DNA of 64,000 nucleotides from Lepidurus packardi (Eukaryota > Arthropoda > Branchiopoda > Notostraca > Triopsidae). Positions 1-64,000 of the stretch are shown piece by piece. The DNA lies in assembly GCA_023053545.1 (NCBI GenBank), contig JAKZAN010000087.1:1-64000 (forward strand), read 5' to 3'. The notes beneath the pieces are model-generated. The model did not search any database. It saw nothing but the letters and a program-made list of their open reading frames with translations, and was not told where the DNA came from. How positions within the stretch are numbered: the first letter of the stretch is position 1; every line of letters starts with the position of its first letter. The position numbers and the translations under genes are program-made.

Positions 1-146
1 TTAATCTTTTCTGGCTTCCCTTTGAGTAGTACGATACGGGCTATCCTTTTACAAATCAAAGCTTTATTACTACTCGACTCGCTCCTTTAACTACTCCATA
101 ATCTTTGATATTAATTCTTACTCCCCACCATTACTCTCAAGCACAT

Positions 147-1159
147 ATGCCCAATAAGCCACTTGTCTTCCTTCTCTCTCTCGTCATTGCCACATCGGCA
201 ATCTTCTACCTTCACTACTCCACCCAATAGCAAGAATCCGTCGGAGATCTCACTTGTGGACTCACCAGCCATTTCCTACAGTACCTCAATACCAACGGCT
301 ACAGCTCCTGGGACTTCAACCGCCAAGACCTGCCCTGTGCTGCCTTCGGAGGAAAGGACTCTGATTCCACCAAAGTTGTGAAAGATCCTATCATTTTTAT
401 TCATGGTAACAGTGACCTTGCCTTTGGCAGAGGAACTCAGGATGGTAACAACCCTATCACTTAACGCGTATGCTTTTATTCCAATTTGTTATAGGCAAAA
501 AATCATGGCAAACTGGGTTCAGAAGCCTTGCTACCTACTTCCAAGCTAATGGATATACTAAAGCTGAACTCTACACTACCACCTGGGGCAACGCTAATGA
601 CGGTAATGCTTCTAACGTGTATCATGCCAAATAATTCGTCATGAGAATGAGGAAGTTCGTCGAAGCTGTGATTGCATATACTGGTGCCAAGCAGGTGGTC
701 ATTATAGGCCACTCCATGGGCGTGACCATCGGCAGAAGGATCATTAAGGGCGGCAGTGCGACCGACCATGTTGTTGGAACCTATAACGTCGGACCCTCTC
801 TAACTGCAAATGTCAAATCATTCATCGGGCTCGCTGGTGCCAACCTCGGTTTGACAGTTTGCTGGACTTCAACCACACTACCAACCTGCGGTGTGAAGGA
901 TGGCTTCTTCCCTGGTGCTACATCTGGGGCAGGTCCATCAACTTACCTCAGAGAACTGAATGATGGTATAAAGGAAGCCCCGAAAGTTTACACTGTCTGG
1001 AGTGAGTATGACGACCTGATTGGTTATGGATGTGTCGTGTGGGGCAAGGTGACGAGCAGGATCCAGAACCAGGACAACGAAGTAAAAAAGACATCGGCAG
1101 AGTGGAATCACTTCGCTGTAAGGGACAACTCGGGCCCAGACATTTTGGGTTGGGTGTGA
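147..1159 (+). CDS. Secreted class-2-type lipase (alpha/beta hydrolase)
   Basis: Two exons; intron 445-494 (50 nt, GT-AG). The protein begins with a hydrophobic leader (PLVFLLSLVIATSAIFYL), so it is probably secreted or lumenal. It then shows the oxyanion region IIFIHGNSD and the nucleophile elbow GHSMG (Ser codon near 712), the signature of Lipase_2/esterase-like alpha/beta hydrolases. A GxxWGNAND segment and a late SEYDD stretch may supply the remaining catalytic residues. Several in-frame TAA/TAG codons are read as Glu, and the gene ends at TGA 1157-1159. Expected role: hydrolysis of acylglycerols or other esters in food vacuoles or outside the cell. The exact substrate cannot be told from sequence. 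Confidence 0.82.
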
Positions 1160-1601
1160 AGTGTGAGATTTAGTTTATATGGACGGGGTATGTTCTATGG
1201 GGATTTGCTGATATTAGAGAGACTCGAGGATTTATTGTACTAATTCTAGCTCACTGCGAATTAGTGTTAGGAAGCTGCCAGATCCATCTGCTACCTTGTG
1301 TAGCGAGTGTAGTGTTTGGGAACCAGCTGAATTATCACTCAGCTTGTGACAAAATTAATTGCTCTACATAGTTGCGTCGCTGGGCTTGAATCTGGGGAGT
1401 TGGTCCAGTCTACTGACAAATCTGTGACTTCGAGTAATATTGAGGATTCAGCCAAAGTTATAGTTTTTAGAACTCTCTTATTACCCTCAATTGTATGCAC
1501 CACTTCCTTGCATCACCCTTTATTTTGCCTCTGTGCACTCCATACTTGGATATCAACTATAATATTCATTTGATTTAAATTAAAGCACCGATATCTGACT
1601 C
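1160..1601. other. Intergenic, no gene seen
   Basis: About 440 nt between two plus-strand genes. I see no long TGA-free frame with coding-like codon use, no tRNA and no repeat. It should hold the lipase 3' UTR and the promoter of the downstream transporter. Confidence 0.5.
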
Positions 1602-3091
1602 ATGAACACTGCGCAGCAATACCGCTGTGTCGCCTACCTCGCCTTCTGCTTCATGCTGATGTTCACGGCTTTCTGCTCCCTCCAGAATATGATAGCCTCC
1701 ATCTACACCCAACTCGGATTCGACTCCCTCGGATATCTTGCTCTCTTCGCAGTCTACTTCACCTTCTGCACGACTACCCTCGTCTCTTCCTATTTCGTCA
1801 ATAAGCATGGGTACAAGAGGATCATGTTCTGCTCCAGCCTCGGTTATGCCGTCTTTGAACTCACAGGACTCCTCGCCACCAGTTGCCAGTCGAATCCGAC
1901 GGCTGCTCTCTGCAGTGCGTTCTCCTTATACAGCATAGTCATTATGGGTGCGTGTGTTTGTGGGTTTTCTGCGAGTATGATATGGGTACCAAATATTTGC
2001 TATTTCCAACTATTGAGGACCTCGGTCCTGTAGAGATCGCCCAAGGAGGGTACATCAGCGACGTGGCGAGCAGAGAGAATAAGGGCCAGCTTTTCGCCCT
2101 TTTCTGGAGCATTATGATGTCTTCACAAATTTTGGGGAACACTTTCAGTACATTTGTGCTCGGAACCGTGTCGCCATTCTTGTACTTTACGTTGCTTTCA
2201 GCCATCGGAAGTACCTACTCCCTCACCTATTTTCTTCGTTTTGATCAGTCGGAAGTGCATTCATGTTCCTGCTTCTCCCTGCCACAAACAAACCCAGAGA
2301 AATTCAACACTAAGGCATCTCCCATAAAATCAGATCAGTCGTGGCCTTGATTCGCTAACCTGGTTCTCTCGGGATGCATTTGTACTACTCCTTTGTTTGC
2401 GTTGGCACCGCTGTCGAATCCACTGTTCTGTTTAAACTCGTGGGCCGGTCCTACACAATCCGAGATACCCAAACACCATAAGAGTTTGCCAAAGATTTAA
2501 AACTCCACTAAGGTTTAGTCTTCATAGCTCTCGGGTGTGGTCAGGTGTTAACGGGCATCCTCATGAACCGCTACTCTGATAGATACAACAAGTATGGACT
2601 GGCTGTATTGGGAACTTGGATTGTGGAGGCTGCTATTGTGATTTCGATAGTATGTTGTTTCGCAGAACAATATTGGCTCTGCTTCGTGGCAGCCATCCTA
2701 TGGGGGTCAAGTGATGCGTTCCTGCAAAGCAACACGGGTGCTATAGTTTCCCTCGAAAATGAAGGAAGACTAGAGGGTACAACTATCCATTTTCTGAACG
2801 ATGATCTTAAATATCTTAGGTTTTAGCGTATACAACATCCTCCAGAACTTCGGGGTCACTTGCTTGATATCAATGAGTCTGATCCTGAGCACCCTCAGCA
2901 TGCCACCATAGGTGTTTATTTTCATGGTTTGGGGCTTCCAAAGCCTCATCAAGTTCAGTGCGGGCTCCCTCCAGAACAGGCCTAAGAACATGGAATCGAT
3001 TTCTAAATCAGTTTAGATGAGCAGCCCACTTAATGACCCTTTGAACCCTGAAACTGAAGGGTATGAATCTTACACGACCTCCAACCAATGA
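1602..3091 (+). CDS. UNC-93-like major facilitator transporter
   Basis: Four exons; introns 1986-2035, 2211-2248 and 2777-2819 (50, 38, 43 nt). Multiple hydrophobic helices run the whole length. The motif SMIWIAQGGYISDVA, formed across the first splice, matches the UNC-93 family hallmark in TM4-5. The loop after TM1 (FCSLQNMIASIY) also fits that family. The C-terminal half carries GQVLTGILMNRYSDR and SSDAFLQSNTGA, typical of the second six-helix bundle. UNC-93 proteins are MFS-fold membrane proteins that regulate K+ channels or receptor trafficking; many protist members are uncharacterised. Ends at TGA 3089-3091. Exon joins were chosen to restore the frame and the family motifs. Confidence 0.75.
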
Positions 3092-3213
3092 CAAATTACA
3101 GGCACATAACCCATTGATAAACGTGAATGCACTGGTTTGTATCCTACATCCTTTGAAAGTGTATTAAACAGTGGAAGTTGTCCAGATAATTCTTATCACC
3201 TTTTCCTTGACAC

Positions 3214-3830
3214 TCAGTTAAGGATTTCTTTAAGTTTGGCCTCTTTGTGAAGCTCATGCAGAATATCTGAGCCACCGAGCAGCTTGCCTTCTTTATAGAG
3301 TTGAGGGAAAGTTGGCCACTGCGAGAACTACTTGACCTACTCCCTTAGCTCAGCATCCTTCAGAATATCGACTGCTTTGTACTCGTTAACTCCTAAAACA
3401 TTATGAGCATACATACATTATTCCCTCAGTAAACAAAATGGTGTCGCTCATGGATAGACTAAACTAATACTGCCAAAACTCATGTCGTTTGTTGCCTGGC
3501 TGATTAGTGGGAAAGGGATGGTCGGGACATCCTAATGTGCTACTTGACGTATGCGACTTTCAGAACAAGATCAATGTGTCTATTACTGTAGAACTTCAGA
3601 ATTTCGACTGCGAAGGTAGAATATCCGCACATTGGCAGCTCAGGAGATCCTTTCATGAAGAGAACGTACTTGTTTGTTTTGAGCATCTGAGGGCATGGGT
3701 GGATGGTGAGGATTACTTCTTGGAGTTGGGGGATCCTGTTGCTGGGGGCAGGCTGTGATTATTTGTTGTGGAGGGTGCACATGCGGAAGAAGTGGGCAGC
3801 ACGTGAGGAAGATATTTGACGATAGAGCAT
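3214..3830 (-). CDS. GLRX5: Monothiol glutaredoxin, mitochondrial GLRX5 type
   Basis: Two exons joined across a 194-nt intron (3393-3586). The 140-residue product starts with a basic, Arg/Ser-rich presequence (MLYRQISSSRAAHFFR) that looks like a mitochondrial targeting peptide. The glutaredoxin core follows: YVLFMKGSPELP, active site CGYS (CGFS in most homologues), then EYKAVDIL, WPTFPQLY and GGSDIL. Family role: carrying Fe-S clusters to apo-proteins with glutathione as co-ligand. The Phe-to-Tyr change in the active site is conservative. A 30-nt in-frame segment just before MLKTNKY (GTAATC...CTCAG) could be a further short intron. Stop TGA 3214-3216. Confidence 0.85.
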
Positions 3831-5607
3831 AGAGGGTATATGCTTAGAGATGCGTATATGATATGAAGATAGGTTGGAATTATATTAGGGTGGTTCGACA
3901 GAGTGTTTGGACAACGATTAAAACTATTCAAAATATAATTAAATCACGAGCATCGCATTTCTCGAAAGGCAAGGCATGGACTAAAGGTATAAGCATTGGG
4001 ACTCATTCCCTGTTATTATCTGCACATAAATATTATCCAACCATCGTCACCTATCCCACCCAACCAGCAGCCGACCCATTCCACGCCCGTCCTCCTCATG
4101 GGTCGCGCCTCATGGCTTCTAAATCTTGACATCAATCTACTCCCTTCTATCTCGAGTATTGACTCTCATGCGATTTCACTGGAAATCAGGACCCAATTTG
4201 CAAGCACTATTTTTAATGGTGGGTTTAGTAGTTTGGGAAATTCACAGAACATTAGGGAATTATCACTGTTTGAACACTGCTACAATAACTATAATAGAAT
4301 GTCAGGCGTGCAGTAAAGACATCCAACAGCATGAGATGGGCATAGGCGAGATAAATCGTGTGAGTTCCCGAGATAGGTTGATTCAGAATTGTTGGGCTAC
4401 GTGAGGTGGAAGAGGCTTTGAAGGCTTTAGAATTTGTTGATTGGACATCAATGAAGATGAGAGATGGGGAGATTTGATAGATTCGAAAATCCTCGGAAGG
4501 GTTTAGGAAATAGAGAGCTAGCTTGGTAGCAGAGCTGTCGAGTGGAGAGTCTGCTGGCATCAAATGTAGAAGTGTGATTTATATTTTTATTGTTCGTTAT
4601 TCATTTCTAAACTCTATAACGATATTTCCAAAAGCCTAGCAGAATTCAAAGGGGAGAACACACCACGATGCTTCCCGAAATATCTCACCCTGCTCAGATG
4701 TGTTTACTCGATCGGGCCGCAATGCACTGCCGGCCTCAGCCGAACTGGGGTGGTGTCGGAGGAGTGGGTTTGTAGGGGGAGAATTGCTGGGAATAGGTCT
4801 AATGGTTGGCAATGAGTTAGGGTTTACTATATTCAAAAAGTGTGGAGCCCGAAAGTGGGAGCATAGAGACTCAATCTAAAACGGGAAAAAGTATTCCCTG
4901 TGGGAGTGTCCCATCCGTAATGGCGGGCAGCCGTGCCAACTCCTCCTAAAATCGAAGGCTCCCGCTTTTCGCCCATAACGGAAGCAAGGCTAAAATTTAA
5001 TCAAGATATCATTTATCCCATTCGACTCCTGTATTAAAAACAGTCATTATTTTTCCACGAAACACTATAATATTTTATCCTTGTCCCTCTGCGTCCGTGC
5101 CTAGTTTCAGTATTGGCTAAATGTGAGTCCTGCATTGTCCTGCTGTTAACCTTGGCGGAAGCCTGTCGGGAGGCTTGGGAAGAAAAACGGACAAGAGCAG
5201 TGAAGTGGTGGGATGGAGTTTGAATCGGACTGGGATGAGTGTTGTTTGTCTGAAAAGTGGGAGTGCAGGGATTGGGTTTGTAGATATAGAAAGGAGGTGG
5301 GACAGGCTTTTCTTAAAGAATGGGAGTCGGAAAATATAGATATGTGAGGAATTGTCGGGAGGTGGGAGTGGCAATAATTTTGTGAGGGCGGGTGTTAAGC
5401 AGAGGTGGGCAGCAACAACAACAGGGTGGGTCCCCTGGCATTCATAATATATTATATATTAATAATTCATCCCACCCCCGCACTCGCTCTTCCGAACAGC
5501 CCCTTAATCATTTCTAATTTACGCCCAGCCAAACAAAACACTATCCAACCCCAATAACCAAATAAACTCGCAACCCTCTCCCACCCCACCCAACTAATTG
5601 TCCTTCT
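3831..5607. other. Gene-poor stretch with weak ORFs and inverted repeats
   Basis: About 1.8 kb. Two weak overlapping candidates lie at 4159-4404 (+, one hydrophobic segment, MRFHWKSG start) and 4180-4563 (-), with no recognisable domain; I do not call either. Between 4844 and 4985 there are imperfect inverted repeats (GAGCCCGAAAGTGGGAGC against the reverse complement of GGCTCCCGCTTTTCGCCC, and CCGTAATGGCGGGC against CGCCCATAACGG). An AT-rich patch at 5445-5475 may be the promoter of the kinase gene. Otherwise nothing recognisable. Confidence 0.4.
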
Positions 5608-8464
<2,857 letters not shown>

Positions 8465-8726
8465 CTATTTTTGGGCATGATATCGATTTAAGCCATGGAC
8501 AGAAATCCAAAAGCATTGCAAAGATCTGAATCAAATGTTAATATTGGTTAGTTTTGTATATAATGTGATCCTAATCCTTTTCCCTATTCTCGATCTGGTT
8601 GTGCAACCCTCAAACAAGGACACTCCAGACTTTTATGCGAACAAACTAGATTCACCAGAAATTTATAAGAAAAAAGTAGATTAATGCATATTCTTCTCCA
8701 GCAGCCAATTATCACCCTGTCTTCCC

Positions 8727-10076
8727 TCAGATTATCAGTCTCCCCACTTGCCTATTAAAATATCGTTTTGCCATGTACAGCAAAAACTTTGTCATGCTCA
8801 CCATCAGTGTCACCAATGCTGATCCCACAATCAGTAGATTTATCACTTCCGCCATCTTTATTCTATCCTTGTCTCCCTCTACGATCCCAAGGGTCTGGTT
8901 CTCGAGGTCGTAGACAGTCATATACTGCCGCAGGAAAGGGTTGCCCAAAATCACCAAGTTCTAAAACATAGGAAGCGATGCTACTTCTACGATGCACTTC
9001 TGCCTAGAGTAGCGTGCATAGAACCGCGAACTGAGCTAGTATAGCATTGGCGTTCCTCTATACTACTCATTTCGTGAAGTTTGTTACTGTTCCTTTTGAT
9101 GTTGCTCTTCAGAATCTTCTAAGGGAGGATCTGTAGACTTGCGGATTCGGCGATGCGATGTATCATTCGTCAGGGTGATGAAAAGCGAAGGAAGCAGACT
9201 TATATCGTTGGGGGAATCGCAGGAACATTCGATCCCATAGCTTTTCTGCTGGCAGACTGAGTGTAGCACTTATTCAAATACCTGGAAAAGTTTGTTATAG
9301 ACCTTGCTAGGCAACACCAAAAGACTAGATCCGGTGTCGATGAGGCCCAGAATTTATTAGGAAATCTGCTTGTTGCCAGCAAATATGGAGTCAACATGTA
9401 GAGTCCACTCAGGCGTGGTGTGGAAGTATGTTAGAGAGCTGCCCACCTTAGTGTACTCTTGGTTGTATCCGCCGAGTGTGAGTTCTGTGAAGTAGGTCCC
9501 GTAAAATAGTGAGATAGTCGTAGAGACATTGAGTTGATTAAAAAGTTTCATCAGAAAGGACTTACCCGTACCGTTTCCGCCGAGTCCGATGACCCCGTGA
9601 GTACTAAAACCCTCGATATCACGTGCTTCGGTGACACAAAGTAGTTGCGTTGGAATGCCACACAGTTTATAGTTCACCTCGGTGCCTCGGACCCACCCTA
9701 CTCCATAATGGATTTCTTTCTGAGGAAGAGTTGTAGAACCTATTTTAGCAGAATCATTGGGGTTCGATGTGAGGCTCGTTCGGGGGGACTTTTACTTCTC
9801 TATTCTGCTGTTGTAATCATCGTCAAGGCAGTTAATAGTTCTTTTGGGACATGTGAGACAAGAAGAATCGGATACCCATAGATCGGGAGACCCTGTGTCG
9901 ATGATTAGGAGTAGATCCTGGCAGTCCTTTTGGATGTTGCAGAGTTTGATATGGGGAGTGGATTAGAAAGGCTCAAGAGGGACTGAGACAGACGTGGTTA
10001 GAGATATGGAGAGAACGAGGAGGAGAAGTTTAAATAGTTGAGAGATGGATGAGGGCCACAGTACCGACGGAGGCAT
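8727..10076 (-). CDS. Membrane-anchored pepsin-like aspartyl protease
   Basis: Single exon, 449 residues. An N-terminal hydrophobic leader (QLFKLLLLVLSISL) acts as signal peptide. Both catalytic motifs are present: DTGS (Asp about 60) and a second DTGS (Asp about 247), so the bilobal A1 fold is intact. HYGVGWVRG is near the flap and GVIGLGGNGTG matches the pepsin GLG region. The C-terminal ILGNPFLRQYMTVYD is the usual end of the A1 domain. It is followed by a hydrophobic helix (INLLIVGSALVTLMV) and a basic tail, so the enzyme is probably anchored, facing the lumen or outside. A Ser/Glu/Gln-rich insert (DSEEQHQKEQ) lies in the C lobe. Stop TGA 8727-8729. Confidence 0.88.
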
Positions 10077-10356
10077 TGTTTTTGTTGCGACAACTCGAGT
10101 ACTAAAAGAAATATTGAGATTTACAGATGACTCAGGCCGCAAACATCGCTTTAGGCAAAAAAGACTGAATTCACAAATACCAAAACAGAAAAGGGTACTG
10201 GTAGATCACATAAATTTTAAGTCGATACTTAACATATGTTGGAGTCTCAACCACCAAATTGCAGTTTTAGTCTGCCAGCCATCGCCACTCCATGTTACCT
10301 CCCACAGGTTCTACCTTATTTCTGGCTGACATATCCAATCCCAACTTCTCGTGCAT

Positions 10357-10797
10357 TCAACTCTTTATGCTCCAAATCTGTTCCTCCATCTTCTTGTGTA
10401 GTTTCTCGATCTGCTCTGCGTTTGGAGGTTTTTGACTCTTCATTTGGGAGTTTAGCCACCTTTTTAGCAATTCAGTGCATCGACGTTCAACTATCTTTAT
10501 GGTCCCGCTCGTGTGTAGGACCCGAATTTTTACAGGGCAGTCGCCAAGCGCCCTGATCATCAGGAGAGTGGTTGCGAGGATGTTGGTGTGATCGCGGGGC
10601 GTGCGCAGAATCATGAGATGTGTTTGTTTGTTCCAGTATTTGAGTTGTAGGGAGAAGTGGACTTTGGCGAGTCCCAACTCTCCGAAGTTTGTGGCTATTT
10701 CATCGCGAACGGTGTTGTAGATGGTTTTTTCAGCGATCTCAGATGCGTCGGCAGAGATAACTTCGCAAAGGAGGTACCTGTTTTTGAAGCGAACCAT
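10357..10797 (-). CDS. POP5: RNase P/MRP protein subunit POP5
   Basis: Single exon, 146 residues. The start MVRFKNRYLLCEV is the conserved POP5 N-terminus. Further family features are ATNFGELGLAKVHFSLQLKYWN, the MILRTPRDHTN segment, and VKIRVLHTSGTIK, which matches the Rpp14/Pop5 C-terminal core. In other eukaryotes POP5 is a core nuclear subunit that binds the catalytic RNA in tRNA 5' processing and rRNA maturation. A short Lys/Glu-rich helix extends the C-terminus. Stop TGA 10357-10359. Confidence 0.88.
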   Translation of the reverse strand: MVRFKNRYLLCEVISADASEIAEKTIYNTVRDEIATNFGELGLAKVHFSLQLKYWNKQTHLMILRTPRDHTNILATTLLMIRALGDCPVKIRVLHTSGTIKIVERRCTELLKRWLNSQMKSQKPPNAEQIEKLHKKMEEQIWSIKS

Positions 10798-11205
10798 ATT
10801 GCCTGTGTTTGGGATTTAATTAGTGGAGACAGGTGGATAAGTAAGATTATTAGATCCAATAGTTGGTAATAGTTGGTTGATGCCTAACAATAAGAATTGA
10901 CGCCACGGTCTTTGTGGGAAGTGAGGGAGCCCGAAGCCCTAAGTGTAAAAGACTCACTAGTCATAGCTCTGATCTATATTCATATAGCCGATACATACGC
11001 AGAGGAATGTGTAAGCCGTCTGTGCCCTATGTCATTCAATGATACTTCTATTGCATGAGACTTACCCGAATCATTCGATGGCTGCACTTTCGAAAATCTA
11101 ATTCGAAAATAGTCTATAGTTCTTACCTTCTCAATTCTCTATCTATTCTAATAAGTCACCTTTTTCTTGTCCTCCGGTACCAGACTAACACCTCTTACCT
11201 TTCCA
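10798..11205. other. Intergenic, divergent promoter region
   Basis: About 400 nt between the start of POP5 (minus) and the start of an unknown plus-strand gene. No further gene, RNA or repeat was recognised. Confidence 0.45.
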
Positions 11206-12402
11206 ATGATGGAGGACCCTCCAGATTCCCCGGCTGCTTCTCTACCCGTCTCAAAACCGGTCGATCTCAATAAAAAATAATTGCCTCCCCTACCTTAGCC
11301 TCTAGATATTTATAAATACTCACTCCATGAGCTTAAACTAGTTCTCAACTCTCTGTATGTTCCACCTCCCCACTATACTCCTAAGCCCAAGCCTGTTCTC
11401 GATGAACCCTGTCCACATTTTATGCGCAATCAACTGAGATCTTAGCCTCTTTACCTTACGTTAAAATAAACAACCACTCGCAGGGATTCTCACCTCTTTC
11501 CGAATGCAGGATATAAACAATACTATAAAGAGTCTGCCGATGGTATACGTAAATCCTTCTATAGGAGAAACAGTCGTCCTTTTCTGGGCAAAAGGGTTAG
11601 TAGCCACGAATACCATCTTGGTCTGAGAGCTCTCGATATGACAATGGCTGCTGAGGAAAATACTTATGGCCTAAATACCACCTATTACGATTCTGTTGGT
11701 ACAGAAGGGCATAAGAAAGAATAAACGTCTGAAGGAAACTCTGACCAAAAAGGCTACCCTTCCCGAGAAGATAGGAATCCCTTTATCAAACTGGAGGAAC
11801 AAATTGAGGAAGAAGATAGAGAGATAAGCCAGCTTAGAGCAATAAAAAGTCATGGCGAAAAGGCGAGAAGCACGCAAAACTCAGCCAAAAGAATAAGAAT
11901 ACGGACCGAGAAATCTCATGAGCTCCTTTCAGATATGGGTAAGACCTCTGGTTTTAGGCCTGTGACGTTCACGACTGACTATCAAGGCAACAAGATTCCC
12001 ATGCGGATTTATGAAAAGCCAGAAAGGACGCTTAGTCTCTTTAATACAATCAGCGAGAGTAGTTTCTAACCACCACTGGTTCCCACGTAATTCAACATTT
12101 TCGTGGAAGGAAAGGTCCCATAAACACAAGTAAGGCAAGTCTCAAGACGGGTTCCAGGGGTTGTGGAAGCAAAGCCAAATCTGAGTAGGTGCAAAAACGT
12201 AAAGCAGATATCGTTTGAGTCCGAGTCGAAGTCTAAGTAGGATAGATAAATCAACGAGATGCTGATGGAGATCAAGAAGAGAACATCAAGCCTCAAGGAT
12301 AAAGGCTCAAAAGACTTAGGATTAGAGGTGAGGGATTTTGGAGTCAAGAACTCGAAATTGAGATAGAGCAGGCGTATTTTGATCAGGTCCAAAAAATAAT
12401 GA
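11206..12402 (+). CDS. Conserved-looking unknown protein, 398 aa
   Basis: One uninterrupted TGA-bounded frame from ATG 11206 (a second ATG follows at once) to TGA 12400-12402. It contains many in-frame TAA/TAG codons, so it is invisible under the standard code. The N-terminal third is Pro/Lys-rich (PPPHYTPKPKP), the middle is acidic and helical (KLEEQIEEEDREISQLRA). Around residues 245-270 is a compact segment, GFRPVTFTTDYQGNKIPMRI, that looks like a folded motif. The C-terminus is basic (KKRTSSLKDKG, SRRILIRSKK). No signal peptide or membrane helix. I do not recognise the family. The motif-plus-charged-linker layout would suit a cytoskeletal or ciliary scaffold, but that is a guess. Confidence 0.72.
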
Positions 12403-12411
12403 CAATCATGT

Positions 12412-14145
12412 ATGATTTGTAATAACGTGTTTGCTCATCTAATAATTTGCATAACAAAGGTACGATCATCTACCTTATATACTTACAAGCAGACTCGCGA
12501 AGAAAACAAAGACATGCAAGAACAGAAGTATCGGCCCCGCAACAACCAAAATAACCTCATGCGCAAACTAAGTAACTCCTCCCGTCTCTGTCCCACTTGT
12601 TTTATCCCCTGACCATCATTCCTAACCAACCAACCCAACACCACTCAATTGTCCAGTTTAGAGTTGCCTAGCTCCAGCGACCCTGCAACCTCGGATAGCA
12701 TCAAGGTTGAGTTATCAGATCTACCAAGTGTCCAACCAGAACATCCACGCAATATCTAAAACAAATATGCCACTCCTGAATCTAACCTCTACGAGTCTAC
12801 TGAGGATTCCGCCACTAATGACGACAACCACGCTTCGCAGCCAAGCATTCTGAGGCCCAATATCAAGAACAAAAGCAAAAAGACAACCAACACAAATAAT
12901 AAAAAAACAGTTACTTCTGTCCCAGCAAACACAATCAGCAACATAGATATAAATGACCTAGGCGAAGCTGCTGAGTGGGCATAGAAGGGCACTAAGGATC
13001 TGGATAGTGATGGTTTCGACGGCGAGTAAGTATATCAGTCAATCAGCCAGGCTTCAAACATTGACACTGTGAGGCAGAGGCTAGAATAAAAGGCAGATAA
13101 GATATCCAAAGGGACGTACAGAGCACCTCGAGGGACGTCAGTGATGAGTCTGAAAGAGAAAGCGTAGAAAATCAAGAAATAGAATATGCTGAACCACCAG
13201 AAGGGCGAAGCTCCTATGACTGTTGCCGAAGAGTGTGAATAGGAGAGGCGGGAGGAGCTTGAAATCATGAGCAATAGTAGCATCAATAAGTTGATCGTGA
13301 ACAAAAACGGTGAATACACCCAGTAGCCAGCACGGCCAATCGCACGCACTTTTCCCAAAACAAATGATGCGGAAGATTAGGACCAGAAGTGGTAGCGCAT
13401 AAATAGAGAGACTCTGGCCAAAATTAGCCATACTCAGAACCCTGCAGGCAGCCAGAAGAAGGAATACACCTTCCAAGAAATCATGCACTATTACACCAAG
13501 TAGCTGGATACTAGCCATCAACTCGCCACTGTCCAGTTCGAAATCTAATAATCCACGAGAAGTGTAACTTGCTGGGACTCCCTCAAGTCCCTGTTTGCTT
13601 CGGTCCCTCAGGACTTCTCCATCAGGCTCCAGCTCCTAGGCCTCACTAAAATCCAGATGGGATCGGATCAGGACAATTTCATACTCGAGCAACTTTGGAA
13701 ATCTCTTGTATCAATGAACTTTCTACGCTACGGGGATCACTGGGAAGTAGTGGGGTTTCAAGGAAGAGATCCAGCCACCGATTTGCGAGGATCAGGGGTA
13801 TTGTCTTTGTTGCACATCTACTACTTCCTTAGCAAGCATCCAGAGTATTTCAAACAGCACCACAAGCTATCATTATCTGCTGCAACAAACTACCCTTATG
13901 CAATTACGTTTGTAAAAATAACTGGAGAGTATGCGAAATTATTGAGATCGGGAAAGATAGGGGGGTCTAGAGTGGAGGAGTACATGGATGGGTACTGCGG
14001 AATAGCGTACCACGTTCTGTAGATGCTGAAGAAGAAGCGTGTGGACATCACGATGTTCGGAAGCATAGTGACAGAGGAACTGAACAGCGTTGGCAGCAAA
14101 ATAACTTCAATAATGGGTACGTATAGAAGAGCATCGATTGCCTGA
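12412..14145 (+). CDS. ELMO/CED-12 domain protein
   Basis: Intron 12572-12661 (90 nt); about 547 residues if translation starts at 12412. ATG 12514 is a good alternative, and GTACGA...TTACAAG (30 nt) near 12457 could be another small intron. The N-terminal 300 residues are low complexity, Lys/Glu/Asn-rich. The C-terminal ELMO domain is clear: LRYGDHWEVVGFQGRDP followed by TDLRGSGVLSLLHIYYFL, the core of ELMO/ELMOD proteins. ELMOD proteins act as GTPase-activating proteins for Arf/Arl GTPases, and ELMO proteins act with DOCK exchange factors. The motif with Arg in GRDPATD supports the ELMOD group. Stop TGA 14143-14145; a GT-AG pair after ATA ATG G could allow a longer tail. Confidence 0.82.
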
Positions 14146-14250
14146 CTTTGCGTCTAGTTATTTTGATTAAGTCTTTCCGCCAGTGTGTGCCGCAAGGAAG
14201 GTTGCAGAATTAGATAGGACTAAAGCAATTCAACAAATAAAAAATACTCA

Positions 14251-16795
<2,545 letters not shown>

Positions 16796-17325
16796 ACGTG
16801 AGATTGGTTGTGAGTCTGGATTTGTGGGTGGTGGATAGTTGGTACTTTGTGAATAATTAGTGCCAAATGGGATGGTGTTATGCTTTGAAACAGTCAGCAA
16901 TGCATAAAATATGGGGATTCGCGATGCAGAAAAGTCCCGCCTTCCCTTATTATAGCGCCATAACAAAATCAATAAGGGGTCCCATGCAGTAGAGTCCACT
17001 GCAGGCCTATAATATTTAATATTGTTAAGCTAAAATGGCATGTGATTCAAGACCATGAAGGCCAAAAGAGGAAGAATGCTATATGAGATGCATGGGATGT
17101 GGGGTGCAGAGTAGGATTGGAGTGTCTTGGGTATGGGAGGAGCGAGGTTGAGGACTGTAAGAGTGAGGTTGTGGGAAAGTAGGCCAATTCTGGGATTGTA
17201 AATAGTGGGTATGCAGGATAGCCTGGGAAAATGGAACAATGTGCAATTATTCCAGCATCGTTAGCCTAACATCAATAAACAGAATATAGTTTTAGAAAAT
17301 AATAGTGCAGATAGAAATCACAGCC
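16796..17325. other. Divergent intergenic region (MCM6 / CFAP97-like)
   Basis: About 530 nt separating two divergent genes, so probably both promoters. The MCM6 frame stays open back to 16999, but codon use there is unconvincing. No RNA gene or repeat seen. Confidence 0.45.
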
Positions 17326-18409
17326 ATGTACAGGTCCATCCCCGTCGCCAACAAAATCTGCTACGACAAGGAACTCAAACGCTCATGGGAAATACATGAG
17401 AAGAAACTCAGATAATTAAAAACCTCTCTCGACCTCAGGAGGCCCCAGCATTTCCAGTTCCTCGATACCAGACCCAAGAAAGAAGCACTCAAAGAATTCC
17501 GAAACATCGAAATCGGGCGTTAAAATAAGGTTCTCCTCGCCAAGATTTGCAGCATCGCCAATGAAGGTAGTCCTCTTCACCAAACTCTATTCCCAATTTA
17601 TACCCGCATCTCTTCAGCCTGCCTAGTCATACCTATACATTCCATTGATGTATAGTTGGGCCTGCGGCACGCTGTAACATGCTTTGGGTCTATACAGGCA
17701 ACATATCCAAGATGCTCAAAAAACCTATGAGCGCAGTCCAGCCGCTGAGCAAGACTCTCAATGAGCCGTATCGGAAACGAGAGCTGATCAAGATCGTGGA
17801 AGAGAACCAAGCGATGCTGAGACGGATCCAGCAAAAGAGGAGCTGTTATGACATCCGGAGGCTGCAAAAGGATAGGGAAAACGTAGAACATAATATCAAC
17901 CTAATATCGCTGTATCCGTACAAGAGTCTGAGACCGAACAAGACGCAGGTGAACGTAAGCTCCTCTCCGTAAACAATGATAAAATTGTGGTATAGTTGTG
18001 GATGACTAACGAAGCACCGGTAGCTAGTTGGGAGAGAAAGTCTCAAGGCGAGTCGAGGGAAGACTTCTCCCGAATGGAAATAACATTGGAAGCGAAGAAA
18101 ACACGTAAGATGGGCGATACCTACTACCTGATTACTTCGGAGGTGCACGGAAAGAAGTTTTTGATAGTTTTGGAGAATCTGGAAATCTAGGCTGAAAAGT
18201 ACACTCTGGATATGGAGGTCAAGCAGGCAAAGCAGTTCGTGCACACCTACTTCAACGGAGACATAGACCAGATGCTAGACTGTCTGTGCGTCAACGAAAA
18301 GGACAAGACCTGCTACCTGAAATACACTCTTAATAAGAGCAGTGCAGACAACCATGAAGGCCAGAAGACGCAGGAAGACAGCAAAGAAGGGAAAACCGTG
18401 GAAGAGTGA
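17326..18409 (+). CDS. CFAP97/Hemingway-like ciliary protein with extra C-terminal domain
   Basis: Three exons; introns 17567-17697 (131 nt) and 17955-17995 (41 nt); 303 residues. The first half matches the CFAP97/KIAA1430 layout: NKVLLAKICSI and, after the splice, SLNEPYRKRELIKIVEENQAML-type heptads ending in RRIQQKRSCYD (shown here only in part). Proteins of this family associate with axonemes and basal bodies. The last exon adds about 140 residues with SEVHGKKFLIVLENLEI and AKQFVHTYFNGDIDQML, which may form a separate small fold, and ends in an acidic tail. Stop TGA 18407-18409. The family call rests on the helical motif pattern; the C-terminal part is not recognised. Confidence 0.68.
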
Positions 18410-18618
18410 GCAGAGTGACAGACGAACAAATGAGGGGTGTGAAGGTCCATTATGACTGTGTTAATTTAATGTTGGTGGTCGATAGACTAATGTCTTCGTC
18501 TATGTATGGTAAGCAGAGGACACAGAAACAAGAAGAACAGGCTAGCGGCATCAGGGATAATGATAATAAAATATAAATATATTTTAATACCAATAACCCA
18601 TTCAACACCACAGACCCA

Positions 18619-19171
18619 ATGGTAAGCATAACCATCCACAACCATATCTACAAACCCATAGGCAACCCAAGGCAAAAAAGGCAAGCAGCAAGAGGATCCC
18701 CTCAACGCTGAACAGGCTGGCGAAACCGAAAAGGCTGCCGACAAAGCCCTCATCGCAAACCTTGGCCCCCAGAACGTGCCTGCTGGAGAGCAGGTCTTCG
18801 CCGTGTGCCACATCCTCGCCACCTTCAACGACACCTTCATCCACGTCACTGATCTCACCGGCAGAGAAACTCTCGTCAGAGTCACCGGTGGCATGAAAGT
18901 CAAGTCTGATAGAGAGGAATCTTCTCCCTACGCAGCCATGTTAGCAGCCATGGACGTTGTCAATAGACTTAAGCAGCTGAAAGTCACTGCTCTGCACATC
19001 AAGCTCAGAGGTAAAGGCGGACACGACTCGAAGACCCTGGGTCCTGGTGCCCAAGCTGCCCTGAGAGTGTTGGCAAGATATGGCATGAAAATCGGACGTA
19101 TTGAAGATGTGACCCCCACTCCCACCGACAGCACCAGACGCAAGGCTGGTCGCAAGGGAAGAAGACTGTGA
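18619..19171 (+). CDS. RPS14: Small-subunit ribosomal protein uS11 (RPS14)
   Basis: A 40-nt intron (18622-18661) falls immediately after the ATG, so exon 1 codes for Met only. The 170-residue protein has a longer, Ala/Glu/Lys-rich N-terminus ([14 protein letters not shown]) than animal uS11. It then follows the family almost residue for residue: [55 protein letters not shown], and the basic tail [12 protein letters not shown]. uS11 lines the platform of the 40S subunit near the mRNA exit. Codon use is strongly biased to C-ending codons, as expected for high expression. Stop TGA 19169-19171. Confidence 0.96.
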
Positions 19172-19380
19172 TGCTGGAAGCGAGAGAAGGACCTTGATGT
19201 TTGGATATTTAAACCACAAGTAGCTGAAAACCGCCTTGGATATTCGTGCGAATCTTTGTTTCCAATCAGAATGTAGAATCGTAGTGAAGGCATCACAATT
19301 ATTTGATAGCAAATAAAAACTATAGGGCTATAACATTGAGTGTGGGCACCTCTAGTTTTGTTAATTCAGTTATAATAATT

Positions 19381-19386
19381 AAAAAA
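19381..19386 (-). terminator. Pol III T-run terminator of the 5S gene
   Basis: Six T residues on the minus strand start 4 nt after the last paired base of the 5S RNA. This is the standard Pol III stop signal. Confidence 0.8.
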
Positions 19387-19390
19387 GGGG

Positions 19391-19508
19391 GCTGTCGACA
19401 CGTGGACTTCCCAAGCGGTCCCCCACCTTAGTACTATCCACGCCTTAAGCCGCTTAACTTCGGAGTTCGGATGGGATCCGGTGCATTTGGCTTAGTGTGG
19501 CCGACAGC
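19391..19508 (-). rRNA. 5S rRNA: 5S ribosomal RNA
   Basis: The minus strand from 19508 to 19391 gives a 118-nt RNA. Its ends pair (GCTGTCGGCC with the 3' GTGTCGACAGC), and the body follows known ciliate 5S RNAs. Recognisable blocks are GGATCCCATCCGAACTCC (helix II/III loop), GAAGTTAAGC (internal promoter A box) and GTACTAAGGTGGGGGACCGC (helix IV / loop E), then CTTGGGAAGTCC. The likeness to Tetrahymena 5S RNA is strong. An A6 run at 19381-19386 (T6 on the RNA strand) directly follows as a Pol III terminator. This is a single copy in the window, not a tandem array. Confidence 0.97.
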
Positions 19509-19540
19509 GATAGCTCATGCTCGACTACCTACTTAAATCT

Positions 19541-19572
19541 GGGTCCCCCCTCACTTTAGTGAGTTTGGACCC
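19541..19572. repeat. Near-perfect palindrome upstream of the 5S gene
   Basis: GGGTCC-ccc-CTCACT-tt-AGTGAG-ttt-GGACCC forms two stacked 6-bp arms with symmetric 3-nt internal loops. It lies 33-64 nt upstream of the 5S RNA 5' end. It could be a protein-binding palindrome for 5S transcription or a cruciform-forming element. A terminator role is unlikely, as no gene ends here in a suitable orientation. Confidence 0.6.
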
Positions 19573-19700
19573 CCTTTCCGGCTGCACCTCTTTTCAATTT
19601 AATCTATGTATTAATGATGGATGATCTTATTCTTTATATGTGAGATCAATTATGTTGCGATTATTTCGATAGCCTTCGTGGCTTATTTAACTTCTAAACA

Positions 19701-21192
19701 TCAAGACTCCACATTTTGAATATGTTCCGATACTCGGTTCAGCACCAAGGAGATACAACATGTGAGCTTCTTAACGTATGCCACGTGCAGGAATTCGTTA
19801 GGACCATGGGCATTTGACTCTGGCCCCAGCACTCCCGTTATCAAGAAGCTTGAATTTGGCCACAGCTTTTCAAGCAAGTTCATCATAGGGATAGTTCCAC
19901 CTTGGCCCAAGCAGACCTTTTTTGCTCCAAAGACGGCCTCTGCAGCCTCGTCAATAGCAGATTCGAGGTATGGTTTCAGGATGGGGGCACTCCAGCCTGG
20001 AGCAGTATCGAGGATATCGACTCGCACCTAGGTTGTAAAAAAGATCGAAGGTTTAACAATAAAGCTATACAATTACGTGGGAACTGTAAGGAGGGTTAGT
20101 TTCGAAGATCTATTTCAATCTGCGACCTGCAGCTTCATGGTCTAGTCCTGGAGGGATTCGCATCGAAAGCTTAATCGTAGTTTTGGGTCTTAGGACATTC
20201 CCAGCAGACTCAGGCTTGGGGAGGCCGTCAGCACCAATTACAACGAGTTGGGAAGCCCACCAGTTATTTATTGCGTTTTTCATCATGTTATCCGTACAGA
20301 TAGTGGCTCCGGGAAGAAGATCGTAGTGATTGATCTTGTTTCCTTTGGCCTGGACAACATCATAGATTTCTTTGTATCTATGAGGTGGCACGTCGACCTG
20401 GAAATCTTTGATAATATCTCCTGTCTTGGAGTCCTAGATCCGCTAAAGTAGCATTCGTATGATACGGAAAGTGTCTGGTACCATCCCCGAAGCGTCACCG
20501 CTGTGCACTCCTTCTTTTAAAATTTATACTGTCAAGTTAGCCACCACAAGACCGCGGAGAGAATTGGTCAGGGAAAAGGTTTAGTAGTCAATGGTCCCAG
20601 AGTCAAGGCAAAAGAATATTGAAGGCTCCCCAATCCGTGGCTTTAAGGTTTACATATAGTGATCGATATGGTCGCCAGACTCCTCATCTCCCTCCGTGAC
20701 CATCACGATCCTTGGGTGGGAAACGTTTTGTTATTGGAGGGCCTTAACTGCTAGCATAGAAGCATATGTTGAATAGCCATCGTCCGCGCCTCCTCTGCCG
20801 TAGAGCTTACCATCCTTCAGAAGAGGTTTAGTAGCTCCTGTTCCTTCCATCCACCCTTCAAAAGCAGGTTGTTTGTCGAAGTGGCCGTAAAAAAAAACTG
20901 TGCCAGGTAGATCTCCCTGGATTTAGGTAAAAATGAGTGGGCTATAGCCTTGGTCCTTGATGATTTCAGAGGAAAGATTCTTAATCTGGAGTGACTGGAC
21001 CCAGCTTAGTATATGTTCGGCTGCATCTTCGAGGAGATGGTTGGTGTCCCATTTAGGGTCGTAGTATCGCGAGACGTTAGGAATCTCGATATATTTGATT
21101 AGAGAAGGGATAGCGGATTCATCAAACACTCGATCGATGTAGGCCTGTGCTTTTTCTTGGTTGAATCGACTGCCGGTATCGGTGGGTTCCAT
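19701..21192 (-). CDS. M20 family metallopeptidase (carnosinase/CNDP-like)
   Basis: Two exons; intron 20028-20076 (49 nt); 480 residues. Metal and catalytic motifs are present: YGHFDKQPAFEGW (first His/Asp), RGGADDGYSTYA, TEGDEESGDH (catalytic Glu pair), LDSGT, and a later GPESNAHGPNEF containing the last ligand region. LTVEILKEGVHSGDASG matches the dimerisation/lid domain; the Glu there is a TAA/TAG codon at a site that is Glu in the family. Family members are cytosolic dipeptidases that use two Zn2+ or Mn2+ ions to cleave dipeptides. No signal peptide. Stop TGA 19701-19703. The gene is divergent from the channel gene at 21491. Confidence 0.92.
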
Positions 21193-21490
21193 GCAATGCT
21201 GTGTACCCGGTTATAGGAACGAATCAGAAAGCTATTATATTGCAAACTCTCCTTATTTGTGGCTTTCTTTCTTTTTGATATGATATCCTGACTTCCTAAA
21301 TTCCTTGCCATATGTAGAGCTCCCCGAACTCCAACCTCTGTGCTTTTTGATCCCTTGGTCAAGTTAATTTTGAGTAATTGCCCGCACTTCCTTCCTCTTC
21401 TGGGTTTAAAGAGTGACTCATAAGAAATACCCCCCTTAAATTCACTATAATTCTGACACTCATTATCTCTATCAAGTATCCCATTCACAC

Positions 21491-23245
21491 ATGATCAAGG
21501 ACAAACCCAAGATGAAGTACAAAATGGACTTCATCTAAAAGCTAACCCTGAGTCCCTTCTAGAAATACACTCGCTTCAATCGATTCCCATGGAAGTTTCT
21601 TTTCCATCTCCTCCTCGTCATCTTTACAACATACCAGGCTCTTCAAATCGTATCTATCGAAGACAAACACTCTAGAATCCAAGAAGAGGTCTTTAGCACC
21701 ATCTATCTGGGTACAGACGACGGCAGCAACAGCTACCCATTCTACAGCCTGACTGACTTTCAGGAAAATTTCAACTCCATCTTCAATGCCACCGACTATC
21801 TCAATGACCTGCTCTTGCAGTATGCGTAGACTGGTAATCTTGAGTACTCTTTGTCCATTTACTACACCGAGGTCACTCCTGAGAATAAAGACAGTATGCA
21901 TATCCGCGGACCCAAAGATGAGTTCCTTGAAAATATCCCGTTTGATCCCGAGAGTCTTCCATCAATAAAAAACTTCCTCAATACAATTGAGTCGATGAGG
22001 CTGGAAATTCATTAACTGATCACATATGTAGCAACCACGCCTGATGGCGATATGGACTCCTGCCTGAACTGGACGATTGCGATCGACTACAATTTCCAAT
22101 CGCTAGCCAACATCGAGAGTGAGCTATACTCGCACCCTCAATAGTGTGTGCTGGGGGATAAGAGAATCCTGGTCGAAGAGAGCATGATATTCCCGAACAT
22201 GGCTGTTTTGATCCTCGCCCTTACTAGTCTTTTCTTTTCGTGGAAACAAATCTACGAGATCAGCAAGGAGTATATGAAGCTTAAGGGAAATTCAGAACTG
22301 CAGAATCATGAATCCAACATCCAAGTGGACTGGAAAAAGAGCTGGGAAGACTTAGGGTTCTTCGACAAGCTCAAGTTCTTCGACATCTGGTTCATTATCG
22401 GAGCTGGCGGCAATTTTTTCCAAATTATCGGAGCAGTTGTTGCCATCCTTAACGAAACTATTGATGAGCGTCTCGATATTTTCGACAAGAAGGAAACCTT
22501 CATCGGCTTTGGGGCGATGTTTGCTTGGATTACCATGCTTAAATACCTCGAGTATAACCAAAACCTCAACCTCATGACCTCGACACTTTCTAAAGCGTGG
22601 GGCAACCTACTGATGTTCCTGATAGGAGTCATGCCTTTCTTCTTTGGATTCGTCTTCCTCGGCCAGTCTATTTTCTGGAAGTATAGCAAGTTCCAGGACA
22701 CCAGCTCCTCGGTGATCACACTGTTTTCTTTGTCGAATGGGGATATTGTGAATGATACGTTCCTATAAACTTGGGCGGAGGGATTACCAGGACAAATCTA
22801 TCTCATTGTGTTTATGATATTGTTCTACACAGCAGTGCAAAATGTGTTCGTAACGATCATCATGGAGGGATACGAAGAGAGCATCAAGGAGAAGGAGCAT
22901 AAGAAAATGCTGGAAGACAAAGAAAACGAAGAGAGATTGAAGTTTGAGAAGCAGCTCATGGAGGCCAGTCAGTACGACAACTACAAGGAGGGAGAACAGG
23001 AGTTACTCAACCCACAGCCTGTATTGGACGAGCATGACGAGGAAAGCGCAATCGTGTTGAGCAAACTGAAGATAAACTCAAAGCGCATAGATAAAGTGCT
23101 GAATGAGATGGATAAGCTGTTGGACGAGATCGAGACGAGCCAGCTGACAGAGAATGAGAAGGAATTCCTAGTTAACATTTACAAGGAGAATCTGGACAAT
23201 ATCGGCCGGAACCTCAAGTTCCAAATAAACAACCTTTCGAACTGA
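21491..23245 (+). CDS. TRPML/polycystin-like cation channel
   Basis: Single exon, 584 residues. A first membrane helix (WKFLFHLLLVIFTTYQ) is followed by a large lumenal loop with several N-glycosylation sites, then five helices. FIGFGAMFAWITMLKYLEYN and LMTSTLSKAWGNLLMFLIG are the TM4-S5 region of mucolipins. The pore-side segment LFSLSNGDIVNDTF closely follows the TRPML filter region (SLLNGDD in animals), so Asp is present for Ca2+ permeation. The cytosolic C-terminus is a charged coiled coil (EEERL-type heptads). Mucolipins release Ca2+ from endolysosomes and are activated by PI(3,5)P2. Together with the PLC gene next door this suggests phosphoinositide/Ca2+ signalling, though linkage in ciliates means little. 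Stop TGA 23243-23245. Confidence 0.88.
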
Positions 23246-23605
23246 TCTAGAGTTATGTTGATAGTTTAAGCAGACAGGTGGGTCTCGGGATGTGTGGATA
23301 AATTGTTTTGGCTGCAGAGTAAGGATTGTAGGGGATTTTAAGAGCCTGAATCCTAGATGATGTTATATTTGTACTGATAATGTTAGGTATGCATTACAAG
23401 ATAGATAGACAACATTTTCTAATTCGGTGTACTCAGGCCTGATACTGTGGAAATATTATCATCTCAACAGAGCACTCACCATGATTTATTCTACAGTCCA
23501 ATATCACAGTCCATCCCCTGCAGCTCTGGTTTTTTAGAAATAATCTTATTGAAAATAACCAATCAGAGTCCACTCCGCCTTGGGCAAGTTGAACTCGATA
23601 CTCCA
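23246..23605. other. Convergent intergenic region
   Basis: About 360 nt between the 3' ends of the channel gene (+) and the PLC gene (-). Nothing recognised beyond expected 3' UTR sequence. Confidence 0.4.
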
Positions 23606-26105
23606 TCAGACAACGCTGTTCCCGCAGATCTATGTCTTGATAAGCAGGAACGAGCATTGGATCGGCTCGCAGTTGTAGTCCAGCAGCCTCAACCCTCGAT
23701 ATCCCTCCCTCATTAGTCTTACGGGCACTGCACGCCTCCCAAAGTTGTCGATCTCGAAGTATAAGAATGCAAAGTAGGGTTCGCTAATCTCAAAGGTTTT
23801 CTCCACTGACCTCTTGAACATCACATCCTCGTCGCTGACGGTTTCAGTTACAGGCACTATAGATCCAGAATTATTTCCAGCAGCCGCGCTATCCAGAGTA
23901 CCTCCTAATGAATGACAAAATCGTAAACAAAGTATGATTAGAGAATAGAGTACCGAAGAAGCCGAGCTTTACACAGTAACTAAACTCTTTATAGCTGTTC
24001 AGGTCGCGAATATTCAGACAGCTGATAACTTTGACCTTGACAGTGATCTTTTATTTTAGGACTGGGAGTTTGCCCAGCCTCATATACTATGGCTTCAGAA
24101 GGTAGCCAGACCTACTGCCCCCATTCTCTTGAAAGTGCCCGAAGAGAAGGGTCATGAAGGGATCTCGTTGCTGGGAGTTTAAGGCTATGATTTGGGCCCC
24201 CATTTCCAACATGGCTACATTTCACAAATAATCCAAGAAGGTGTTAAGAGCGATAGTGTTACGGATGGGGTTGTAGTTGCCGCTGTTGATATTTGTGCCA
24301 TCGGGGTAGATTCTCAACCAGCTTCTACTGGTGTACGCGAGCATCCCGTCGAGCTCGTTTTAGTACCTGTGGGTCGCTTTCCCGATTGACAAGCTTGTGC
24401 TTTCGCAGAATTTGCTGTGCTATCTAATAGACCCCTTGAAAAGCGCAGTGAGTCTTGCCAACTTCGAATCCTCATCGTTCAATACATAGATAAACTTAAG
24501 AAGCTTCAAAGATTTTTATTTTTGTTGGTTTTTTGTGCGAGATACGAGCCCCTCAAATAACTTTTTCTTTTGCCTCAGCACTTTCTCCAAAGGGTTGTCT
24601 TCCAAAGATCTAAAGACAGGCTCTGCGTCTTGGGGGATTAGAGGGTGATGGTTTTGGTCCTGCTGCTACTCGAAGTTAATGAGGGTAGCTTTTTCGAATT
24701 TACTGTCTGTCTTAATGAGGACCCTGCCCATGAGCTGCCCCAAGGTAGCAAACTTCTCGTCCTTCCTTTGGTGAATGTAGATGCGATCCTTGAATTCTTC
24801 GACGAGGATGGACGCCATCTTCTCCTTGTTTTTGATCGAGCAATGATTTTCAATCGATAGGATGATCGGAGTGTGCTGAGAGTTGGCAGTGCTGTAACGG
24901 GAAATCGCTTTTATTACATCCTAGAATTTTATGGGTTTGGTCGCTGTGAAACCATGCTTTATAATCGGCACATGGCCGTCATCGTGCACATCTAGTTACA
25001 CGCAGCGCAGTCCACGCTCGAGATCTTCGATGTACCTCTCGACTTTGGAGTCACTGGTGAGCTGGTTTCCAGTGAGGTAGGTATTGTGGGAACTGAAACA
25101 GAAATAATGATTGAGAGGCTGGTTGATGTCGTGGTGCGGCCTGCGCAGGCTCATGGAGTAGATACTGTTGTCATTGGCGTAAATACTTCGTCCGAAGGTG
25201 TAAAGGCTGATCCGCTCGTTTTCGGATAGGAAGAGAGCCTTACAGTATTATTGGATGCTCTTGTCGGTTTCCTTTTGGGTTTGGAGATAGGATTTGTACT
25301 CGTATAAGGTCATCTTCTAGTCGAGGACTTCTAGGGAGGGCCGGGCAGAGTTGTAGGATATTCTTTGGGAGCAAAACTGGTTCCAGATGTAGAAGATCTC
25401 TTCAGTGCAGAAGGATACGCGGAGAAACTGAATTAACTAAACTTGTGTAATGGCGTCGCTGCCTCTGCTGTTTTGTTTTTGTCTGAGGCTGTTAATCAAG
25501 TAGAGATTCCTCTCTTTGTTTTTGAAGTTCAGCCGACGCAGTATCTGGTGGAACTGGCTTTCGTTCAGAACACCTTCAACCTTCCCCATCTCGAATAATT
25601 TTATGGCTTGTGAGAATTCCTCGTCGTGCGGGTCCATCCCGTTCAAGACTTCCTTATACGACTGCATGTTGGTTATGAACGACTCTTTTTATTTGCTGTC
25701 CTAAAAAAGCAAAATCACCTAGTCAGTGTTCTATCGCATCACGCAATAAGTGCTGTTCGCCAGAAGGGGCAACTCTGATTCTCTCCCAGAGTCTTACCTG
25801 AAAACGATATTCTTGATATCCAGAACCACATGCTTCCCATTTTCTCTCAACACAACAAGCAGAGCGAGGTAGTTTTCCAGCAGGTAGCACGTTGCTGAAT
25901 AAGGTTTGTTGTCTTTACCGAGCATACGTAGTTTTTTTCCGTACCAGAACTAGTCAACGAAGGGTTCAATCTTGCCGAACTGAGGGTTATTAGCAAGAGC
26001 GCTGATCATTTATTGGATCTCATGCTGTGATGCCTTACGCTTACGGATGGTGGAATTCCTGGGGGTATGGCCGAAAAGATCGAGAAGAGGATTAGGTTGA
26101 TCCAT
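23606..26105 (-). CDS. Phosphoinositide-specific phospholipase C (delta-like)
   Basis: About 816 residues; intron 23905-23953 (49 nt) near the 3' end. The order is an N-terminal region of PH size, EF-hand-like helices, then the X box with SSHNTYLTGNQL (catalytic His), ERGLRCVELDVHDDGH (second catalytic segment; its Glu is TAA 24996-24998) and IILSIENHC. A linker follows, then the Y box (SWLRIYPDGTNINSGNYNP, NVAMLEMGAQIIALN) and a C2 domain ending GYRGLRLLDYN. It hydrolyses PI(4,5)P2 to IP3 and diacylglycerol at the membrane, with Ca2+ as cofactor. A 42-nt in-frame segment starting GTGATGCG near 25758 could be another intron. Start ATG 26103-26105; the frame is open further upstream. Stop TGA 23606-23608. 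Confidence 0.93.
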
Positions 26106-26646
26106 GCGGAAGAAGCTACAGCAATATTAGTAGATATTGATAAGAGTACGGTTATGACATTGGAATAAAAATGGCGTAGGTTTGGAGGGATTCAATATCT
26201 TTAGTTTCTTGGCTAGGCAATAAAATCTAGGACATACCTTAGGATCAGAAGACCAAACAGGCTGCACTGGCTTACAGACTATAGCAAAGCTACCCCAATT
26301 CCTTAATAACTCTTCGCTGGTTCGCATAATCTGAACAAGCTTGCTCGCCTGTTATGCAATCTGCACATATTTTGCAGACTCTTCTACTCCCGCTAAATAT
26401 GGTTATGTTCTTGTCTAAACTCTACACCTCAATTCTATCTATCTTCTCTATGCGCGGACTCTGAGTATAAAGCTATTAGATCTTTTGTAATGACTACCTT
26501 TATTTGTTCAGAAAAGCGATCCGGGACGTGATCTTACAGATTCCCATTATTGCCAAACAGCTTATGTTAAACCATTATCGATTTATCCCATTATATAATA
26601 TCTCAGTTTCCTATCACTAATCAGGATATCCACCATAACTCAATAA
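26106..26646. other. Divergent intergenic region (PLC / FAH)
   Basis: About 540 nt. The PLC frame stays open to about 26327 without TGA, so an earlier start is possible. No RNA gene or repeat recognised. Confidence 0.4.
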
Positions 26647-28007
26647 ATGGAGCATCAACCATCATCCTTCCTCCTTATCTCTCCTGACTCAGACTTCAGC
26701 TTCCAGAATATCCCCTTCGGCATCTTTTCCCCTCCAGGAGCACACAATCTTCCCAGACCCGGAACCCGCCTTGGTAATTTTTCTAACCCTTAAACATCAT
26801 AACACTACTACAGGTGATTGGGTTATCGACTTGGCTGCCCTCGAGCTCTTCGGACTGCTTGCCTCCGATCTCCTTAATGGCACTAACATCTTCTATGGCC
26901 ACAAGACGCTCAATCAGTTTATGTCTCTTGAAAGAAAACACTGGATCGAGGTCAGACGTATCATTCAGAAACTCTTCGCCCATGACTCCCCTCTTCAGGG
27001 CGACGCAGAGAAGCTCAAGGATTTGATCTATAAAACCTCAGAAGTCCAGATGCATATGCCTGCGAAGATTGGAGACTATACGGATTATTACTCTTCACGC
27101 AGCCATGCCTTCAATGTTGGCTCTATCATTAGAGGACCTGCTAACGCTCTCCAAGAAAACTGGCTGCATATCCCCATTGGATACCATGGTAGGGCATCTT
27201 CAATCGTTGTTAGCGGCACGGATTTCCCAAGACCTCGAGGACAAACAAAAGCTGCTGATCAGCCTCCTGCACTTTCTGAGTGCAAGAGACTTGATTTCGA
27301 GATAGAAATGGGATATTTCGTTGGAGGGAAGACTAATCCTCAAGGACACCCAATCAAAGGTACCTCCCTGATAACAACCATTTCTGTCCTAATATTTAGT
27401 TAACAATGCATGGTAGAATATCTTCGGATTCGTAATTCTCAACGACTGGTCTTTCAGAGATTTCCAGACTTGGGAATACGTGCCCCTCGGCCCTTTCACC
27501 GCCAAAAACGGAATCAGCACCATTTCTCCCTGGATCGTCACCCTCGAAGCTCTTAAGGGTAGCGAAGTGCAGCTCAGCAAGCAGGATCCCACCCCGCTGC
27601 CCTACCTGAACGAAACTGACCACAAGTCTTATGATATCACGCTGACAGTTGAGATCAACGATGGTACCAACTCTGCTGAGATCGTCAAAACTAACTTGAA
27701 GCATCTTTACTGGAGCTGTGCCCAACAATTGAGTCACCACACGATTACGGGATGTAACATGATGCCAGGAGATCTGTTGGGAACAGGTACCATTAGCGGA
27801 GACGAGCCAGGAAGCTTCGGTAGTTTGCTAGAAATTACGTGGGGTGGGAAGAATTCGTTTAAATTGGGATAGAAGGATAGAAAGTTCATCGAAGATGGAG
27901 ATTCGATAATAATGAGAGGACACACACAGGTGAATGGTCAGAAAGTGGGCTTCGGAGAATGCGGGGGGAAGGTGCTGCCCGCCCTGCCCTTGAACGAGTA
28001 TGAGTGA
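26647..28007 (+). CDS. FAH: Fumarylacetoacetase
   Basis: Three exons; introns 26774-26813 and 27360-27399 (40 nt each); 426 residues against about 420 in animals. The N-terminal SH3-like domain (SFQNIPFGIFSPP) leads into the catalytic domain: MPAKIGDYTDYYSSRSHA with metal-binding Asp, IPIGYHGRASS, FEIEMGYFVG with metal-binding Glu residues, and FGFVILNDWSFRDFQ with Asp. WEYVPLGPF and the C-terminal GFGECGGKVLPALP are also conserved. It performs the last step of tyrosine breakdown, splitting fumarylacetoacetate into fumarate and acetoacetate in the cytosol. All expected catalytic residues seem present. Stop TGA 28005-28007. Confidence 0.95.
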
Positions 28008-28179
28008 TGGTCGTGTATCCCAAGAGATATTCTCAAAATAATGCGAACAGATTGTGTTTATAAATGCTTTACGTCATTCGGGAGATTTGTTTGATGGACG
28101 AGGATATTCATAGTCAGAACTAGTGACGGCTGGTCACCCATAATAATACCTAATATAATAGTCATAACAACAAAACCTT

Positions 28180-28756
28180 ATGTCAGCAACCATCCGCCGC
28201 TACGTCAGGGAAAAAGAGAACTTCGAGGCTTCTCGCGGCTACACCGAGGACGAACTCAAGGCCAGCTCCCTCAGAAAAGACTTCCTCAGGAAGTTTATCA
28301 TCAACTTCGATACTTATCTCTACAAGACTCAGATAGAAAGAGACTGGGCCTATATTGCCATGAGGTATTCTCACCACTCTCAACAGCACCCTTACGCATT
28401 CATGATATATACTGCAAACTCAGAGAGTACAGATACGATGTGCAATTGACGGGCGCAGCATATAGCTTCGCCACAGCTAATGTGTTGCTTTCGTGGAGCA
28501 TCTACAGAGCCAAGCGCATGGTCTGGTGGCCTCTATTAATCGCTCCTGCTGCCTACTTCTACTATGAGCCAGTGTAAGACATCTCTGTATAACAAATCCT
28601 CAATCGAAACTATCTGTTGGAAGCTGTAGACTTTTGCAGAAGCATAACAAGAAACTGTTCGATATGTGCAACATCGGCGAAGAGTACTATCTGGGCCGCA
28701 AGAGAAACGAAGTGCTCAAGGAGTGCAACAAGATCCTCGACAGAGAAGACTTCTGA
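28180..28756 (+). CDS. Small two-helix membrane protein, unknown
   Basis: Three exons; introns 28365-28423 and 28572-28639 (59 and 68 nt); 149 residues. The N-terminus is charged (REKENFEASRGYTEDELKAS). Two hydrophobic stretches (AAYSFATANVLLSWSIY and WWPLLIAPAAYFYY) form a hairpin separated by the basic RAKRM turn. The C-terminus is soluble and charged (GRKRNEVLKECNKILDRED). Size and layout resemble small mitochondrial inner-membrane proteins, but I recognise no family. The splice sites were chosen because they keep the frame and join hydrophobic and charged blocks cleanly. Stop TGA 28754-28756. Confidence 0.62.
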
Positions 28757-28985
28757 TTCGTGTCATTATGCACAGATAAACATATCAATCAGTCTTTGGA
28801 CAGAACAGTATAGGAGCCCTATAGTCGGAACTGTTTGGGTTTGGAGTAACAGCTTTGGCTAGGAAAGGGCATGGGAAGGACTAGCAATTTTTAAAAATAT
28901 AACTAGGTCTGAATGTTATTTTAGCTTGTAAAACCCAAATCATTTACTCTTTACAACAAAACCAAAACCACACAAATCACAACAC

Positions 28986-31900
28986 ATGATCTCATTCAAG
29001 TATAAGAACCAAGTCAAGAAAATAGCTATCCCGCCCAGGTTGAGCGAAGATGAACTCACCACCCTTGTTTCCAGCCAGCTCAATATCAAAGGCATGATCC
29101 TCGGATTCAAAACTCAGAATGGCAAGTACTTCGACGTCGACTACTTTTGCTGGGAAAGAGCAAAGTTCCTGAACAAAGTCGTAGACGTGGTCGAAGTATC
29201 TGATCAGCTCGAAATTTCATGTACTCCAACCATTTTATGCATAGTCACTTCTGATAACCTATCTACTTCGTTCATCCCTCCTTCGCGAACTCCCCCAGAA
29301 TAAGACTACCGTCGAGCCTGGGCCTTCAACCAACAACCGTGGGAACGGATGCAGTAATTTCACCTAGCAAACAAACACATATCCTTCCTTCCCGTTGTGC
29401 TTTAGTCAACATCGGATACATCGACGACCTATTAAATCTGGACCGAATCATCGCTCTGCAGCCTAAGTCCATTATTTTCGTGTTCGTCTTCGATAACAAA
29501 ACAATGACTGGCGACATGTTCGCCAAGATCAACGTCGCTGCACTCAAGCATCCAGACCTCAGCGTCTACTACCACATTCACAAAAATATCATCCCGCCTA
29601 CCAACTACAACATGACCTTTCCCTACTACTCCATCTACCTCAATAAGAAAAAGATATACTCCATGACATTGACTGAGAATTTCGAACTTGAAATGCTGTA
29701 TCTACTCGTAAAAGCAGCTTCTTCATCCTCTGGGACGTGAGGATACACTCGAAAAGACAATATAAAAATTGGACAGCCAGGATGACTGCCCCTCGTTCAT
29801 CACTAACAACGTGATCGAGCGGATCACGAAGGACACAGCATTGGAGTACGTGGAGCAGATGCTGCATTAGATGGTGATCACCGAGCGGGAATACCACGGG
29901 TTTTTCAATCTAATAGATAGCGAGTTCTCTAAGTTCTGCAAGTTGTTCTGTAAGAACCTATCGGACACTGACTACGAATCCTTCCGAAGTTAAATTTTAA
30001 CGCAGTTGCAGGTCTATAGAGTCGAATAAAACTCCCTCTTCGGAGATTCCGAATAGGAAAACACAGAAAAGTACCCACAGAACAACTGGGAGCGTCCCAT
30101 CTCAAGACAGTAGAGAAGAGGAAATCCCACCAAGTCTCCCCACGAAGTCGAGGTCATCAAGATGGAGAACTATCTTGAGATCCTGGATACCCTCAGCGAC
30201 ATAATGTTGGAAGATGACCTTGGGGTCGTCAAAAGACTCGTTATCTAACAGAATCCTGACATCTTTGGTTACTTCGAGGGCTTCCTGTCTCGGAGCTACG
30301 ATAGGATCAAACTTGCTAACTATTTAGTGATTTACCTGGCGACGGTAAGGGATGACACACGTCCCCATATCACGCTGCTTCCCACGTGGTAAGACTGCTG
30401 GAGCTAACAACCCGAGATTCCAAGTTAAAACAAACCCCTATCCGCGTGCTCTACTGGGAGGATACAGAGGATCTCGTCCTGAACAACATGGCAAACAATA
30501 TTAGTAAAATTAGCATCATGAACAACAAAGCCTCAAACGAGGAAGTACCCGAATTCGGCCAGCACAGGAATGGCAGTGGGAGATAACACCGGGAAACTGA
30601 CGAAGATCAAGACTCGTTCAAAAAAAATAAGGTCAACAACTTCGTCAATTCCGGGCGCGAAACTCCAAATCAATAGTTTGAGTAGAGTCGTCAGTAAATC
30701 CCAATCCTATAGGAGTGTCGAAAAGTCACTCATGAAGCGGAACCATCAGTTCACTGCAGGTCAGTTTGGGATTCTTGATGGAAGCTTTACGAAGCCAGAA
30801 CTAGAGTATTTGGCATTGCATAACTGCACTATAGGCGAACCCCAACAGCCCGAGAGCCTTAGAAGGTCTGAAGGAATACTTGGATGAAAAACTATAGTTC
30901 AGCCTACGGGGAGAGTTCAACTAGTCGTAACTGGAATACATTGAGAGGGAGGCTTAGATCCAGAATTCAGCAATCTATTGTATTTATGAGGTAAGACTAT
31001 ATGTATCATATTTGTTTGTACGTGAATGACGATCGTTTAGACTTTCAAATACGAGGGAAGCGTGGAGATATTCTTGGAAGAACTCAAGAAAGAAACCGAG
31101 AAAATACCCCGACCCGCTCAGAATCATGCAGCATCCAAGAAAGAACCAACCGGCATCCAACGTAACTAACCATCAGTACTAGATCGCATATTTACATTGA
31201 ACAGACTCCCAAGCTGACTCCCAAGACAACCGACGGGTCAAACAACTCGAGAGTTTCTACCAAGCTTCTTACTGGGAAAGCTAGTTTAAGGAAATGCTCC
31301 AGGCCGTCCAGTTCTCTGAATAGACCTACAAAAATTTACACAAAATGTTCGAGCGGAACAGCCCTTCCGTCTACCCCATCCTCAGATAATATATCCAGTC
31401 TAATCACTCTAGAGCTCCCGTCGATAAAAGCCTTATCCAAAAACTCATCAAGCTAGATGAGAGGGATTTGAAATCTTCCCGTCTCAGCAAGTATGAAGCA
31501 TTCAGGCAGATCATCCGCAGTTTTGAGGCCGAAGGAAAGCTCACTGAAAATCATGCAAGCTGGCTGTGCTTGAACTTTATTGATGAGAACCCAAGCATCG
31601 TTGGGTCTTTTGAAGCCTATTTGGTTTCGAAAGATGAGAGCGAGTATCTAGATACACTCTATGTTGTTGTCAAGCTGGAGCATTTGAGAATGGAGCCTGT
31701 GGAACTCGACACATTCGTGGATAGGCTGAGTTTCTTCCTGGTGCAAATCTATGAGCATCCCAACATCCTGAAATACACACTGACCAAGTACAGCGAAGCC
31801 TTCAAGGGAATCTGCGAACTGTACCACTCGAACAACGACAGCAATTAATTCTATGAGTCTGTTGACATCCTCAACTCGTATTGCTTCGAAAAGAGGTTCC

Positions 31901-32732
31901 TTGAGTCCTCTCGACAAATCCTCGATTTCGGAAGCTAGCAAGAAAAAGATATTGGAGGATTTTAAGTCTCAATCTGATGTCCTGGTGCGCGGAGTGATCA
32001 GCAAGATGGAATGGGATCTGGAGTTGGACGGTTTCTTTGTGAGATATATGCGGCCTGGCCCCCACAGACTCGACTCCATCGAGTAAAACCGGTCAGAATA
32101 GCAGTTCGAAGTCGACAGCAAGGCTTCAACATCCAAGAAATCTATGCTCAGCGAGATCAAAACAATCGCCTAGCGACATAACAACTCCATCGTCGAAGAT
32201 GCTATCGCTCATATCGATGAGAACTCTGCTGCTCTTCTGGCCATCTGGCAAGTCTACCGAGTCAACTCTGACCACCAAGACCTACTCGAGAGTCTAGAAA
32301 TGCTGTATCGGACACCAAAGAAAGTCAGGGCAGATTTCCCGTAGCAGTAATTCTGCCAATAAGGATTCCTCACCTGACTTTGAAGAGACATTAGGAGAGA
32401 GAGCCAAAGTGATCCAGCTGAACGGCATCAAATATTAAACAGACGATGCTCTGTTGAACTATGTGTTAGGGATTTAACCTAGAGATGCAGAGCTGTAAGA
32501 GCTAGTGTCTGGAGAATCGAGTGAGGAAAGCAAGAGAAAACTTGGTGAGTATCGGAGTGGGCACCTGAAGTAAATACTGATGAAGGTGCTGCTATTCGTG
32601 AATGTATGGGAGGAGGATGCAAAGAGAGCCGTAGAGAACCGGTGGGAGGAGGTGGAGAGACTGGTGGTGAGATATTTGGGGAACAGAGATTCTGCGGAAC
32701 TGTGTGACATGATTCGGTCATTAGGCACTTGA
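28986..32732 (+). CDS. Large protein: PB1-like head, thioredoxin-like domain, helical FE.Y repeats
   Basis: About 1,111 residues from nine exons; inferred introns 29311-29354, 29708-29780, 30345-30403, 30760-30794, 30991-31040, 31162-31204, 31896-31938 and 32324-32387. Removing all eight leaves an exact codon count. The head (ISFKYKNQVKKIAIPP, DELTTLVSSQLN, YFDVDYF) looks like a PB1/ubiquitin-like fold. Residues about 120-225 (SIIFVFVFDNKTMTGDMF, LNKKKIYSMTL) look thioredoxin-like. The rest is helical with degenerate repeats: NPDIFGYFEGFLS, NPSIVGSFEAYLVSKDESE, ENSAALLAIWQVY, plus Lys/Glu-rich linkers. Similar short repeats with (I/L)..aFE.Y...D occur in PB1-containing protist proteins, from memory. 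Function unknown; a scaffold is likely. A split into two genes is possible. Stop TGA 32730-32732. Confidence 0.6.
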
Positions 32733-33095
32733 TAACAATTATGGTCTGTGGCATTATTTCGGAATAATCAATAAATTGGCGGAAGCACAAACCCACAACT
32801 CTATTAAATGGATAAATATGATCGTTGATTGTTTCGGAGACACACACCCAGCATACCATCTGTATTCATCGACTGAGCATCGTTGGCCGCAGTAGTTACT
32901 CCATAAAATGGGAATCCTCACATCCGCCATATAGGGACTCTACCGTCCCGATTCTGTTCAGTTTAAAACACGTATTCACACCACAGGATATCCGGTGTGT
33001 ATGTGGAGAACACACTAAATTTATTTCTTACAAAATCTCGTATAATGCTATACATTCACCATTAGATAATAAGAACAAAAATAGTCAATAGAATA
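32733..33095. other. Convergent intergenic region
   Basis: About 360 nt, AT-richer towards 33095, between a plus-strand and a minus-strand 3' end. No gene or RNA recognised. Confidence 0.4.
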
Positions 33096-33644
33096 TCAAA
33101 ATTGGCTGTAGGTGGTTGGGGTTGGGGTTGGGTTGGGGTTGGGGTTGGGGTTGGGGTTGGGTGGGTTGGGGGTTGGGGGGTTGGGGTTGGGGTTGGGGTT
33201 GGGGTTGGGGTGGTTGGGGTTGGGGGTTGGGGTTGGGGTTGGGGGTTGGGGTTGGGGGTTGGGGTTGGGGTTGGGGTTGGGGTTGGGGTTGGTGGGGTTG
33301 GGTTGGGGGTTGGGGTTATACTCCTTCAAGTACTCCTTGGTCTGTTTCTTCAGCGCCACTTCTTGCTTCCGCAGCTTCCGGCGTCTAGCCAAAAGACGAT
33401 GTACTCTGAATATCTTCTGTTTGAGTGATTTGGAATCGAGGGGAGGAGGGACTTGTTGTTTGTGATATTGGGTAAGTTCAGGAGTATGGATGCTGGAGGA
33501 GTCAGTGGGGGCTACTTCAGCGAATAAGGAGGTGGAGAAGTCAATGTCTTCTTCTGGAGACTTGTGGTAGTCGTAGGGGAACGGATCAGGATGTACGTGA
33601 TAGTCGCATAGGTCGAAAGGGAGGGTGGCCTGTTATTCAGCCAT
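33096..33644 (-). CDS. Small basic-tailed unknown protein with telomere-like intron
   Basis: Best model: two exons with a 216-nt intron (33106-33321) made almost wholly of CCCCAA repeats on the coding strand, giving 110 residues. The protein is acidic and Pro/Tyr-rich at first (CDYHVHPDPFPYDYHKSPEED). It ends in a strongly basic helix (SLKQKIFRVHRLLARRRKLRKQ in part) and, after splicing, the last residues DQF before TGA 33096-33098. Donor GTATAA and acceptor CCTACAG flank the array exactly. Since the array has no TGA and its length is a multiple of three, an unspliced reading is also open. It would give about 182 residues with a Pro/Asn/Thr-rich tail. The basic helix suggests nucleic-acid binding; no family recognised. 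Confidence 0.6.
33112..33317. repeat. Interstitial telomere-like TTGGGG array 1 (irregular)
   Basis: About 206 nt of GGGGTT repeats on the plus strand, with variants GGGGGTT and GGGTGGTT scattered through it. TTGGGG is the Tetrahymena-type telomere unit. The G-rich strand points rightwards, so a telomere here would cap sequence to the left. Unique coding sequence continues on the right. Variant units suggest an old array, not fresh telomere. Confidence 0.95.
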
Positions 33645-34006
33645 TGTAAGAGCGGTGTTGTTTTTGTTATTATAGTTGTATAGGTTTCCGGCAAATATGG
33701 GTTTAGATTAAGGGTGGGTCTATTATAAATCAGAATCATATGGGCGATGATGAATTTGTTGGATCCTCTCCATAGTTGTGTATGGATGGTATTTGGCAGA
33801 CGGTGAGCAGAGAGTGAGACAAAGGAGGACGTACCTTCGGCATTGCTTGAGGCCTAAGAAGGGGCCAAACTGCCCGCACTATCCTCAGACCCAGCCCCAG
33901 CAAATTGAAATGGTGGACTTCTCATAATTCGACTCCATTGATCTGTTTCTAAAGTCGCTGAACATAATTGCAGCACTGGACTATCTTTCGAATAAATATA
34001 CAAATA
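33645..34006. other. Intergenic with one weak plus-strand frame
   Basis: About 360 nt. A plus-strand frame from 33741 (MMNLLDP start, with a possible 33-nt intron) reads through RRTYLRHCLRPKKGP and FDSIDLFLKSLNIIA, but it would run into the 3' end of the opposite gene. I leave it uncalled. No RNA or repeat seen. Confidence 0.3.
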
Positions 34007-34971
34007 TCATGAGATGGTTTAATGGTGAAACATCTTTTAATCCCCTGCTTCCATGCTAAAGTGCAGCGTCTCCGATCCTCTGGCGACTACTTGCCTTGAA
34101 GTAATACAGTCCATCATCTTCTGTCTGTGTCCATTCATAATGTTTTTGGCGTCTACAATCCCTTTGCTACTATTCTTAATCTTGCTTACATTTATTTGGA
34201 GTATATAGTTATGCCAATTATTGATCACCAAGGGTTTTTGGCAAGCGGGGTTTCCGAGGCCTTCTCCTTTATCAGATTCAGTTTCTTCAGCTTTCTCAGT
34301 TTCTATTCTCCCAGTTCTTGCCTCCTCTTCTTCAGCTCTTCCAGTCTTTTGCGCTCTTCTCCCTCCTACTCGAGTACCTCCTTTAAGGCCTGCTTCTCCT
34401 CTGCAGTGATTCTTTTGTCGTATGACTGCTGCACCTTCGGCCTGGCTTCATTGACCCCATGGATCAATTGGCCTATCATTTCTTTTTCCCAGTGCAATCT
34501 ATCCCGCTCCATGTCGTTACTTAACTACGACTCCTGCCTTTTACTTTGGTCTACTTGTACCTATTGCAACTTATTGCCGTAAAATTCCTGCCTCAGCTTC
34601 TGGTACTCTTCGTTGCCTTCATTCGCCTTCGACGTAAAGTCCACTAAGGAGTCTTTGAATGCATCTCCCTTTTGCTGGAGCTATTCGTAGATCTTCTACT
34701 TGACTTTGAGGGCTGCTTGAACATGACTGGCGCTTGTCTCTTGGCTAGGGTCTACAGCTGCACTTGGACTGCGTATCAAATCCTTCTGCTGTCTTTCCTA
34801 AATACCAGAGTTGACCTTGGGTTTTGGAGGTATATTCCTGTGTTTGGGTTGATAGGTTTTCTGTTCTGCAATTATGGCTTTCATGATGAAGACTCCCGAA
34901 CTATCGACGTTGATTTTCTTGGACTCGCGAGGGAGGAGGGTAGACTCTGTCAGCCATCCGTAACCAGTCAT
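34007..34971 (-). CDS. Coiled-coil unknown protein, 306 aa
   Basis: Two exons; intron 34185-34228 (44 nt) replaces an apparent early stop with a longer, well-formed C-terminus. The N-terminus is MTGYGWLTESTLLPRESKK, followed by a Pro/Lys-rich linker. A long charged coiled coil runs over roughly residues 100-245, including EEKQALKEVLEEEGEERKR with TAA/TAG-coded Glu. The last exon carries KNIMNGHRQKMMDCITSRQ and ARGSETLHFSMEAGD, which look like a conserved tail. No membrane helix. I do not recognise it. A ciliary or cytoskeletal role would fit the layout but is not shown. Stop TGA 34007-34009. Confidence 0.68.
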
Positions 34972-35171
34972 TGGTGATTGATTATCTGACTATGTGAGAA
35001 TATGCTAGTTTATTATGGTACTCAGTATTGCAGATATTATCACACAGTCTGATTCTCCCCAGGCTACAGAACTATATGTCTGAATCCAAGAATTGAGCTA
35101 AAAGATCATTGCTGTTAGGTTAAACAATATCTGATCACTTCTTGGGCTGATGCCGAAAGTCAGCCGGAAAC

Positions 35172-35910
35172 TCATCGACACTGTATTGTTTTCCGAACCC
35201 AACCATCCTTCCTTAAGTTTTCTACCGAAAAACATAAAGTGATGCTACCTAAGATTTATAGATAGCTTTGGATGATTCCTGCCCTCAGCGAAGCTTCCAA
35301 AGAGTCTACCGAGTAGGGCAGTATCATGATATAGATGCTGGAAGTAAAAACATGGGTTAGATGGGTTTGAGAACATCTAAGATTGATGAGCCAGCTGATG
35401 GGGAGTGGCTAAACAATACAAATGGTTTGCGATTTTGGAAGTATGAAGCGGATGGGATAGGTTTTGGGATGGGAAATATCGAGGAAGAAGGTGTAAAGGG
35501 GTTGGGGTTGGGGTTGGGGTTGGGGTTGGGGTTGGGGTTGGGGTTGGGGTTGGGGTTGGGGTTGGGGTTGGGGTTGGGGTTGGGGTTGGGGTTGGGGTTG
35601 GGGTTGGGGGTTGGGCCACACCTGATTACCAATCTATTTTTCTCCAACATATCTTTCCACCATATCAATACACTTGCCCCTCCTCCGACTATAAGATAAT
35701 GCATGTGATGCGATACAAACAACAGTCTCACCAGCAAGAGTCATCCCACGCAATTATCCGATAAGGCAGGCATGGAACAGACAGGGGCGCCAGGATGGCC
35801 ACAAAATAAGGCAGACTGCGAATGCCGAGTGGACCAGGAAATAGAAAATGGGAATATTATACAACACTAAAAGATCCAAGCATAAAAATCAGGCTATGAC
35901 CAATCCTCAT
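35172..35910 (-). CDS. Possible small membrane protein with telomere-like intron
   Basis: Tentative model: three exons, introns 35689-35731 (43 nt) and 35409-35621 (213 nt, containing array 2). It gives 160 residues in a consistent frame from ATG 35908-35910 to TGA 35172-35174. The N-terminus is hydrophobic (HSLIFMLGSFSVV, LPYFVAILAPLSVPCLP). The last exon reads YIMILPYSVDSLEASLRAG and ILGSITLCFSVENLRKDG. Competing frames exist: another start at 35737 (MLVRLLFVSHHMHYLIVGGG) and another C-terminus ending VDEFPADFRHQPKK at about 35137. The exon structure is therefore unsettled. The array itself is bounded by GTGTGG and TTGTTTAG on the coding strand, consistent with an intron. No family recognised. 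Confidence 0.38.
35498..35615. repeat. Interstitial telomere-like TTGGGG array 2 (near perfect)
   Basis: About 118 nt, roughly 19 units of GGGGTT on the plus strand, with one GGGGGTT near the right end. It has the same orientation as array 1, 2.2 kb away. It is far more regular than array 1, so it is either younger or better maintained. Confidence 0.95.
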
Positions 35911-36012
35911 GGACAAAATACATTCCTGCATTTCCCGTCAACAGAAAAATTAAGTAAAGACTTCATATAAATGTAAACTATCCGATCAGCTCCTCAATCA
36001 CTCCCACTCTCT

Positions 36013-36904
36013 TCACCTTCCCTCTTTACCCCCCCAGGCTCCATGATCCTGCTCACAACTTGGTTGGGAACCTGAAATTCCGAATCTATTCGCCAGATAC
36101 CTCAGGTTACTCAGAACGTTGTGAAGGGCTATCATCTCGGGCGTGAACATCATGTTCATGTCCATCCCTTCTGGACCCATCATTGCGGGCAGGTTCAACA
36201 AAGGGAACTGAGATTGGTCTTCTTTGTGCGAAGAGGGCCTGTTTGGTTTCGAAATCATGGGAAGAGTGGGGCCTTCGTCGGTCTCGATCTTGACAGGGAC
36301 AAAGGCAGTAGAATGTTCAGCGGTACCAGAAAAGTTGTGGAGGGACAGGAATTCATTAGGGACGACTCTAGGAGGCTTGGATTCGTGGGGTGGAGGGATA
36401 TTCATCTTGTCTAGTTTATCGAGTACGCTGGCAGCGTAGAAGGTGTAGGACGCGGCATAGATGTCTGGATTGATGGACATCTTGTAAGCCTTGATGACCT
36501 CCTTGTGGTCGAGGTAGTGTTTCTCCATTTTTTGATGGTGAGATCGGCACTGATCTGCAGACCGAGTCTCAATAAAAATAGACATAGCTTTGAATATTTT
36601 CCAAGCTCTAAACACCCAACAGTAAATCTTAAGGAAAATCTAGTTACCTGCGCATTTCTTTGATTTCAAACTTAGCTGTGTGATACTCCAGAAAAATCAC
36701 ATATTTGAGCTTTTCCTTTTAGGACCAGTGTCCCGAGCGCGAGCCTAAGGTGGAGCCGGTCTTCCGGGCAGGCTTTGTAGAGGGGAAGGGTGGAAGATTG
36801 GAGTGATTGGCTAGGGTGTCGAAGTCCTCGAGTTTGAGGAGATTTGGGGATTAGGGGTTGGGAGGAGGTAAGGCCTGTGGAGAGGGAGAATTGTTGGGTT
36901 ACAT
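36013..36904 (-). CDS. SANT/Myb-like domain protein
   Basis: Two exons; intron 36608-36647 (40 nt); 283 residues. A Pro/Ser-rich N-terminus leads to GHWSEKEKLKYVIFLEYH, KFEIKEMRRAWKIFKAMS and SADQCRSHHQKMEKHY. This is a SANT/Myb-like three-helix unit with a conserved final QCRSHHQK helix, as in ciliate Myb-like and SHAQKYF-related proteins. The C-terminal half is Met/Pro-rich with MMGPEGMDMNMMFTPEMIA and LSNLRYLANRFGI, and looks disordered apart from a short helix. Probable role: DNA- or histone-binding regulator in the nucleus. Stop TGA 36013-36015. Confidence 0.72.
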
Positions 36905-38541
36905 AGTAAATGTAGTGTGGAGGATAGGGTTGGGGTCTGAGAGTTATGTTTTTAATTTATTGTTTATAGAGTTTTAAGTAAGCATGATTTGATAGGGTAT
37001 GATACAATAATCATCATCGTGTTCAATGTATTCATAGCCTGGTATCAACTATTTTTGTCAGTTTTCCTCTATTCTTGGTTTGGTTCAGGTCCTTATCCTT
37101 ATTTCCTATCTTTTTGATCGCTTTTGGATACCTCTTTAGTTATACTTCACAGCCTGCCCCATCCCTGCTCCTACCAATTCTCTAGCAGAAATCATGTGGT
37201 CTGGGCCCCCACACATGGCTCCACTCAGTCTGAATACGACTCAAGTCACCCGGGGTTCTTTATTGGCTGGATTAGCCAGGATCCTAGAAGTTTCGGCTGG
37301 CAATCATGTAATTTTAAAATGTCTAATGTTCTGTTTCCGAATAGCTTAAGAGAAGGGTTCACTTTTCATGTCGATCTGTGGTAAATTCAAAAGTATAACA
37401 GTCTGCCGGATAAGCCTTTACTCAAACATAGAAGTTCTTATTTTATACAGCATACAACATCTCAATTTCTCCAAAATCAGTAGAGGCCTAGCCTTGGGGC
37501 GCAGTTTGCCTGCATCTAGACTGGGTAGGATGTTGTTGACCGAGCAACGGGGAAAGGATGGGGTTGTTCGGGACTAGTTTGTTGGGAAACAGGTAGGGTG
37601 TAGGGTTTGGGAAGGGTAAATAAAAATAGAATGCAACCCAAAGTTGACTAAACCAGAGGTGGATCGGCAAAATATGAATGGCTATATTAGTGGCAGCCTG
37701 TTGAAAATTAAATAGGGTAAATCACTTAGATTCTTAGAATGCCACAATCATGCTGCACCGAGTGTATCTCGATATAATTTGATTTTATTGCACTATTGCA
37801 CAGATACGTGTGTTCATTCTGCTCTTCCCTCCTCAGAGCCTATGCTATTTCGGCATGCCACTCACCGGACCAATTGGCGCAGAGCCAACCCAGGAGACTG
37901 TCTGTCTCTTGCAGTCCAGACACACGGAATGCTGCAGTTTAAAAATATGGGAAGGACGCACTGGGATCTGGCACGATGGGATTTGGTTGTTGGTTGATTT
38001 GAAATAACAGCTTTAGATTGATAAGATCTCCGATTTATATTCTTAATGGATCTGGGATTTGGGATTGGGTATCCAAACATTACCAACAGATATAGTATAT
38101 GGCAACCCAAATACACAAATGCCCCAAAAGACAGACAGGGCCCATCGTGTTAAGTTCTCCGATCGAGGACTGTGTCTAATCGATTGAGTCAGCACAGACT
38201 CCTGCCATTGGGTTTCCAAACCACCAACTAATGAAGCAGCCCCACAATTTAATATTTACAAGCTATACAGTCTCGATATTCCCTAGTCCATCATGATATT
38301 TTTTCTGTACATGTCGAGAAAGTGTTGGCCTTGAGCAAAACCATCCCCTAGTCAGTTGATCAGAGTCTGGGATCACGGATGCTTCTCAGTGTTGTTAATA
38401 AAAAAGTCGCCTAATAAATAATTAGCTTTAATTCCTTGTCTCTATAACCGAATCCTTACAGGCTTTGCCCAGGTCTGAGCCGTAGAAAACTATTCCTTAC
38501 ATGTTCTTTCAACTCCTCCTCGAGATGACCTCTTATCTTCC
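36905..38541. other. Long stretch without a convincing gene
   Basis: About 1.6 kb. One plus-strand frame has no TGA from about 37112 to 37999, nearly 300 codons. It lacks a sensible start, has codon use unlike the neighbouring genes and shows no motif, so I do not call it. No tRNA, snRNA or repeat was recognised. It should contain the promoter of the SANT gene and the 3' flank of the 38542 gene. Confidence 0.4.
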
Positions 38542-40173
38542 TCAATTTTATTCGATACGAAAAATCGGAAGGATCTAGCAACCAGACCCAAATTATTCTG
38601 CCTCTTCATCCTTCCCCACTCCCTACTCCTAGACATTCTCTGCTTTCATTTCCTTCTATCTACTCTGCTCACCCTCTGACTCGCCTAAAATAGGATCTTC
38701 AAAGTCTTCGCACACATTTTCTAGGTTATCCTCATCACGATAATCTTCTGAATTCTACTCCTTGATACAGTCATCATAGCCATCACAGTTGCGATCTTCG
38801 AACTTTAAACTCACTGTTCGCTTGTTGCTGCGCATACCTGGAATATCTTGCTCGGAGGATGGTTAGAGACAGTCCTTCTGGGTGCCTGTAGACTTGAAGA
38901 ACTGCTTCAGTGATACTAAAGAAGTAATGCCTTCAGGCTATATGATGTTGTTCTTGGAGTCTCGAGAAGAATCAGAGGACCGAGAAGAAGATGACGATGA
39001 AGAAGAGTCCTACTCTTCACCCTCGTCCTGATACTCGACAAATATTTTGAAGGACTAGATTGTGGAGCCCAGTTCGATGACAACTCTTTTGTCCCAGTAG
39101 CGAGTTTTCATTTCATCGACAATAGTCTGCATTTGATTCCGCACTCCTAATGGATTCTTGTAGATGTTCAGGTTCATGTAGATTCTCCACCCGACGATCA
39201 AGGACACAGCAAACAGCATGCCACTATATATCACGACTTTTTGCTGCAGCTCCTCCACGTCCACCAGCATATGGATACTTACAACTAGTCCGAAAACGAA
39301 GAAGCAGAGTGCCAGCAGTGACAGAGGGACGAAGTACATGCGAATACAGGCGTTAAGAGTGAAGCAATGCGCCTCGGGGACTACAAGGGCGTTGAGCCTA
39401 GTTATGAAGAAACGATATTCCCTTATGGAGATAAAGTCCTGGAGGAGTTTTGGGTACTCGTATGAGTAAGTGAGGGATTCTTTGTCCATGGAGACTTCGA
39501 TTTATTTATAGTTAGAGAAATGGGGGTGGACTTCCTCGGGCAGCTTGACATCGGTCTCGGGTGAGTTATGCAAAGACTCCATGAATGTCCGCTAGACTAT
39601 CAGCCGAGACCGTCTGAGCCTGAACTCCAGTCTCTCCTTGAGCTGTGCATAGCTGAAGTTACTTTTGCCCAAGAGTCTAACTGTTTTCTGGCGCGAGAAC
39701 TGTTTGTTTTTCAATGACTTGATCTGCCCCTTGATCCGAGTTGTCTGTTTGTAAATCAGTTTGTAGACTAGTTTGCGCAAGTTGTACTGGTAGGAATCCA
39801 TGGTTTCAAGCGTCACAGCCACGAACAGAAGGATTTGAAGGGCGTTGTGGTGCATGTTATACTTGATTCTGAGGAGGACTATGAACAGCATCTCGATAAT
39901 TTTGCGAACCTTGATCTAGTTATACGCGTCAGGGTCTTCTTGTAATTTGATGAAGCGTTCCAGCATAGGGAGGAAGGCGGGCCCCTTGTTCTGCTGGGAG
40001 GAAATGCTGGTCTTGCTGAGTTTGCGGTTGACCTCTCCGATCCTCGTCCTTATTTCGGACTCGAGAAATATGCCAGAGGAACGGGACTAGAGATGGCGGA
40101 GAGAGTTGGTTTCGCGTGAAGATTTGAGGATGACTGTGTTGCTTATATGGTTTCGGAAATTGGCGAGACTCAT
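38542..40173 (-). CDS. Two-pass membrane protein with acidic tail, unknown
   Basis: Single exon, 543 residues. The N-terminal third is basic and helical (RKLVYKLIYKQTTRIKGQ, RLEFRLRRSRL) with a hydrophobic segment (ALQILLFVAVTLE). Two clear membrane helices follow, about residues 300-350: MYFVPLSLLALCFFVFGLVV and VVIYSGMLFAVSLIVGWRIY, separated by a short EELQQ loop. The C-terminus is long, Ser- and acid-rich (EQDSSSSSSSRSSDSS, EDYRDEDNLENVCEDFEDP) and probably disordered. No transport or enzymatic motif seen. Stop TGA 38542-38544. Confidence 0.7.
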
Positions 40174-40450
40174 GCTTGGACTATGTTCTGTATGCACCTC
40201 GAAATTCAATAGCTTCTAAATCCCGTAGAAAATTGTGATCCATACAAGTTGCAAACAAACATACACTAGCACATGCAAATCGAGAGCACCGGAGTCAGGC
40301 TCACCAAGTGCACCGACGAAAATACCATCAATAAGTACAGAGTGGGTCTGCCTACCAACCCTAATAACAGGGTCCATCAGTCTAGATAACAGACGAGCTG
40401 TCCTGTGGCTAGCAATTAACATTTGTATAAACTAACCTTACAAAAGCCAG

Positions 40451-41187
40451 ATGGAGTTGCTCCCCGTCGTCGCTGTCGGCGCCATCCTCGGTCTTGCTAA
40501 ATTTTTCAAGAAAACAGATCCCCAGTCAATGCCCTCGACCACTAGGATACCTAATCATTCCTAAAATGAGCTTCTTCCTGCAGACTCCGCAGGATAATAA
40601 CAGAAAAAATAATAATCCCACGTCTCTTCTGAGAGCTTGACAAACAGGCTAATCTAAGCGCACAACAACAATAAGCCGATAGGAAAGTCCCACGAGTCGC
40701 GCTTAGTCTCTCCCGTATTGAAGAACAGGCGCAAATCATAGAAAATTGCCATGAAGCAATATTTGAGGTCCAACCAAAATGACACGACGGCCTAGCTGGC
40801 TGTCTAGGAGGAACTTGACGAGCCCAGCATTCTCCGTATTCTGCAGAGGGCCTAGCTGTCCGGCCAATCCTTTAGATCCAAACAGAATATGTACATCAAA
40901 TCCTCGCCATAACCTATCACCATTCTGATTCTCATGCAAAACATCGTAGAAAAGCCTAATCATCGTAACATCGCAACAAACACAAGGTATTAGCAGAGTC
41001 TTCGAAGGACAGACACAAGCATCCGATCACTCTTTCCACTCTGGAACTGTTGCTGGACAGGAGCAGCGTACTGGCGCAGGACCCGCATTGCGATTTAGAA
41101 ATGGGTGCCTAGACCAACAAGATGAATGAGAGTCTGTAGATCAGCAGTGTTTCCGGGGAGCAGCAGAAATAAGCCCGGTATATGTGA
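40451..41187 (+). CDS. Small unknown protein with N-terminal membrane anchor, 231 aa
   Basis: Two exons; intron 40946-40986 (41 nt). The N-terminus MELLPVVAVGAILGLAKFFKK is a short hydrophobic anchor followed by Lys. The body is low complexity, Gln/Glu/Ser/Asn-rich with many TAA/TAG codons. The second exon is helical (HPITLSTLELLLDRSSVLA, MNESLEISSVSGE). A single N-terminal anchor with a cytosolic tail suits an outer-mitochondrial or ER tail protein, but no family is recognised. Stop TGA 41185-41187. Confidence 0.55.
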
Positions 41188-41628
41188 GTGGTATTTCTAT
41201 ATAATGTTCGGAAATTTGAGATTTATTTATAGCAAATTAAGTCTTGAAGATATGGTGTAAACGAATAGCCACAATTTGAGCGGAAGAACATTGGCATTTG
41301 AGGGTTGCTCTGGCAGGACATTTGGGATTGCTGTATCATAGGCAGCAGAATCTCGAACTCGCTGGCTAATCTGCCTATCCGAGTCGTGCCTGCGCTGTGG
41401 TTAGAGTATTGCAGACATAAAGACAGGCGGCTCCCAGGAATCAGATTAGGTTGATATGATACTAAACCCAGCAGATGGATGCTAGTTGATGAACAGCCGA
41501 CACACTGATATCTTCCAAACAGTGCAGACTTTTGCCTTTTAAGTCAAAAATACATACTACTCGGCCACAAGAAATAATAAAATATCTAAACAATTAACAC
41601 AATAAATAACCCTATAAACCTTTCTTCG
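41188..41628. other. Intergenic, no gene seen
   Basis: About 440 nt between two plus-strand genes. A weak tRNA-like T-arm (GCGAGTTCGAGATTCTGC on the minus strand near 41358) lacks the other arms. Nothing else recognised. Confidence 0.4.
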
Positions 41629-42939
41629 ATGTTGCCCTCCCAGCTTAAGGTCGCCACTCTCAACTTCGCCGGAATCAATAGCTCCCCCTTCGAGTACCAC
41701 GACGGCAGCTCCGAACTCCACGCTCTCAATCAGATCTTCATAAACAACATCCACAAAGAACCCCTTTGCCAGGTCGCCAATTTTAAATGGGACATGGGCC
41801 GGATTGACGTCGTCATAAAGAAATAGCGCTACTCTCCTCTCTATCAGAGAAATGTATGCGTTATCCAGGGCAAACTCCTAAGCGAGGCAGAGTACCACGT
41901 GATATGGAAGTACACCTTTGGCAAAGCTGTGCATATGCTCAGTAAAAATCCTCCCAGTCCCCACAACGTGGAAGTAACATACAAGTTTGACTGGCTCGTC
42001 TACCTCTCTATCCTCATGTATGTGTATGGCGAGGACGAGTTCCGACTGGATAGAATTAAATAGTATGATCCCTCTAAATTCCAAGTGTTCCTGAACGAAT
42101 GGCACTCTCGACCCTACCTCAAGGAACATACCAAGATTGCCGACATGCGAGCCTATATGGTCAAGAAATAATTGGACATACTTTTCGTGCAGGAAGCAGT
42201 TCCCTCCATCAATTGGAGCGTCTTCATCCCGCCAGCCTACAAATACCTCATCGGCGAAGAAGGCTCTGCTATTTTCTACAAAAAACAATTTCTCAGCATT
42301 GACCAGGACGAATAGTTTGCAAAAGAGTTCGGGCCCAAACTCAACTTTAACCACGATACTGTATGGCTCAAGTGCAATAAGGCCAAAATCCTACTACTTT
42401 CTATTCACCTGACATCAAAGCCCCATCGAGTCTAACAGCTCAAAAGAGTATAGGACGAGCTTAGCAGACTCAACAGCATCTTTCCCGAACTTACCATCAT
42501 AGCAGGTCTGGACGCCAATCAGGAGGTGGACAAGTTTGGTGTTTTCGATGTTTACCCCTGTCACAAGAACGAGATCACTACTGCCAAAAAGCGGACATTC
42601 ATGCAAGCTCAGTTTCATAAGTCTGATATGCTGGTATAAGACGCTAAAGATTACATCGTTTCAAACAAGAAAATGGCTGATGGAAAGGTGGAGACGATTA
42701 GAATGAGCTCTTGTCAAGGAAACTTGATCCCGAACATCATACACCCGTTTGATCATTTCGTGGTGTCTGTAGGGGTGGAGTGCGAGGTGGAGGAAGGCAA
42801 GTCGGAGAATGAAAGTCCTGTGCTGGACCAAGTCATATCTGGAGCACAAACCCTTGTATAGCAAGAAGAATGTGAGGTGGGGAATAACGACAGTATCTTG
42901 ATAAACATCTTAAGGGAGGAAATATCGCGGGCTCTTTGA
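41629..42939 (+). CDS. Endonuclease/exonuclease/phosphatase-fold protein
   Basis: Single exon, 436 residues, with many in-frame TAA/TAG codons. The start LKVATLNFAGIN is the first EEP strand with the metal-site Asn. DILFVQEAVPS supplies the catalytic metal-binding Glu region, ILLLSIHLTSKPH the His region, and ELTIIAGLDANQE the GDxN-like motif. Near the end IHPFDHFVVSVGVE gives the terminal SDHxxV-like His (here FDHF). These features match DNase I-like/inositol phosphatase/deadenylase folds. The GLDAN and FDH variants make the exact substrate uncertain: RNA, DNA or phosphoinositide. The C-terminal 50 residues are acidic. Stop TGA 42937-42939. Confidence 0.75.
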
Positions 42940-43188
42940 TTCCAGCAGCTTGTCCATGTTTTTCTATTAATCAAGTCTTCTTGTTTTGTTCTTCTGGCTG
43001 CACATGCCCTACTCACTCCACCTTTGCTGTTTTTCAACTAAATATAGCTCATAACTTTCTCCAATGATGTTCAAATCCCAGAAAGGGTGTGTAATTATAA
43101 ATTTAAATCGTCAATTCCCTCCATCTTGGCGACGCCTCCGATAACCATCCCTCCTCCTCTTTCCCACACCTACTCAGATTCATTTCCC

Positions 43189-43557
43189 ATGATGCGTCTA
43201 GTCATCAGATAATCATAGCACCAACAGGATTTTGCCATGCTTGAGTTCAGAGGAGAGTTTGAATCCGATGGCTCCACCAGGGAGGCAGTCAACCTGGGTT
43301 CCCTCATTCCCCTGGGCCCTGATAAATACATGCTCCAGATCGGTATCATCGATCTGGTGGGGACTGCCCTCCCGATGGCCCAGCCTTTGGCGGTGACGAC
43401 CATGCTCGAAGTGAGCGGGGGATAAAAACATCTAGTAGTGGTGGGGTATGCCAAAATGAAGATACTGTTCGACAAAAGACCCATTCCTATAATGTAGAGA
43501 GCAGCTAAAGACAACAACGCAGCAGAAGGGCACATGACGCTGTTCACTAAGAAATGA
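43189..43557 (+). CDS. CTF8: Ctf8-like RFC accessory subunit
   Basis: Single exon, 122 residues, two adjacent ATGs. The layout follows Ctf8: FAMLEFRGEFES (first strand, family W.lIElqGe), LGSLIPLGPDKYMLQIGI (LG.L...g.p.L.IG.h.L.G), LDLVGTALPMAQPLAV, and the C-terminal VVVGYAKMKILFDKRPIP, equivalent to y.V..iirkKIvFk.RPkPi. Ctf8 joins Dcc1 and Ctf18 in the alternative clamp loader needed for sister-chromatid cohesion. Length agrees with the family. Stop TGA 43555-43557. Its presence in the same window as MCM6 is coincidental as far as I can see. Confidence 0.78.
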
Positions 43558-43755
43558 GGACACTCCTATTGGTTAGGAAATGGGACCTGAAATTTGGTAG
43601 TCTGATCAACTATCTCTTAGCACTTTTTAATGCCTTGAATATATAATCTATTTGTTAAATCCAAGGGTAAAGCAAAAAGATATCCCGAAGCCAGTTAGAT
43701 ACAGAAAGCGTCCGAAGGCATGTAGAAAAATAAGGATAGGCCCAAAGACGGTCCC

Positions 43756-45743
43756 ATGAATAAGAAGCAACTCCTCAAGTCGTTCCTCGACTCCACCCCC
43801 ACCAAGGTCGGCGACAAAAAGACTACTGCTGACACCCTGGAGTTCTGTAAGCACCTTCACACCTTCATCATTCCATCCATCTATCGGGAGTCTCAGACGA
43901 GGAAGTGCTCGAAGAACGGAGGGACTGCGGCGTGTGCTTCCAGTCTGTGGGAGACTCTGCAAACAAGTGGTAACTAACATAGCAACACCCCATCAATGAT
44001 CTCATTCGCAATTACGATAAAAAATCTAACCAAGATGCAGTGGTTTTTGTGACTTTAAATGCTGCAAATAGCACCTTCGCAAAAGACGCAAGAACAAGGG
44101 CAAGTTCGAACGCATATGCGACAACTGCGAAGACAAATATCTTTTCGACATCTATATGAACAACGAAATGAAGGCGGAAGAGGCACTCGCAGTCCAGGAA
44201 GAAATTACCAACCTCAAGTATCAGGATGCCCAGGAGACTTACAGGACAAAAGCAGCCACACTCGATGCGCTGGCAGCCAAAGACCAGAGAATCCACACCT
44301 AAAACACAGGCACAATAGCTCGCCTTCGATTAGAAGAGAGTCACCTAGTCGAACAGATGGAACAAATATAGAAAGATATTCTTTGCAAAGAGACCTCAGT
44401 CGAAGAGGCAGCTTCGAAGCTAAGGCTACTCGATACCAATATAGAACGAATATATGCCGAAATGTAACAACTTTCCAGGATTTATTGTTCTACAAATTCA
44501 GGCAGGATAAAAACTAGAAGCTCACATTGATGCTTCTGCGGCACCAGAAAGAGGCTGTAGGGTTCAAACTGCAGATACAGAACGCAGTGGAATCACTCAA
44601 GAAGCATAGAGCCTAGGTCAAAACTATATAGAAGGAAACACCATCAGAGGGCTAGACTGAAGTGATCGAAGACAAGAGTGAGTAGCAGAGAATGAAGACA
44701 GAAGATGAAGCCAAGAAGAGATAGTTAGAAGCAGAGGTAGCCAGACTAGAGCAAGAGAGAAACAAGATGGAGGGGCTGGTGAAGCAGGAAAGATTGAAAA
44801 GATAGTCTTAAGAAATAGCAAGGAAAGAGATGGAAGAGCGTATGAAGAAAGAGGAAGAGAGAATCCTGAGGGAGAAGGAAGAATCGTAAAGGAGGAAGAG
44901 TGAATAGGCGTAGAGATCAAGGAAAGAGGAGGAGAGAGAAATGCAGATGCAGGCATAGAGATAGAGGGAAGAGGCAGAAAGAATAAAGAAGGCAGCGGCA
45001 TAACAGTTAGAGCGAGAGAAGCTGGAGTCGATCAAACAGGCAGAAGGAAGGAGAATCCAATAATAGAAGGAACGGGCAGATAAAAAAATAGCAGAGGACA
45101 AGAAGAAGAATGAAGGACCAGCCGAGATAGAGGACGCCATCCTCTCCAAGGTTAACCTCAACGATCCCAATCTAACCTACAACGAATTGCTAGATCTATC
45201 AGGGACTTTGCCCTACTCCCTGCAGTATTACTCTGAAGTGTTCAATATCTACCTCAAGACATACAAGGAGTTCAAGAAGGTGCAGGACAAGTACAGCGAA
45301 AAGGAGTCCAGGAAATCGCAAGAATTAGGGAAATTTCCCAGCAGCGATGTCCGCAAATCTGAGAAAGTGGTCACGTTGCAAAAGAGAGTGTAGCAGCTTG
45401 AAAAGGATAATAAGGAGCTGTCGAAGAAATTCGAGGACCTGGAAAGATAGTTCGAGGATTTCTAGAAGCTAGCCAAAACCTATCCCCCTCCTGTCGAAGA
45501 AGACTACAAAACTATGTAAACCCCCTTCTTGTTGATCTTTTTGTTTGGATATGATGTGTCGGTAGGCTGAAAGAGCGAGAGAAAGTCGACAAACAAGTAG
45601 ATTTGCTGGAGAAGCGAAAACAGGAACTACTGCGTGCCACTGACAGGAAGGAGAGGGAGATCGAAGACGAGTACAACGAGTGGGAAATCCGGCAGCTCAA
45701 CAAACCCAAGCCTCCGCCCAAGGAGGATTGTTCCATATTCTGA
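43756..45743 (+). CDS. FYVE/RING-like zinc finger with long coiled coil
   Basis: Five exons; introns 43847-43896, 43970-44040, 44464-44501 and 45516-45565; 592 residues, exact codon count. The finger lies at about residues 45-95: CGVCFQS, then across intron 2 KCGFCDFKCCKYHLRKRRKN and ICDNCEDKYL. Its Cys pairs and central basic patch RKRRK resemble FYVE-type or FYVE-related fingers, which bind PI3P; the classic WxxD and RHHCR boxes are not exact. The remaining 480 residues are an almost continuous charged coiled coil rich in TAA/TAG-coded Glu. It is broken by one folded insert (LSGTLPYSLQYYSEVFNIYL). Such proteins tether vesicles or act in ciliary transition zones; the role here is inferred. 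Stop TGA 45741-45743. Confidence 0.75.
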
Positions 45744-45873
45744 GATGCAGCTATTTAACAAATATTTGCGGGTTTCATGACGGGTGCCTAGTTTAGTACG
45801 ACTACAAAGGATACGGAAATCGGGTTAGTCAAAGTTTACAAAATAATCACTGGCGGGTGATGAGCTTCAGGGC

Positions 45874-46281
45874 TCATTTATTTCTGGTCTCCATGGTTTT
45901 CGCGAACTTCAGGAGGTCTTCGCTGCTCAGGTTCTTCTGCAGCCGAGGGAAATACATTTCGATTTACTCTTTGCTTCTCTGCGCACATACGGTCAATCAT
46001 TAGAGAATACGTGGATTAGAGAAGAAATATTGTACGAGTCCCAGATTCCAGGCCTGGATGAGGTCCTTCTCGAGGTGCGCCTCTTTCGTAATGCTGTGGA
46101 TCGTTTGTTATATGGCTCTGGCAGCCTCGGGGTTCGATGTCTTTTTGAACTTAGAGAGGTAGTCGAGGAACTTACGGGAACACTCCTTGCCTTCCTGGAC
46201 ACCCTCCTTTTCAAGGGTAAAGTAGGCCATTGCTAGACTGATGGGTACCTTCTTGGTCGCATTCTTATTCTCTTCTTGCAT
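45874..46281 (-). CDS. RPB4/RPC9-like small helical protein
   Basis: Two exons; intron 45979-46035 (57 nt); 116 residues. The sequence order matches the RPB4/RPC9 (CRCP) HRDC-like fold: PISLAMAYFTLEKEG at the start, RKFLDYLSKFKKTSNPEAAR in the middle, and KEQIEMYFPRLQKNLSSED near the end. The last block recalls the family's EEaKaLIPSL...fsdeeL. RPB4 and RPC9 form the stalk of RNA polymerases II and III. No other subunit-specific residue is clear, so the call is tentative. Stop TGA 45874-45876. Confidence 0.42.
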
Positions 46282-46445
46282 GGGGAGTGGCTATTTGGAG
46301 GACACGGAATGTATAAAGTATCCTTTGATCGATAGAGGAGTGTTGTGTGCTCTTTTAAGTCAATACTTTAGTGATTATGGTAAGCCTATAAAAAAGAGAG
46401 AGTTGTCGCTTTTGAATCACCTATAATTCTAATCACAGGAGTAAT

Positions 46446-48098
46446 ATGCGAAATACCAAGCACGACAACAGGCAGTGTTTCGACTTGGAGAAATCCATGG
46501 TCACTGAGACCCAGCTAATACCCTTGTCCGATGTCTAGATGTCCAAAAACGACAATACACATGAGTTTGAACAGTCTATAGGATTTTCCGAGAAAATTCC
46601 TCTCCTCAATGCTCAGCAACTCATCAACCAATAATTCCAAAAAGACCTCATTTGCTACAAAAACGCTTATTCCTCTAAACAACTGCAGTCGTCCTCAAAA
46701 TAGTAACCCAAGACATCGAGTATACAGCCTCAACGTTCAAAGCCTCAGACAGTAGAAAATCCAAGAAGTCACAAGGATAGGGTTCTCGGGCCCGAACAAA
46801 CCCCCAAGTCAGAGAAGCCCAGATCCAAGAATCCATTCCTGAAGAGAGATCACTAGCAGGATAACTGCAGCGATATTAGTTACGAGAGGGAAGCTAATGA
46901 ATTTTTAGCAGTTAACCTTAGCAAGAAATATCAGAATAACGACTATGATTTTGAAGAGTCCAAAAATGAGTTCCTTGTGGTCACTAAAGATGAAGTGTTC
47001 AAGCCCTCCAAATGGGGCAAGTCTAAGAACACCATCAAGAATGCCTATGCAACCTCTTTCGAAACCAAAAAGGGTTCTGAACCATAAATAGTGAGTACCC
47101 AGACTAAACTACCCAGTATTCATAAAGAGAGTCCCAAGTCCAGAGACAGTCCTCTCACCGCAAACGACAACCAAAATAGAAACAGTAGTAATTAGCAGGC
47201 GCCATCAAGCAAGTGGCGCGTATCAAAGGAGAGTATGAAAGGAGGTGAGAGTGGGAAGATAGCAAAGGAGGAACTACCCCAAGTCATGGCAGCGCCAGGT
47301 AAATGGAGTAAGCCGAACTCAAATCTCAATAATGGGACTAAAAATAGTATATCACAGTTATCGACAAGCTTAGCCCAGGGGATTGAAGGCAAGGCTGTTT
47401 CAAAGTGGGAAAAGCCTGTCAAGAAGACAGAAAATAACTCTCTAAGTTACTCTACTAAGAATGACTCATTCGCTAATATCTAAATGGGGGCCGAAACATG
47501 CAGCCAAGTTATTAGTGATTCTTAGGTAAACCCTTGCAAATACGAGGGCGATGACTTGGAAGGCTGGAAAATCAAGAAATAGCAACATCACAACTTGCCG
47601 GAGGTACATTCTGAGGTTTAGTCCGAGACAAATGCATCATTGTATGAGACTCATAAATCTAGAGTCGAGCCTCACGACAAGGATGCCGAGGAGCTTGCAG
47701 ACTAATACGAGGAAGACTAGGATGAGGAGGAATAGTAAGATGAAGAAGAAGAAGAAGATTCCTAATCAGAAGAAAAGGATTAAGAATAGTAATAGGAATA
47801 AGAAGAAGAGGAGGAGGAGGAGGAAGAAGAAGAAGAAGAAGAGGAGGAAGAAGAGGAGGAAGAGGAAGAGGAGGAGGAGGAGGAGGAAGAGTAAGGAGAA
47901 GATGAAGAGATATAGTAGTAGGAAGAGGAGGAGGAAGATCCTGAAGGTGAGTCGCATGTGGTGGAGTCTTCGAGTAGAGTGAATGGGACGAAGGAAGAGA
48001 GCTACCATTTGTCGAATTACTTGGCGAGCGCGAAAGAGTAGGAGGAGTGGAGTAAGGCACAGGATGTGCTGAAAGGACTGTCGAATTTATTGAAGTGA
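46446..48098 (+). CDS. Glu-rich acidic protein with four SKW-type repeats
   Basis: Single exon, 550 residues. The N-terminal 200 residues are Ser/Lys/Asn-rich and probably disordered. Four short repeats follow: PSKWGKSK, SSKWRVSKE, PGKWSKPNS and VSKWEKPVK, spaced 60-100 residues apart. From about 47700 to 47940 the protein is an almost pure Glu tract encoded by GAA, GAG, TAA and TAG together. A normal-complexity tail ends VLKGLSNLLK before TGA 48096-48098. Mixed use of TAA/TAG with GAA/GAG inside the poly-Glu run is itself evidence for the Glu reassignment. Trp-Lys repeats with acidic tails occur in nucleolar and chromatin proteins; no family is recognised. Confidence 0.68.
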
Positions 48099-48296
48099 TG
48101 AAGGAAGGTAGCTGGTGGTTGGGAACGATAGCTTGGAGTAATCTAAATGGAGTGGGAGACTGGATGCAAATTCTATCGAGATATTAACTATACTTATTAA
48201 CTGCACAATATTTTAACCGAATCTCTGCTCTGTCGGCAAAGAGTATTGTTTATATTCATAGTTAACATACGCAGTACTCGTCTATACATATTCTAC

Positions 48297-49843
48297 ATGC
48301 AATAATAACTCGTCTGTCACAAAATCAAGGATGGCCTCTATCTCGGAAACTTCAGATCCGCATAGGTACACCCCCTCCCACCCATCCCCTCCCTTTAGTC
48401 TATTCTCAGGATCTCGAGTTTCTCCTCACCAATAAGTTTGGCTACGTAGTCAACTGCACTGCCGAAGTCCCCAACTACTTTCAAAAGGCAGAAGCACTCC
48501 ACTACTACAAACTCAAATACGAGAAGACCAAACCCCATCGCCTCTGGGGTGACTCATATAAGAAACTCATCAAGTTCTCTGACTTCATGGACTCAGCCTA
48601 GTAAAGTGCAGAGTGCTGTCTTGTACATTCTTTCCAAGGCAACAACCGCTGTGTGGCAGTCGTGGCAGCCTATCTCATGCGCCGCTTTTGCTGGACCTTC
48701 CATAAGACTCTAGATTTCCTGCAGTCCAAGAAAATTGAAATCAAACTATCACAGAGTTACCATAGTGAGCTACTTGAACTAGAGGAAGCACTTTCCTCAC
48801 AACACCCTCTTTCGCATTCCTGGAAGATCCCCTATCTATCATAGGAATAGCGCACCGTCTCCAACACATATCTAAATACCCTCTACAATAAGCATACTGC
48901 GCCCAAGGCAGCAGAAGACACCACAGCTGAAGAGAGAAAAATACAGTGGAGAGATTTGATCGAGAAAAAGGCTAGGAAGGCTAGGGAAGAGCAAAACGCC
49001 ACGACGAAGCCCCGTGACACCCGCAACTCAGCAGATCCACCTGAAAACTCAATGCAGAAAAGTATTAGCAAGAAAACCATGAAGGATGCAGTTACGATCG
49101 TGAAGCCCAACTCTCTCCAATAAAGCAAGGCAGTCAAAAATAAGGCATAATCAGACCTATTGTCGAAAATCATCAGGAAGAAACTGAAGGACTCAGGTGA
49201 AAAGGTAGAGTAGAAGCAATAGCCGGGGTCAAGCGAGATCACGCAAAACAAGGTTGTACCGGTCTACAATCTGACAGTCAATAACTACATTAATCCAAGC
49301 ATCAACTTCTATTCGAAGGCGCAATAAGGCAGGAACACCTAGTTATCAAAAAAGGAGGAGCCTGAAGTGCAACAAGCAGCCTTTGCGAAGATAGCGAGGC
49401 CGGCGAGTGGGGACCGTAAAAAGAGATATACAGATTCGAGTAACGCCAAACCTAACGTGTCATAAATCAAGAAGAGAGACAACACTGTCAGTAAAGACAA
49501 TGAGACCTTCATCTAACAGTTCGAATCGAACAACAACAAGATCAGTAGAACATTTTCGCAGAAATAGCACCGTCCTCTGACACTGAAGGAGAAGCAGAAA
49601 ACAACCAACGTCTCGACCAGCCTTATGAAGAACTTGATTTCCATCCAGCAAGAAATCAAGAAGAAGAACTCCAAGAAAACCGAGAGTAGACTCGAGCAAA
49701 ACCCCATCAACTATAAGTCTCATAACGTAGAAAAAACTGAACGGTTACGTCTGGACTCGCCCAAGCCTCTGGTGCCGTTTGCAGAAGCGGGTGCTGGACG
49801 GAAAATCGAGAAGAGCATGAGCTTCTAAAACAAGAAGAAGTGA
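48297..49843 (+). CDS. Catalytically dead dual-specificity phosphatase-like protein (STYX type)
   Basis: Two exons; intron 48366-48409 (44 nt); 500 residues. Exon 1 contributes KIKDGLYLGNFRSA and exon 2 FGYVVNCTAEVPNYF, which together are the DSP N-terminal signature. The active-site loop reads VHSFQGNNR (residues 95-103). The usual Cys of HCx5R is Ser97 (codon TCT 48629-48631) while Arg103 is kept. The following VAVVAAYLMRRF helix is typical of DSPs. A Cys-to-Ser change abolishes catalysis but keeps phosphopeptide binding, as in STYX. The remaining 340 residues are basic, Lys/Gln/Asn-rich with no fold I recognise. Expected role: phospho-dependent scaffold. Stop TGA 49841-49843. Confidence 0.82.
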
Positions 49844-49924
49844 AGAGAGCACAATTGCTAGTCTCTGTATTTTTCCATGTCAATTCATCTTTAACTTAAT
49901 AATAATACTTTGAGATCTATCAAA

Positions 49925-50712
49925 ATGCTAAGACTTGCGTCCAGAGTGTCTCGTGCAGCCTTTTCTCAAACCTCTCCGCCTCCCAATAACAATACTCCCC
50001 CTCCGAAACTTACACCCCAGGAAGAAATATCCAGAATTCTTCTCAAGGTTTATAACAAAAATACCACAGGCGAGACTATCAAGGAAATCGCCAACCCTCT
50101 TTTGCATACTCGCTACAGCCAGAATGCCCTTGACGCTATCAAGAATAACAACCTGATGCTCTTCACAGGCATGTGTTGCGTGACAGCCTTCACCTACTAC
50201 GTAGCAGGACCTCTCTGGGCATCCGCACCAGCTCTCTACAGTCTGCAGAGGTTCATGCGTCATCAATCGACACTCAACTAGTTCAAAAATGTAGTCTACA
50301 AAATCAGCGTCCTCGATGTACACTCTCATCATTCCACCTGGCTCGATCCTTACGATTTTATTATTTTTACGTCCTTTGCGCTTTTGTAATTTTAATGGCT
50401 TACCAACTATGCTGACACACTTAACAAGGACAGCCTGAAACAGTGGAACTCCAATACATCGACAAACGCGTAAAGCCCATCAAAGTCAAGGATATAAGCC
50501 TCACCTCCAAGGAAAACCCAGTCAAGTTCTCAATGAAACGCGACGGCAGCATGTACATAAACATCGTGTTCGATGGGTCTGAGAACAACAGGACTCGGGT
50601 ACTCCTTGACCCACAGCTGACAACAGTGACGAACATATTTGCACTCAAGGATATATTGCTGAACAAGGGAGCAAATCTGAAGGAGTACACCATAAGAGGG
50701 AGCGCCAAGTGA
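49925..50712 (+). CDS. Mitochondrial-type membrane protein (TMEM186/223-like layout), unknown
   Basis: Two exons; intron 50318-50433 (116 nt); 223 residues. The N-terminus MLRLASRVSRAAFSQTSPPP is a good mitochondrial presequence: Arg, Ser and Ala but no acids. A hydrophobic hairpin follows (MLFTGMCCVTAFTYYVAGPLW, ASAPALYSLQRFM). The soluble C-terminal half (VYKISVLDPETVELQYIDK, SMKRDGSMYINIVFDG) is beta-rich. This order, presequence-hairpin-beta domain, is seen in inner-membrane assembly factors such as TMEM186 and TMEM223, but I do not recognise family-specific residues. The intron was placed to join LD and PETVEL in frame. Stop TGA 50710-50712. Confidence 0.6.
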
Positions 50713-51840
50713 GTTCAAACAGCTTATTCGAGAAGAGTTGTATTGAGTGATGCGTGGGTGACTATGTAGATCTTTAAATAACTAAAGATCGTATTCCTAA
50801 TTTTTATAAATGGTCCAAGTCTCGACGTTAGGAGACGTGTTTCGTATGAGGCAGAATAGCGTAATGTAGCCTTATCTGTGAGGATGGCAGCATAGGGTTG
50901 GAGAGAGTCACTCCTACATCCTCGAAGGAGGGGACTGGGATGCAGTTTACCTTAGCAGATCGGAGATGAATATGATTTATGGGGGTAATTCAAAGAGATC
51001 ATAGGATCGCAGATATATCTCTGGCGACAGTTACTATCAGTTTGTTAGAATCAATGAGTACCGTTCTGCACTAGTTCGATACAAACAGCTTAGATTATAC
51101 ACTACTCTTTAATACTTATTATTATATAGCAGCTCCTTCGGACCCTTTCTGATCGGGCTTTCTGATGCCCACCCCGTCCTGCCCTCTACGTGCTTCATCC
51201 GTGCCCATGCCCAGCATTTAATTTACGAAATTCATTCCTAAAGTGGGAATCAGCATTTGCAAATTATGTGGAACAAATATAGAGGGAGGCTGGCGAAGAA
51301 GCATGGAACGGAAGGGAAGGAGAGGGATGTGGGTGGGCGGGTGCGAGGAAGCAGAGGGTCATTAGTATGGGGTGTGGATAATTAATAATTAGTATATAGG
51401 GTAGGGTGGATAATGGAAATTGGTAAATGGAGGGAGAAGTGTTGGAGGAGAGTGATTATTGTAGTTTCGTTAGGAAGAGAATAGAGTTTAATTAAACTGA
51501 GGATTGGGCGAGGCAGTGTCTAGGGATAGGTTTAATTAAGGGAAATAGGTATAGTGTACTGTCGCCTTAATTAATAGGAGGCACCCTTAATTAAAGTGGC
51601 AATGTTCTTGGTCGGCTGCACTCCCGGCACGCCTATCCTATAATGGTTAGCCCTACTGCCAGCGACCCCTATTTTAACTAAAAATTGCGAATATAATAAT
51701 ATTTAAAGCCACCCTCCCCTCGCTCGACCCCTCCCACCCCTTAATAGCCACAACCCTCGTCCGACCCTCACAATTATAATCATTTAATTAAAATATTTCC
51801 TAAACTCTTTCTCTTCAGCAACTTTTGCATTTTCCCAAAT
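50713..51840. other. Long upstream region of histone H3
   Basis: About 1.1 kb without a gene. The proximal 350 nt hold five TTAATTAA palindromes (see separate entry). The distal part (50760-51280) has no TGA-free coding-like frame and no recognised RNA. Confidence 0.5.
51488..51791. promoter_or_regulatory. Cluster of five TTAATTAA palindromes before histone H3
   Basis: Exact TTAATTAA occurs at 51488-51495, 51532-51539, 51567-51574, 51587-51594 and 51784-51791, the last 50 nt before the H3 ATG. Flanks differ, so this is a repeated short motif, not a duplicated block. By position it is a likely promoter element for replication-linked or high-level H3 expression. Confidence 0.6.
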
Positions 51841-52459
51841 ATGGCCAGAACCAAACAAACTGCTAGAAAATCTACAGCCCAGAAAGTACCCAGAAAACAG
51901 CTCGCCGCACAGAAAGTCGCCAGAAAGACTGCCCCCCTGCCCTCCGGAGTCAAGAAGCCCCACAAGTTCCGTCCCGGAACTGTCGCCCTTAGAGAAATCA
52001 GAAAATACCAAAAGAACGTAAGGAAACCTTAAAAAATACATATATACTTAACACGCCAAAACAACTACCTGGCCCAATCTGACCATCGCCTCTTCCCGAC
52101 CACCTCGACAGACTACACGGGGATGATGCTGGTGTTGGGATTGGGCTACACAGTCGTGGCGTCTTGTTTGCAACCTTTATTGATACCCATGAATTTTGCT
52201 ATAACACTGTTATCGAGTGTAGACTGACTTGTTGATCCGCAAGTTGCCGTTCCAGAGGTTTGTGCGCGAGATCGCCACTGAGTTCAAGCAGGACATCAGG
52301 TTCCAGAGCCAGGCCGTCCTGGCTCTGCAGGAGGCCGCTGAAGCATATTTGGTGGGCCTGTTCGAAGACACTAACCTGTGCGCGATCCACGCCAAGAGAG
52401 TGACGATCATGACTAAAGACTTGCACCTGGCCCGGAGAATCAGAGGCGAGAGGTACTGA
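51841..52459 (+). CDS. H3: Histone H3, divergent N-terminal tail
   Basis: Two exons; intron 52018-52222 (205 nt); 136 residues after Met removal, one more than canonical H3. The start [12 protein letters not shown] is canonical through Thr11. The tail then reads [20 protein letters not shown] instead of GGKAPRKQLATKAARKSAP, with one extra residue, so Lys27 shifts to position 28. The globular domain is conserved: [56 protein letters not shown] and ARRIRGERY. Differences include Lys-Asn in place of Lys-Ser before the splice and MTKDLHL for MPKDIQL. The N-tail Lys4, 9, 14, 18 and 24/28 equivalents remain. The intron splits the fold at the start of helix alpha1. Stop TGA 52457-52459. Confidence 0.95.
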
Positions 52460-53001
52460 GAGTTGTGATGATGATTTTTGAGAGTGTCCGGCTCATCCTT
52501 ATGGAATCACCTCTATTATTTTGTTACTGAGTGTTGTTAATTACGAATCTATAATATTCATTATTAAGGGCAAAACATCCTCCATTCTCTTTTATTTGAC
52601 ACTCCTTGCTACTTTGATAGTCGTTACATTCTACCACTTTCCATCAGCAGAAACACCTGCACCCCCAACCCTCGTCCTTTTATCTCCTACTCTTTCTGGG
52701 CTATATCCATACGGCTGAGCCTCCCATCCTACGCTTTGGATTGCTGGACGCGATACTGCCGATGCACCACATTCACTATCGTAAGGTTATCGACCCCAGT
52801 CAGATTAAACAAGTACTATGCAGTCCGACCCGCCCGCCCCTTCGAACTAATCGGATGGGATACGCCTCCTTGCAAATGGATTCTACGCTTGTGGAGGTGA
52901 GTTATGGAGACATTCTTAACTAACTATATAAAATCGACCAGTTGGAACTCTTTTACGACTCCATATTATGCAGACGCATAAATAAACTCCATCGGCCAGC
53001 T
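52460..53001. other. Convergent intergenic region
   Basis: About 540 nt between H3 (+) and the phosphatase (-). A plus frame at 52741-52923 and beyond is an antisense shadow of the phosphatase end. No RNA or repeat recognised. Confidence 0.4.
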
Positions 53002-53941
53002 TCACAAAAAATACGGCATCACGTTTCTGAAGTGTTCGCTCTTCTTGCTCTGCGGGACTGTGTCGAATATCATGAACTCCCGCTCCATTTCTTCTGATAC
53101 TTTCATCAGTGATGCCTTGTTTCCCATGCGGTAGAAGTAGTTCGGCGCTGACCAAATTGTAACCAATTGCTTTTCGAACCAATACAGGAATCCCTATTGC
53201 ACTAGCTGATGCGCGCGAGCAATCAGCTCCAAGCCATTGATGTGGTTAAAGTCCTTAACTACTTTGTCGCCAAATAACCACCCTGCGCCTCGTGCATTCA
53301 CTTTCCAGGTAGAAACCTCTTATGGGTCAGACCACATCAGATCACAAAGAGGCCCTTCATGTGGGATCTACATTTTTCTCTGAATAGCGCGCATTTGATC
53401 GATCGTCTTGAGGTCGGGCGACAGTCCACCGTGGATACATAAGATTTTGCCTGCATATTAGAAAAGAAAGGGTCGTACCTTCGATGATGGCACCGAGGGG
53501 TAGATAGTCGAATGCATCATTGAAATAGTTCCAGACATTTGAGTTGCCGTACTTGCGCGATACTTAGTCGAAGAACCCGTACATGCGAGTGATATTCCTG
53601 CACTCGTGATTGCCCCGCAGCAGAGTAATCGCATCAGGATACTTGACCTTGAGGCAGAAGAGCAAGGTGATAGTCTCGACAGAGTTATAGCCTCGGTCCA
53701 CAAAGTCACCGATCATCACGTACTGGCTGCTGGGAACCTCGCCTCCGATGCGGAACATTTCGAGGACATCATAGTACTGGCCGTGTACGTCTCCTGCGAC
53801 CATAACAGGTGCTCGTACGGGCTGGATGTTTGACTATTCGAGGAGGATCTCTTTGACCTTCCTGCAGAGTTTCTTGACCTGAGCCTCGGGCATGGGTGCT
53901 ACGTTCTTCCTGGCGTTTTCGAGCCACTTGTCGATGTCCAT
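53002..53941 (-). CDS. PP2A/PP4/PP6-type Ser/Thr phosphatase catalytic subunit
   Basis: Two exons with a 28-nt intron (53451-53478, GTACGA...ATGCAG); 303 residues, like PP6. Metal and catalytic motifs are complete: [30 protein letters not shown] and the APNYFYR region. VKEILLEESNIQPV, FFDEVSRKYGN and HQLVEGF-type sites carry Glu encoded by TAG/TAA at family Glu positions (53834-53836, 53564-53566, 53194-53196). The C-terminus ends in YFL, as in PP2A and PP6, a likely methylation and tail-binding site. PP6/PP2A act as trimers with scaffold and regulatory subunits in mitosis and signalling. Which of the three subtypes it is cannot be fixed from motifs alone. Stop TGA 53002-53004. Confidence 0.93.
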
Positions 53942-54180
53942 GTGGTGTATCTAGTATGTTGGTTGTTTATTATTATTTGATGAGAAGCAGTCGCAGCTAT
54001 TTCGTGATTTGGAGTATGAACGATTCTTAAGGGTCTGCAATAAAATAAAAACAGAACATCGTCTAAACACAAGAATCAGCTATCCTTTGTCACAGGCTTC
54101 GGCTTATAATTTATAATACTGGGTCCAAAATACACCTATCCGCCCACAACAAATACCAAACAGCCATCCAGAAAATAACT

Positions 54181-54819
54181 ATGTCTCCCTTCCGCCTACT
54201 CTCCGACCTCATCGCCAACACTCTCAAACAAAAGACCTTCTCCGGCCCTGTCGTCACTATGGTCCGCCATACCCAGTCTATGGGCAACTACGCAGGCTCC
54301 ATCGTCGGGTGGACTGATTCCAAACTTTCAATCAAAGGACGCGAACAGGCCAACAAACTCTACGCAGCATTTCAACCACATGTTAACTCCTTCACTACCA
54401 TCTACTCTTCCGACCTTTCTCGATGCATCGATACTTGTAATCTGGCCTTAGGCTTCCCAAAAAAGGTAATGATCGATAAAAGTCTCCGCTAACTTCACTT
54501 TGGTGACGATGAAGGCAGACATTTCGATTCGCTTCCTGCGAGCTAGAAACAAGTCATTAACTCATTGGAGTACAAGGCGCCAAATGGAGAAACTTGGGTG
54601 GAGGTGGCTGAACGTGTCCACTCATTTTATAGAGGACTGACGGTGGGTAACCATTTGATTTTCACTCACGGAGGACTGATGTGCACGCAGACGTTTCCTC
54701 TGGGGCACGAGAACATCGTGCCGAATGGGTCGGTGGTATGTTTGCATCTAGACGCACAGACTCGGAAGGCGAAAGATCTGTTATGGGACTGGAAGTTCCC
54801 TTCGGAGGAGGAGATCTGA
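54181..54819 (+). CDS. Histidine phosphatase (phosphoglycerate mutase-like)
   Basis: Single exon, 212 residues. The N-terminal VTMVRHTQSMGN is the RHG(T) signature with the phospho-accepting His; family RHGE/Q is here RHTQS. LSIKGREQANKLYAAF and TIYSSDLSRCIDT are the next conserved blocks (sxLxRaxeT). HFGDDEGRHF supplies the Glu region, and LIFTHGGLM the second catalytic His. Family members range from cofactor-dependent mutases to broad phosphatases such as SixA, TIGAR and fructose-2,6-bisphosphatase. The short length and lack of mutase-specific inserts favour a phosphatase. No signal peptide. Stop TGA 54817-54819. Confidence 0.86.
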
Positions 54820-54996
54820 GGGGTTGATAAAGCAAGCCACACTAATGTATTTGTATGCAAGTAATATCGATTCTTTAAAGTCTTATTCCTTTGTGGATGA
54901 ATAAACTTTGGTTTTCCAAACAATATCGACTCAATTGTACAACTGAATACTCCTTCCGAGCACAGTCAGGCCTAACCACCATAACAAATAAACCCC

Positions 54997-55500
54997 ATGA
55001 ACCCCAACTCCGTCACTCCCTTCGAGATACTCAAGACCCAAGTCTATCCCAGTCTCAACGAAGCCATGCTCAAAGTACCCTATTCCCTAATATCTCTCCA
55101 GCTTATCGATCACATTGTCAAAACCGAAGAAGTTCGCAAACACCAATAGAGGCTCGTAAAAAAGAAAATCCTCGATGAGCTTGAGCACAAGAAGATCGAA
55201 CGCGAAAAGTAAAAGTAGGAGTTAGGGTCAGACTACTGTGAATCCGATGATGAGAGCTATTATAAGGCCCTAAATATGAACAAGGATCAAGTAGATACGA
55301 TATTGGAGAACCGCAAGAGACGAGAAGAGGCATTGAAGATCAAGTAGTCGAGCCGAAGAGGATCTCATAATAAGGCCAAAGCCCCAGCTGTAGAGAAACC
55401 CCCTTTCGAGCAGGAGAGTTTCAATCCAATCAGCTTCCTGATTTCGGAACTGCGATAAATCAAAGTGAGTAAACAGGATAAAAAGGTCCAGGCGTCTTGA
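54997..55500 (+). CDS. Small charged unknown protein, 167 aa
   Basis: Single exon. It starts MNPNSVTPFEILKTQVYPSL with a short folded helix pair (LKVPYSLISLQLIDHIVK). Then comes a strongly charged helical region (KKKILDELEHKKIEREKEK; two Glu are TAA/TAG) and a Lys/Glu-rich end (FNPISFLISELREIK). No membrane segment. Not recognised. The short folded head with a charged helical tail resembles many ciliate cytoskeletal proteins, but that is weak evidence. Stop TGA 55498-55500. Confidence 0.55.
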
Positions 55501-55731
55501 AGCTTAATTGATTTATATGTGAATGCTACCGGCTTGGGATAATCTTTTGAAGCTTGTCCGTAAACTTCGATAGGTATGTAAGAAGTAGGATGACACCGTA
55601 CTCTAAGAATAACCGTGCAGACGTATTAATAAGAATAGAGGCATCACACAGATTCGATGGTCATTGGGAAAATATACTGCCCGCAGCTAGGAGTGGTCAA
55701 ACCCTATGGAATGATATGCCGTGGAAGTGAA

Positions 55732-56241
55732 TCAGCCCATAGCTTCGGAGATTCCGAACTGGATGTACAGAAACTTGTCATCGGGATCCTAGTATTTCTC
55801 GTAAATCTCATCGAGACTTCTTTCGCCGACCAGGATCGTGCCATTCACAGATAGGAAAATAGATTCACTCTTGCTAACCCCATACATCTCGTGGATCATC
55901 GTATGCAATCGTATGAGTTTGGACTTCTTCGATATCACCATCCTATGCATAGTTATTGTATTATCAATTCGGGGTATGACGGACTATTGTGAGGGTTACG
56001 TTTTATATGGTTTGATCTTGCTTTTGTCGAGTTTAGTGTCTGCTGGCATGCTCTGCAGTTTGTCGTAGTAGGCTTTAGTGGGCTCGCAGTTGACGATGAT
56101 ATAGTTTTTGGGATCGAGTTTGCGACTGGTGAGGTTCTTTTCCTGGATGACTGAATAGATTTGCTGACGGAGCTCTTTGGTGTAGGTTTTTCGGAACCTG
56201 CTGTCGTTGTTGTTGAAGGTCGTAGCCAGGTTTTGAAGCAT
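55732..56241 (-). CDS. Divergent ATG8/LC3-like ubiquitin-fold protein with exposed C-terminal Gly
   Basis: Two exons; intron 55943-55999 (57 nt); 150 residues. The C-terminal half follows ATG8: SESIFLSVNGTILVGERS, then LDEIYEKYEDPDDKFLYI, equivalent to ATG8 SxIYxEHKDxDGFLYI. The last residue before TGA 55732-55734 is Gly (ISEAMG), with nothing after it. ATG8 is normally made with a short extension cut off by ATG4. The N-terminal half (FRKTYTKELRQQIYSVIQ, LDPKNYIIVNCEPTKAYYDK) is longer and more diverged than ATG8's helices and the LDK.K.lvP segment, so it may be a divergent paralogue or an ATG12-like protein. Expected role: lipid or protein conjugation in autophagy. Family call by motif only. 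Confidence 0.66.
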
Positions 56242-56766
56242 GGGAGACAAGGGAGCAATGTGGCTGTTTTGTAAAAATATGTTATTTCACGCGATACTCT
56301 GCAATTTTGGCAAGTCTGTTAAAATCTTATCCTCCTTCGCCCTAACTAAATATCAATCCCGATATTCTGTGAATGATTATGACCAGTCCACAGTCCAGAC
56401 GAGCTGCTCAATGTCTGAAGCATTAGAGCAACAGTCGAAGGGAATAGTCTGGTTGAAGACGAGTAAACAGCCACAACTAACACCCTAAATTCGAAGTGGG
56501 GTAGGCATTCCCGCATTAATATCCCATTTAGATTCAAATTATATTGCACTGTGTAGGTTATAGGAAATCATCAGTCAATTCTATTAAAACAGGGCGAGGA
56601 AACACCAATGTGCTGATAAAGGGAAGCGCCAGTACAAGACATAGAGATAGGCTGTCGATGCAACTTCTACCCTTTTCATCCACGAACTCATACCGATTCT
56701 CTTCTTATTGTTAGTATAGGGAAAGAACATCATCAATATCAATAAACCTAACCAACAAGAGTCGAA
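56242..56766. other. Intergenic between two minus-strand genes
   Basis: About 525 nt carrying the 3' flank of the exchanger gene and the promoter of the ATG8-like gene. No gene or repeat recognised. Confidence 0.45.
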
Positions 56767-59686
56767 TCAGTCTTCTTCCCGGATCAGAGCCGATACTCTT
56801 CCTGTGTTCATACATTTCTCTAGCACGCTACTCTTGAATATCAACATAAGACTGTCTACCTGCGCCTGTACAGTCGTATGCTCGTCGATATAGTTTTTGG
56901 GAGAATCAGCCGCATACCCTGTCACTGCCACTGTCTGTCCTCGTTTGTCGTTTATCTTACCACGCAGAAGATATCCCCCATGCTATAAGGAAATAGTCTA
57001 TCCAGCTCCTACTCTATTCACGATAGATTTCTCAGCCAGACTTCTCAGTTTATGTTCTGTCTGCAACCCGAGCCTGTTCTGCCCTTCATTCTTGATTAGG
57101 GTTGGGAAGGCTGCCTTGTAAACTCTTGCTTCTAAGCCTTCATTTTTACCCATCAATTCCTTGAAGGTAGAAAGTTTGATGGCAAGGACTTTGACTGACG
57201 AGTCTGTTCTTACATTGCACAAACTGGAGCCTCCAGTGACGATGCTGACAGGGGTCAGCAGGTTACCCACCCCCCTTGACATCTTGTAGCGAGGGTAGGC
57301 TTCTTTTACGATGCCATTCACCACGACATAGACATGAGTAATTTCCTGGTCCTTGCGGAGTATCATAGTATTGGCCGGATAGGCCTTTTCATCTGAATTC
57401 AGTCTGAGTTCTTTTAACTCTTCTCGCGATAGCTCAGCAAACATTGGGCATTCAAGGAGGATTTAATGGTAAGTCATCGCCCCCTATTTCAAGTAGCCTG
57501 TCTGTACTTCAACAAACTGCCTGTCTAGCTCCTTCCTGATTTCTTTATACTGGCTATCATCTATGAAGCCTTCAGAAAGCATGCCCTTTAAAGAGAGCTT
57601 CTTGGTTGTTAGTACATTCAGGACTGCCTTTTGGGTGTGAATAGCCATGATCATTGTCTGGTAGGTGTTTTCGAGCTCACAAATATATGACTCAGCAAGG
57701 GATATGTTTTCTTCGATTTCTTCGAAGACAATGTTGAGGTATTCTTTGCGGAGAGGGAAGTGTTCGTCAAACTGGTGGATGGCTTCCTCGCACATCATGA
57801 CCATGCTGGAACTAGTGTCGTAGACGAAGTACACACGGTTAGATATTATATTCTTGGCGATTGAGCCGATGAGAGGATAGTCTTTCACTTTGAGCCAGAA
57901 TTTGATATCTCTGAATTGGGTAAAGTTTTTGCTCAGTACTTCCCATAAGTTGATCTTCTCCGAAGTTTGATCCAGCAGAATGTCGCAGGTCTCCGACAGG
58001 ACTGTCGCGCCGTCTTCTCCCACGTCACCAGTCTCGAACTGTTCCCAGACTAATCCTTTGAGATATCTCAACATCCTAAATCTAGTTTCTTCTAGGGCTT
58101 CACTCTTGTTAATCCCACTGAAAACCGAATCCCTCAACTGAATATCCTGTTTTCCTTTGGTAGGCATAGCCATTTTACGTGGCAGGGGAATAAGGCCAGA
58201 CAGTTTTTCGACCTCCTTCCATTCGGCAGCCATGAGGTATCTATTGGTTTTGAGCTCGGCCATTTTATCTCGGGTAGACTTTTCGATTTTACGGATACAA
58301 CTTTTCAAAAGTTTATCTTTAATAGGGGGTGCAACGATCATTTGAACGTAATTAACAACATGGCTGCAGGTGAGTCCGTTGACCAAGATGGTCAGGATGG
58401 CCATACCTGACATGTAGAATACGGTGAGTTCTCTGAATCGATCCGGCAACTCAGTGTCGACTCCGATCATGAGAGCGAGAGAGAGACCCAGGGCGCCTCG
58501 AAGTCCTCCGTACACGAGAACGACAAATTACTTTTTGGACAGCCCGTATCCGAAATATGCAAGAATGGGGTAAAATGTAGCGACCATCACGAATCGCATC
58601 ACCTGCATAATGATCCAGAAGAAAAGCATCTTGATCCAGTCAGAAGCTGTGATTGTGCTTTTTTCAATCATCTCCACGCCGATGATGATACCAGTGAGCA
58701 AAAAGATAAGGGTCTCGCAAGCATATTGGACATAGCTCCAGATTACGTGGAGGCTGTGCTCTGACTCGTGATAAATCTTTGTCTTGCCGACGGCTGACAT
58801 GTACAGCCCTAGAACTACTAGACTAAGAATGCCTGACACTTTCACCCAGGTGAATTCTGCAATATAGAAGCAAAGGTAGCATGACACGATAGTGATGTTC
58901 GCTGTAAGAATATCATCTCTAATAACTCTCTTCATCCAAGAACTAGCAAGGAAGCCCACAGCCAAACCCAGCAGAGGTCCTCCTATTGCAATCCTGACGA
59001 AACTGGCTACGACATCAATTGCAGACGATGATTGTCCTTTAGCAAGCTGTAAGAATAGCATAAAGAAAACCATGGCAGTTCCGTCATTCAATAAAGACTC
59101 GCCTTCAATGAGAGTGTTGAACCTAACGCTGGCTCCGAGTTCCTTAAGCAAGGCCACCACAGCTACAGGATCTGTTGCACTCAGCACTGAACCAAGGGTA
59201 AAAGCCTGATACCAAGAAAGTTATTCATCCGGATAGCCAAGAAGGAGCTTGAAGCTAGAACCCAAGAGGATGGCTCCCCATAAGACACCAGGGGCAGCAA
59301 GAATTAAGATATTAACTATTGACTTTCTGAAGACGAACCAATCGCAGTTGAAGGCTAAGAATATCACGGAAATTTATAGAAATGGCGATGAAAGATGTAA
59401 GGTTGTTGGTACCTGATTCAAAGATGAGGACAGGGATGAAAATCAAGAGGATCATGTGAGGGTTGAGCTTTTAGATGATCGAAGTGGACTCGCCGATCAC
59501 ACCGAGACTGTGTCGGAAGTACCCGAGAAGTAGGCCAGTGACTATGAGGAGAGGAGTATAAGGGAACTTAGTCTTCTTATTGACTTCTCTGAGGGCGCCT
59601 CCGAGCAGAAGCCCGAGGATGATGAATAGAATGACAAGAGGACCCTGATGATGGTCTTCGTGTGAAGTGTGGTGTTCCTAGGACAT
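56767..59686 (-). CDS. Na+/H+ exchanger with cyclic-nucleotide-binding-like tail (SOS1/sNHE type)
   Basis: Two exons; intron 59355-59412 (58 nt); 953 residues. The membrane domain has about 12 helices. MILLIFIPVLIFESAFNCDW (completed across the intron), LSATDPVAVVALLKELG with the ion-binding Asp in the ATDPV motif, and ESLLNDGTAMVFF are diagnostic of CPA1 Na+/H+ exchangers. GGLRGALGLSLAL is the late conserved Arg helix. About 400 cytosolic residues follow, with coiled-coil stretches. A cNMP-binding-like domain (MFAELSREELKELRLNSDEK, TMILRKDQEITHVYVVVNG) comes next. Its phosphate cassette (usual GExxGE...RxA) is not recognisable, so nucleotide binding is doubtful. The layout matches plant SOS1 and sperm sNHE except that no voltage-sensor domain is seen. 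It would exchange Na+ for H+ to set pH. Stop TGA 56767-56769. Confidence 0.9.
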
Positions 59687-59796
59687 GGAAGGTGATGTAA
59701 CAAATGGATTATTGATTTCTGGTGAATAATGATCGTTTATTGTCGAAGATTGAGAGGTTGAATAAGAAAGATTAACAACAAACAACTGCACATATA

Positions 59797-60660
59797 ATGG
59801 CAGCATTAGAAAAGTTGAACAGCCTACTCGGTGCGCGATTTTCACCCCAGAAACTGTTCCAAAGATTTAAGTTAAAAGGCTCGGCCTCGTCAGTGCTGGA
59901 CAGTATCAGTTTTTTGTTTAAACAAGGCCTCAGCATTGTAATCCATTAAGTCATTATACCCATGTCCTAACTAACAGAAGCCACAGACCCTCACTTCGTC
60001 ATGGTCGAGGTTGCCCCCAGCAACAGGTCCCAATGCAGAGCCTGCAAGACCAAAATTGAAAAAGGAACCCTGCGCCTGGCCGTTTGCTTCGACGACGGCT
60101 CCATTCACTCTTACCCCTGGAATCACTTAAACTGCTTCTTTCTTCCCAAAAAATACAAGGCTGCTGACTTTCAAACATCATCCATCCGAGGGTTTTAGCC
60201 TCTAACTGAAGAAGAAAAACGCAAGGTTTAGGATCGTATTGGTCACCTAAAGTCAGGAGAACTTACGAAGCAACGTTCAGGGAAAAAAGGTCAAGTATAG
60301 ATAGTCCCCGAAGATGCATCAAGATATAAGCCAGGTGGATACACAGAGAACGAACGGAAAGAATACTAGGACTACAAGAAGGAGTATGCTAAATTCACAG
60401 TCAAAGAGTTGCAGGGCATGTTGGAGTATAATGGACAGATGAAGACAGGGACAAAGGAGGAAGTATTAGATCGAGTGGCGGATGGGTGGCTTCTGGGAAG
60501 CATTCCAAAGTGTCCGGACTGCGAGCGCGGAAGGCTCGAGTTCAATAGATTCGACGGAACGTATAAGTGCAAAGGGTATTTCGATGCAGATGTCGACGCC
60601 TATATGAAATGCGGCAAGAAGTTCAAAAGGAATGAAATCTAGAGATAGGAGTTTGCCTGA
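59797..60660 (+). CDS. PARP-type zinc finger plus PADR1-like protein, no catalytic domain
   Basis: Single exon, 287 residues from ATG 59797; ATG 60001 (MVEVAPSNRSQ) is an equally plausible start, giving 219. The zinc finger reads RSQCRACKTKIEKGTLRLAV, then SYPWNHLNCFF, that is C..C...H..C with the PARP-finger spacing. The C-terminal region has a helical SAP/PADR1-like segment (TVKELQGMLEYNGQMKTG). It ends in a second zinc-binding set: CPDCERGRLEF, then KCKGYF and MKCGKKF, as in the PARP1 Zn3/PADR1 domain. No WGR, regulatory or ADP-ribosyltransferase domain follows before TGA 60658-60660. It would therefore sense DNA breaks or bind chromatin without making poly(ADP-ribose), or act as a partner. 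Confidence 0.8.
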
Positions 60661-60794
60661 AAGCACTGGTTCCATGAGTATCAATTATAAACTGATTTCA
60701 TCCTACAAAAATACACCATAGAGTCATCATACTTATAATATACAACACTCCTCACCAATTATATATTATCACTCGTCCAAGACCCACAACCTCT

Positions 60795-63700
60795 TCACAG
60801 CATGCTCGTGAAGTCATAGTCATCCTTATCTGTAGTGTACCACTTCAGGTTCCCATCCACTATCACTTGATACAAGAGTCCTAGCCTCTCCTTTACCACG
60901 ACATTAGCGTACCCCATTTTGGTATAGGAGGATTTAACTCGTACAGAGGTTGTGTTGAGTGGTTCGACGCCCATAGGGTCAGCTAAGTCTTCATCGGAGT
61001 CAATGATCTCGGGAGGAACTGGATTGGAATTGGCCAAGAGTGAGTCCATGAGTTTTTATCTGAGCTCTCTTCGATCCAAGTAGTAGGCTGAGGTCTCCTG
61101 CAAAGATGTGACGTTTTTCTTCTTTTGGGGTTTCCACTATTAATTATCGAAATCGAAAAAATCAAGAAAGTAGGATACCTCTTCATTGGCTACTAACTTG
61201 ACTGCCATGCCACTCTTGTAAATCCATGAAGAAAGCATCTTCTTGTATTTGTTGTTGTCCCGCTCCAAGGCTTGCAGCAATTCCTTGCGGTAGTGACTAT
61301 GTTTATTCGCAAACTATGATCGAATTGATGTTTATAATGCGAAAGCTGATGGTATGGGGTGTTACTTTGAACGTGTAGTTAATGAGGATATCGAAAGGCA
61401 GATAGATATTCACATGTGCCTCCATGAGAGAGAGATGTTTGCTCACGATCAGTTCAGCCTAATATTGGAATTCAGAGTTTTGTTGTTAAATGAGTGTTTC
61501 TTACCCTAAATGCCGCCAAGTCGTCTTCTTTTGTCAGAAGTTCTCGGAAGAGGTATATATAGCTCTTGACATCCTTGTCTTATCCGTTGAGCATTTTCTC
61601 GTAGGCCTTTTCGACCAGCTGACTGGTTGCTTCTTTGCTCGTGTTGTCTATGCCACCGACTGCCCTGATAGCCATGATTTTCCTGGTATGCCGGGTGTTA
61701 GTCTTGGTCAGAATCAGTTACATATCGTTTGGCGCTAGATCGAACTGCTCTAAAGACCCTGCAAGACTAATACTGCAGAATTCTCTTTCCCGCTCCTTAT
61801 CCGGCTGTTCCTGTCCGAATTCAGAAACTGTTTTTTCGTACTCCACGGCTTCAAACTTATTCACGTCAGAAGTCAGATACCCTATCACTCTCTGCGGATA
61901 TTGCAGCTATAGCAAAAGTTCTTTGAAGACCTTATAGCGGCTCACTTCATGTAGGAGCTTTGCATAAGGAGTCATTCCTCTCCTCTCAATGTGAGCAACT
62001 AGACACCTGACTGTGTTAGTTCTCACCTTGGCGCCGAGCAGCGTAAGAGCTGTTTTTAGTAGACCAGTGAATATATATCGCAAGAGCCTGGGAGCATCAA
62101 GTAAGAATTCCTTAATAAATGCAGAATTGACTTGGTCTACATACCAAGTGGCAAGTGCGATGTTCGAACTTAGTGCTGTTTCCAACCTTTTTACAAACAC
62201 ACATATGCTGGAATCCTTTGTTCTGCTTCTCATCAGGACCGTATGGAAATAGATGAGAGTCATTTTACCGGCTTCCAAGTTCTGGAGATCGAGGTTTTTT
62301 ATGAGATCCGTGAACCAGGGGTCGAACATAATGTTGGAAAACTAGAAGTTGTTGTTGTCTTTGAGCGCCAGTTCCTTGATATTGGAATCGTTTCCCGTGA
62401 TGCTATCGATTTTGATCATGGCCTATTTGGGCTTTCGACTTTCAGGGTCATAGTATTTCTCTCGCTCGTAGAACAGCAAATAGGCATTCTTACACTTTTA
62501 GGATCGGACGGTGTCGTACTCGGTTGAGAATGACTAGGAGCCACCGAACGTCTCTTCGGGCAGGTCTCGGGGGTCGAAAGAGGTGATGTTTTAGTCATTG
62601 AACTCGAACCACTGATCTTTTTCGGAGTTAATGTACGAATAGTAATGTCCTGCTTCTGAGGTGCCGAAGTGAACGACCACTCCTCGCAGCCTGTACTTAT
62701 AGTAATGCGGATCATCCGCGACTATCGATGTTTCTTGGGTTTGTTATTCTTGCTGCTTCAGATACTCTGCTGTATATTTGAATAGATCTAGGTTCTGCGG
62801 GAAAGAACAGTAGTCGTTGACCTTGATCTTCTTCATGGTGTCGTAGTTGAACTCGAACCTTTTAAGCACAACCACCAGCATGTTGGGTAGCTGTTTCAAG
62901 CACAGTCTCTTCAGAGTCCTCACTTTCTTGTCACATGTCTAACAGTAGTAAGCATTCTCTCCATCCAATATTTATCCCTCGATGAAACTCTTCAGTGCTT
63001 CTTCGAGAGATGGTTTGTTCTTGATGTTGACTCTCAGACTTAAGAAGCGTTCTTCGCGTTCACTATGGTGAGGACACCCTTTGCACACTAACTGGTTTGA
63101 CAAGGTTCCTCGGAAGATGTCTTCCACAATCTGGGTAGCGTTGGAGAACTTTAAGAAATTCTAAACTTTCTACATGAAGGCATTGAAGAATTCGTCTACA
63201 TCACTTTGCACTCCCACATCTATGGGTTTGCCTTCATAGTCTCTAAACGCTTCGCAGAATTGTTTAGGGTTGTAGCTCCCCTTGCGGCTGTGTTTTAAGA
63301 AGCTGAAAATCTTCTGCACCTGATAGATTTCATTTTGACCGGCGTCCTCCACGTATTTACTGCTATCCAGTTTAAGCAGGGCATCTCTGAAGGGCTAAAT
63401 ACAGTAGAACTGTTGCAGCAAGCAGTTAATGTAGCACGTGGCTCTGAGGTTTTTGAGTCCACAAAAAGCCTTTCTGTCCTGCTTTTCAACTTCGAACATC
63501 CATTGGTGAATACCAGGACGGCGCCACTCGGCATTCTGGAGCCTGGGCAGGAGGTAGGATGCCAAATATGATACTGTATCCGGGTTATGTTTGAAGATAT
63601 TCTCCAAAAGGTGGAACGTTTCCGACACATTTTTTGGAGACTTGACCCGGCTGATCGCTGACTCCGAAGCGTTGAAAAGGTACTCTCGGATTATTCTCTG

Positions 63701-64000
63701 AATAAACTAGTTTTCGGGAGGCAGACTGCTCAAAATCAAAGGCTTTATTTTCAGAGCTCCAAACAAGAGGCTGTTAAAGTCGTGCTCGTTCTTTTCGAAG
63801 ATCAATTCGTTGTCGAAGACAGCCTGCAGATAGGTCACAGCCCGCTCAATATAGTCCGGGTGCATTAGGAGGAGCTCATTCGTGGCTACAGAGCTCAGGA
63901 AGTTAAAGTAGTATTCACAAGTTCTATGCTTGGATAGCTCACCAGCATCCAAAAGCTCGAAGACAATTTTCAGGATCGCTTCTTTATGCGCAGTGGTTCC
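60795..64000 (-). CDS. Large ubiquitin-specific protease, USP9X/USP34-like (partial, 5' end outside)
   Basis: About 1,020 codons of the 3' part; the gene enters from the right edge. Introns at about 61447-61492, 61318-61369 and 61138-61180. An upstream armadillo-like helical region is followed by the Cys box GLKNLRATCYINCLLQQFY, with the catalytic Cys codon at 63434-63436 (family GLxNLGATCY; the Gly is Arg here). A zinc ribbon CxxC pair (KGCPHH, YYCETCDKKV) and LKRFEFNYDTMKKIKVND come next, then the His box FGTSEAGHYYSYI (His at 62645-62647). A long helical tail ends in ERLGLLYQVIVDGN before TGA 60795-60797. Family enzymes remove ubiquitin in endocytosis and cell-cycle control. The G-to-R change next to the active site may lower activity. 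Confidence 0.92.

Follow-up and report, generated by a model that had tools for sequence, protein, structure and literature searches.

Contig C76 opens with 64,000 nucleotides (C76:1-64000, here called the window) in which recognizable protein domains run through TAA and TAG codons. The question raised is what these two codons mean, and in what organism. The original prediction held that both encode glutamate and that TGA is the only stop. The evidence described here supports that reading: the window comes, with a probability of about 0.93, from the nucleus (probably the macronucleus) of a ciliate in which UAA and UAG are glutamate and UGA is stop, i.e. the peritrich-type nuclear code (NCBI table 30).

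Genes of the window and their in-frame TAA and TAG codons

Pfam matches in the window include a protein kinase, aspartyl protease, ELMO, PLC, Na/H exchanger, USP, PKD channel, dual-specificity phosphatase, PARP zinc fingers, MCM6, M20 peptidase and a PP2A-like phosphatase. TAA and TAG together make up 124 of the 6156 codons in the nine open reading frames with Pfam hits, versus approximately 3.8% expected by base composition. At 19390-19508, on the minus strand, lies a gene for 5S ribosomal RNA (110.2 bits). The features that bear on the code are listed below, with the homologue residue that each codon faces.

7325..8182, plus strand: protein kinase domain (Pfam, CBK1 alignment)
7460-7462, 7610-7612, 8009-8011, plus strand: kinase TAA, facing E in CBK1 (by eye)
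7655-7657, plus strand: kinase TAG, facing E in CBK1 (by eye)
8030-8032, plus strand: kinase TAG, facing N (by eye)
7826-7828, plus strand: kinase TAA, within an unaligned insert
14430..16700, minus strand: MCM6 conserved region (structure alignments and Pfam)
16296-16298, 16119-16121, 14943-14945, 14847-14849, minus strand: MCM6 TAG, facing E
16479-16481 and 16254-16256, minus strand: MCM6 TAG, facing K and V, respectively
15744-15746, minus strand: MCM6 TAA, facing T where the alignment is poor
19954..21417, minus strand: M20 peptidase open reading frame (Pfam, 3pfe alignment)
20923-20925, 20650-20652, 20581-20583, 20524-20526, minus strand: M20 TAA, facing E
20731-20733, minus strand: M20 TAA, facing Q
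20434-20436, 20443-20445, 20110-20112, minus strand: M20 TAG, facing E, S and K, respectively
24243..25190, minus strand: PI-PLC region (structure alignments, Pfam)
24996-24998, minus strand: PLC TAA, facing E
24921-24923, minus strand: PLC TAG, facing C in 1qas and D in PLC gamma-2 alignments
53002..53941, minus strand: PP2A-like phosphatase gene; exon 1, 53479-53941; exon 2, 53002-53450
53451-53478, minus strand: 28-nt GT..AG intron of this gene
53194-53196, 53368-53370, 53834-53836, minus strand: PP2A-like TAG, all facing E
53564-53566 and 53320-53322, minus strand: PP2A-like TAA, facing E and D, respectively
62456..63478, minus strand: USP (UCH) domain with nine TAA/TAG sites, which in USP34 face D, E, A, E (TAA) and P, T, E, S, M (TAG)

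The seven codons to which the original prediction assigned coordinates are all TAA or TAG and all in frame. Its three phosphatase sites (53194, 53834 and 53564) are indeed E in PP2A alpha, the five alignments listed being to this one human-type protein. The MCM6 site at 14847 is E in five of five alignments listed (Xenopus, human, fly and yeast twice, chains read by eye), and the PLC site at 24996 in five of five that cover three isozymes. The M20 site predicted within LTVEI (20524-20526) faces E in 3pfe, the sole match at that threshold, but the one predicted within ALQEQ (20731-20733) faces Q there, contrary to the prediction. Two sites are not uniform: the USP codon at 62939 faces E in four of five alignments listed (FAF-X, USP47) but S in USP34, and the kinase codon at 7655 faces E in CBK1 but D in ROCK1 (by eye). 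The kinase TAA at 7460 lies at what is presumably the helix-C Glu position. Kinase residues were read by eye against CBK1, and this gene stands outside the 45-site count that follows.

Residues faced by TAA and TAG in conserved domains

For the count, both codons were translated as X and compared with solved structures, and therefore a glutamate answer was not built into the alignments. Eight genes were included, namely MCM6, PLC, USP, M20 and the PP2A-like gene of the window, together with Pelota (C219), MCM3 (C183) and MCM8 (C289) from other small contigs. Realignment used one reference structure per gene, and all aligned codons were tallied (2982 cells). The 21 TAA sites face E 11 times, D three times and Q, T, A, P, R, I and G once each, with no K. 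The 24 TAG sites face E ten times, S three times, K twice and D, V, C, P, T, M, N, A and H once each, with no Q. E is thus the commonest residue at both codons in the site-by-site count that the original prediction named as its own refutation test; the ten of 24 at TAG is a plurality rather than a majority, and the same is true of the GAA/GAG control, where the reference has E in 67 of 168 cases. Other controls from the same alignments give Q at 39 and E at 13 of 104 CAA/CAG codons, and K at 73 and E at 20 of 238 AAA/AAG codons.

The residue that best fits the eight genes, among all 20, is glutamate for TAA and for TAG separately. For TAA, the log10 likelihood falls below that of Glu by 5.2 for Asp, 6.0 for Gln and 8.6 for Lys; for TAG it falls by 4.2 for Lys, 5.3 for Gln and 5.4 for Ser. 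The window genes alone (13 TAA and 18 TAG sites) again favour Glu, at TAG by a factor of only 10^1.3 over Lys. At sites with five or more of the ten neighbouring positions identical to the reference, TAA faces seven E and two D (n = 9), and TAG faces seven E, three S and one each of C, P and A (n = 13). In MCM3 (two TAA sites) and MCM8 (one), the codon is opposite Glu within strongly conserved blocks. When only reference E and Q columns are considered, the ratio of 21/1 for TAA and TAG differs from the 13/39 of CAA/CAG (Fisher, p = 1e-8) and is indistinguishable from the 67/10 of GAA/GAG (p = 0.45). In conserved domains, TAA and TAG behave like GAA/GAG, unlike CAA/CAG.

Family profiles, a check that the original prediction had proposed, point the same way. 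In MCM6, M20, kinase, PLC and USP the two codons were changed one at a time, and in further genes jointly. Over 29 comparisons Glu exceeds Gln by a summed 22.4 bits (TAA alone contributes 11.2, TAG alone 7.8 and joint changes 3.4); 18 favour Glu, three are equal and eight favour Gln by 0.1-1.3 bits. The sums exclude the overlapping matches PK_Tyr_Ser-Thr and UCH_1, as well as STPPase_N in phosphatase exon 1, which is listed under the Gln reading only. Glu gains 5.8 bits in the kinase and 3.6 in PLC-X (TAA), and 5.0 in MCM_OB and 2.6 in MCM_lid (TAG); the largest Gln advantages are 1.3 bits in M20_dimer and 1.0 in zf-PARP. Lys exceeds Glu by 0.2-0.7 bits in Asp, ELMO and PLC-Y (TAA) and in PLC-X (TAG), and Asp exceeds Glu by 0.6 bits in UCH (TAG).

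Termination, decoding and the source of the contigs

The PP2A-like gene retains a conserved C-terminus, ...PYFL, with TGA directly after it (53002-53004). The claim that every gene ends in TGA holds directly for this gene alone, because the other open reading frames were cut at TGA by construction. Codons that face a reference Trp are TGG in 11 of 22 cases and TGA in none, in reading frames chosen between TGAs. As a less constrained test, a kinase family search that reads through stops was extended to the whole assembly, with 128 of 988 candidates scored. On small contigs, at least 127 kinase matches on 84 contigs contain 194 TAA, 210 TAG and five TGA codons in frame; among these candidates scored, 120 of the 127 have TAA or TAG and seven have no stop. 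Among candidates scored, domains on the small contigs thus seldom contain TGA. The six largest contigs, C1-C6, have nine kinase matches among the candidates scored, four without stops and five with (five TAA, six TAG and four TGA), as read-through introns would give.

Two opposite-strand kinase genes at C214:20826-22540 have no in-frame stop, with frames of more than 650 amino acids. They differ from most small-contig kinases and may come from another organism.

The assembly consists of 108,557,554 bases in 344 contigs. C1 and C3-C6 measure 10.7-14.0 Mb, and C2 is 13.4 Mb or longer; the later contigs examined (C67 onwards) have lengths of about 53-148 kb, many with in-frame TAA/TAG. MCM matches on C1-C6 are mostly short pieces, with one full length, on C1. 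Four strong MCM matches are on small contigs: MCM6, MCM3, MCM8 and one on C101, probably MCM5 (by eye). The assembly therefore looks mixed, with six chromosome-sized contigs of intron-rich genes and many small Glu-code contigs (C73 and later); the likely source of the window is a ciliate that was sequenced or co-assembled with a larger, intron-rich genome. C42 and C52 carry tight tRNA clusters of bacterial look. Contig C76 itself extends beyond the window, with a kinase at C76:87100-87849. TTGGGG, the telomere-like repeat of the Tetrahymena type, forms two internal arrays in the same orientation (window 33133-33288 and about 35502-35615). These arrays and the 28-nt intron suit a ciliate; a search for overrepresented short GT..AG lengths gave no clear peak.

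By analogy, UAA and UAG might be read by tRNAs for glutamate whose anticodons are UUA and CUA, or alternatively by a single UUA tRNA that would also read UAG by wobble. Such tRNAs would be charged by the ordinary glutamyl-tRNA synthetase, and an altered eRF1 would recognise UGA alone. The model is the oligohymenophorean PL0344, for which a passage of one paper describes ten tRNAs with a CUA anticodon that resemble tRNA-Glu more than any other (PMC10553269).

ARAGORN finds no tRNA in the 64,000-nt window. An Rfam tRNA search of the assembly lists 63 matches from 5192 first-look candidates; the anticodons read for 59 of these include no Glu and no suppressor, and the four unread are on C4 and C5. 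A D-arm pattern occurs at 40 places, eight of them on small contigs and all eight ordinary tRNAs (Asp, His, four Val, Gln CTG and Gln TTG), the tRNA-Gln CTG and TTG genes being on C218 and C225. A second pattern (17 places) led to two confirmed tRNA-Glu TTC genes on C1 and has one place on a small contig, at which ARAGORN predicts no tRNA; a third tRNA pattern has no places on small contigs. A T-arm pattern has 35 places, four on small contigs (the same Asp, two Gly and Pro), and DNA queries returned three tRNA-Gln on C1 and otherwise nothing. Rfam, patterns and DNA queries thus turned up no suppressor tRNA (UUA/CUA), and no tRNA-Glu of any kind on small contigs. A ciliate eRF1 was sought in the assembly and not found, the small-contig match on C219 being Pelota; with no eRF1 and four strong MCM matches the ciliate part looks incomplete, and failure to find suppressors, where even ordinary tRNA-Glu was not found on small contigs, does not show that they are absent.

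Alternative codes and the meaning of a genomic instance

The commonest ciliate reassignment, that of Tetrahymena and Paramecium (NCBI table 6), makes UAA and UAG glutamine. It shares with the code proposed here a single meaning for both codons and UGA as stop, the difference being Gln there and Glu here. Part of one paper assigns most reported ciliate changes to this type (PMC10553269), and the one TAA site facing Q, the eight profile comparisons noted above and the STPPase_N listing are in its favour. However, Q is faced at one of 45 sites and the likelihood is lower than that of Glu by 10^6.0 (TAA) and 10^5.3 (TAG), which makes the glutamine reading highly improbable. The original prediction had also named tyrosine as a residue that could overturn it; Y is at none of the 45 sites, and that reading was rejected. 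An aspartate reading was likewise set aside, with D at three of 21 TAA and one of 24 TAG sites and the TAA deficit given above. Pseudogene decay was rejected as well: the 127 small-contig kinase matches have 194 TAA and 210 TAG but only five TGA, and their spread over 84 contigs argues against local decay.

A split code, with UAA as lysine and UAG as glutamate, is described for Oligohymenophorea sp. PL0344, from the same ciliate class, in passages of PMC10553269. UAG and UGA would have the same meanings there as here, but UAA would not; K is at none of the 21 TAA sites, Lys is 10^8.6 less likely than Glu, and the kinase scores 213.3 bits with TAA as E versus 207.2 as K. This code is barely credible for the window. 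The same can be said of one like that of Blastocrithidia, in which UGA is Trp and UAA also a stop, and for which part of PMC12153298 gives UAR as Glu. The glutamate assignment is shared, but TGA is at none of the 22 Trp-facing codons (in frames chosen between TGAs), the PP2A-like gene ends PYFL-TGA, and small-contig kinases have five TGA versus 404 TAA/TAG among candidates scored. A different alternative retains the code and changes the organism: a ciliate outside Peritrichia may have reached it independently. This is very unlikely, as UAR = Glu maps to a single origin, in Peritrichia, in the part of PMC10553269 that treats it. Even taken together, such a second origin of UAR = Glu outside Peritrichia and a descent of the Glu suppressors from Gln suppressors by identity switch are very unlikely.

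The peritrich-type code remains the preferred reading, and is that of Campanella umbellaria and Carchesium polypinum, with UAA/UAG as Glu and UGA as stop. These two are peritrichs with predicted codes in a section of PMC4967479. UAR = Glu in peritrichs is already in print, in passages of three papers (PMC10553269, PMC11687900, PMC4967479), and therefore the present case confirms the code and does not discover it. As these passages have it, peritrich species were studied via transcriptome assemblies, whereas genomic contigs are at hand here; the papers listed in literature searches include no peritrich genome paper. The window adds one more case of a known code, at the genome level. Gene calls made here under the standard table, or under the code usual in ciliates, would be cut short or have Gln in place of Glu. 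From contigs like these, the tRNAs and the eRF1 that underlie the switch to glutamate could be read directly, and co-assembled contigs would allow a test of a second origin or of a switch in suppressor identity.
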